A program made the translations under genes and the position numbers. The notes under the pieces were generated by a model. The model was not told the origin of the DNA and searched no databases. It was given only the letters and a program-made list of their open reading frames with translations. Shown here in pieces: positions 1 to 35,871 of a DNA stretch of 35,871 nucleotides (the first letter of the stretch is position 1; each line of letters begins with the position of its first letter). The stretch lies in assembly GCF_900167415.1 (NCBI RefSeq), contig NZ_FUWU01000034.1:1-35871 (forward strand), in the 5' to 3' direction. This stretch comes from Fibrobacter intestinalis (GTDB lineage Bacteria > Fibrobacterota > Fibrobacteria > Fibrobacterales > Fibrobacteraceae).

Positions 1-96
1 AACTCGGTTATCAGTTATCAGTTCCGACTATCAGCTTTCAACTAATCACTGATCACTAGTCGCTAACCCCTAATCCCTAACCATGGTTCGACAACC

Positions 97-126
97 GGTC
101 CCTGAGCCTGTCGAAGCACACCAACC
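97..126 (+). repeat. REP-like intergenic repeat, copy A
   Basis: This 30-base segment, starting GGTCCCTGAG and ending CACCAACC, matches 35730-35759 at about 25 of 30 positions. It shares its core with sequence around 19298-19400 on the opposite strand. CTGAG..TGTCGAAG repeats of this kind are typical of short, dispersed, non-coding bacterial intergenic repeats. The function is unknown. Confidence 0.6.
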
Positions 127-165
127 AAGCAAATCGGGTGGAGTTTTGTATATAAGTCCCTTTTT

Positions 166-282
166 ATGTATAAGAAACACACAGAAGAATGGGCGAAAAT
201 CTTTGAACTCTATAAAAAGCATTTTGGAACTGCATGTATCTCTAGGCAAATGCGACTGGACGAGTTCGAGGACGCTTTGTAA
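166..282 (+). pseudogene. Possible 38-residue gene remnant or tiny ORF
   Basis: ATG at 166 opens a 38-codon frame with protein-like composition: a Lys/Glu-rich start, aromatic residues (EEWAKIFELYKKHF) and a charged end. No Shine-Dalgarno sequence precedes it and I recognise no family. It may be the 3' end of a lost gene or chance; the surroundings are repeat-rich and eroded. Confidence 0.2.
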
Positions 283-405
283 CCATTGAAACACGAGAGG
301 ATGGTGCAAGCCGGGTGAAGTTATTGAAACACTTGATCCTATATGGAGAAACCTCGAATCTTGGCTTCTGCTGACCGCCCCTAAGCATTTTTATATATTC
401 ATAAT

Positions 406-2010
406 ATGGGTATTTACGTCAATCCAAACAACGAAAGTCTAAAAATTAGCATGAATTCGCCCACATACGTGGACAAGTCTATGCTCATTGCCGAAGTGAA
501 TCGTCTTGTCTGCACTGAAAAACGGTTCCTTTGCGTGTCCCGTTCGCGTCGTTTTGGAAAGACGATGGCCCTCAACATGCTTTGCGCCTATTTTAGCAAG
601 GGGTGTGATAGCCGCGAGTTGTTCAAGAACTTAAAATTTTCGAAAGACCCAAGTTTTGAAAAGTATCTGAATAAATTCAACGTGATCAAGCTGGATGTAA
701 ACTCGTTTTATTCCAACCTGTCAAAAAAAGAACAGGAAGAAAAGGTCGATCGTTCGACAAGGGATATTACCCCGATTTTCAATGGAGCTGTAGTTAAGGA
801 ACTCATACCGGCCTTCCCTGCGAGCAATATCACCGAAGACGATAGCATTGCCGATGCTCTTCTCAAAATCTACGCCACGACAGGCGAACAGTTCGTTGTC
901 CTTCTTGACGAATACGACGTGCTAATCCGTGAACGCGTTTCGGAAGAGATTTTCAAGTCTTACTTGAATTTTTTGAACGCCATGTTCAAGAACGACAACC
1001 TCGCTCCGGCAATCGCTATGGCTTACGTTACGGGAATTTTGCCCATCGTCCGTGACAAGGTGCAGTCCAAGTTGAACGTGTTTGATGAATACACAATGCG
1101 CGATTCTTGGTCCCTGGCGGAATTTGTCGGCTTTACAAGTGCTGAAGTCCAAGATTTATGCCAGGAGTACGGCCTAGATATGGACGAATGCAGGCGTTGG
1201 TACGATGGATACAACATTAACGGCATAGAAACCTACAGTCCGGAATCCATCATTTCGGCTGTCCGACGGAAAAAATTCAAGAGCTACTGGACTCAGACGG
1301 GGTCTTACGAGGCTCTCAAAAATTTCATCCTGATGAATTTTGAAGGAATCCTTGACGATGTAAAAACAATGATTGCCGGGGGACGTATTCCAGTGGATGT
1401 GAACAGCTACCTGAACACGATGACAGATTTTCACAGCAAGGACGATGTGTTTACCTACTTGATTCACCTTGGCTATTTGGCATACGACGAGGATGCCGAG
1501 GAATGCTACATCCCGAACCGCGAGGTGCGCGACCAGTGGATTCTTTCGGTGCAATTTTCTCCCGATTACAAGGGCCTGATGGAATTGGTGAATTCCAGCA
1601 AGCAGCTGGTGGAAAGCACCATCGAATGCGATTCGGATGCGGTGGCGATTGCGCTTGACAAGGCGCACGAGCAAATTTGTAACAATCTGAATTATAATAA
1701 CGAGGGGACTTTCCAGGCGGTGATTTGCCTTGCTTATTTTTATGCAAACTTGAAGTACACAATTGTAAAGGAATTGCCCACAGGCAAAGGCGTCGCCGAC
1801 GTAGCGATGATTCCGTACGTGCCGAACACGCCAGCGCTGATTATCGAATTGAAGCGCAACAAGTGTGAAAAGACTGCGTTGGAGCAGATTCGCGCAAAGA
1901 ACTATGGCGCGGCACTTGAAAAATACAGCGGCGACTTGCTGTTTGTCGGCGTAAATTACGACGAACAAAGTAAGGAACACAAGTGCGTCATCGAGAAGTT
2001 TGTGAAGTAG
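406..2010 (+). CDS. AAA-ATPase-like protein with C-terminal PD-(D/E)XK nuclease domain
   Basis: This 534-residue protein matches the AAA-ATPase-like plus PDDEXK_9 architecture that is highly multiplied in Bacteroidota and Fibrobacterota genomes. The start MGIYVNPNN followed by YVDKSMLI is the usual N-terminus of the family, which supports the ATG at 406 despite no ribosome binding site. A modified Walker A, SRSRRFGKT, lies at residues 45-53 and a Walker B-like FVVLLDEYD near residue 165. At the C-terminus, Asp465 and the ELK triplet at 481-483 form a PD-(D/E)XK-like active site. The physiological role of the family is unsettled; mobile-DNA or defence roles are speculation. The gene stands alone, convergent with the next gene, and its TATATT box 6 nt upstream suggests leaderless transcription. 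Confidence 0.85.
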   Translation: MGIYVNPNNESLKISMNSPTYVDKSMLIAEVNRLVCTEKRFLCVSRSRRFGKTMALNMLCAYFSKGCDSRELFKNLKFSKDPSFEKYLNKFNVIKLDVNSFYSNLSKKEQEEKVDRSTRDITPIFNGAVVKELIPAFPASNITEDDSIADALLKIYATTGEQFVVLLDEYDVLIRERVSEEIFKSYLNFLNAMFKNDNLAPAIAMAYVTGILPIVRDKVQSKLNVFDEYTMRDSWSLAEFVGFTSAEVQDLCQEYGLDMDECRRWYDGYNINGIETYSPESIISAVRRKKFKSYWTQTGSYEALKNFILMNFEGILDDVKTMIAGGRIPVDVNSYLNTMTDFHSKDDVFTYLIHLGYLAYDEDAEECYIPNREVRDQWILSVQFSPDYKGLMELVNSSKQLVESTIECDSDAVAIALDKAHEQICNNLNYNNEGTFQAVICLAYFYANLKYTIVKELPTGKGVADVAMIPYVPNTPALIIELKRNKCEKTALEQIRAKNYGAALEKYSGDLLFVGVNYDEQSKEHKCVIEKFVK

Positions 2011-2143
2011 AAACTAAAATTTTGGATGAAACGAATCGGTAGGCAATCACCGATGTTGGTCGCTTCTGCTTTAATACCTTCGTTCAGATGGTGGGAACCT
2101 CTAAAAATTCATTTGTCATTTTGGTGCTGCCTATCTTAGGAAT

Positions 2144-3826
2144 TTATTTTGTGGCTTGCATCTCGGGAACGAGCTTTTGCACGAATTCCATTCCTCGATG
2201 CAAATTCTCTTCGGCGGTTTTCAGCCAGCTTTCGCGGGCTTCGGAGTTGCTTTTGGATTTTTCCGATTGAATCCATTTTTGGTATAGGGAAATTTCCTGG
2301 TCAAATAAATTCGGCCTTTGGGAAGAAATCAAATCGTATTTTCGTCCGTAAATAAAATCGACCATTTCGGATAAAGTATAAAGTCGGTTAAAGTAGGCGA
2401 TGTTGGGCCCGGGGCAAATGGCCTGCGGAGCGATTTCCTCTCGTTCGATTCCCAAAGAAATCAGGGCGGAGTTGCCGAGTTCGTGGCAAATGCAGCTTTT
2501 TTCTTGGACTCTGCGGATCTGTTCGCGCTTTTGCAAATCCGGAATGTCCTTCGACAAAATTTCGGCGATTTTTTTCTTTTGGTATTCCTTGCTGGCGGTG
2601 CAAATCAACCGTTCAGAAAATTCGGTGTTGTTTTGCAGAAATCCTTTGGGACAATCGGAACCGAAAATGCCTATGTCGATTTTTCGAATGCGGTTTTGTT
2701 CGGAACCGCTGGATTTGAGATTGCTAAAGGGAACGTCCAATGGGGATGCGTTGCTCATCCAGATGTCGTTTTCATTCGCTTCGGCGAGTTTTTCCCGAGT
2801 GCTGGTATCGACAAGGGTCGCTTCGGGAACCAGTAAAAACGGAGTGCCCCAGCCGCAACGGTCAAAGCCAAAACGGCGCATGAGAAATTCCGCTTCTTGG
2901 GCGTTGCCAAGGCCTCCTTGGACAGAAAACAGCGGAGTGCATGGCTTGTCAAGACGGCTAGAATCCAGATGGTGCGCTGCATAGTATTTTTGCAAAGCGG
3001 GCTTTAATGATGAACAAAGCAATTCTTTTTTTTCTTGCATTTCTTGCAAGATGACGGGCAGCAATTCGCCTTGGGAAGGAAACAGATGCCCTCCGCAATT
3101 CAACCCGGATTCTACGCGGTATTCGCTGACTTCAAGGCCTTTTCGAGCGAGGGTTTTCCCTTGGATGAGCGCTGAACGAAAATCCGAAACCTTAAGCGAA
3201 ATTTTTTTGTCGAATTGCCCACTGGCGTTTCGGTAGAAACAGGGAAATTTTTCCATTTCCGAAAACAACGCTTGATTGATTCCCGCACTTAAAATCAAAC
3301 GGGTATTCCCATTCAGGGTGGATTCCGCATAGCCCCGAAGCGCTTCCCGAGCATCTTCGAAATCGGGTCTGTCCAATTTGACCATGATATTGACATCAAT
3401 GGATCCGGGCTGCATCTTTTGAGTCAGTTCTTTTTCCGTTTTTATGCGCTCGTCGCCTGCGGGCATTTCGCGCATTTGCAGATATTGAATGCGCAAAGGG
3501 TCTTGAGTCGGCAGCAGCAAAAAGTAGCGGTCCTTGTTGGAATTGCCGGTGAAAGGTTCGGCAACTGTTCTTTCAAATTTTTTTTGAGCAAGGATGTGAA
3601 TTAAATTCAAGTAGCGACGAATCCGCTCGGCTCGGGAGTGCTTTTCCGAGCTGGCGACTTTTTCGTAGGGAATGGCGAATTTTTGGGCGTAATATAAACC
3701 GATGCGTTCTAAAAGTTTATCATCGACCAACGATATGGCGGAATCGATTCCTAAATGGGAAACTCGAATGGGAGTGTCGGCGGTAAATCCGGTCCCCATT
3801 ACGGGAATATAAAAATGATGCGGCAT
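2144..3826 (-). CDS. Conserved hypothetical, probable nitronate-monooxygenase-like TIM-barrel protein
   Basis: This 560-residue protein is not one I can name with certainty. Several segments read like a flavin-binding TIM barrel of the nitronate monooxygenase/2-nitropropane dioxygenase type. The N-terminus has GTGFTADTPIRVSHLG followed by AISLVDD. A later ESGLNCGGH resembles the family's E-x-GGH phosphate-binding turn. VQGGLGNAQEAEFL with GFDRCGWGTPFL resembles the usual GGI...ALGADGVQ-GTRFL stretch. It is longer than typical family members, with an extra C-terminal part of about 170 residues containing CPGPNIAYFNRLY. It begins 9 nt after the upstream lipoprotein gene and has no clear ribosome binding site, so it is probably co-transcribed. 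The function is inferred and the substrate unknown. Confidence 0.6.
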   Translation of the reverse strand: MPHHFYIPVMGTGFTADTPIRVSHLGIDSAISLVDDKLLERIGLYYAQKFAIPYEKVASSEKHSRAERIRRYLNLIHILAQKKFERTVAEPFTGNSNKDRYFLLLPTQDPLRIQYLQMREMPAGDERIKTEKELTQKMQPGSIDVNIMVKLDRPDFEDAREALRGYAESTLNGNTRLILSAGINQALFSEMEKFPCFYRNASGQFDKKISLKVSDFRSALIQGKTLARKGLEVSEYRVESGLNCGGHLFPSQGELLPVILQEMQEKKELLCSSLKPALQKYYAAHHLDSSRLDKPCTPLFSVQGGLGNAQEAEFLMRRFGFDRCGWGTPFLLVPEATLVDTSTREKLAEANENDIWMSNASPLDVPFSNLKSSGSEQNRIRKIDIGIFGSDCPKGFLQNNTEFSERLICTASKEYQKKKIAEILSKDIPDLQKREQIRRVQEKSCICHELGNSALISLGIEREEIAPQAICPGPNIAYFNRLYTLSEMVDFIYGRKYDLISSQRPNLFDQEISLYQKWIQSEKSKSNSEARESWLKTAEENLHRGMEFVQKLVPEMQATK

Positions 3827-3835
3827 AGGGCTAAA

Positions 3836-4699
3836 CTAGTATTTTTCAATCCACAGGGCCTTATTGATTTTCCATTTAATGGAGAAGGAGCCCAGAAGGT
3901 CTGTACGCAAAATGTGGGAAGAATCCGGGATGAATAAGGATAATTTTTGAAGGGTGCTTGCTGCGGGGTGTCCATAAGGATTTTGTTTTCCCGCGGAAAT
4001 GGCTGCAATCGCAGGGGATACCTGTTCCAAAAAAGCAATGGAAGAACTGGTTTTGGAACCGTGATGGCCGACTTGCAACAGGTCTGCGTGCAGATCCCTG
4101 GAAATATCCAGCAGATATTGTTCAAATTCGCTTTCTAAATCGCCGGTGAACAGGGTGCGCCTTTTTCCATCTGCCATTTGCAGCACGACACTGGCGTTGT
4201 TGCCTTCTAAACGCAAAAAATCTGGAGGCCATAAAATTTTGCAATCCCATCCGGCGCAAGGCAATTTGCTTCCTCGGATTACAGGAACGACTGGGGTCCC
4301 GAATTTTTTCGCCAGTTTAAAAACGCTATCCCGAAGCCAGCTTCCGCCCGTATCGCTTCCGTAGAACAGCGTATCGATTTTCCAGTCGGCAGTCCATTCC
4401 AAAAGCCCGCCGGCATGGTCTCTGTGCCAGTGGCTGACGAGCACCCAGTTCAAGTGTTCAATGTGTCGGTTTTTGAGGGTGTCCCCGAAACCGTTTGAGT
4501 CGTTTCCGGTGTCATAAAGCGCATTCCAGTTTTCATTTTCCGCCGAAAAAAGTATGGCAAGTCCTTGCCCCACATCTAAAAAATCAATCGAACCCATTCC
4601 GCAATCGGCGGTTTCTGCCGAAATATCCGCTTGGCTACAGCCGGTGAAGACGGCTAAGATGGCGATGAACGTCCAAAAATATTTTCCTGTTTTTTGCAT
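3836..4699 (-). CDS. ComEC-like metallo-beta-lactamase-fold lipoprotein
   Basis: This 287-residue protein has a lipoprotein signal ending in the lipobox FTGC, so it is probably anchored to the outside of the inner membrane or in the outer membrane. After the signal comes the ComEC/Rec2-type beta-lactamase fold: FLDVGQGLAILF, the metal-binding SHWHRDHAGG, FTGDLES, and GHHGSKTSSS. Stand-alone secreted versions of the ComEC nuclease-like domain are common, and hydrolysis of a nucleic acid or phosphoester is a reasonable but unproven guess. A longer frame exists upstream, but the ATG at 4699 is chosen because GGAGAGG lies just before it and the signal peptide begins there. It is the first gene of a two-gene minus-strand unit with the NMO-like gene. 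Confidence 0.8.
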   Translation of the reverse strand: MQKTGKYFWTFIAILAVFTGCSQADISAETADCGMGSIDFLDVGQGLAILFSAENENWNALYDTGNDSNGFGDTLKNRHIEHLNWVLVSHWHRDHAGGLLEWTADWKIDTLFYGSDTGGSWLRDSVFKLAKKFGTPVVPVIRGSKLPCAGWDCKILWPPDFLRLEGNNASVVLQMADGKRRTLFTGDLESEFEQYLLDISRDLHADLLQVGHHGSKTSSSIAFLEQVSPAIAAISAGKQNPYGHPAASTLQKLSLFIPDSSHILRTDLLGSFSIKWKINKALWIEKY

Positions 4700-4763
4700 A
4701 AAGCCTCTCCAAGATGAAATTCTACGAAATAAGACGTTCCACATGCCGGAAAAAGGAAAAAAA

Positions 4764-4793
4764 TTGAAAAACAAACAGATTTTTAGTAAATTT
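4764..4793 (+). promoter_or_regulatory. Promoter of the double zinc-finger gene
   Basis: TTGAAA at 4764-4769 is followed by a 17-base spacer and TAAATT at 4787-4792. Transcription would start at about 4799-4802, essentially at the ATG, so the mRNA should be leaderless. No Shine-Dalgarno is present. Confidence 0.55.
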
Positions 4794-4801
4794 ACAGCGC
4801 T

Positions 4802-5173
4802 ATGCAGTTACCGAAGTACAAGAAAAAGAAACGCGTTAAGCTCAAGATTTGTCAAGAGCCTGGTTGCGGAGCGGAATTTTGGGGACATCCCATTGCCAAG
4901 TATTGCGAAAAGCATCGGGATATCAAAAATCGTCAAAAGCAGAAAAAAGACGTGGAAAATATCGATGCGAAGAACATTGTTTTTCGTCATAATTATACCG
5001 ATATTTTGGATCTCAAGTTCCGCTGCTGTCTGGAAGGCTGTGGCAATTTATTTGAAATCAAGGTGTTTCCGAAGCAATTTATCTATCCGAGGTTCTGCAA
5101 CGAACACCGCAATGATTTTAAACGGGCTAATTTTATCCGTTTGATGCGTCGCAAGAATCAAAGTGAAGAATAA
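4802..5173 (+). CDS. Small basic protein with two zinc-finger-like modules
   Basis: This 123-residue Lys/Arg-rich protein carries two related Cys/His modules. Module one has Cys17, Cys22, Cys35 and His38 (C-x4-C-x12-C-x2-H). Module two has Cys75, Cys80, Cys99 and His102 (C-x4-C-x18-C-x2-H), with an extra Cys at 76. The shared pattern, GC followed by F and then YC-x2-H or FC-x2-H, suggests an internal duplication of a zinc-binding fold. The basic N-terminus (KKKKRVKLK) would suit nucleic-acid binding. I do not recognise a named family and the role is unknown. It has a good promoter but no ribosome binding site, and sits just upstream of tRNA-His and divergent from the ComEC-like lipoprotein. 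Confidence 0.75.
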   Translation: MQLPKYKKKKRVKLKICQEPGCGAEFWGHPIAKYCEKHRDIKNRQKQKKDVENIDAKNIVFRHNYTDILDLKFRCCLEGCGNLFEIKVFPKQFIYPRFCNEHRNDFKRANFIRLMRRKNQSEE

Positions 5174-5187
5174 TTCGGGGAAAACCC

Positions 5188-5215
5188 TTTGAATTTTCGG
5201 AAGCTTTGCTATATT
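5188..5215 (+). promoter_or_regulatory. Probable promoter of tRNA-His
   Basis: TTTGAA at 5188-5193 and TATATT at 5210-5215 (spacer 16) precede the tRNA by about 17 nt. The -10 reads TATATTTG, which also fits the TAnnTTTG box of the related Bacteroidota. Confidence 0.45.
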
Positions 5216-5231
5216 TGAGGCGCTCACTAAT

Positions 5232-5307
5232 GGTGGGTGTAGCTCAGATTGGTTAGAGTCCCAGATTGTGATTCTGGTTGTCGTCGGTTCGAGTCCGATT
5301 ACCCACC
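5232..5307 (+). tRNA. tRNA-His (anticodon GTG)
   Basis: This is a full cloverleaf. The anticodon loop is GATTGTGAT with the GTG anticodon at 5268-5270. The T-loop is TTCGAGT, flanked by a GTCGG/CCGAT stem. The acceptor arm has GTGGGTG paired with TACCCAC (one G-T pair). The extra 5' G at 5232 pairs with C73 at 5307, the G-1 identity element specific to histidine tRNA. The 3' CCA is not encoded, so it must be added after transcription. A strong terminator follows directly. Confidence 0.97.
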
Positions 5308-5312
5308 CTTGT

Positions 5313-5351
5313 AAACCCCTGCACATTGTGCAGGGGTTTCGTGTTTTTTTT
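5313..5351 (+). terminator. Intrinsic terminator after tRNA-His
   Basis: AAACCCCTGCAC (5313-5324) pairs perfectly with its reverse complement ending at 5339, giving a 12-13 bp stem with a tiny loop. It is followed by a run of eight T at about 5344-5351. Confidence 0.9.
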
Positions 5352-5383
5352 CGGAATAGAAATTTTAAAATGGGGAAATGCCC

Positions 5384-5436
5384 TTGACAAAAAATGGAGA
5401 TTTTCTAAATATGAAAATATGAATAAGTGTTCATAT
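5384..5436 (+). promoter_or_regulatory. Promoter and CzrA/SmtB-type operator of the zinc-efflux operon
   Basis: TTGACA at 5384-5389, a 16-base spacer and TAAATA at 5406-5411 form the promoter. Overlapping the expected transcription start is a perfect inverted repeat: ATATGAA at 5417-5423, six bases, then TTCATAT at 5430-5436. TGAA-N6-TTCA palindromes are the hallmark of operators bound by zinc-sensing ArsR/SmtB repressors such as SmtB and CzrA. The position would block RNA polymerase, so the operon is probably autoregulated. Confidence 0.8.
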
Positions 5437-5748
5437 ATAGAGAAAAGCTCGGAAATTTCGATGGATGTCCTTTTTGAGCTCTCGGAATTTTTCAAATTTT
5501 TTGGCGATACGACTCGAATCCGCATCATCCAGATTCTTTTGGGCAAAGAAGAATCGGTCTGTGAAATTGCGGAACAATTGAATTTGGAACAGTCCGTGGT
5601 AAGCCATCAGCTTCGGATTTTGCGCACGGCAAATTTGGTGAAACCTCGTCGGGAAGGGCGAAAAATATTCTATTCCCTTGACGATGAACATATCGGATTG
5701 ATTTTCAATACGGGATTGGCTCATATTTTGCACAAGAAAGGAGAGTAA
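5419..5748 (+). CDS. ArsR/SmtB-family zinc-sensing transcriptional repressor (CzrA-like)
   Basis: This 109-residue winged-helix repressor has the ArsR core: FFGDTTRIRIIQILL, CEIAEQLNLEQSVVSHQLRIL as recognition helix region, and a RREGRKIFYSL wing. The alpha-5 metal site is complete: Asp89, His91, His102 and His105 in a D-x-H-x10-H-x2-H pattern with spacing identical to CzrA (Asp84, His86, His97, His100). This points to Zn(II)/Co(II) sensing. The alpha-3 site keeps only one Cys (SVCEIA instead of CVC), so As/Cd/Pb sensing is unlikely. The start is uncertain: ATG 5419 lies in the operator and suits a leaderless mRNA, while ATG 5461 would give a 95-residue protein. The downstream permease begins one base after the stop codon, so the two are co-translated. 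Confidence 0.9.
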   Translation: MNKCSYIEKSSEISMDVLFELSEFFKFFGDTTRIRIIQILLGKEESVCEIAEQLNLEQSVVSHQLRILRTANLVKPRREGRKIFYSLDDEHIGLIFNTGLAHILHKKGE

Positions 5749-5749
5749 A

Positions 5750-7048
5750 ATGTTTGTGCAGGAAGTGATTTTTGAAAAGTTTTTGCCGCAACTAGGCGTG
5801 TTGTTTGCAGAGATGGCACCCTTTTTGTTGTTGGGCTTTTTGCTAGCGGGAATCATTCACGTCTGGATTCCTAATCGGCTCTACATTCCTAAAATAGCGA
5901 AGCCGAATTTAAAATCGGTCGTGTGGGCGGCTTTATTTGGCGTGCCTCTTCCGATTTGCAGCTGCGGTGTCATTCCTACGGCGATAGTGCTTCGGCGCGA
6001 GGGCGCAAGCAAGGGGGCGAGTGTCAGCTTTTTGATTTCAACGCCGGCTACGGGACTGGATTCCATTTTAGCGACATATTCTTTGCTGGGCGGGCCTTTT
6101 GCCTTGTTGCGCCCGATAGCGGCATTTGCTACAGCGATTTTCGGCGGCGTATTGACGAATTTTGCCACTCGAAAAGAAAAAGAAATCCCTATTGCTCTGG
6201 CCCAAGCGCAGGAATGTAAAACGGAAAAAACAAAAACTTTTGCGAAAAAAATGGCAGAAACCGCGAAATACGGTTTTGTGGAAATGGTCGGAAATGTGAG
6301 CAAGTGGCTGTGTATCGGCCTTGTTCTGGGTGCGCTGATTGCCGCCTTTGTCCCGAATGATTTTTTCCTTGTCTTGCGAGAGCATTCTTTGCTTTGCATG
6401 CTTGCCGTGCTTCTGCTGGCCATGCCGATGTACACTTGCGCAACGGGTTCTATTCCTTTGGCTTTGGCGCTTGTGGCTAAGGGAATCACGCCGGGAGCGG
6501 CTCTTGTGCTTTTAATGGCTGGGCCGGCCACAAGTATTGCGAGTATGCTTGTCGTGGGAAAAAATTTTGGGAGACGGGCATTGGTTGCCTATTTGGTTTC
6601 GATTGCTTTTGGCGCTATGGCGTTTGGCTTTATTGTCGATACGTTCTTTATGGATTTGTTTTTGGAAAATATGATTCCGCAGGGATCTGCAGAATTTTCG
6701 GGACATCATTTGGGACTCGTCAATTATATCGGAGCCGTTTTGCTGTTGGCGTTGATGATTTTTTCAAAATGGCGTGGAAAATTTATGAAACATGGCGATT
6801 GTTGCCATCGCTCGCAGAAAGGTTGCGACTGCGAAATGCAAATGGTCAAATTTTATCGAGTGGAGGGAATGCGTTGCAATCATTGTAAAATGAGTGTGGA
6901 AAACGCTTTGAAAAATTTGGATGGAGTAGAAAGTGTCGCAGTCGATCTTTCGAAAAAAAGCGTGGCAGTAAAAGGAAAAATCGACGAGGCGGTTTTAAAA
7001 TCGGCGATTGAAAAAGCGGGCTTTGAATTTGCCGGAGAAATGAAATAA
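5750..7048 (+). CDS. SO_0444-type Cu/Zn efflux permease with C-terminal HMA domain
   Basis: This 432-residue inner-membrane permease belongs to the DUF318/ArsP-like family in the subgroup known as the SO_0444-type Cu/Zn efflux transporter. Visible features are several hydrophobic segments, a Cys70-x-Cys72 motif (PICSCGVIPTA), a STPATGLDS loop and the parallel MAGPATS segment in the second half. A Cys/His-rich linker (about residues 346-361, HGDCCHRS and GCDCEM) follows. The C-terminal heavy-metal-associated domain carries GMRCNHC with Cys376 and Cys379. Together with the CzrA-type sensor in the same operon this supports zinc efflux, with copper also possible. GGAGAG just before the ATG serves as ribosome binding site. 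A terminator follows immediately. Confidence 0.9.
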   Translation: MFVQEVIFEKFLPQLGVLFAEMAPFLLLGFLLAGIIHVWIPNRLYIPKIAKPNLKSVVWAALFGVPLPICSCGVIPTAIVLRREGASKGASVSFLISTPATGLDSILATYSLLGGPFALLRPIAAFATAIFGGVLTNFATRKEKEIPIALAQAQECKTEKTKTFAKKMAETAKYGFVEMVGNVSKWLCIGLVLGALIAAFVPNDFFLVLREHSLLCMLAVLLLAMPMYTCATGSIPLALALVAKGITPGAALVLLMAGPATSIASMLVVGKNFGRRALVAYLVSIAFGAMAFGFIVDTFFMDLFLENMIPQGSAEFSGHHLGLVNYIGAVLLLALMIFSKWRGKFMKHGDCCHRSQKGCDCEMQMVKFYRVEGMRCNHCKMSVENALKNLDGVESVAVDLSKKSVAVKGKIDEAVLKSAIEKAGFEFAGEMK

Positions 7049-7051
7049 GCG

Positions 7052-7073
7052 AAGGCTCCCTTGTCGGAGCCTT
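7052..7073. terminator. Bidirectional terminator between convergent operons
   Basis: AAGGCTCC (7052-7059) pairs with GGAGCCTT (7066-7073) across a six-base loop. It sits between the stop codons of the zinc permease (plus) and the coiled-coil gene (minus) and could end both transcripts. Confidence 0.7.
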
Positions 7074-7076
7074 TAG

Positions 7077-7700
7077 TTAGATAAAGAAAACGTGTTTCAA
7101 GTCGCTGGCTTCGTTTTTTGCTCCTTTTTTATCGCTGCGCGTTGACGCTTCTGTAGTTCTGTAATTTTCGTTTCGACTAAACTGTATTTGGTAATGATTG
7201 TTTTGGGCCTGTTTCCGTTCTAGCTGAAAAAACTGCAAAGCGTCCTTTGTGTTTTTCCAATCGTCTTTGTTGGCGGCTGTCAAAATGGAATCGCGGTGCT
7301 TTTCGTATTTTTGAATTTCTGACGTGTATTTTTGAGTTAGGGTTTTTAGAACATCTATCGGGCGGGATTTTTTGCAGGCGGATTTTTCGCCCTCATGATT
7401 TTTGATGTATTCTTTTGCCGCCATAAGCAAGTTCAATAAAGTTTCATTTTCAAAGTATTCTTCTAAAAGAATTGGGATAGAAATTGTCTTTGTGCTGTTT
7501 TTATGTATTTCTTGCTTGGAATTTAATTGGTGTTGGAGAGCTGAAATTTTAGTTTCAAGGTCTTTGTTTGTTGTAGATAGAGAATGTAGTTCTTTTTCCA
7601 AATGCTTGATTTTTACGAACTGATCTTTCAAGGACTTTTTCATCGAGTGAATTTTGTGCAGAATGTTATCGATTCGATTTTTAAATTTGTTGTCGGTCAT
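7077..7700 (-). CDS. Hypothetical coiled-coil protein
   Basis: This 207-residue, Lys-rich, probably cytosolic protein has no signal peptide. Residues 1-70 have strong coiled-coil character (IHSMKKSLKDQFVKIKHLEK, then LETKISALQHQL). The middle part (EEYFENETLLNLLMAAKEYI) is helical and the C-terminus is basic and polar. GAGGA precedes the ATG at 9 nt. It lies 111 nt beyond the end of the helicase-containing gene set, with a hairpin between, so it may be a separate transcript. I recognise no family. It is the last gene of the accessory block. Confidence 0.65.
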   Translation of the reverse strand: MTDNKFKNRIDNILHKIHSMKKSLKDQFVKIKHLEKELHSLSTTNKDLETKISALQHQLNSKQEIHKNSTKTISIPILLEEYFENETLLNLLMAAKEYIKNHEGEKSACKKSRPIDVLKTLTQKYTSEIQKYEKHRDSILTAANKDDWKNTKDALQFFQLERKQAQNNHYQIQFSRNENYRTTEASTRSDKKGAKNEASDLKHVFFI

Positions 7701-7783
7701 TATTCATATCCTCGATTAAATAAGACGAAGAGATGTCTTAAAAAATATTTAAAATTCTGAAATGTCATTGTTTATGGAAAAAT

Positions 7784-7804
7784 GTTCCCGCCAAAGGCGG
7801 GAAC
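7784..7804 (-). terminator. Intrinsic terminator of the helicase operon
   Basis: GTTCCCGCC and GGCGGGAAC form a perfect 9-bp stem with a three-base loop. On the minus strand it is followed by ATTTTTCC. It lies 6 nt beyond the stop codon of the 32-residue protein gene. Confidence 0.8.
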
Positions 7805-7810
7805 ACGACT

Positions 7811-7909
7811 TTATTTCCGCGGAGAATTATTTCCACGTCCGCCGCCGCTTGGATTGCCCGTTTTGGATGGGAATCCTGCGCCGTTTGGATTGTTTGTTGG
7901 TTGTGGCAT
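7811..7909 (-). CDS. 32-residue Asn/Gly/Pro-rich small protein
   Basis: ATG at 7909 opens a 32-codon frame encoding a low-complexity, basic peptide with repeated NPNGAG/GNPSGGGRGNN-like stretches and the end SPRK. The case for a real gene is strong: a perfect AAAGGAGGT lies 7 nt before the ATG, the frame starts 21 nt after the preceding gene, and a terminator follows the stop. The peptide has no hydrophobic segment, so it is neither a membrane toxin nor a signal peptide. Function unknown. A second tiny gene of similar Asn-rich style lies at 17717-17860. Confidence 0.7.
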   Translation of the reverse strand: MPQPTNNPNGAGFPSKTGNPSGGGRGNNSPRK

Positions 7910-7930
7910 CGTTATTACCTCCTTTCTGGT

Positions 7931-8638
7931 TTAATTGTAAGTGTATTCATTATCGTCATCTTCATCATAATCATCATCGTATTTTTCGCGCAGGTTTTGC
8001 GCCAAGTAGCTCGTCAATCTGAAACGAATTTCAAAGGATTCCTCATTTCCTTTGATGTTTTTTAGGGAAATAAGAATTTTTAGACGATCGTTTGATAATG
8101 TGGCGTCAAAAGTCGTATTTGAAATGAATGTTGGGCGGTATTCCTGTTCCAATTTGTCAATTTTTAATTCTGGAGAATTGGAAATGAAAGATGTTGCGCA
8201 AAATTCGGTCATGTTTTCCGCATCGAAATATTCCATTTCCTGTTTTCCGTTGTCATACCAGTTATCGGGGACATCTTGAAGGTGCAAAAGCAAATAAGTG
8301 TCTTCAATGGGAAGTACTGTTGCTAAGAAGCAACCTTTGTAGCCTTGCCAAATTTTACCGATCTCGGAGGCATTCTTGCCTTCCGAAGTCAATGTGTATT
8401 CATCGTTTTTTCTCGTAAGCAATCCATTATTTAAAAAGAAAAAAAGGATGTTTTTTATAGCGGCAATACGAGCTTTTCCGTTATCGCCGAATAAATCTCG
8501 ACAAAGCGTTTCCTGACAAACTTTTGGATTTTTCCCAATGTACTGAAGGAACGGAGAAATCCATGGGTTGTCTGTCATGCGGCGGATTTCGCCTTTGACG
8601 ATGATGAATTGGATGTCTTTTTGAATGTCGATTTTCAT
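7931..8638 (-). CDS. Hypothetical protein with winged-helix-like N-terminus and acidic tail
   Basis: This is a 235-residue cytosolic protein. The N-terminal half contains a probable DNA-binding winged helix: helical AAIKNILFFFLNNGLL, then RKNDEYTLTSEGKNASEIG, the pattern of a helix-turn-helix followed by a wing. The C-terminal half looks beta-rich (TFISNTTFDATL, LKILISLKNI, FEIRFRL). The last 15 residues are strongly acidic (DDDYDEDDDNEYTYN), a feature often seen in DNA mimics or in partners that bind basic surfaces. AAGGA lies 8 nt before the ATG. It is 25 nt downstream of the helicase gene in the same operon, so it may be a helicase accessory factor or regulator. I recognise no named family. 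Confidence 0.65.
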   Translation of the reverse strand: MKIDIQKDIQFIIVKGEIRRMTDNPWISPFLQYIGKNPKVCQETLCRDLFGDNGKARIAAIKNILFFFLNNGLLTRKNDEYTLTSEGKNASEIGKIWQGYKGCFLATVLPIEDTYLLLHLQDVPDNWYDNGKQEMEYFDAENMTEFCATSFISNSPELKIDKLEQEYRPTFISNTTFDATLSNDRLKILISLKNIKGNEESFEIRFRLTSYLAQNLREKYDDDYDEDDDNEYTYN

Positions 8639-8663
8639 ATGCTTTTCCTTTGAAATGGATGAA

Positions 8664-11213
8664 TTAAAAAGATTTCCGCACGGCGGCTAGCTTTTGGGCG
8701 ATGCGTCCGAGTGCGCCTTGGGATTTGCTCATTGCTTTCCAATTACCGACATGGATCATCATATACTTAGCGCGTGTTATGGCTACATTTAATCGGTTCG
8801 GTGCTTCTAGAAAGCAGGTCGGATGACTGTTGCTGTAACTTAAAAAAACAATATCTGCTTCGTGCCCTTGGAAGGAATCTACCGATCCGGCTTCATAGTG
8901 GACGTTGTTATTTTTTCCGTCGAAAATTTTTTTGCATTCTTGCTTCAGTTTTTCGGCTTGCTCTTTATAAAAGGAAAGAACGGCTACGGAATACTTCCCG
9001 CCCGATTTTTGGGCGAAGTTTTTAAATGCTCGCAATTCCTTGGAAATCCAATCGATTTCTTTTTGATTGCAGTTTCGAAAATTACATTTCCCTTTAATGT
9101 CGGCAAAAAAGTTGTGCTGCTTTCCGTATCGCGTATAATTCCATTCGCGCTTTCCTCGCATATGTTCGGATTTCATTGCTTTGCTTTCGTAAAATTCTTC
9201 GGAAGCAATTTGCGCAATTTCTGGATGGGAACGATGCTGGTAAGAAAGCGTTGTCATTCTTGATTTCAAAAATTCTTGAGGAATGCCTCGAAAAAGAGCC
9301 GTATCTCGATTTTCACCGAAACCGCGTAGAAAAAGCTCCATACAGGATGGCAAATAAATTTGTCTGAATTTTTCAAGGTTTTGGCTAGAATTTTTATTCT
9401 TGTTTTGGGGAAAAAGATTTTCGATCTCTTTCTTCAGAGAAACACGGATGTCATTATGGATGTTGGTGATATTGTCCCGTTCCTCAAAAAGCCGAATCAT
9501 TCGCCAGCTCATTTCATCGTGCCATTCACGCGGATAGTTTTCACCAAAACGTTTCAAAATTTTTTCGCGGTTGTATCGTGCGAGATGAAACCATTCTTGC
9601 AATTCTTCTTCATGAAGAATTCTTCCGGTTTTTATGTCGCAAGCTGGACGAACTGTTGTAACTCTTGGAGAAATCTGGAAATGAATTGAATGGAATGATT
9701 TGATGGAGCCTAGAATAATGGCTGCATAAGGGAGAATTTCGAAATCTTCCGGATTGTCTGCATCGGCAACAAGAATGTTGTTTTCTTTAGCGTATTTTTT
9801 GTAGAGGAAAGAATCGTAATCGGACTCTTTTTCTACAAGAATGCAAATTTGATTATTACCAAAAGTTTTAGAAACTAAAAGTGTGTCGGAGGCGACGGTA
9901 AATTCTTTTTTTTCTTTAGCGTCTTCTGGATAAAGCATTTGCAGATTATAAGATAAATCGCAATCCTCTACATAAGGCGGCAATTGTTTGATATCCCCGA
10001 TGATAATCCAATGTTTACATAGAATAGCGGGAACAAGAAATTCTTGAATTGTAGTTTTGGAGGCTTCGTCAATAATCAAATAATCGAAGGGCTGCTCTAT
10101 GGAAAATTCGCTTGTGCGAAAAAGTTTTTTGATTTCTGGAATTGCTGCGCCAAAAGTTGTTCCGGCGACAATCGGAGCACTATCTTCCAAAATTTCGTAT
10201 AAAGTTTTATTCTTTTCATAAAGTTTTGGATCAATGATTGAACATAATTTCTCTTGTGCGGGATTTTGCGGATTCTTCAACCGTTCTTTCCAAGACTTAC
10301 TTTCCAGAGAGGCAAAGTTTTTTCCAGAAAGGAAATTTTTCCCGATAAAGCTAATGCGCTCATTATCGGAATCACCGTAACGTTTGGCGGAAAAATTTTG
10401 AAGATTTGGGTAGATTTTTTCTAGAATATTATCAACGGCCACATTGGTGGAAGCTACTAGTAGAATTCTTTTTTGACGGAGTAATAATTGGTAAATGAGT
10501 TCTACGATACTTGTTGTTTTTCCAGATCCTGGAGGCCCGTTCAGAATGGCGATGTCTGGTGTTGAAAGGGCTTTGTTTATAAAGTCTCTTTGTTCTTCCG
10601 TTCCTTTTCGATTTATATCGTTTAAGAAATAATAGTCCTTGTCTTTCAGTATCGTTTTTTCAAATTCCTGAAGAGATATTTTTTCTTGTCCGAAAAGGGA
10701 TTTAAAAAATGGAAAAGCGTCAATAAAGTTTTCTTTTTTGTAATTCTCTATTTGGTGGCGGATATTAGAATCGTAGATCAAATTCTGATTTTGGATTTCT
10801 TCTAGAGCAATCAATTCAAAAATTTGCTGCGTTATGTTTGGTGCTATACAAAGAAGGTTTTTCGGATTAATTTTTTTATCCAAAACCACAACAAAGGATT
10901 TTTCCTTGCTTTTTTTATCCTTTATTTCCCGAAAATTCAGAATTTTTCGAAAATTTTCATCTAAGAGTTTTGTATGCGGAACTTCATTTTCTGGAATCTG
11001 GTAACAGCCTAGACCATTTTTAAAGTTTTTGCGAAATGTTGCAACAATGTCTTCAAAATGAGTGCGTGTTTTTGGGGACGGTAGAAGTTGGTACCGATTT
11101 TCTTTTTCACTGGATTCGATTTGGCGGGCTTCTACAAAGTTAGTCTGGTATCCCGCTAGTTTTAAAGCAATTTCACCTTCAATCATTTTGACGTAATCTT
11201 TTATTTGGCTCAT
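8664..11213 (-). CDS. Upf1-like superfamily 1 helicase
   Basis: This is an 849-residue SF1 (AAA_11/AAA_12, Upf1/Dna2-like) helicase. Ordered motifs: Q-motif region GTEEQRDFINKAL; Walker A GPPGSGKT at about residues 226-233; Ia VASTNVAVDNIL; Walker B LIIDEAS; motif III GDIKQLPPY; SYQHRSHPEI; motif V VDSFQGHEADIVFLS; and motif VI NVAITRAK. The first ~200 residues are unassigned. An insertion of about 200 residues separates motif III from SYQHRSHPEI. There is no visible PLD nuclease (as in Mokosh) or PD-(D/E)XK motif. The start at 11213 is preferred over an upstream codon because GAGGA precedes it and it avoids overlap with the previous gene. It could act on DNA or RNA; a defence role is plausible from context but unproven. 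Confidence 0.9.
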   Translation of the reverse strand: MSQIKDYVKMIEGEIALKLAGYQTNFVEARQIESSEKENRYQLLPSPKTRTHFEDIVATFRKNFKNGLGCYQIPENEVPHTKLLDENFRKILNFREIKDKKSKEKSFVVVLDKKINPKNLLCIAPNITQQIFELIALEEIQNQNLIYDSNIRHQIENYKKENFIDAFPFFKSLFGQEKISLQEFEKTILKDKDYYFLNDINRKGTEEQRDFINKALSTPDIAILNGPPGSGKTTSIVELIYQLLLRQKRILLVASTNVAVDNILEKIYPNLQNFSAKRYGDSDNERISFIGKNFLSGKNFASLESKSWKERLKNPQNPAQEKLCSIIDPKLYEKNKTLYEILEDSAPIVAGTTFGAAIPEIKKLFRTSEFSIEQPFDYLIIDEASKTTIQEFLVPAILCKHWIIIGDIKQLPPYVEDCDLSYNLQMLYPEDAKEKKEFTVASDTLLVSKTFGNNQICILVEKESDYDSFLYKKYAKENNILVADADNPEDFEILPYAAIILGSIKSFHSIHFQISPRVTTVRPACDIKTGRILHEEELQEWFHLARYNREKILKRFGENYPREWHDEMSWRMIRLFEERDNITNIHNDIRVSLKKEIENLFPQNKNKNSSQNLEKFRQIYLPSCMELFLRGFGENRDTALFRGIPQEFLKSRMTTLSYQHRSHPEIAQIASEEFYESKAMKSEHMRGKREWNYTRYGKQHNFFADIKGKCNFRNCNQKEIDWISKELRAFKNFAQKSGGKYSVAVLSFYKEQAEKLKQECKKIFDGKNNNVHYEAGSVDSFQGHEADIVFLSYSNSHPTCFLEAPNRLNVAITRAKYMMIHVGNWKAMSKSQGALGRIAQKLAAVRKSF

Positions 11214-11221
11214 GATTTTCC

Positions 11222-11425
11222 TCAGTATTGGTATTGGTTGCTGGTGAGATGGTAGCCTAGTCCTTCGGGACATTTATAAACGTGCAAAATGGCTTTGCGT
11301 GTTTCCTTGGCGTAATAGGCGTTTTCCATTGCCGTCGTGTAATCGGGATATAGTTTTTTCAATTTGCCGTTTTTTCCGCAGCAGGAGCAGCGACGGATAC
11401 TCAATGAGGTTGAAAAGTTTTTCAT
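11222..11425 (-). CDS. Small zinc-ribbon-like protein
   Basis: This 67-residue protein is the first gene of the helicase operon. It has CSCCGK near the N-terminus and YKCPEGLGYHLTS near the C-terminus, so the Cys residues (with His) could form a small treble-clef or zinc-ribbon site. Similar small proteins with a C-P-x-G-x-G-(Y/W)-H-L-T-S ending are widespread but uncharacterised. AAGGA lies about 7 nt before the ATG. The helicase starts 8 nt after its stop codon, so the two are probably translated together and may cooperate. Confidence 0.75.
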   Translation of the reverse strand: MKNFSTSLSIRRCSCCGKNGKLKKLYPDYTTAMENAYYAKETRKAILHVYKCPEGLGYHLTSNQYQY

Positions 11426-11507
11426 GCGAAATCCTTTTATTTTGTGTGGTACCTGCCAATGCAGATAAGTTTTTTACTTTGAACTAAAAAGAACCACAAT
11501 GTGCTTC

Positions 11508-11537
11508 AGTTTAGCGTAAACGTCTTTTCGTTTACAA
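11508..11537 (-). promoter_or_regulatory. Promoter of the helicase operon with embedded palindrome
   Basis: Read on the minus strand, TTGTAA (11537-11532), an 18-base spacer and TAAACT (11513-11508) form a reasonable promoter. A perfect inverted repeat, GTAAACG-N6-CGTTTAC (11516-11535), fills almost the whole spacer, the classical position of a repressor operator. Transcription would start near 11501, giving a leader of about 75 nt. Confidence 0.5.
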
Positions 11538-11559
11538 AAGAAAAACTAGGATCTTCTTA

Positions 11560-11578
11560 GGGGACAAAAAGGGACAAG
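11560..11578 (-). repeat. TGTCCC direct-repeat site, copy 1
   Basis: Read on the minus strand this is CTTGTCCC, four T, then TGTCCCC: two TGTCCC boxes with a 10-bp period. A near-identical site lies at 17924-17942. It is 22 bp upstream of the proposed -35 of the helicase operon, a position that would suit an activator. Confidence 0.4.
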
Positions 11579-11731
11579 TTTTGAACACCGGAAAAGGGTT
11601 TCGATTTTTCGCAGCGCAAGAGAGAAATTTATGGCGGACAGCTTTAAAAATTCATCTTGAAAAATCACCTGCAACGCATCGCGCTAGCAGTCTATTGACC
11701 AAGAGTCACAACTTCTTCGCCAAAGCAATTT

Positions 11732-12270
11732 TTAGAGGTTGACGTGCGGTAAAATTTTTGTTTCCAGAATAAAACGCTTTAATAAGAACGCACAGAAGTA
11801 GGGGAATGTGTAAAATTTTTTGTTGAAATCGATGTTCCCATTGCAAAGCTTGATGCCGTAATGGATGTCCTTATAGCATTCTTTGGAAATCAAGTTGTTC
11901 AAAGAAGGTGTTGCCTTGTCTCCCGCTTTGACTTCGGCAGGAATTAAGGAATCTGCATCGCTGTACCCGATAATAGATTTTGTATTCGTTGAATCTATTG
12001 TTTCCCTTAGACGGAAGCTTTGGCATTTCCAAATTGTAGTACACATTGATGATTCTGGAGTCTTTTTGCCAATCAATCGTTTTGATATATGCCCTAGTTC
12101 TTGCGCCTACCGCAATCTTGATAATTTGAAAAAGCTTGTTTCCTTTTGCAAAAAAACAGGAATAGATTATAGACGTTCTTGATTTTTCCTTTTCCAGTCC
12201 TAGGTCGTATTTTGTGCTATCTTATTCGTAGCCGATGAGAATTTGTTTTTGCAAAGTTCCTGAGAAGTTA
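11732..12270 (-). pseudogene. Decayed gene remnants, including the 3' end of a DUF4143-type ATPase
   Basis: The frame at 11732-12076 contains SLIPAEVKAGDKATPSLNN, then IKLCNGNI and FYTFPYFCAFLLKRFI. This strongly resembles the C-terminal end of AAA_14/DUF4143 ATPases, where IPVEVKAG, a conserved S-x-x-NI and a final YTFPLY...L are usual. The rest of that protein is missing. Upstream, another frame reads AYIKTIDWQKDSRIINVYYN and PKLPSK but is broken by stops, so a second unrelated remnant seems fused to it. No ribosome binding site is visible. The stretch is best read as gene debris between two accessory operons. Confidence 0.5.
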
Positions 12271-12281
12271 TTTTGTTCCCG

Positions 12282-12758
12282 CTATTTTTCTTTGGAAATT
12301 CCTAATACTTTGTCCAGTTCCTTTGATTTTTCACGCATTAGTTTTTGCAAGTTGGGATGCAAATAATATTCAACCGTCTGTGTCTTGGGATTTTCTGCGC
12401 TTAAGTTTCCGGGTAGTCTTGGATTTTCAAATAAATTGTCTGCAATGGGAAAGTGCTTTTTCAGGTCATCATAGAACTTTTCTATTTTTAAAAAATCGCC
12501 GCGAGTCCCTTTTCCCTTTTGCAAACGTTTCCGAGACGCCTTGTAGGATTCGACGTATTTGTCGCCATAAATTTTCTTGAAGCAGGGGGCGAAGCCGAAT
12601 CGCTTTTGGTAAAAATCCTTAAAAGGGTCGCAGTGTGGTTCTGCGACTTCTTTGGTTACTCGATTATTTTTGTTTTGTTTATTTTTGCGCCGCAAAATTT
12701 CTGTTTTGCAGTGGCCAATATATTCGTCGATTTTTTCTAGAATATCTGGTGCGGACAT
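12282..12758 (-). CDS. Hypothetical basic protein, last gene of the envelope operon
   Basis: This 158-residue, Lys-rich protein has no signal peptide, so it is apparently cytosolic. It contains the aromatic/basic segment DFYQKRFGFAPCFKKIYGDKYVE and ends in a helical tail (LMREKSKELDKVLG). Its ATG lies 3 nt after the stop codon of the preceding gene, implying translational coupling. It is odd to find it at the end of a run of exported proteins; it may be an assembly or regulatory factor. Family unknown. Confidence 0.6.
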   Translation of the reverse strand: MSAPDILEKIDEYIGHCKTEILRRKNKQNKNNRVTKEVAEPHCDPFKDFYQKRFGFAPCFKKIYGDKYVESYKASRKRLQKGKGTRGDFLKIEKFYDDLKKHFPIADNLFENPRLPGNLSAENPKTQTVEYYLHPNLQKLMREKSKELDKVLGISKEK

Positions 12759-12761
12759 GCT

Positions 12762-13076
12762 TTAATCTTTTGCGTCTTCAAGACATTTGTTGTATTCTTT
12801 TTCATCGTTTTTGAGTTTGCCTTTTTCTGCGGCCTTGTTCAGTTTTTTGTCCTTTCCGTCATACTCGCAGGCAAGGCTTGCTACATAGCAGGCGCAGGCG
12901 TTCAATTTGGAAACTTGTTGGGAATAGCTGGAATAATAGGAACTGCTCATGCATTCTTGCATCAGTTTGTATTCCATCTGTCGGCTGAATCTTTTGTCCT
13001 GACAACTTCCCAAAAAAGCGTAACTTATGGAAGAGGCTATGCTTAGAGAAATTAGGATGGTGAGAATTGTTTTCAT
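12762..13076 (-). CDS. Small secreted cysteine-containing protein
   Basis: This 104-residue protein has a clear signal peptide (MKTILTILISLSIASSISYA), so it is periplasmic or exported. The mature part of about 84 residues carries six Cys (GSCQDK, QECMSS, NACACYVASLACEY, NKCLED), suggesting three disulfides in a small helical protein, with a Lys/Glu-rich end. A longer upstream frame exists, but ATG 13076 is chosen because AAGGAG lies 8 nt before it and it opens the signal peptide. It is the fifth gene of the envelope operon, after a 65-bp gap that contains a poly-G/poly-C tract. No family recognised. Confidence 0.75.
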   Translation of the reverse strand: MKTILTILISLSIASSISYAFLGSCQDKRFSRQMEYKLMQECMSSSYYSSYSQQVSKLNACACYVASLACEYDGKDKKLNKAAEKGKLKNDEKEYNKCLEDAKD

Positions 13077-13141
13077 AAGGTATCTCCTTTTTGTATGTGT
13101 GAGGAAAGATTTATTTTGGGGGAAGAAGGCGCCCCCCCCCC

Positions 13142-13915
13142 TCAATACAAATACCAATACCACTCCAATTCGCAATCTTCATTCTTGTAGTCCGATTGAT
13201 ATTGATATGAGTTGTCGCTTAAATTGCCGATATTATAAACGTTGTAACAGTATCCCGAACTATAATCGTCGTTGTCCAAAAGGTCTCTGTCAATGACTTT
13301 GGGACAGACGCTAAGTTTTTCGGTATAGGCGGGGACAATCGCGTCATAGCCGGACAAGCCGCTCCATTCAATAATATCTGATTTGTCCAATAATTTTCCG
13401 GTGGAAATGGTTTTCAGGGTGTCGCCGTAAGTAGATATTGCATGAATGGTAAAGGAGATTACGGGATCACCTTTTGTATTTGTTCCGTCCCAGTCTGTGC
13501 CGGTTTTAAGATATGTTAGGACAAATGTCATATTTTTCGGTTCATCCAGATAGTTTTTACTCTGGTAGCTGGAGCTGGAAGAATAGGAACATTGGTAGCC
13601 GTAATTCGTGCAGCACCAGGAGTCGGAATAGGAGGATGTTCCGAGTCTGCATTTTTCCGATTCGCTCTGGTAGCTGGAGCTGGAAGAATAGGAACATTGA
13701 TAGCCGTAATTTTCACAGCACCAGGAATCCGAATAAGAGGATGTTCCAAGCTTGCATTTGCCTTTTTCTTCGGTATCGTTGCTTGCTTCCCCGGCGAAAT
13801 CCTCGAAATCATCGTTTATAGATGAGAAGGCGTTTTCATCGGAGCAACTGGTGAAAAGAAAAATCACCATAGTTAGTACGAAAGCTTTTGAAAAAATTGT
13901 CTGCCGTTTTTTCAT
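13142..13915 (-). CDS. Lipoprotein with two tandem 35-residue cysteine repeats
   Basis: This 257-residue lipoprotein has the lipobox FTSC with acylated Cys24. After an acidic linker come two nearly identical 35-residue modules (about residues 54-88 and 89-123). Each has C-x11-CC-x6-C: KLGTSSYSDSWCC then NYGYQCSYSSSSSYQS. The serine-rich ends look like Fibrobacter surface linkers. The remaining ~130 residues are beta-rich (MTFVLTYLKTGTDWDG, VISFTIHAIS) with further Cys. Four Cys per module suggest two disulfides. AAAGGA precedes the ATG. It lies 12 nt after the barrel protein in the same operon and is probably part of the same surface complex. Confidence 0.8.
   Translation of the reverse strand: MKKRQTIFSKAFVLTMVIFLFTSCSDENAFSSINDDFEDFAGEASNDTEEKGKCKLGTSSYSDSWCCENYGYQCSYSSSSSYQSESEKCRLGTSSYSDSWCCTNYGYQCSYSSSSSYQSKNYLDEPKNMTFVLTYLKTGTDWDGTNTKGDPVISFTIHAISTYGDTLKTISTGKLLDKSDIIEWSGLSGYDAIVPAYTEKLSVCPKVIDRDLLDNDDYSSGYCYNVYNIGNLSDNSYQYQSDYKNEDCELEWYWYLY
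13560..13769 (-). repeat. Two tandem 105-bp coding repeats
   Basis: The segments 13560-13664 and 13665-13769 are near-identical for most of their 105 bases, exactly 35 codons each, inside the Cys-repeat lipoprotein gene. High nucleotide identity suggests a recent duplication and possible copy-number variation between strains. Confidence 0.85.
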
Positions 13916-13927
13916 ATTCGTTTTCCT

Positions 13928-15349
13928 TTAAAAAGCGAAGTCGAGTTTGAGTCTATAGGTGTCGTCCGAATCGTAAGGTTCCGTGGTGTCTTCGGAGTAA
14001 GTGCTGATGGAGTGCATCAGCCATTGAAACTCAATGGAAACATGTCGAAAAATTTCTGCGCCGATTCCGAAGAATCCCATAAAGTCGAAATCGCCGGATT
14101 CGAACCCGTTTGGTTCCCAGTCGTACGATTTCCTATTATAATCGACTTCGACATAATGTTCGCTGATGAGGCAAAGAGGTTTTCGGATGTTGAAGTTGTA
14201 GCTGAAAAAGGGGCTGAGCCATTGCCAGGTGGGGAATCCGATTCGAAGTTCGAGTGGAATTTCGGCGGTGATGTGATGGGAATTAATCCCGGCACTAAAA
14301 TCTCGATAGTGGCCATAATAGAAGTCGTAATAGTCCACGTTGACGATGTCGTTTTGCTCGTATTGGTAAACGATATTTGCGCCGAATTGAAAGGAACCAT
14401 ATTTGTAAAAATAGAGGCGCATAAAGGCGCCAAGGCCTGCGGTAAGGCCCATACTGGTACTCCAATCGTAACCGCCACGTCCCGTTTCCGAGATAGGGCC
14501 TCCGTAAAGGGAAATGCCCGGATAAAATACGCGCCATGATTTCGATGGAGTTTTTACCGAGTCGTTTGCATTAGAGGGCGTTACTAATTTGAGGCTGTCG
14601 CTAAATCCGCTGGAGTCTTTTTGGAAGGTAATGATGGCTTCATTTTGTGCGGGCGACAGCTCTTCTCTTTTTCGAATCTCTACAATTCGATAGTCGCTTT
14701 TGCGCAGAGTGACCGAAAAATTTTCCGCCGCGTTTTGGGCGTGGTAAGAGTAAATGGAAGCTGCAGAAGCATTTCGATTTTCATGATTGTGCAAAAAGGC
14801 TTGGATTTTTTGAATACTGTCGGCTTCTGCTTGGACGGCGAGTTTTGCCTGCTGTTCGGCAAAGACGTTGCAGCCGCAGATGTTTTCAATGCGTGCGCAA
14901 GTGCTGTCTCCGGATTTTTCCTCTGGGCAAATAGCGCAAAAATTTTGGCATTCGTCGCTTAAAGTCAAAAGCGGTTCGTCGGCTTTTGCGGAAAGGGAAT
15001 CGGTGGAAACACGGAAAGCCTGAAGTTCTTTTTCTGTAAGAGTCGTTTTGGTTTTTTTGATTTTAGAAAGGGAGTCGCCTTCGAATATGAAAAGGAAAGT
15101 GCAGAACTCTTCGTGGCAACCCTTTTCGAAGGCGGTTAAAATTCTAGAAATCGCGAGTTCTTTCTTTAGGGCTTTTGCCGTTTCCATTTGTGATTGCTTG
15201 TTCAGCAAGTCGCTGCAGTGGCAGAGTGAATCCACGCGAGTACAAGTCGGATCGGTAGAATTTGCCGAGCAGGAAGGGCAAAGGGATTTGCACATGTCGT
15301 TGGCAAAAAGCGATGTACAAAGGGCAAAAAATAAGATCATGTATTTCAT
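13928..15349 (-). CDS. Outer-membrane barrel protein with two N-terminal six-Cys modules
   Basis: This is a 473-residue exported protein with a signal peptide ending SLFA. Two modules share the pattern C-x3-C-x2-C-x8/9-C-x6-C-x-C: Cys20/24/27/36/43/45 and Cys134/138/141/151/158/160, each followed by a helical charged stretch. From about residue 270 the protein becomes alternating aromatic/small (GLTAGLGAFMRLYFYKYGSF, GFPTWQWLSPFFSYNF) and ends LKLDFAF with a terminal Phe, typical of an outer-membrane beta-barrel. AAGAGAG precedes the ATG. Gaps to neighbours are 11-12 nt. The Cys-modules plus barrel combination is not one I recognise; it probably anchors or scaffolds the other operon products. 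Confidence 0.8.
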   Translation of the reverse strand: MKYMILFFALCTSLFANDMCKSLCPSCSANSTDPTCTRVDSLCHCSDLLNKQSQMETAKALKKELAISRILTAFEKGCHEEFCTFLFIFEGDSLSKIKKTKTTLTEKELQAFRVSTDSLSAKADEPLLTLSDECQNFCAICPEEKSGDSTCARIENICGCNVFAEQQAKLAVQAEADSIQKIQAFLHNHENRNASAASIYSYHAQNAAENFSVTLRKSDYRIVEIRKREELSPAQNEAIITFQKDSSGFSDSLKLVTPSNANDSVKTPSKSWRVFYPGISLYGGPISETGRGGYDWSTSMGLTAGLGAFMRLYFYKYGSFQFGANIVYQYEQNDIVNVDYYDFYYGHYRDFSAGINSHHITAEIPLELRIGFPTWQWLSPFFSYNFNIRKPLCLISEHYVEVDYNRKSYDWEPNGFESGDFDFMGFFGIGAEIFRHVSIEFQWLMHSISTYSEDTTEPYDSDDTYRLKLDFAF

Positions 15350-15360
15350 AGAACTCTCTT

Positions 15361-15843
15361 TTAGAAAATGCTTCCAATGCTAATGAGAAGTGCTACGGCA
15401 ACAACTCCGCCTACAATCAGCGGAATCCATGAACGCTCTCTTTTCTCGGCTTGTTGATTATCTTGGACGGTTTGATATTCCCCCATTCTCTGAATGCCGA
15501 CGAGTTTATTGTTTTGGACGAGGAATCCGATGGGCTCATTTCGCGTTCCCCAAGCACCCTCTACTTTATCTTTATTGGTGGGCTTGTAAACTTTTCCGTC
15601 TTTAACGGAAGCGAATAAAGTCGGGTGATAATTGTAGATAAAATAAATGGTATCATTTGAATATTCGATGACAACGGGGTCGCCCATTTTGGGATACCAA
15701 TCATTTAGACTCGGATGTTGCAGGGCGTATTGCAAATCGTTGTCGTCGATCCAGTTTTCTTTGAGGGAATAGTGTGTGGTAACAGCGCAGCTTGTTAAAA
15801 GGATCGAACATAAACCGAATAGAATAAATGTCCATTTTTTCAT
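15361..15843 (-). CDS. Lipoprotein with C-terminal transmembrane segment
   Basis: This is a 160-residue protein with lipobox LTSC (Cys19). The middle part is soluble (GDPVVIEYSNDTIYFIYNY, NNKLVGIQRMGEYQTV) and the C-terminus is a hydrophobic helix (about residues 140-160, WIPLIVGGVVAVALLISIGS). Having both a lipid anchor and a C-terminal membrane helix is unusual and could tether it to one membrane at both ends or to two membranes. AAGGAG precedes the ATG. It sits 11 nt from both neighbours in the envelope operon. Family unknown. Confidence 0.75.
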   Translation of the reverse strand: MKKWTFILFGLCSILLTSCAVTTHYSLKENWIDDNDLQYALQHPSLNDWYPKMGDPVVIEYSNDTIYFIYNYHPTLFASVKDGKVYKPTNKDKVEGAWGTRNEPIGFLVQNNKLVGIQRMGEYQTVQDNQQAEKRERSWIPLIVGGVVAVALLISIGSIF

Positions 15844-15854
15844 TGTAATTCTCC

Positions 15855-17177
15855 TTATGGGATATCGTTGGGCATAATTCCGTATTTACGAACTTTTTCG
15901 ATATCGATTAACTCCGATTCGCCGGATTCAAAAGTTCCCGCATCGACTTCTTCGTTGTAGCGTTCGATTGCGGAATTGTTGGCGTATTTGTAAGTACTGG
16001 TTTCATGGTCGATAAGGGTCGTTTCTACAAAATCAAGAGTATTGGAATCTTTTTCCGTGCGCCATCCGACAAAGGCGTGTCCGGGAACAGATACGATGAA
16101 TGTCTGCATTCCCAAAGCTTCTAAAATGGATGCGAAAAGAACGGTTGTTTCAATGCACAAACCGCCTCGTGTACGCAAAACTTCTATGGGATATTTGATT
16201 TTTTGCCCGTTAGAACCTGCGCTTTCATTTTGTATGTAATTGATGCCTCGCGCTTGAAGGACTTCAAAAACAGCTTTTACGATGCGTGAGGAACTTTGGG
16301 CGATGCTTTTGTCGTCAGAATATTTTTGGTAAACTTTTACAGTTCCGTCTGGCAATTTTTTAGAAAGTTCGTCTAGAATATTTTGCAAGGAATCCATGCC
16401 AGGGGTAACCCAGACGCCCCACCACCAGTTTCTATTTTCAACGATGGTGTATTCTGCGCCGTTGATTTGTACCGGATGAATTGTAGTGGGGTCGGAGGAG
16501 GAAAAGAACAGGATTTCTCTGTCGTTTTCGAGAGCGTAGGCGCGGATTTGAAAATGGGTTTGAACAGGAGCGGTGAGGGATAGATATTTTTCCGGCAAAA
16601 AATGAATGGTTGGGGAAAATCGAGTTGAAGAGGAATTGCTTACTGTTTGGGTAACGCTGGTAGTGTCGCTGAATCCATCGACCCATGTTTTCACAACCAC
16701 TTTTTTGGCAGAGCAAGAGGACGAAAGAGCATAGGATGAATAATCTTGCGTAAGAGAAGACACATCTATCCAAGAAGATGAAGAACAATTGTTTTTGATA
16801 TCTACGGAAATGGGATATTCAGAATTTTTGTACATCAGCGGATACTGGTTGGCGAAAGCGGTATAGATATCTTCTTTGATTATATAGACGGATGCGGACA
16901 GGGAATGGATGGTGCTCTGGGTATAAATGTCGTTGTAAATGCTGTCATAAAGTTCCGGGTAAATGGAGTCGTAAGCGGCTGTTTTCAGACTGTCCAAAAA
17001 AGCCTGCTTGGAAGAATCCAAATCGCTGTAAACTTCTGGATAGATGGAGTCGTAGGCGGCAATTTTCAAACTGTCCAAAAGAGAATTCAACTGCTCTTCG
17101 CTCAAGTTTTGATTGGTGATGTTGTCGCTGCAACCCCAAATAAGAAGAGGCATGACTAAAAAAGCCAGTTTTTTCAT
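15855..17177 (-). CDS. Transglutaminase-like lipoprotein, first gene of the envelope operon
   Basis: This 440-residue lipoprotein has lipobox IWGC (Cys16). Near the N-terminus a 15-residue segment, LDSLKxAAYDSIYPE, occurs twice (34-48 and 61-75). A beta-rich middle follows. The C-terminal domain is a transglutaminase-like Cys protease fold: GGLCIETTVLFASIL with Cys341, VPGHAFVGWR with His367, and LDFVETT with Asp382, the usual Cys-His-Asp triad. Such domains act as peptidases, amidases or cross-linkers, here probably in the periplasm or on the surface. The ATG at 17177 is chosen over upstream codons because AAGGA precedes it and it starts the signal peptide. Its promoter lies 268 bp upstream and leaves a long structured leader. 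Confidence 0.85.
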   Translation of the reverse strand: MKKLAFLVMPLLIWGCSDNITNQNLSEEQLNSLLDSLKIAAYDSIYPEVYSDLDSSKQAFLDSLKTAAYDSIYPELYDSIYNDIYTQSTIHSLSASVYIIKEDIYTAFANQYPLMYKNSEYPISVDIKNNCSSSSWIDVSSLTQDYSSYALSSSCSAKKVVVKTWVDGFSDTTSVTQTVSNSSSTRFSPTIHFLPEKYLSLTAPVQTHFQIRAYALENDREILFFSSSDPTTIHPVQINGAEYTIVENRNWWWGVWVTPGMDSLQNILDELSKKLPDGTVKVYQKYSDDKSIAQSSSRIVKAVFEVLQARGINYIQNESAGSNGQKIKYPIEVLRTRGGLCIETTVLFASILEALGMQTFIVSVPGHAFVGWRTEKDSNTLDFVETTLIDHETSTYKYANNSAIERYNEEVDAGTFESGESELIDIEKVRKYGIMPNDIP

Positions 17178-17438
17178 AGAGTTCCTTGGTGCAACACATA
17201 GGTTTTGGAGAACTTTGAACCGGCCTTTTAAAAACAGAAAAGGCGTGGTGTTCGTTCTTCGCTTGCTTGCAAACCGAGGTTCGGCAAAACCTTTACGCAC
17301 AAACAAGCAACAACGACCCACGCCCCGAAAGGGACGTGAGCGTTCGCCATCCTATTCTCTGCGTGGAAATTTTGCCGATTTCGGTTTGAGAATAAGAAGC
17401 AAAAGCTCAAAAACTAATGTCGCGATTTCTCGCTATGT
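17178..17438 (-). other. Long structured 5' leader of the envelope operon
   Basis: From the predicted start near 17438 to the ATG at 17177 there is no gene. On the minus strand the leader can form an outer TTGCTTG/CAAGCAA stem (about 17253-17292) enclosing CCGA-ACC-TCGG, and it has a GC-rich stretch with GGGGCGTGGG. It may be a cis-acting RNA element or only a relic of the intergenic repeat family. I cannot match it to a known riboswitch. Confidence 0.35.
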
Positions 17439-17553
17439 AATTTAAATTTAGCCGTATTAAATAAAAATGTCAATCTTTGGGCAAAAAAAATGTGAAAAAG
17501 CGCAACCTGAGCGATTCATGCGTAAGGGAAATTGCCGATTTCGGTTTTGAATG
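17337..17553 (+). repeat. Pair of imperfect intergenic direct repeats
   Basis: GTGAGCG-TTC ... TGCGT ... GGAAATTTTGCCGATTTCGG (17337-17393) is echoed by CTGAGCG-TTC ... TGCGT ... GGAAATTGCCGATTTCGG (17508-17553). The repeats flank the operon promoter, one inside the leader and one upstream. Confidence 0.5.
17445..17473 (-). promoter_or_regulatory. Promoter of the envelope operon
   Basis: On the minus strand, TTGACA (17473-17468), exactly 17 bases, then TAAATT (17450-17445). This is one of the best promoter matches in the window. It predicts transcription from about 17438 toward the transglutaminase lipoprotein. Confidence 0.65.
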
Positions 17554-17716
17554 GACAGGCTGCGCCATTTGGGGCGTGGGACGAATGCGTTAGCGACCGC
17601 AGCCCGGATGGGTTCGGACTCGCTTATGATTGCATAGGCGAGGCTGAACGGACGCCACACTTTTGGTGCGGCGATAACGCCAGGGAGCGGCCTGCCGTAG
17701 GCAGGAAACGCCCAAG
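17554..17716. other. GC-rich gene-free stretch
   Basis: No gene is supported here. The sequence is GC-richer than its surroundings, with GGGGCGTGGGACG, several short hairpins such as CCTGCC-GTA-GGCAGG (17691-17705), and motifs shared with the leader at 17221-17380. It looks like non-coding repetitive DNA. Confidence 0.4.
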
Positions 17717-17860
17717 TTATTTCTTGTCTCCTTGGTAGAGTGAGTTGTTGGGATTGAGTTGGTTTGCGTGGTTGTCGCGAGCGGCTTTATGCTGCGCGTT
17801 TTCGCCGGAGGTGCCTTTGTTGGCGTTCAGCTGGTTGGCGTGATTGTCGATGGGTTTCAT
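17717..17860 (-). CDS. 47-residue small protein with repeated NHANQLN motif
   Basis: ATG at 17860, preceded by AGGAG at 7-8 nt, encodes 47 residues. The motif DNHANQLN-(A/P)-N occurs twice (residues 5-13 and 29-37), separated by a Gly/Ser/Lys linker, and the end is Lys-rich. No hydrophobic segment is present. DN-x-ANQ-(L/M)-NPN motifs occur in small uncharacterised proteins from many bacteria as far as I recall, but I know no function. It lies 88 nt downstream of the 139-residue gene and has its own possible promoter with a TATAAA box at 17907-17902. Confidence 0.7.
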   Translation of the reverse strand: MKPIDNHANQLNANKGTSGENAQHKAARDNHANQLNPNNSLYQGDKK

Positions 17861-17901
17861 AAAGAATCTCCTATGAATTAGTTGAGGACCTTTTCTCAAC
17901 G

Positions 17902-17942
17902 TTTATAAGGTAGATTCTGTGGTGGGGACATTTGGGGACAAG
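17902..17942 (-). promoter_or_regulatory. TGTCCC direct-repeat site, copy 2, with promoter-like boxes
   Basis: On the minus strand CTTGTCCCC, AAA, TGTCCCC (17942-17924) repeats TGTCCC with a 10-bp period. The proximal box is 17 bases from TATAAA (17907-17902), the normal -35 to -10 spacing, so it may replace a -35 element. It matches the site at 11560-11578. Confidence 0.4.
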
Positions 17943-17948
17943 GGTGAA

Positions 17949-18368
17949 TCAAAAATTTTCGTCGTCCGAATCTTGGATTTCTTGATAGATTTTCTTGGAT
18001 GCTTTTTTCATGGCTTCGCAGATGGGGTCGTTTTCGACCAGATTCAGCAAGGGCTGGGGTGCGATGGGGATGTTTCCTTCGAGGTAGTGCAAAAGTTCTT
18101 GCAACATTCGGTATGGGCAGTCTTGGGATTTTTCCGAAATTCGGGAACGGTATTTTTTAAAATTTGACAACCAGCTTTTTTCGTCTTTGGTTCCTTCTTC
18201 GGCGTCGTGTATTTTTTTGTCAACGCAGTGACCGTGAAAGTCTCGGACGGCGCTGCTGAACTTTTTCCCCTGCTTTTTTAGAAGAACGTCGATTTTTTGC
18301 ACAAGAGGATGTTTTGGCTGTTTTTTTGAAATGGATTTCGTCGGTTTGGTGTCGCTTTTTTTAGTCAT
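17949..18368 (-). CDS. Hypothetical basic/acidic 139-residue protein
   Basis: This cytosolic-looking protein has a Lys-rich N-terminus (KKSDTKPTKSISKKQPK) and an acidic end (IQDSDDENF). The middle contains VRDFHGHCVDKKIHD and WLSNFKKYRSRISEK. Its ATG overlaps the last codons of the upstream coiled-coil gene (8-nt overlap), so translation is coupled and the two products probably work together. I do not recognise a family. Confidence 0.6.
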   Translation of the reverse strand: MTKKSDTKPTKSISKKQPKHPLVQKIDVLLKKQGKKFSSAVRDFHGHCVDKKIHDAEEGTKDEKSWLSNFKKYRSRISEKSQDCPYRMLQELLHYLEGNIPIAPQPLLNLVENDPICEAMKKASKKIYQEIQDSDDENF

Positions 18369-19059
18369 TGCAAGAGATTCGGATGTTTGTCAAATCGTTG
18401 TTGGGATATTGCTTTTGCAGTTTTTTGAGGTGCTTGATGCAGCACTTGACCTGCCCGTTGAATTTGTAGGAGTACATGGTTTCGCCGTGAGCGTTGACGC
18501 AGTTGTGGATTGCCTGAAATTCGTTTTCGATGGGGGCGCGGTCTTTGTATTCGTCGTTCAGGTCTTGGATTGCTTTGACATAATTTTTATTTAGAGTTTC
18601 TAGGCTGTCGATTTGATTGTCCCGGATGCGAACTTCGTTTTCTTCATTTTGATAGTCGGTTAAAATTTGGTTGTATTTTTGGACAAAATCCTGCCGCTCC
18701 TCGTCTATTTTTTGAACTTCTTGTTTTTGTTCTTCATAGGCTTTGACGTAAGGTTCAAGTCGATAGATGTAACGCTCCAGGGAATCGATTTGAAGATTTT
18801 TCTGATGGAGGGTTGTTTGGTAGTTCTTTTTGATTTCCAACCATTCTTCTTGTTTTTGAGCTGCCTCTTGCAACAACTGCTCTGCCATTTCGTAGGGTCT
18901 TTCCGTTAGATTCAGCTTGTCGTTTTCATCGATTTTGTCGCCGCAAATGTATCCACCCATGGCGCAAATCACGCCGGTTGTCGCCAAAAGTTTAGCTTTC
19001 CCGCTGAATTTGAACTCTTCCGGTTCGGGCTTGTTGGGCTCGGGATTTTCTTCTGCCAT
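18361..19059 (-). CDS. Membrane-anchored coiled-coil protein
   Basis: This 232-residue protein has a short Pro/Glu-rich N-terminus and one transmembrane segment at about residues 22-42 (AKLLATTGVICAMGGYICG). A long coiled coil follows to about residue 170 (YEEQKQEVQKIDEERQDFVQ, IRDNQIDSLETLNKN). The C-terminal region has four Cys (IHNCVNAHGE, VKCCIKHL, ISCND) that may bind metal or form disulfides. The ATG at 19059 is preferred to an upstream one because CGAGGT lies 5-6 nt before it. The topology could be a periplasmic or cytoplasmic coiled coil; I cannot decide. No family recognised. Confidence 0.7.
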   Translation of the reverse strand: MAEENPEPNKPEPEEFKFSGKAKLLATTGVICAMGGYICGDKIDENDKLNLTERPYEMAEQLLQEAAQKQEEWLEIKKNYQTTLHQKNLQIDSLERYIYRLEPYVKAYEEQKQEVQKIDEERQDFVQKYNQILTDYQNEENEVRIRDNQIDSLETLNKNYVKAIQDLNDEYKDRAPIENEFQAIHNCVNAHGETMYSYKFNGQVKCCIKHLKKLQKQYPNNDLTNIRISCND

Positions 19060-19249
19060 TGTTACCTCGATAATTTCCAAAAATTTAATAATAATCGTTT
19101 GTCCACGATAAAATTCGGGGCGGGCTGGTTGTGAAAAAACAGAGGCCTTTCAAATCGCCGTAGGGGAGATGTCTATTTTCTTGCGAACTACGTCTTTGTG
19201 CTTTATTTGATTTTGTAGAGAGCTAGTTGTCAGTTGTTAGTCTGCTTCG

Positions 19250-19405
19250 AATGGTTCAGCAGCCGTCTGGCGTTTATCAATAAACTCAGGGAGCGTGGGT
19301 TGGTGCCCTTCGACTAGTTCGGCAGGCTCACTAACCAAGGCTCAGGGACCGTAGGTTGGTGGACTCGTCGAACCACGCTTGCTGAGCTTGTCGAAGCATT
19401 ACCAA
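19250..19405. repeat. REP-like intergenic repeat cluster, copy B
   Basis: GGTTGGTGCCCTTCG (19298-19312) is the reverse complement of the end of the 35730-35759 repeat. Further on, GGCTCAGGGACCG and GCTGAGCTTGTCGAAGCA repeat the core again in alternating orientation. This is a mosaic of the element at both window ends. Confidence 0.6.
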
Positions 19406-19496
19406 AGCGATTTTTAGATTTCGCAAAATGAATCGCTAAATGGAAAAAATTTTATCTTGGAAAATAAAGTCGGGCACTGTTGCGTTATTTGATGAA

Positions 19497-19639
19497 AAAT
19501 GGAAAAGCGCACGGGATATTCCCGTGCGCCCTGCTTCCCCTCCCCCGAGAATCTCGGGAAAGCTCATGAAAAATTCATTTTTAGGCCTTGTTCCTTTTCC
19601 TTTTATAATATAACATCGCTTTTTGTCAGCTTTTGTCAA
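19497..19639 (-). ncRNA. Candidate small RNA of about 100 nt
   Basis: On the minus strand, CTGACA (19629-19624) and TATAAA (19607-19602) are spaced by 16 bases, with TTGACA just upstream (19639-19634). Starting near 19595 the transcript would contain a CCCGAGA/TCTCGGG hairpin. It would end at a strong terminator: GCGCACGGGA pairs with TCCCGTGCGC (19507-19529), followed by TTTTCCATTTTT. There is no meaningful ORF inside. The promoter, two hairpins and a U-tract fit a small RNA; expression is unproven. Confidence 0.45.
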
Positions 19640-19681
19640 AAACAACATTTTGCGAAATTTTTGCTTGGAGAACTCGATTTG

Positions 19682-19697
19682 TTGTAAAACTTTACAA
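19682..19697. promoter_or_regulatory. Palindrome upstream of the xylanase gene
   Basis: TTGTAAA-AC-TTTACAA is a perfect 7-2-7 inverted repeat about 88 bp before the xylanase start codon. It could be a regulator binding site controlling xylanase expression, or the divergent small RNA. Confidence 0.4.
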
Positions 19698-19784
19698 TAA
19701 AAAAAAGGAAACAAAGCTTGGTATATGGACAGGAATAGGTAAGTTTGAAGTCAATCGCATTGAGTTCGGCGATAAAGGAGATGT

Positions 19785-21299
19785 ATGCTCAACCCATTTG
19801 GTAAGATAGCGCAGCGCGTTTTTTTGTTCGCTTGGGGCTTTTGCTTTTCGGGCGCATTTGCGATAGACGCTTGCAAAGATGAAATGGGGCATGTCGGGAG
19901 TGCCCATATGGTTTCGGGAAATCAAACGGGTTCCATCAGCGGAACGGCCTGGGGATTTGAACAGTGGTATCAGGGCGGCAACAACTCCATGACCTATTAC
20001 GACAACGGGACTTTTAAGGCAAATTGGAGCGGAAGCAGCGATTATTTGGCGCGCGTCGGTTTTCGTTATGGAGATAATGGCCCGGGTGTGGATCATACGA
20101 CAAAGCAATATACGGTAGATTATCGTTACACGAAAAGCGGTTCTGCATCTTATGGCTATATAGGCGTTTATGGGTGGACAGTCAATCCGCAGGTGGAGTA
20201 TTATATTGTGGACGATTGGTATAGCAAACCGAGTGAAAATTATGTTGGAGAAAAGTTTGGGGAAATCACGGTGGATGGAGCTACTTACACGATCCACGCC
20301 TATTTGCGCCAGCAGGAACCTTCCAAATCGGGCACTTCCACTTTCGTGCAGATTTTCAGCATTCGGAAAACACCGCGGCAATGCGGGCATATCGACATTT
20401 CTGCGCATTTTAAAAAATGGGACGAGCTTTTTACCGGGCAGACGGCACAGCTGAAGGGTTCAAAGGGCGGCGGCTCGGCGACATTGAAATTTGGCAAGGT
20501 GACCGAGGTAATGCTCATGAACGAAGCGGGGGGCAATGCTTCGGGAACGGTGGACTACACCTATTTCAACATGACGGATAATGGGACGGGTTCGGTTGTG
20601 ATTCCGGAGGATTCGACTGCGGAAATTGAACGGCGTCCATTTAACGGAGTCAAAGCCAAAATTCCGGGAACTATAGAAGCGGAAAATTTTGACGAAGGCA
20701 ATAACGGCGTTTCATATAGCGATAACAGCGAAACTCTTGAAGAAGGCGTGATGACGGAGTACCGCGGCGAAGATTATTTTGCCGATGTGGTGGGAACGGG
20801 AAGCGGGTATGCGATTGGCTATACGGCTCAAGGGGAATGGTTGGAATACACAGTGGATGTGGAAGCCGATGCGGAATATACGGTAGAAGCCCTGGTTTCA
20901 AACGGTTCTGGGGACGGATCGATTTCTTTGTCCATCGGGGAGGCGACGGGAAAGATTGACTTTTCGGCAACGGAGGATTGGAATACCTACCAAACGGCTT
21001 CGACGAAGATGTATTTGAAAAAAGGCGAACACATTTTGCGTGTCACTTTTGATACGGACAATACCAATTTGGATAATTTGACATTCACTGCGGATGGCCA
21101 AACCGGAATGGCTGCTCCGTTGAAATGGAAACCGGTTTCGGGAACATTCTTCGTTTTCGATATGCAGGGACGACTCTTGGGGAAAGTTTGGGGTATGGAG
21201 GGCTCTTCTTTGGATAATGCTTTGCGCTCTCGCTTCCAAAATATGGGAACATATCTTGTGAAGCAGGGAAATTGGGTAAAGATTATCCGAGTAGAATAG
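19785..21299 (+). CDS. Secreted GH11 endo-1,4-beta-xylanase with CBM6 and C-terminal sorting-like domain
   Basis: This 504-residue extracellular xylanase hydrolyses internal beta-1,4 links in xylan. The signal peptide ends near AFA-ID. The GH11 jelly roll spans about residues 30-265, with the nucleophile in PQVEYYIVDDW (Glu138) and the likely acid/base in LMNEAGG (Glu247). A CBM6 follows at about 291-437 (TIEAENFDEG, QGEWLEYTVDV, HILRVTFDT, NLDNLTF). The last ~50 residues (FVFDMQGRLLG, NMGTYLVKQG, VKIIRVE) resemble the C-terminal domains used by the type IX secretion system. AAGGAG lies 5-6 nt before the ATG. The gene is monocistronic with terminators behind it. GH11 plus CBM6 is typical of fibre-degrading Fibrobacter. 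Confidence 0.95.
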   Translation: MLNPFGKIAQRVFLFAWGFCFSGAFAIDACKDEMGHVGSAHMVSGNQTGSISGTAWGFEQWYQGGNNSMTYYDNGTFKANWSGSSDYLARVGFRYGDNGPGVDHTTKQYTVDYRYTKSGSASYGYIGVYGWTVNPQVEYYIVDDWYSKPSENYVGEKFGEITVDGATYTIHAYLRQQEPSKSGTSTFVQIFSIRKTPRQCGHIDISAHFKKWDELFTGQTAQLKGSKGGGSATLKFGKVTEVMLMNEAGGNASGTVDYTYFNMTDNGTGSVVIPEDSTAEIERRPFNGVKAKIPGTIEAENFDEGNNGVSYSDNSETLEEGVMTEYRGEDYFADVVGTGSGYAIGYTAQGEWLEYTVDVEADAEYTVEALVSNGSGDGSISLSIGEATGKIDFSATEDWNTYQTASTKMYLKKGEHILRVTFDTDNTNLDNLTFTADGQTGMAAPLKWKPVSGTFFVFDMQGRLLGKVWGMEGSSLDNALRSRFQNMGTYLVKQGNWVKIIRVE

Positions 21300-21321
21300 T
21301 TTTCTCCTTGGTTGGTTCCTG

Positions 21322-21355
21322 AAAAACCAGGCCGTCTTCGGATGGCTTGGTTTTT
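21322..21355 (+). terminator. Terminator of the xylanase gene
   Basis: AAAAACCAGGCCGTC pairs with GATGGCTTGGTTTTT across a TTCG tetraloop (one G-T pair and minor mismatches). It ends in TTTTTT and lies 22 nt after the xylanase stop codon. Confidence 0.8.
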
Positions 21356-21391
21356 TGTATGAAGAAGACTTTGGAAATTCCATTTGCAAAA

Positions 21392-21417
21392 AAGCCCGCA
21401 CCGAAATGCGGGCTTTT
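21392..21417 (-). terminator. Terminator of glgC (possibly bidirectional)
   Basis: AAGCCCGCA and TGCGGGCTT form a perfect 9-bp stem with a six-base loop. On the minus strand the stem is followed by TTTTTTGC, as expected for ending glgC transcription. Confidence 0.8.
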
Positions 21418-21436
21418 CCAAGGAGAATGAAAACAT

Positions 21437-22684
21437 TTACGCCTTGATGACGGTGTCTTTGGCCAGCACGACAATGCCCGAAGGGGTTACATGGAACATT
21501 TTTCTATCCCGTTCCAGGTTGTAGCCGATTTCAAAACCGGCAGGAATATGCAATCCTTTTTCGATAATCGCTCTGCGGACTTTGGCTCCGGGACCGATTG
21601 TCACATCGGGAAAGAGAATGGACTCTTCGACAAGGGCGTCTTTTTGGATGGAAACCGCTGGGGAAAGCACGCTTTTGATAACGCGTCCGCCACCGATGAC
21701 GCAGCCTGCGGAAACGACGGAATCGATAGCCGCTCCCGGATGTTCGGAATCGCCCGCGCTGAAGAAACGGGCTGGTGGTTGGTTCCAATTAAATGTGCGG
21801 ATTGGCCAGTAATTGTTGTACAGGTCGAAAGGCGGATTCTCTGCGCAAATATCCATGTTCGCTTCAAAGAACGCATCCAAAGTTCCCACGTCCCGCCAGT
21901 AGCCTTTGGTTTCCGCCCGTTCGCCTCGTACGATGTTGGTGTTGAAATCGTAAACATAGACGGGATAATTCGGATACAGGGCGGGGATGATGTCCTTGCC
22001 AAAGTCCGTTGCGCCGTTGCTGGAATGTTTGAGTAGTTCCCGTACAAGGAATTTGCTGGTGAAAACGTAATTGCCCATGCTGGCGAGGCACCAGCCGGGA
22101 CGACCGGGCATTTGCTTGGGCTGCTTCGGTTTTTCTTCAAAGCCTATCATGCGGTTGTCCTGATCCACTTCGATAATGCCAAATTCGCTGGCCTCTTCGA
22201 CGGGAACGGGAATGGCTGCAATGGTCAAGAGTGCCGCGCGGGAAAGGTGAAAGTCGATCATCTGATTGACGTCCATCTTGTAAATATGGTCGCCGCCGAA
22301 AATGGCGACGATGTCGGGGCGTTCGTCCGTAATCAGGTTGATGTTCTGAAAAATGGCGTCTGCGGTTCCCCGGTACCATTCACTGCCGGTGCGCATCTGT
22401 GCAGGAACCAGATCCACGTATTGGTCTAGGCTAGCATTCAAATTCCACGCTGCGGAGATATGTTTGTTTAGGGAATCGCTTTTAAATTGCGTCAGGACTT
22501 TGATTTTGAAAATTCCCGAGTTGATGAAATTGTTGAGGACGAAGTCGATGATGCGATAAGTTCCGCCAAAATGCACCGCAGGCTTAGCGCGGTCACGCGT
22601 GAGAGGTTGCAGACGGCTGCCTTGACCCCCGGCCATAATCATGCAAAGGGTGTTTTTATTGTTTTCCCGATAGGACCAGTTCAT
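21437..22684 (-). CDS. glgC: Glucose-1-phosphate adenylyltransferase (ADP-glucose pyrophosphorylase)
   Basis: This 415-residue cytosolic enzyme makes ADP-glucose from ATP and glucose-1-phosphate, the committed step of bacterial glycogen synthesis. The N-terminal nucleotidyltransferase domain shows MAGGQGSRLQPLTRDRAKPA, the fructose-1,6-bisphosphate/ATP region characteristic of GlgC, then GTADAIFQN, IFGGDHIYKMD and EFGIIEVD. GFEEKP and KGYWRDVGT complete the substrate sites. The C-terminal part is a left-handed beta-helix (GCVIGGGRVIKSVLSP, DVTIGPGAKVRRAII). The start at ATG 22684 has GAAGG just before it; a longer reading would need a TTG codon. Fibrobacter stores large amounts of glycogen, which fits. 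It is transcribed divergently from the gene at 22855. Confidence 0.97.
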   Translation of the reverse strand: MNWSYRENNKNTLCMIMAGGQGSRLQPLTRDRAKPAVHFGGTYRIIDFVLNNFINSGIFKIKVLTQFKSDSLNKHISAAWNLNASLDQYVDLVPAQMRTGSEWYRGTADAIFQNINLITDERPDIVAIFGGDHIYKMDVNQMIDFHLSRAALLTIAAIPVPVEEASEFGIIEVDQDNRMIGFEEKPKQPKQMPGRPGWCLASMGNYVFTSKFLVRELLKHSSNGATDFGKDIIPALYPNYPVYVYDFNTNIVRGERAETKGYWRDVGTLDAFFEANMDICAENPPFDLYNNYWPIRTFNWNQPPARFFSAGDSEHPGAAIDSVVSAGCVIGGGRVIKSVLSPAVSIQKDALVEESILFPDVTIGPGAKVRRAIIEKGLHIPAGFEIGYNLERDRKMFHVTPSGIVVLAKDTVIKA

Positions 22685-22854
22685 AAAAACCTTCAAAAAA
22701 GAATGGATTGAATCTTCTGTGCTTAATCTATGAAAATTTATTCAAAAGTTCGCAAATTTTTACAGAAAAAGAATAGTGTTCCGCTTTAAAATTGGCTTTT
22801 GTAAAGAAAATTCGAAATTTATGCTAAATTTCTTCTCGCATTTGGGGTAAACGA

Positions 22855-23724
22855 ATGAAGAAATTTTTTTGCATTGTTTTTCTTTTGACCGGGATTCAGG
22901 CTTTTTCCGCTTGTGCGCTTGCCGAAGGTTCCGTGCAATTCCTTTCAACGAACGAACTTTCCGTGGCGTCGGCTCCGGATGTTCGCGGGGCCGGGTCATT
23001 TTTAAAGCGCGATTCGTTGATGTTTCGTCTTCGTGGAGGCTTTTCAAAAGGCGAGACCGGAAGCATGGGGCACAGGAAAGTCGAAAACAAGGCGGCTCCG
23101 ACGGTTTGTGGAGATGTTGGAAAATGCTCGGCTTCGCAAAGGATGCAAATTCTGGAAGAAGCGAAAAATGTGGATGTCTCTTACCGCGTAGAGCGCGATC
23201 TTTTTTATGGGATGTTCGATTTGACAAAAAAGTTCCGCACGTTTTTCTTAAATGCGGCGGTCGGCTATGATGCAGGGCTGTTTCACTCCTTTGAACTGGG
23301 AGTGAACTATGAACATTTTGAAGCGGGAACTTTTGTTTTTATGCGTTTTGCAGGAATCGAAAGCCGATACGGAATCAAGCGGTATTCGTGTTATTGCGAT
23401 GGCGGTTCAAATTGCCACTTTTCGGAAGACGTATCCTTGGATGAGGTCGATGACATTTCGCTTCAGCTCGGGTTCGGAGTCTCTGCTGCGGTTTACTTAG
23501 GGCGTTATTCTCTCGGCTATTCGCTGAGTTTTTACGAATTTTCGCATCCGGAATACAACGATGTCCGCACGAAGTTGGATTTGCCCTGGGTCGCGACGTC
23601 GCGTCTCGGGCTTGGAGTCTTGGTGGCGAGGCATCTTGAGTTGCGCACTGGCGTTGTGAATGTCGCTGCCGGTTTTGATGAAAGTTTGTGGGCCGGTTTT
23701 GCTGAACTCGGGCTTCGCATTTGA
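22855..23724 (+). CDS. Exported outer-membrane-like protein
   Basis: This 289-residue protein has a signal peptide (MKKFFCIVFLLTGIQAFSA). The body is composed of amphipathic beta strands (SLMFRLRGGFSKG, FFLNAAVGYDAGLFHSFELGVNYEHF, LGFGVSAAVYLGRYSLGYSLSFYEF, LWAGFAELGLRI), as in a small outer-membrane beta-barrel. A Cys-containing loop (YSCYCDGGSNCHF) and an earlier CGDVGKCSAS may form disulfides exposed outside. A GGGG-rich ribosome binding site precedes the ATG, and a TAAATT box (22825-22830) is a probable -10. It stands alone between glgC and pckG. No specific family recognised. Confidence 0.7.
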   Translation: MKKFFCIVFLLTGIQAFSACALAEGSVQFLSTNELSVASAPDVRGAGSFLKRDSLMFRLRGGFSKGETGSMGHRKVENKAAPTVCGDVGKCSASQRMQILEEAKNVDVSYRVERDLFYGMFDLTKKFRTFFLNAAVGYDAGLFHSFELGVNYEHFEAGTFVFMRFAGIESRYGIKRYSCYCDGGSNCHFSEDVSLDEVDDISLQLGFGVSAAVYLGRYSLGYSLSFYEFSHPEYNDVRTKLDLPWVATSRLGLGVLVARHLELRTGVVNVAAGFDESLWAGFAELGLRI

Positions 23725-23876
23725 ACTTTTGAAGAAATTTTGGGCTTTTTATCTTTTTTTGAGGGGCAAAAACGTTTTTGAATCCAAAAAGATAGGCTTT
23801 TGCACTTCAAATTTTTGCTATTTTCTAGCCGTTCGAACTTTTTCGAAACTTAACGTAAACAAATAGGAGTTACTCT

Positions 23877-25739
23877 ATGAGTCTCACTCTCAATGACATC
23901 AAGCACGCCAAGATCAAAGCGTGGGTTGAAGAATGCATTAAAATGTGCGAACCGGACGACGTTGTTGTTGTCGATGGTTCCAAGGAAGAATACGACCGCC
24001 TGATGCAGAAGTGCGTCGATGCCGGTCTTGCTACCAAGCTCGCCAAGAAGGAAAACTGCTTCCTGTTCCGTTCTCTCCCGTCCGACGTGGCCCGTGTGGA
24101 ATCCCGCACGTTCATCTCTTCCGTGAAGGAAGACGATGCCGGTCCGACCAACCACTGGATTGACCCGGTTGAACTCAAGAAGACCATGTCCGACCTTTAC
24201 AAGGGTTGTATGCACGGTCGTACCATGTATGTGATTCCTTTCTGCATGGGTCCCCTTGGCTCTCCGATTTCCAAGAACGGTATCGAATTGACCGATTCCG
24301 AATACGTGGTGCTCAATATGGACATCATGACCCGCGCCGGCAAGAAGGTGCTGGACATTTTCAATGCCGACCAGAATGCGGAATTCGTTCCCTGCCTCCA
24401 CTCTGTGGGTAAGCCCCTCAACAACGGCGAAACCGATGGCGGTATTTGGCCCTGCGCCGACGTGGAACACAAGTATATTTCCCAGTTCCCGGAAGAACGC
24501 CTCATTTGGTCCTATGGTTCGGGCTACGGCGGAAACGCCCTCCTCGGCAAGAAGTGCTTTGCTCTCCGTATTGCCACCGTTCTCGCTCGCGACGAAGGCT
24601 GGCTGGCTGAACACATGCTCATCCTTAAGCTCACCAATCCGAAGGGCGAAGTCAAGTATGTGACGGGTGCATTCCCCTCTGCTTGCGGTAAGACCAACCT
24701 CGCCATGCTCATCCCGACTATCCCGGGTTGGAAGGTCGAAACCATCGGTGACGACATCGCTTGGATGAAGTTTGGCAAGGACGGACGTCTTTATGCCATT
24801 AACCCGGAAGCCGGCTTCTTCGGCGTTGCTCCGGGCACCTCTGCGGAATCCAACAAGAACGCTCTTATTTCTGCAGAAAAGAACACCATTTACACCAACT
24901 GCGCCCTCACTGAAGACGGCGACGTGTGGTGGGAAGGCATCGGCTACCCGGCTAAGGGCAAGCTGGTTGACTGGAAGGGCAATACTCGTGACGCTCTCCC
25001 GAAGGACAAGGCTCCCAAGGGCGAAGAAATGGCTCACCCCAATGCCCGCTTTACCGCTCCGGCTTATCAGTGCCCCTGCATTGCCAAGGAATGGGAAGAT
25101 CCTGCTGGCGTTCCTATTTCTGCCATCCTCTTCGGCGGTCGTCGTCCGTCCACCATTCCTCTGGTTCACCAGTCGCTCAGCTGGAACCACGGCGTGTTCC
25201 TGGGCTCCATCGTGGGGTCCGAAATCACCGCTGCTTCCACCATCGACGCTTCTCAGGTGGGTAAGATCCGTCGCGACCCGTTCGCTATTCTCCCGTTCTG
25301 CGGATACAACATGGGCGACTACTTCAAGCACTGGATTGAAGTGGGCAAGAAGTCCTCTGAAGACAAACTCCCGAAGATTTTCTACGTGAACTGGTTCCGC
25401 AAGGATGCCAACAACGAAAAGCTTCCGGGCGGCTTCATGTGGCCGGGTTACGGTGACAACTCTCGCGTTCTCGCCTGGATTTTCGACCGTTGCAATGGCG
25501 TGGACAATGCCGTTGAAACTCCTATCGGTTATATGCCGAAGGAAGGAGCCATCAATACCGATGGTCTCGCCGACTACTACAAGGAAACCTTGCCGGAAAT
25601 CACCAAGGTGGATGTGGAAGGCTGGAAGAAGGAACTTGCCGACGTGAAGGAAAATCACTATCCGAAGTTTGGTAAGCACCTTCCGAAGGAACTGTCCGAC
25701 ATCATCGACATGATTCAGGATCGTCTGAACAAGGCATAA
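23877..25739 (+). CDS. pckG: Phosphoenolpyruvate carboxykinase (GTP)
   Basis: This 620-residue cytosolic enzyme interconverts oxaloacetate plus GTP with PEP plus CO2. In succinate-forming anaerobes it runs in the carboxylating direction, making oxaloacetate from PEP. The GTP-type signature [14 protein letters not shown] (kinase-1a P-loop, about residues 264-277) is present with [10 protein letters not shown] (kinase-2). The C-terminal [18 protein letters not shown] (about 507-524) and [11 protein letters not shown] also fit. Full length for the family. AGGAG lies 8 nt before the ATG. Codon choice is strongly biased (AAG, AAC, GAA, CTC, GGT) and GC is higher than in neighbours, as expected for a very highly expressed gene. 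It is followed by a strong terminator. Confidence 0.98.
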
Positions 25740-25785
25740 TTAGGCGAGTGTCGCAGCGCGACGCATTCCTAACGGAAATCCTTTA

Positions 25786-25822
25786 AAATCCCTGCTGCCG
25801 TTTTGGTGGCGGGGATTTTTTA
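25786..25822 (+). terminator. Terminator of pckG
   Basis: AAATCCCTGCTGCC pairs with GGTGGCGGGGATTT (a few G-T pairs) around a GTTTT loop and is followed by TTTTT, 47 nt beyond the pckG stop codon. Confidence 0.8.
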
Positions 25823-25977
25823 TGCACATGATTTTATCAAAAATTTTGCGTTGAAAAAATGGCGTCTATTTTAATCTGAAAATTCTTGACGGTATTCGCA
25901 CGGTTAATTAAATTGTCCGTCGAAAGCAATGCGTTGCCTTTGTGAGGTGAAAAACGCCTGTTGCTTTTATAGGAAAA

Positions 25978-27159
25978 ATGATGAGTGGAAAGGCTAAGTA
26001 CACTTTCCTCATGCTCCTTTTAGGGATGCTTTCGGCCTTTGGGCCTTTTGTTACAGATCTTTATCTTCCGGCTCTCCCGAATTTGGCGGATTATTTTAAA
26101 GCGACTCCTTCGGCGTCTCAGTTGAGTTTGACGATGAGTATGCTGGGATTGAGCGTTGGGCAGCTGTTTGTAGGGCCTTTAAGCGACAAATATGGACGGA
26201 AACGCTTGCTTTTATTTTGTCTGGCCTTATTTGTTGTGGGAACGCTGGCCTGTATAATTTCTCCGAATATCGCCTTGTTTAACCTTTGCCGTTTGCTGCA
26301 AGGACTTGCTGCTTCTGGGGGAATCGTTATCGCGCGTTCTGTTGCTGCGGATTCTTATCGGGGAGCAGTTCTTACAAAATTTTTGGCGATGGTGAGCGCG
26401 GTAAACGGGGTTGCTCCGATTGCGGCTCCTGTGCTCGGTGGTCTTTTGCTGCATTATATGAGTTGGAAGGGAACTTTTGCGGTACTTTTGCTTTACGGAG
26501 TTGTATTGCTGCTGATGTCGGGAAAATTTCAGGAATCCCTTTCCGTGCGACGTCGGAGCCAAAAATCGGTTTTTGCCAATTTCGGGCTTTATGCGATGGT
26601 TTTCAAAAATGGTGAATTTGTACGCTATTTTGCGATTTGTTCGGCTTCGATGATTGTGCTGTTTAGCTATATCGCATCGTCCCCTTTTATTTTCCAAAAA
26701 TTGTATGGACTTTCGCCGATGGGATTTAGCTTGTGCTTCGCCCTTGTTTCTATTTGTACGGCGGTGGGCTGCGCCGTATCGGGGAAAATGAAAGATGGTC
26801 GGTTCGCTATCAAAATTGCGGGTCTCGGAATGTTTCTGTTTTCGATAGCTGTAGCAATCTGTCTTTTGATGCAGGTTCCGCTTCCGTTTTTGCAAGTGTG
26901 CTTTATGGGAATGACTTTTATGTTCGGGTTTATGCAGCCACCGGCAACCGCTTTAGCGATGAATGCGGAACGGAAAAATGCGGGGACCGCTTCGGCGTCT
27001 TTGGGAGCCGCGGGATTTTTGATGGGGGCGGTAACGAGCCCGATTGTCGGATTGGGAGATATTGCCGTGAGCGCTTCGGCAATGCTGGTAGGCGGTGCGC
27101 TTTGTACATGGATTGCGACGTTTTTTCTGCCGACGGATAAAAAACAGAAAAGCGTTTAG
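25978..27159 (+). CDS. Bcr/CflA-type major facilitator exporter
   Basis: This 393-residue inner-membrane drug/H+ antiporter of the major facilitator superfamily has about 12 hydrophobic helices. Family marks: FGPFVTDLYLPALPNL in helix 1, motif A GPLSDKYGRKR between helices 2 and 3, and the motif C region SAVNGVAPIAAPVLGG. These are the hallmarks of the Bcr/CflA (bicyclomycin, chloramphenicol) subgroup; the actual substrate is unknown. AGGAAAA lies just before two adjacent ATG codons (25978 and 25981). Its end overlaps the convergent trmB by 4 nt. Confidence 0.92.
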   Translation: MMSGKAKYTFLMLLLGMLSAFGPFVTDLYLPALPNLADYFKATPSASQLSLTMSMLGLSVGQLFVGPLSDKYGRKRLLLFCLALFVVGTLACIISPNIALFNLCRLLQGLAASGGIVIARSVAADSYRGAVLTKFLAMVSAVNGVAPIAAPVLGGLLLHYMSWKGTFAVLLLYGVVLLLMSGKFQESLSVRRRSQKSVFANFGLYAMVFKNGEFVRYFAICSASMIVLFSYIASSPFIFQKLYGLSPMGFSLCFALVSICTAVGCAVSGKMKDGRFAIKIAGLGMFLFSIAVAICLLMQVPLPFLQVCFMGMTFMFGFMQPPATALAMNAERKNAGTASASLGAAGFLMGAVTSPIVGLGDIAVSASAMLVGGALCTWIATFFLPTDKKQKSV

Positions 27160-27854
27160 TGCCCGATAATTCTATCAAACGTCACACGCCAAAGGGTGTG
27201 GCCGCTTTCTATGAATTTTTTTTCAAAGGCGGAAATGGGTGCATTTGGAAGAAAATTTTCTTCGTGGATGTGCGCTTGCCATTTCTTTTGTTTGCAGGTA
27301 GTTTCTAAAGCAAAGCGAAATTCGTCGGCGTAAATTTTCCAATTCGTGCGCAGTTCCGTATGCGGGGAAATTTGAATCAGCGTTGGGAATATCGGATGGG
27401 CGTGAAAACGGTAACGGAGTTCGGATTGTTTCGGCCACGGATTGGGATAAAACAAGGCGTGAAATTGGACGTTCCATTTGGCGTTCAGGACGAGCCGCCA
27501 AAAATCCAGGAGTTCCGCGCGAACGTAAAAAACATTGTCTGGAATGGAAATGCCATTTTCGGAGCGGTTGTGTGCTTTTGCCAATCGGATTTCGGATTTG
27601 TCAATGCCGAGTACGGGATTTTCTGGAAATTGCTTTGCCAAAGCGATGGTTGAAAGTCCTGTGCCGCAGCCGGAATCGAGTACGACGGGAGTTTTAAATG
27701 CCGAAATAAAGAGAGCTGCTTTGTGAAAAGCGTCTATTGTATGTTCGGCGATCGGTCGGCGATATTCGTTTTGCAGATAACGCAAAACGAGTTCTTTTAA
27801 ATCGCGATGGATTTCCGTCTGGTTGCTCTTGACTTCTTTTGTGTTGCCGGTCAT
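27156..27854 (-). CDS. trmB: tRNA (guanine-N7-)-methyltransferase
   Basis: This 232-residue SAM-dependent enzyme makes m7G46 in the tRNA variable loop. The class I methyltransferase signature VLDSGCGTGLSTIALA binds SAM, VLGIDKSEIRL is the following acidic strand, and the TrmB-specific block is FYPNPWPK...RYRFHAHPIFP followed by LRTNWKIYADEF. The segment RRPIAEHTIDAFH near the N-terminus is slightly divergent, but length and order fit. The start codon overlaps the stop codon of the upstream radical SAM gene (ATGA), so the two are translationally coupled. The 3' end overlaps the exporter gene convergently. Confidence 0.93.
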   Translation of the reverse strand: MTGNTKEVKSNQTEIHRDLKELVLRYLQNEYRRPIAEHTIDAFHKAALFISAFKTPVVLDSGCGTGLSTIALAKQFPENPVLGIDKSEIRLAKAHNRSENGISIPDNVFYVRAELLDFWRLVLNAKWNVQFHALFYPNPWPKQSELRYRFHAHPIFPTLIQISPHTELRTNWKIYADEFRFALETTCKQKKWQAHIHEENFLPNAPISAFEKKFIESGHTLWRVTFDRIIGH

Positions 27855-28714
27855 TTGGAAAACCTTTTAGCGAAAGCGCATCGACGACAAAACGGCTCTA
27901 TTAATTTGTGCTGAATAAATCCGTTTTTCATCTGCGAGGCCTTTGGGGACTGGAAAATGTCATTAAAAGAATTTTCTGGAATTTTTCCGAGAACGATATG
28001 ACCTTTATAATCCAGGCAGCAGGGGACAACTCGACCGTCAGAAAGAATCGCACATTGATCCAGAATGCCGTGGCAGGTTCCTTTTTCGCTGTCTTCGGCT
28101 TTTCCGTCTGGCCATTCAAAGCGGGAATCCCGGTGAAGATAGATGCGGCCTGTGATGGGCGTACTTTTATGTCGTACGGAAAAATCGGAAAGGTTCAGAT
28201 TTGTCCCAAAATAGGATTGCAGCTTTTGCAAAACCATGTGATTCCACTCGTTGGATTCGGCGTCGGCCTGATCATTCCAAAGGCGAAAATTGACGTAAAT
28301 TTCAGGATGAATGTGTGTTAATTTATCTGCGAACAAAATGGTTTGTTGTAAAATTTTTTCTCGATAATTTTCGGAAAGATAGGCGTAGGCGTGCGTGGAA
28401 AAATTGATTTGACGAATGGGGGAATTTTGCAAAAGCGTTTGCTCGTTTTGAACAATAAGGGAACCATTGGTCGTCAGATTCACAGGAAATCGAAAGTCTT
28501 GTGCGATTTGCAGAAAACGGGCAAATTTGGGATGCAACAAGGGTTCACCTAAAACATGAAAGAAAATTTCCTGCACATTTCCCTGCAAATTTTGTAATAC
28601 ATTTGTAAACAACTCTTCGGACATTTCCACGCGAGGATCTGTGATTTGGGTGCTAGGACAAAATGGACATTGGAAATTGCATCGCTCGGTAATTTCAATA
28701 TAGGCATATTTCAT
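27851..28714 (-). CDS. Radical SAM/SPASM-domain protein
   Basis: This is a 287-residue cytosolic iron-sulfur enzyme. The radical SAM cluster motif is Cys12-x3-Cys16-x2-Cys19 (ERCNFQCPFCP). GEPLLHP follows as the usual second motif. A SPASM-like auxiliary-cluster region is at the C-terminus: CHGILDQCAILSDGRVVPCC, then CRRCAFAK. Members act in peptide modification, cofactor or RNA modification; this one's substrate is not evident. No precursor peptide is seen next to it. Coupling to trmB by a 4-nt overlap hints at RNA modification. No Shine-Dalgarno is visible before the ATG. It lies downstream of the MATE gene with a 16-nt gap. Confidence 0.88.
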   Translation of the reverse strand: MKYAYIEITERCNFQCPFCPSTQITDPRVEMSEELFTNVLQNLQGNVQEIFFHVLGEPLLHPKFARFLQIAQDFRFPVNLTTNGSLIVQNEQTLLQNSPIRQINFSTHAYAYLSENYREKILQQTILFADKLTHIHPEIYVNFRLWNDQADAESNEWNHMVLQKLQSYFGTNLNLSDFSVRHKSTPITGRIYLHRDSRFEWPDGKAEDSEKGTCHGILDQCAILSDGRVVPCCLDYKGHIVLGKIPENSFNDIFQSPKASQMKNGFIQHKLIEPFCRRCAFAKRFSK

Positions 28715-28730
28715 AGATAAAGCGAAAATT

Positions 28731-30110
28731 TTATTTTTTATCGTTCAACTTTTTCAAATCGATTTTAAGCAAGATGGCGGCAAGAATCGCGGAAATTGTA
28801 TCGGAAATGGGAGCCGCGACAAAAACGCCGCGAAGTCCGAGGAAAAGCGGTATAATCAGCAAAAACGGAATGAGGATGATCAGCTGTCGGCACATATTCA
28901 AAATCATCGCTTTGCCCGGTTGTCCGGTTCCCTGAAAATAGTTGCCGCATATCATTCCGCAAGCGATCATCGGCATGGCAAAGAGGAAAGTCCGCAGTGC
29001 AATGCTGGACAATTCGTTAAGCTGCGCATTATTGGCGGAAAAGAATCCCACAAGCCATTCCGCTTGGAATTGCACGAGAATCCAGCATAAAATCATCCAG
29101 GCTATTCCGATGGAGAGCATGACTTTTAGCGTTTTCTTTACTCGATGGAAGAGCTTTGCTCCAAAATTGTACCCGATAAGGGGCTGCCCGCCTTGAACAA
29201 AACCAATCACGGGCATGACCATCAGCATGGCGATACTGTTTGCAATGCCGAATGCGGAAACGGCAAGGTCGCCTCCATAAGAAGAATTATTTCCGTAATG
29301 GACAAGGCTTTTATTCAGAATGACGTTCATCAGGCTATTGCTGATTTGCATGATGCTGGGAGGAAGTCCCATAATGTAAATGCGCCGCACATAAGGGAAG
29401 CGAAGTTTCATAAGGCGCGGGGAAATTTTTATCGGTGTGGATTTTTTAAAGAAGAAGGCCATGACGAAAATCGTCGTGATAGCTTGCGAAAGTACGGTCG
29501 CCCACGCCGCTCCTTCAATTCCCCAGTGAAATTGAAAAATGAAAAGCCAGTCGAAAAATGTATTGAGACCTGCTCCCAGCATATTGCGGAACATGGCGGT
29601 TTTGGGGTGTCCCAAGGAGCGGATAAAGTGGTTCATACCCGGCGTAACCGTTTGAAAAACGGCTCCGAACAGGATGATGCGCATATAAGTTGCAGCGTAT
29701 GGAAGAGTTTCTGCGCTAGCTCCAAAAGCTTTTAAAAGCGGCTCCATAAAAATTTCGCCGAGAATGAGCGAAATTAAAGCCATGATGATTAAAAGAAAGA
29801 ATGAATTGTTTAAAATCAGGGCGGCTTGCGTGTATTTTTTTTGTCCAAGACGAATGGCAAAAAGGGTGTTCCCGCCGACGCCGATAATCATGGAAAGCGC
29901 CATGATGAATAAATTGATAGGAAAACAAAGAGTGATTCCTGCGATTCCCAAGTATCCGACTCCGGCGGCAACAAAGTAGCGATCGACGACATTGTATAGG
30001 GATTCCACAATCATGCTGACGATTGCGGGAACGGAAAACGCAAGAATCAAGCGGGGAATGCTTGCTGTCCCAATGCTGTTCAGTTTTGAAGATCGAAGTT
30101 CTGGAGCCAC
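28731..30110 (-). CDS. MATE-family multidrug/Na+ or H+ antiporter
   Basis: This 459-residue inner-membrane protein has the 12-helix, two-repeat MATE fold, MepA/DinF-like. Visible marks: IPRLILAFSVPAIVSMIVESLYNVVDRYFVA in the first helix pair (key residues P, E, D), a GVGGNTLFAIRLGQ loop, FGAVFQTVTPGMNHFIRSLG and the mirrored GFVQGGQPLIGYNFGA in the second half. Substrate unknown. The start is uncertain: a TTG at 30119 gives nine more bases, but GTG 30110 lies 7 nt after TATCTT and may be the leaderless start. It is 44 nt after the MORN/FISUMP lipoprotein gene. Confidence 0.92.
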   Translation of the reverse strand: MAPELRSSKLNSIGTASIPRLILAFSVPAIVSMIVESLYNVVDRYFVAAGVGYLGIAGITLCFPINLFIMALSMIIGVGGNTLFAIRLGQKKYTQAALILNNSFFLLIIMALISLILGEIFMEPLLKAFGASAETLPYAATYMRIILFGAVFQTVTPGMNHFIRSLGHPKTAMFRNMLGAGLNTFFDWLFIFQFHWGIEGAAWATVLSQAITTIFVMAFFFKKSTPIKISPRLMKLRFPYVRRIYIMGLPPSIMQISNSLMNVILNKSLVHYGNNSSYGGDLAVSAFGIANSIAMLMVMPVIGFVQGGQPLIGYNFGAKLFHRVKKTLKVMLSIGIAWMILCWILVQFQAEWLVGFFSANNAQLNELSSIALRTFLFAMPMIACGMICGNYFQGTGQPGKAMILNMCRQLIILIPFLLIIPLFLGLRGVFVAAPISDTISAILAAILLKIDLKKLNDKK

Positions 30111-30153
30111 GGCGCCCAAGATAGAAAATCTTTTGAAAGAAAAAATTCAGGCA

Positions 30154-31038
30154 CTATTTCACGCAGCGTAAACTGGCTCCAAATTTCGGGTTGAATTTTT
30201 CAAAGCGGATTTCTGACGAGTTCTTTTGAAATACGGCTACGGAGCCTTCTTCCGTCCAGAAAAATGCTTTGTCTCCTGCTTCTTGAAAATTTCGCTTGTT
30301 TTTGGGAACATCCACCGGATTGAAGAGAACGCCGCTGGCGCGAACGGCAAAACTAAATTCGTCCGAGCCGTCTCCGTCGTCGTTCCAGCCAAAGGACGCT
30401 TTCAGTTTTCTTGCCGGATTCTTCCCAACGGTTTCTGCCAGTTTTTTCCAGTCGGCAATTCGGGGAATGCGGAAACTTGTCGGGCAAGCGTTTTTAGCGC
30501 TTTCTAAATTATAAAGCCGTCCCCAAACGTTGCATTGGATGCAAAGAGAGCCTTGAACCGGAGCGTATTTGGCATTTTCTGCAAGCCATACGGCTTCGCC
30601 GATTCGCACCCATTCATAACGTTGTCCGTCTCGTGGATCGTTGTAAACTCCTTGAATTTCGGGTTCTCCGCTGGAATCGTAGGTTTCGGGGAACGCAATT
30701 ACCATTCCCTTTTCGTATAAAGTAACGGACTGGATTTTCCCGTTTTCGTGATAACGGGTCGCTGTTCCTTGAACGGCTCCTTTTTCATAGGGAACGTTTG
30801 CTTTGACTGTTCCGGATTCATAGTATTCCGTCGCTATTCCTTGTTCTTTGCCATCAACAAAAGTTTTTTCGGATTTTTTGGCTCCAGATTCATAAAATTC
30901 GATTTGTTGCCCATTCTTTTTGTCGTTTACATATTGTGTTTGAATGCGAATTTTCCCGCTTGGATAGTTTTCCTGGCGAATGTCGTCGCAGGCGGCGAGT
31001 AGGGCGAACATGAGGGCTACAGTAAAAATTTTAAGCAT
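30154..31038 (-). CDS. Lipoprotein with MORN_2 repeats and a FISUMP-like domain
   Basis: This 294-residue lipoprotein has a lipobox ending AAC (LLAACDD). Residues about 25-115 contain four MORN_2/YwqK-type repeats (YPSGKIRIQTQYVNDKKNGQ, FYESGAKKSEKTFVDGKEQG, YYESGTVKANVPYEKGAVQG, YHENGKIQSVTLYEKG). The rest is a FISUMP domain, the Fibrobacter major paralogous domain, with DGQRYEWVRIGEAVWLAEN, a Cys pair CIQCN, GRLYN, CPTSFRIPRIADW and LRCVK. FISUMP domains sit on the surface and their function is unknown. The ATG at 31038 lies inside the last codons of the CDF exporter gene (8-nt overlap) with GGAG before it, so it is translationally coupled. Confidence 0.9.
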   Translation of the reverse strand: MLKIFTVALMFALLAACDDIRQENYPSGKIRIQTQYVNDKKNGQQIEFYESGAKKSEKTFVDGKEQGIATEYYESGTVKANVPYEKGAVQGTATRYHENGKIQSVTLYEKGMVIAFPETYDSSGEPEIQGVYNDPRDGQRYEWVRIGEAVWLAENAKYAPVQGSLCIQCNVWGRLYNLESAKNACPTSFRIPRIADWKKLAETVGKNPARKLKASFGWNDDGDGSDEFSFAVRASGVLFNPVDVPKNKRNFQEAGDKAFFWTEEGSVAVFQKNSSEIRFEKFNPKFGASLRCVK

Positions 31039-31936
31039 TTCCTTTCTCCGAAACCGGTTCCATGTGAATGTTGATTTGCGTATTTTGTCCGAATTTTTTC
31101 CGCAGGTTCTGTTCGATTTCTGTAGCAACATCGTGAGCTTCGACTAGAGAAATGTCGCGGTCGAGTTTGATGTGGACGTCGATGGCGCAAGAGTTTCCGA
31201 TCTTACGGGTTTGCAGATTGTGAAAGAAACGGACTTTGTCTGTATGACGAATGATGTCGGCGATTTCTTTTTCAACGGAAGGGGGAAGCGACGCTTCTAA
31301 AAGTTCCTGGATGCTTGGAAATCCGATTTGGAAGGCGACTCGGGCAATAAAGAAGCTGACAACGACGGCGGCAATCGGATCGAGAACGGCAAATTTTCCG
31401 CCCAGGAGAAATGCTCCGCCGACTCCTATCAGAGTGCCAATACTGGAAAGCGCATCGGAACGGTGATGCCATGCGTTTGCTATCACTGCAGAACATTCGA
31501 TGGATTTTCCGACATGAACTGTATAGTGATAAAGTATTTCTTTGGCGGCGATGGAAACGACTGCAGCAATTAGTGCGATTGGAGCGGGCACTTCGGGAAT
31601 TTCCTCTTGGAATGCCGCGTAAATTTTTTGAATGCCGTTTACGAAAATGCCGACTGCAACGGCTGCGAGGGCGACGCTGATGAGAACAGATGCCAGCGTT
31701 TCAAATTTTCCATGGCCATAAGGGTGGTTTTCATCTCTCTCGTGGCTGGAAATGCGAATAAAGATGATGACGATAAGATCGGTTACAAAATCGGAAAGCG
31801 AGTGGATGCCGTCAGCAATCATGGCGGCGGAGTTCCCTAAAAATCCGGCGATAAGTTTTCCGATGGTCAGAAAGATATTGACGAAAAATCCAATCCAGGT
31901 GGCGCGCTGAGCGGCTTTTGAACGATCGACAGACAT
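31031..31936 (-). CDS. Cation diffusion facilitator metal exporter
   Basis: This 301-residue inner-membrane divalent-metal/H+ antiporter has a TM2 site (ADGIHSLSDF, His45 and Asp49) and a TM5 site (NAWHHRSDALSS) with the H-x3-D pattern. Its cytosolic C-terminal ferredoxin-like domain includes IDVHIKLDRDISL and INIHMEP. The metal could be Zn, Fe or Mn; the sequence alone does not decide. There is no ribosome binding site, but a TAAATT box ends 6 nt before the ATG, suggesting a leaderless mRNA. It is the first gene of a string leading to the MORN/FISUMP lipoprotein and the MATE exporter. Confidence 0.93.
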   Translation of the reverse strand: MSVDRSKAAQRATWIGFFVNIFLTIGKLIAGFLGNSAAMIADGIHSLSDFVTDLIVIIFIRISSHERDENHPYGHGKFETLASVLISVALAAVAVGIFVNGIQKIYAAFQEEIPEVPAPIALIAAVVSIAAKEILYHYTVHVGKSIECSAVIANAWHHRSDALSSIGTLIGVGGAFLLGGKFAVLDPIAAVVVSFFIARVAFQIGFPSIQELLEASLPPSVEKEIADIIRHTDKVRFFHNLQTRKIGNSCAIDVHIKLDRDISLVEAHDVATEIEQNLRKKFGQNTQINIHMEPVSEKGNA

Positions 31937-32150
31937 ACGAAAAATTTAACAAAAGCAGCAAAGGGGAAAGTTTGCTCAATGAATTTATTGGGGCGCATTT
32001 TGCAGGATAAGTTTTGACCCTCTAAAATTTTGGAGGAAGAAAGGGGAATCGTTTCCGCTCGCTTTTTAGAATCGCTCTACTGGCGAAAATTTTGAATGAT
32101 TGGCAAGAGCGTTTTGAAACGATTGCCGTATGAATTTCTATTTTACGGGT

Positions 32151-32525
32151 ATGCGAAAGTTTCTCTTTGTCTTTTTTTACTTGGCGATATCTCTTTTTGC
32201 CGAAACCAATTCCAATTTTGTGGTCGCCGATTCTGCGGAAAATTCTTCATTTCTGTCGGATTCCCATGTTGCGGATAGTGCTGCTTTGAGCACTCCTCCC
32301 GATTCGCTCTTGGCGGTGTCGCTCTCTCCCGCAGAAAAATGCCCTTCGGATTCCATCCTTTCTGCCAATTACGCGAAATGCCAGCAGGCTCTCAAAATCG
32401 TCGTCAATTCGCAGCTGGACAAGCAAAATGCAAAGCGCGACCGTTCGATGGAGATGGCCGGCGCAGTGGGGTCGTTTGTCGGCGGGGCGTTGATTGGATT
32501 TCTGTTGGGCTGGTTGCTTTTATAA
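32151..32525 (+). CDS. Small exported protein with Gly-rich C-terminal membrane segment
   Basis: This 124-residue protein has a signal peptide (MRKFLFVFFYLAISLFA). A Ser/Ala-rich low-complexity region of about 50 residues follows, then a region with two Cys (EKCPSDS, YAKCQQ) and a C-terminal helix (AGAVGSFVGGALIGFLLGWLLL) rich in small residues, probably membrane-spanning. An earlier ATG at 32130 exists, but 32151 is preferred because the signal peptide begins there and TATTTT ends 6 nt upstream. It begins a plus-strand envelope cassette. Family unknown. Confidence 0.65.
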   Translation: MRKFLFVFFYLAISLFAETNSNFVVADSAENSSFLSDSHVADSAALSTPPDSLLAVSLSPAEKCPSDSILSANYAKCQQALKIVVNSQLDKQNAKRDRSMEMAGAVGSFVGGALIGFLLGWLLL

Positions 32526-32555
32526 GGTGAAATTTTTTACTAAATTGCACTCCGT

Positions 32556-33473
32556 ATGAATTTTTGTAAGGTTTCCTTTCATCTAGAAGGTTCGTCCAAG
32601 ACGCGTTTTGTGCGCTTGCCCGAATTTTTGGGCCGAGTGTCCCGCATTGGAAAGGGAATCGTTTGTTTGGGCATTGCCCTGCTTGTCTTGCAATTCGGCA
32701 TCCTCTTCTCTTATGATTTTCTGAAAGGCCATTTTATCGATTCTCGGGAATCTCTGCTTGAAAAGCTGGATGGGGAACGGAGCCGCTTGGATTTTCTCAA
32801 TGCGGAAATGGAAGCCCGTTTTGAAAATGAAGATCTTCTGCATTACAAGTTCGGCTTGAATCCGACGGATCGATCTGCTCGAGAAATGGCTATCGGAGGA
32901 CCTGAACCTGTAGATGTTCGTTTAAAGCGTTCAGCAAATCCGATTTTGGACTATTCGATTTATTTAAAGGAAAGAACGGAGCAATTCCGCGCAAAGGCTT
33001 TTGAAAATGAACGCAGTTGTCGCGAAGTGGCGAGTTTCGTGGGGCAGCAGTATGCCCATTGGAAGCACGTGCCTTCGATTTCCCCAACGACGGGACGCTA
33101 TGCTTCCGCTTTTGGCAGCCGGATTCACCCGATTACGGGCGTTGGACGCATGCACAACGGTGTTGATATTTCGAACAGCAAGTGGACGCCGATTTTTGCC
33201 ACCGCAGACGGCGTAGTGACGATTTCCCGATTTAGCGAATCTTTTGGCAATTATGTCGTTGTGGACCATGGCAACGGTTTTGTGACGAAATATGCGCACA
33301 TGCAGTCCAGCTCGGTAAAGCAGGGCCAGTTTGTCAAGCGTTATCAATTGTTAGGGTATATGGGTAACACAGGCCTTTCCGCCGGACCTCATTTGCATTA
33401 CGAGGTTTGGTACAATGCCAAGGCAGAAAACCCGCTTCGCTATATTCTTCCTGGAGAATACGCGGTTCAGTAA
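32556..33473 (+). CDS. M23-family (LytM-like) murein endopeptidase
   Basis: This 305-residue protein has an N-terminal transmembrane anchor (about residues 29-51) and a periplasmic coiled region. The C-terminal M23 peptidase domain (about 179-300) has a complete zinc site: GRYASAFGSRIHPITG, MHNGVDIS (His200, Asp204) and PHLHYEVW (His279, His281). It should cut peptide cross-links in peptidoglycan, acting in cell-wall remodelling or division. No ribosome binding site is present; TAAATT ends 9 nt before the ATG, the same spacing as for the zinc-finger gene. It follows the small membrane protein by 30 nt. Confidence 0.93.
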   Translation: MNFCKVSFHLEGSSKTRFVRLPEFLGRVSRIGKGIVCLGIALLVLQFGILFSYDFLKGHFIDSRESLLEKLDGERSRLDFLNAEMEARFENEDLLHYKFGLNPTDRSAREMAIGGPEPVDVRLKRSANPILDYSIYLKERTEQFRAKAFENERSCREVASFVGQQYAHWKHVPSISPTTGRYASAFGSRIHPITGVGRMHNGVDISNSKWTPIFATADGVVTISRFSESFGNYVVVDHGNGFVTKYAHMQSSSVKQGQFVKRYQLLGYMGNTGLSAGPHLHYEVWYNAKAENPLRYILPGEYAVQ

Positions 33474-33490
33474 CCCCGTAAATTTTATTC

Positions 33491-34927
33491 ATGAATTTGC
33501 TTGCTTTGGCGGCTTTTGCCGCTTTGGAAGCGTGTCCTTATTTTGCTGAAATACTTCCCGATCCGCAGACGGTAGAGGATTCCCGTGGGGAATTTATCGA
33601 AATCCGTTTGCCCTATTCGCTTTCGCAGGATTCGCTTTCCATTTTGAATGAACAACAAAAAATCTGGAATGGAGTTCTTTCCGATTCGGTGAAACGGATT
33701 CTCCTTATTCGGGATACGTCACTTTGCCCGCAGACAAAAGGCCTGCTTTGCGATAAGCTGACTGGTGCGGCGTTGCCCAATTCTCGGGAATCGGTTTGGT
33801 CGCTTTGGGCGGGGACTTGTGCGGATTCAGCGAAGCTGCCTGTGCCCAAGGCGGGAAAATCTTTTGTGCGGAATGGCGAAGCTTTTGACGCCTGGGAATA
33901 TGCGAGCCCAACTCCGGGAATTCCCAACGCTTTTGAAAAAGGCATTCAAGATTGCCGCTTGGAAATAGAAAATTTGACTTATTCCTCAAAGGGGTGGAGT
34001 GGCAAATGGAAACTTTCGGGATGCGATTCCGCTTTTATTTCTGCCCATTTTTCTTCGCTTTTTTCTTTGGCGGATGAATCGTGGAATGGCTCGCTTTGGC
34101 GGGATCGTCCGCAGTTTTTTGAAGTGCCCCTTCATGCAGAAGCATTCCATTTGCAAGTGCAGTGGCCAGAGGATGATGTTCCCGGAAATGACGGTTTGGA
34201 TTCCCTTTTTGCGGATGCCGGTTCGCTGCCGGTTCGATTGACGGAAGTGCATCCCTGTCCGGATGAGGGAATTCCTGAATGGTTTGAAATTTATAACGGC
34301 GGGGTTCGGGAAATTTCGCTTTCTCAATGGAATTTGTGCAAAGAGAAAACGACGTTTCCGGCGGGCTCCTCTATTCGCAAGCACGAAAGCGTTGTGCTGA
34401 CGAAAGACACGGCGGCGATGCGGAACTATGTCGGTAATGAAGAAGTGGAAATTCTCTTTGTGAATTTTGGCTATTTGAAAAATGCTGCGGACAGTCTGTT
34501 TTTGTGCTATGGCGATTCCAAAATCGATTCGGTTTTTTGGGGAAAGTCCGTTCGCATTAAAGCGCAATGCCCGGCTGGTTTTTCGGTGGCATCGGGTCGA
34601 AAGGAAGATAGTCCCGGATTTCAGACCCCGGGGAGTTTTTCCGCAGATACTTCTCTGCCGTTTCAGGTGAATTGGAATGCTCGCATTTTTTCCAAAAAGA
34701 ATCGCGACAATCCGCTGATGGTCAGTGTCCAGAGTGAAGTCCCCGTAACGGTCGAGTTGATTTCGGGAAAGGGCGACCTTCTTTGGAAAAAGGAATGGCC
34801 GGCTGATGAATCGGGAAATGGATGGCGAGAAGTTCCCTTATTGCAAAAAGGTTTTCCGGGAGCGAATTTTTTGCGTATTTCATCGGGGCGTTTTGAAAAA
34901 CGCATCGGCATTATTCTGAGGCCTTGA
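33491..34927 (+). CDS. Exported lamin-tail-domain-like protein
   Basis: This 478-residue protein is probably exported (short hydrophobic N-terminus, MNLLALAAFAAL). Two segments look like lamin-tail domains: YFAEILPDP with GEFIEIRLP near the N-terminus, and RLTEVHPCPDEGIPEWFEIYN with SLSQWNLCKEK in the middle. The C-terminus (VTVELISGKGDLLWKKEWPA, NFLRISSGRFEKRIGIILRP) resembles type IX-style C-terminal domains. Several Cys are spread along it. TAAATT ends 6 nt before the ATG and no Shine-Dalgarno is seen. Its stop codon shares one base with the next start codon. The function is unknown; surface or extracellular binding is likely. Confidence 0.75.
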   Translation: MNLLALAAFAALEACPYFAEILPDPQTVEDSRGEFIEIRLPYSLSQDSLSILNEQQKIWNGVLSDSVKRILLIRDTSLCPQTKGLLCDKLTGAALPNSRESVWSLWAGTCADSAKLPVPKAGKSFVRNGEAFDAWEYASPTPGIPNAFEKGIQDCRLEIENLTYSSKGWSGKWKLSGCDSAFISAHFSSLFSLADESWNGSLWRDRPQFFEVPLHAEAFHLQVQWPEDDVPGNDGLDSLFADAGSLPVRLTEVHPCPDEGIPEWFEIYNGGVREISLSQWNLCKEKTTFPAGSSIRKHESVVLTKDTAAMRNYVGNEEVEILFVNFGYLKNAADSLFLCYGDSKIDSVFWGKSVRIKAQCPAGFSVASGRKEDSPGFQTPGSFSADTSLPFQVNWNARIFSKKNRDNPLMVSVQSEVPVTVELISGKGDLLWKKEWPADESGNGWREVPLLQKGFPGANFLRISSGRFEKRIGIILRP

Positions 34928-35661
34928 TGATGCGCAAAGTATGGATTTTGGCTCTTTTCATTTCCGCCGTTTTTGCGGAAGTTCGCATTCCAGAACCTTG
35001 GGCACCCGGCAGATGGGATTCTGCGAGAAATCCGGCGAGGATGCAAAACGGTTTTCGGCTGGGACTTTTGTGGACGGAACCGATGGAAAATTTGGACTAT
35101 GAGGTTTTTGGCTTTGCCGCGGAATGGGGAACGGAGGCTTATCGGTTCAAAGCCGTATTTGCTTCTTCTTTTTTGGATTCGATATATCGCAGCGAAGATT
35201 TCGATTTGGAAGGTGCGTTTGCGGTGGGGAGATTCTCTTTGGGCTTTGGCGGCAATGCGGACGTTCAGATTGTCCCTGGACAGGAATCCTGGTGGGAGCT
35301 TTCTGGCAGAGTGGGTGCGTTCGTAAAATTGTCGGCTCATGTAGAATGGGGAACATGGGGATTGTTTCTGCGCGAAACCGAATGGAATGTTTTTGGAACG
35401 GATTTTTTTTGGAAAGAAAGTCGGTATTTTCGAAGTGGTCTTTCATTAAGGTATCGCAGCTGGGACGGCTTTGGAGTCGTTTTATTGCAGGAAATGCGCT
35501 TGGGGGCTTTGGAATTGCAGGGGGAAGTTCTTTTTCCCGGTCCTAAAGTGGGAGTAGGAATCGCATTCCGCTGGAATGGTTTGGGGGCGTCCTTTGGAAT
35601 GCACCGGGATGCAGACTATATGAATTCAAAAATGGCGGGACTTTTTTATGATGTCCGATAG
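34927..35661 (+). CDS. Exported barrel-like outer-membrane protein
   Basis: This 244-residue protein has a short signal peptide (MMRKVWILALFISAVFA). The mature N-terminus has ARNPARM, a motif also seen in PorV/PorQ-like outer-membrane proteins. Strand-rich segments follow (VGRFSLGFGGNADVQI, GAFVKLSAHVEWG, FRSGLSLRYRSWDGFGVVLLQE, VGVGIAFRWNGLGASFGMH), so a small beta-barrel is likely. GAGG precedes the ATG. The start at 34927 overlaps the previous stop (TGATG), so it is translationally coupled to the lamin-tail protein and may be its outer-membrane partner. Confidence 0.75.
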   Translation: MMRKVWILALFISAVFAEVRIPEPWAPGRWDSARNPARMQNGFRLGLLWTEPMENLDYEVFGFAAEWGTEAYRFKAVFASSFLDSIYRSEDFDLEGAFAVGRFSLGFGGNADVQIVPGQESWWELSGRVGAFVKLSAHVEWGTWGLFLRETEWNVFGTDFFWKESRYFRSGLSLRYRSWDGFGVVLLQEMRLGALELQGEVLFPGPKVGVGIAFRWNGLGASFGMHRDADYMNSKMAGLFYDVR

Positions 35662-35685
35662 GAGATTCGCCTTTTGCATCTCCTA
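35659..35685 (+). terminator. Weak hairpin after the envelope cassette
   Basis: TAGGAGAT (35659-35666) pairs with ATCTCCTA (35678-35685) around an 11-base loop and overlaps the stop codon of the barrel gene. No T-run follows, so the terminator function is doubtful. Confidence 0.3.
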
Positions 35686-35729
35686 AGGTGCGAGGGAAGT
35701 TTAGATTTGTCAATAGTGCTTCGGCAAGC

Positions 35730-35759
35730 GGTCCCTGAGTTTATCGAAGGGCACCAACC
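35730..35759 (+). repeat. REP-like intergenic repeat, copy C
   Basis: GGTCCCTGAG-TTTATCGAAGGGCACCAACC is 25 of 30 identical to 97-126 in the same orientation. Its last 15 bases equal the reverse complement of 19298-19312. The remaining DNA to the window end (35760-35871) has more fragments of the repeat (GTCGAACTAGCCGAAGGG) and no gene. Confidence 0.6.
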
Positions 35760-35871
35760 GCTTGTCGAACTAGCCGAAGGGCCTCTAATAACTAGTCCTC
35801 CCTTAAAATCTCGTCCAACCCGCATAACTATTGGGGAAAATTGATTTCTACCCTGTGAAAATATTGCAAGG

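Follow-up and report, generated by a model that had tools for sequence, protein, structure and literature searches.

The presence of six closely spaced genes on one strand of the Fibrobacter intestinalis genome raises the question of whether they form a single envelope system. The row lies within a 35,871-nt stretch (positions 1 to 35,871 of contig NZ_FUWU01000034.1), called the window below. The original prediction was that it could be a disulfide-linked surface apparatus in which a transglutaminase-like lipoprotein cuts or cross-links its partners. The gene neighborhoods were compared in 111 genomes of the window's own family, and phylum-wide counts were made over 168 genomes.

Composition of the six-gene row

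All six open reading frames are located on the minus strand: A (17177-15855), B (15843-15361), C (15349-13928), D (13915-13142), E (13076-12762), and F (12758-12282). The gaps between them are 11, 11, 12, 65, and 3 nt, respectively, and a Shine-Dalgarno-like purine run is present upstream of each of A to E. Lipoboxes were found in A, B, and D and signal peptides in C and E; F contains neither. Four of the exported products (A, C, D, and E) carry extracytoplasmic cysteines, with duplicated cysteine modules in C and D. The genes, spacings, signal sequences, and both cysteine counts are therefore as originally described. The set was also expected to be of an undescribed type; consistently, no Pfam or NCBIfam family covers it, and its cysteine modules recur in other genomes.

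The single strong promoter proposed for the row is represented by a TTGACA-N17-TAAATT site (17473-17445, minus strand), located 268 nt upstream of A and separated from it by a hairpin. The site itself is present, its strength being a matter of consensus match only: the region contains 13 promoter-like sites versus 11.8 ± 3.0 in shuffled DNA, which is no excess. No Rfam elements were found at positions 11200-19800, and a suspected DUF4143 remnant at 11732-12076 was rejected in view of the lack of a Pfam match.

The last two genes code for a small exported cysteine-rich protein (E) and a cytosolic protein (F) homologous to U1 (17949-18368). By eye, E seemed homologous to the C-terminal part of U2, but hhalign gave no support (4%). 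E and F pair with each other in helicase-linked islands: in two genomes, G104 and G109, they occur without A-D, beside an SF1 helicase and AAA ATPases, and at none of the other loci examined were they found together with A-D. In the window, D is parted from E by the 65-nt gap, comprising a G10 tract and a stem-loop. Judged from these neighborhoods, E-F is a neighbor, a different and separately travelling gene set that is not part of A-D. A search for a conserved six-gene neighborhood among the 111 family genomes showed the genes split into separate modules; apart from the independent occurrence of E-F, A is found without C or D in 38 of 48 cases, and B is partnered by another small protein, m. 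On this comparative evidence, the notion of a six-gene operon that evolves as a unit is not sustained. Instead, we tentatively favor, at somewhat less than an even chance and with the mechanism proposed below included, a reading of the row as a four-gene envelope cassette A-B-C-D followed by the unrelated two-gene unit E-F.

The predicted outer membrane barrel and its C2-like lipoprotein

The product of gene C comprises a signal peptide, two six-cysteine modules, a linker, and a predicted outer membrane beta-barrel ending in Phe. The module regions are encoded at 15185-15304 (profile match E 2.2e-15) and 14843-14959 (E 1.1e-12), both on the minus strand. Their pattern in the window protein is C-x3-C-x2-C-x8/9-C-x6-C-x-C, the third spacing being variable across the family. 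Like OmpA/OmpW-type barrels (OMP_b-brl, PF13505/PF13568), C appears to combine a small barrel domain with an aromatic C terminus, and the terminal Phe/Trp and alternating residue pattern of its family both support this assignment. It differs from them in its sub-threshold Pfam score (18.3 bits versus a cut-off of 28.7), in the long, predicted periplasmic arm with six-cysteine modules, and in the co-encoded lipoprotein D. Neither the cysteine module nor C has a convincing sequence relative in the PDB.

Since the modules precede the barrel, they should lie in the periplasm. Each C gene encodes zero to two of them and 23 of 60 encode none, suggesting that the modules are dispensable for C. Both points, together with the occurrence of E-F without A-D, argue against a disulfide-linked surface apparatus of all six products, and the cysteine patterns do not distinguish disulfides from metal binding. 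The clustering of six genes on one strand and the extracytoplasmic cysteines of four products agree with such an apparatus, which we nevertheless consider highly improbable. The many C proteins devoid of modules also count against the cassette reading, as does the lack of m in the window.

D is located directly downstream of C on the same strand in 51 of 60 distinct C genes in the 111 genomes, with a gap of 8-16 nt in 47 of these 51 pairs. The arrangement extends to a second family, where a two-module C is followed by D after 9 nt (G151). The comparison thus shows C-D to be an old, nearly obligate gene pair and the core of the set. Such genetic pairing of an outer membrane barrel with a lipoprotein resembles that of SusC/SusD, but C, of about 280-650 amino acids, has no TonB plug match and D no SusD match.

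Gene B, encoding a small lipoprotein with a predicted C-terminal membrane helix, is present in 30 of the 111 genomes. Elsewhere it pairs with m, a small membrane protein that carries the cysteine module, in the orders B-m and B-m-C-D, the latter being contiguous at four loci (L082, L206, L213, and L230). Matches to the six-cysteine module occur in 41 of 168 genomes, every one of them, by coordinates, in a C or m gene, and this exclusive sharing ties B and m to the C-D pair.

The lipoprotein D consists of a lipobox (C24) followed by SDEN, two four-cysteine, Ser-rich repeats, and a C-terminal domain (residues 121-257; 13145-13555, minus strand) found in 59 of 168 phylum genomes. The C2 fold is known mainly from eukaryotic membrane signalling, and best from animal cells. 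The AlphaFold model of the D domain (pLDDT about 97) retrieved C2 domains in nearly all of its best 50 Foldseek hits, 47 of them at E ≤ 1e-3, with E values of 1.3e-6 to 3.2e-6 and a TM score of 0.68 for the C2 domain of cPLA2. These matches identify the domain as a C2-like eight-stranded beta-sandwich, a predicted and not a solved structure. The predicted fold is that of type II C2 domains (cPLA2, PLC-delta/zeta), with acidic loops between strands 1-2, 3-4, and 5-6. D differs from them in carrying an additional conserved cysteine pair (C204/C223), in its location on a bacterial lipoprotein, and in the absence of a match to Pfam C2 (PF00168), which scored above its cut-off in none of the 111 genomes. 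Searches with hhalign and hmmsearch against three C2 sequences remained at background level, and a weak sequence match to the C2 domain of PLC-zeta was obtained (E 0.007). This lack of sequence-level detection is a further observation counting against the cassette reading. The literature collection searched yielded nothing relevant on bacterial C2 domains.

The acidic loop positions of D are D143, D150, D180, D209, D211, and D216. Among 46 D sequences an acidic residue is kept at D143 in 74%, at D150 in 96%, at D209 in 93%, at D211 in 72%, and at D216 in 80%. It is conceivable, if unlikely, that the head is a C2-like sandwich with no Ca2+ function and that C and D serve together in structure or adhesion, with the barrel, for example, exporting or capping the lipoprotein. 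Many eukaryotic C2 domains likewise bind no Ca2+, the C2 match is absent at the sequence level, position 211 is Asn in 10 of 46 sequences, and position 216 is non-acidic in about 20%; however, the acidic residues of D are grouped on the three loops corresponding to the Ca2+-binding site of C2 domains, and their conservation ranks with the highest of any polar positions.

Positions +2 to +6 past the lipidated cysteine include acidic residues in 81% of the D proteins and 79% of the A proteins, compared to 49% of other lipoproteins and 0% of B. In D and A this stretch resembles the LES surface signal of Bacteroidetes, polar and then acidic residues (PMC5080379). That signal was defined in Bacteroidetes, in a paper with no mention of Fibrobacter.

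The transglutaminase-fold lipoprotein A

The product of gene A contains a lipobox (C16), a coiled repeat region, a beta-sandwich, and a C-terminal transglutaminase-fold domain with Cys341, His367, and Glu385. Cys341 and His367 are present in all 49 aligned homologues, Glu385 is conserved in at least 90%, and the pair C131/C155 is kept in 42 of 49. The AlphaFold model (pLDDT > 90 across the sandwich and the catalytic domain) matched transglutaminases, PNGase, and LapG in Foldseek, and Pfam transglutaminase-like models matched 20-27 of 38 A members at E < 0.01. The predicted fold together with the Cys-His-(Asp/Glu) signature places A in the transglutaminase-like superfamily, so that this part of the original prediction is supported by fold and by the invariant Cys-His pair; A is also repeatedly associated with C-D.

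A shares its fold and invariant Cys and His with the LapG/BTLCP periplasmic cysteine proteases (Foldseek probabilities of 1.00 for 4u65_E and 0.97 for 4fgq). Unlike them, it is lipid-anchored, has a beta-sandwich in front of the catalytic domain, and employs Glu in place of the Asp of the LapG C-H-D triad (PMC4359373). Assignment to LapG/BTLCP was rejected, given that A has no BTLCP Pfam match and that no LapD-like or giant adhesin gene was recognised beside it in the A loci examined. The closest named sequence relative of the domain is the N-terminal region of antiphage_ProA (NF058533; E 3.4e-19, 67.9 bits, profile positions 119-311 only), which has the same Cys/His/Glu pattern. Antiphage_ProA is, however, a protein of about 1900 amino acids without a signal peptide and with DUF4011, helicase, and REase domains, whereas A is exported and lacks these domains; against a full-length cut-off of 1500 bits, identification of A as antiphage_ProA was rejected. 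In one genome (G046, L100), A appeared to be joined to a 2161-aa protein; this was dismissed as the effect of a stretch of N, masked or left unsequenced. Nothing relevant on Fibrobacter transglutaminases was found in the literature collection searched.

A is mostly solitary. Of 48 cases, 10 place it beside C or D, where 0.12 would be expected; the linked genes share a strand, lie mostly 9-70 nt apart, and occur in several orders, with at least six changes forced on the A tree. The comparison thus shows that A joined the C-D/B-m set repeatedly. Unrelated lipoproteins (f44, f62, and f72) also adjoin A, which may mark the locus as a hotspot. A would then be an independent housekeeping lipoprotein with no action on C or D, its site tolerating insertions of variable surface lipoproteins, while C-D and B-m would form a functional unit. 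The 38 cases of A without C/D are consistent with this, as is the variable content of a trp-linked site, where A is accompanied in close genomes by D only, by C-D and f62, by f44, or by f72-C-D. Within the main genus the presence of A and C is associated only weakly and not significantly (29/13/18/20, p = 0.07), and a dependence of A on C across genomes was rejected on these counts; the same p value counts against the cassette reading. The excess of linked cases argues against the hotspot, as one strand and operon spacing are usually not kept at insertion hotspots, and we regard this alternative as possible but doubtful.

A proposed trans-envelope cassette and the Fibrobacter surface

In the favored cassette reading, C would be an outer membrane barrel with its N-terminal arm and cysteine modules in the periplasm. 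C-terminal helices would hold B, and m where present, in the inner membrane, so that the like modules of m and C could dock across the periplasm. D would be an outer membrane lipoprotein, probably surface-displayed, whose acidic loops may bind Ca2+ and thereby an anionic surface; lipopolysaccharide, vesicles, and acidic polysaccharide of the plant wall are candidate targets. A could be a surface or periplasmic cysteine hydrolase trimming, releasing, or ligating neighboring lipoproteins, on the model of LapG-type transglutaminase-fold proteases that release adhesins. The cassette may in sum comprise a Ca2+-responsive surface lipoprotein, a barrel, a periplasmic bridge, and a cysteine hydrolase. 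The most elaborate form of this proposal, a Ca2+-responsive trans-envelope surface machine specific to Fibrobacterota, appears distinctly improbable as a whole: B/m and C would be clasped by six-cysteine modules, the C2 lipoprotein would bind anionic surfaces with Ca2+, and the transglutaminase-fold lipoprotein would release or fasten it.

The six-gene row illustrates that an apparently convincing operon may in fact be a mosaic. The rumen bacterium Fibrobacter degrades cellulose through contact of the cell surface, for which published models draw on OmpA, TPR, and fibro-slime proteins (PMC6851124). The conserved C-D pair, with its cysteine module common to predicted inner and outer membrane proteins, would represent an unannotated part of that surface and leads to predictions that can be tested. 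Should the Ca2+ site prove genuine, D would provide a rare example of a C2 domain exported by a bacterium and an instance of the use of a C2 head at the bacterial surface.

Organization of the six-gene row and its surroundings

Genes A to F lie on the - strand of the window from 17177 to 12282 (A, 17177-15855; F, 12758-12282), with intergenic gaps of 11, 11, 12, 65 and 3 nt, in agreement with the close spacing first noted. The lipoboxes of A (transglutaminase-fold lipoprotein), B (small lipoprotein) and D (lipoprotein with a C2-like domain) and the signal peptides of C (outer-membrane barrel) and E (small Cys-rich protein) were likewise confirmed. Four of the exported proteins, out of five, do contain Cys, and the Cys modules of C and of D are indeed duplicated. 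The promoter proposed for the row is upheld as a consensus match (TTGACA-17-TAAATT, 17473-17445, - strand), but promoter-like sites are not commoner here than in shuffled DNA, so the six genes are at most candidates for co-transcription. A long untranslated region (17178-17750) contains repeated TTGCCGATTTCGGTTT together with inverted repeats; a fragment resembling it, in translation, was found upstream of D in locus L269, and this stretch is perhaps a dispersed Fibrobacter repeat.

A single conserved six-gene neighborhood is not supported, as the E-F pair recurs without A-D in genome G104 and twice in G109. An F-like protein is encoded next after E in several Fibrobacter genomes, and none of the E/F copies examined has A-D nearby. 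Many of them instead have AAA ATPases, U2-U1-like genes or a relative of the SF1 helicase encoded in the window (8664-11273) in their vicinity. U2, a membrane-anchored coiled-coil protein, and U1 (17949-18368) are encoded by genes overlapping by 8 nt (17949-19080). Cytosolic protein F is homologous to U1, with an hhalign value of 96% and, in a tiny database, an hmmsearch E of 3e-9. The A-D block is therefore flanked on both sides by related pairs of genes, U2-U1 and E-F. The D-E gap of 65 nt, holding a G10 tract and a stem-loop, looks like a module boundary, and the six genes very probably split into A-D and E-F. The ten-G run (13130-13141), located directly after the D stop codon, forms one arm of the stem-loop; it is slippage-prone and could differ from cell to cell.

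The helicase region (7931-11273) is a candidate mobile or defense island, because the helicase matches the PADLOC MkoA model (9.4e-78) and this UPF1-like SF1 enzyme recurs, together with the 235-aa protein encoded beside it, near E in loci L259, L262 and L264-L266. A short ORF at 11732-12076 looks by eye like the C terminus of an AAA/DUF4143 ATPase and has no match in a Pfam search; apparently intact AAA ATPases adjoin E in L258-L260. The gene at 19785-21299 encodes a GH11 xylanase that is exported and carries a carbohydrate-binding module of family 6.

The C-D pair and the six-Cys module

The window's genome falls in the family containing Fibrobacter. Among the 111 genomes of this family, relatives of A were found in 54, C in 53 (two of them matching solely via the Cys module of m, a small protein described below), B in 30, E in 10 and F in four, while 57 genomes of the family and two others have D-type C2-like domains. 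Neighboring genes were assigned with profiles in 52 loci fetched for A and 60 fetched for C or B.

D is located directly 3' of C on the same strand in 51 of 60 distinct C genes, 47 of these with a gap of 8-16 nt. Two Cys modules are present in 15 of the 60 C proteins, one in 22 and none in 23; since the pair includes all three kinds of C, a C protein may lack the modules, whereas its pairing with D is not optional. The window's own genome carries a further C-D copy elsewhere, without A (L181). Genome G151, which belongs to another family, has D 9 nt behind a two-module C of 514 aa, so the pair seems to be older than the family.

The module has the pattern C-x3-C-x2-C-x(about 6 to 22)-C-x6-C-x-C, and none of its six Cys varies in the alignment. 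These Cys may form either disulfides or a metal site. In a search of 168 phylum genomes, the listed matches fell in 41 genomes, all in C or m genes. The m protein comprises a signal peptide, one six-Cys module and a C-terminal membrane helix. At least eight genomes have m after B (L066, L082, L206, L213, L230, L236, L240, and L271), and gene calling places B-m-C-D contiguously in four loci; in the window m is absent and B is immediately 5' of C. The N terminus of an outer-membrane barrel stays periplasmic, so the modules of C and m would be opposed across the periplasm and not sit on the cell surface.

The predicted C2-like head of D

Residues 121-257 of D were modeled from 46 homologs with pLDDT of about 97 over most of the stretch. 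Foldseek comparison with the PDB gave 47 matches at E <= 1e-3, nearly all of them C2 domains; the best is cytosolic phospholipase A2, with E 1.3e-6 and a TM of 0.68 when its C2 domain is taken alone. The Pfam C2 model did not match D, and profile comparison of D against three C2 sequences gave background scores. In a sequence search of the PDB, the PLC-zeta C2 domain matched weakly (E 0.007); this is suggestive only, as designed trefoils obtain higher scores through that short motif. Since both the Pfam model and the profile comparison were negative, the head is classified as C2-like by predicted fold, outside the Pfam C2 family. Acidic residues are conserved on loops 1, 2 and 3 (D143, 74%; D150, 96%; D180, 74%; D209, 93%; D211, 72%; D216, 80%), the positions occupied by the ligands in Ca2+-binding C2 domains, and D may thus bind Ca2+.

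The transglutaminase-fold lipoprotein A and a possible joint function

In lipoprotein A, a transglutaminase-fold domain is combined with a coiled repeat region and a beta-sandwich. All of 49 homologs retain Cys341 and His367, and nearly all retain Glu385, so A is probably an active thiol enzyme. A 55-nt direct repeat with a spacing of 81 nt (16948-17083) codes for the coiled repeat LDSLK-AAYDSIYPE. Among named sequence families, the one nearest to A is that of the anti-phage protein ProA, through its N-terminal part; unlike A, ProA has no signal peptide and its domain is fused to DUF4011, helicase and REase domains, so the likeness, at the sequence level, is limited to the domain. Full-length ProA relatives above the NCBIfam cut-off are encoded in G068 and G040 (L272, L273). 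LapG-type adhesin proteases match A structurally, but A did not match the LapG sequence family, and no LapG-type partner genes were recognized beside it in the A loci.

Of 48 distinct cases, 38 have A without C or D beside it and 10 are linked. With simple assumptions (3000 genes, 1.3 D copies, +/-3 genes), chance would give 0.12 linked cases. The linked cases require seven changes on the A tree, six forced by well-supported branches, and their gene orders vary (A-B-C-D, C-D-A, A-D, and A-C-D). This pattern speaks for a genuine, though loose, functional link of A to C/D, the main alternative being a permissive insertion site. In closely related Fibrobacter genomes, a trp-linked site (L049-L057) is a variable surface-gene site, at which the genes adjoining A swap between D, C-D and the f62, f44, and f72 lipoproteins.

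Barrel-lipoprotein pairs and transglutaminase-fold proteases are already known as kinds; the set found here is a new variation on them in also having a C2-like head and a Cys module common to two proteins. No Pfam or NCBIfam family above cut-off was found for the C arm, m, B, D, E or F, and no paper on them was found in the literature searched. Acidic residues come after the lipid Cys in most D (81%) and A (79%) proteins, compared with 49% for the remaining predicted lipoproteins and 0% for B, and in D and A they resemble the Bacteroidetes surface signal (PMC5080379); D may accordingly be located at the surface. Building on the observed gene pairing, module sharing, predicted folds and Cys-His conservation of A, a tentative scheme, rather less than evenly probable as a whole, can be outlined, in which C would be a scaffold linking periplasm and surface, D would be displayed at the surface and bind in a Ca2+-dependent manner, and A would act on neighboring proteins.
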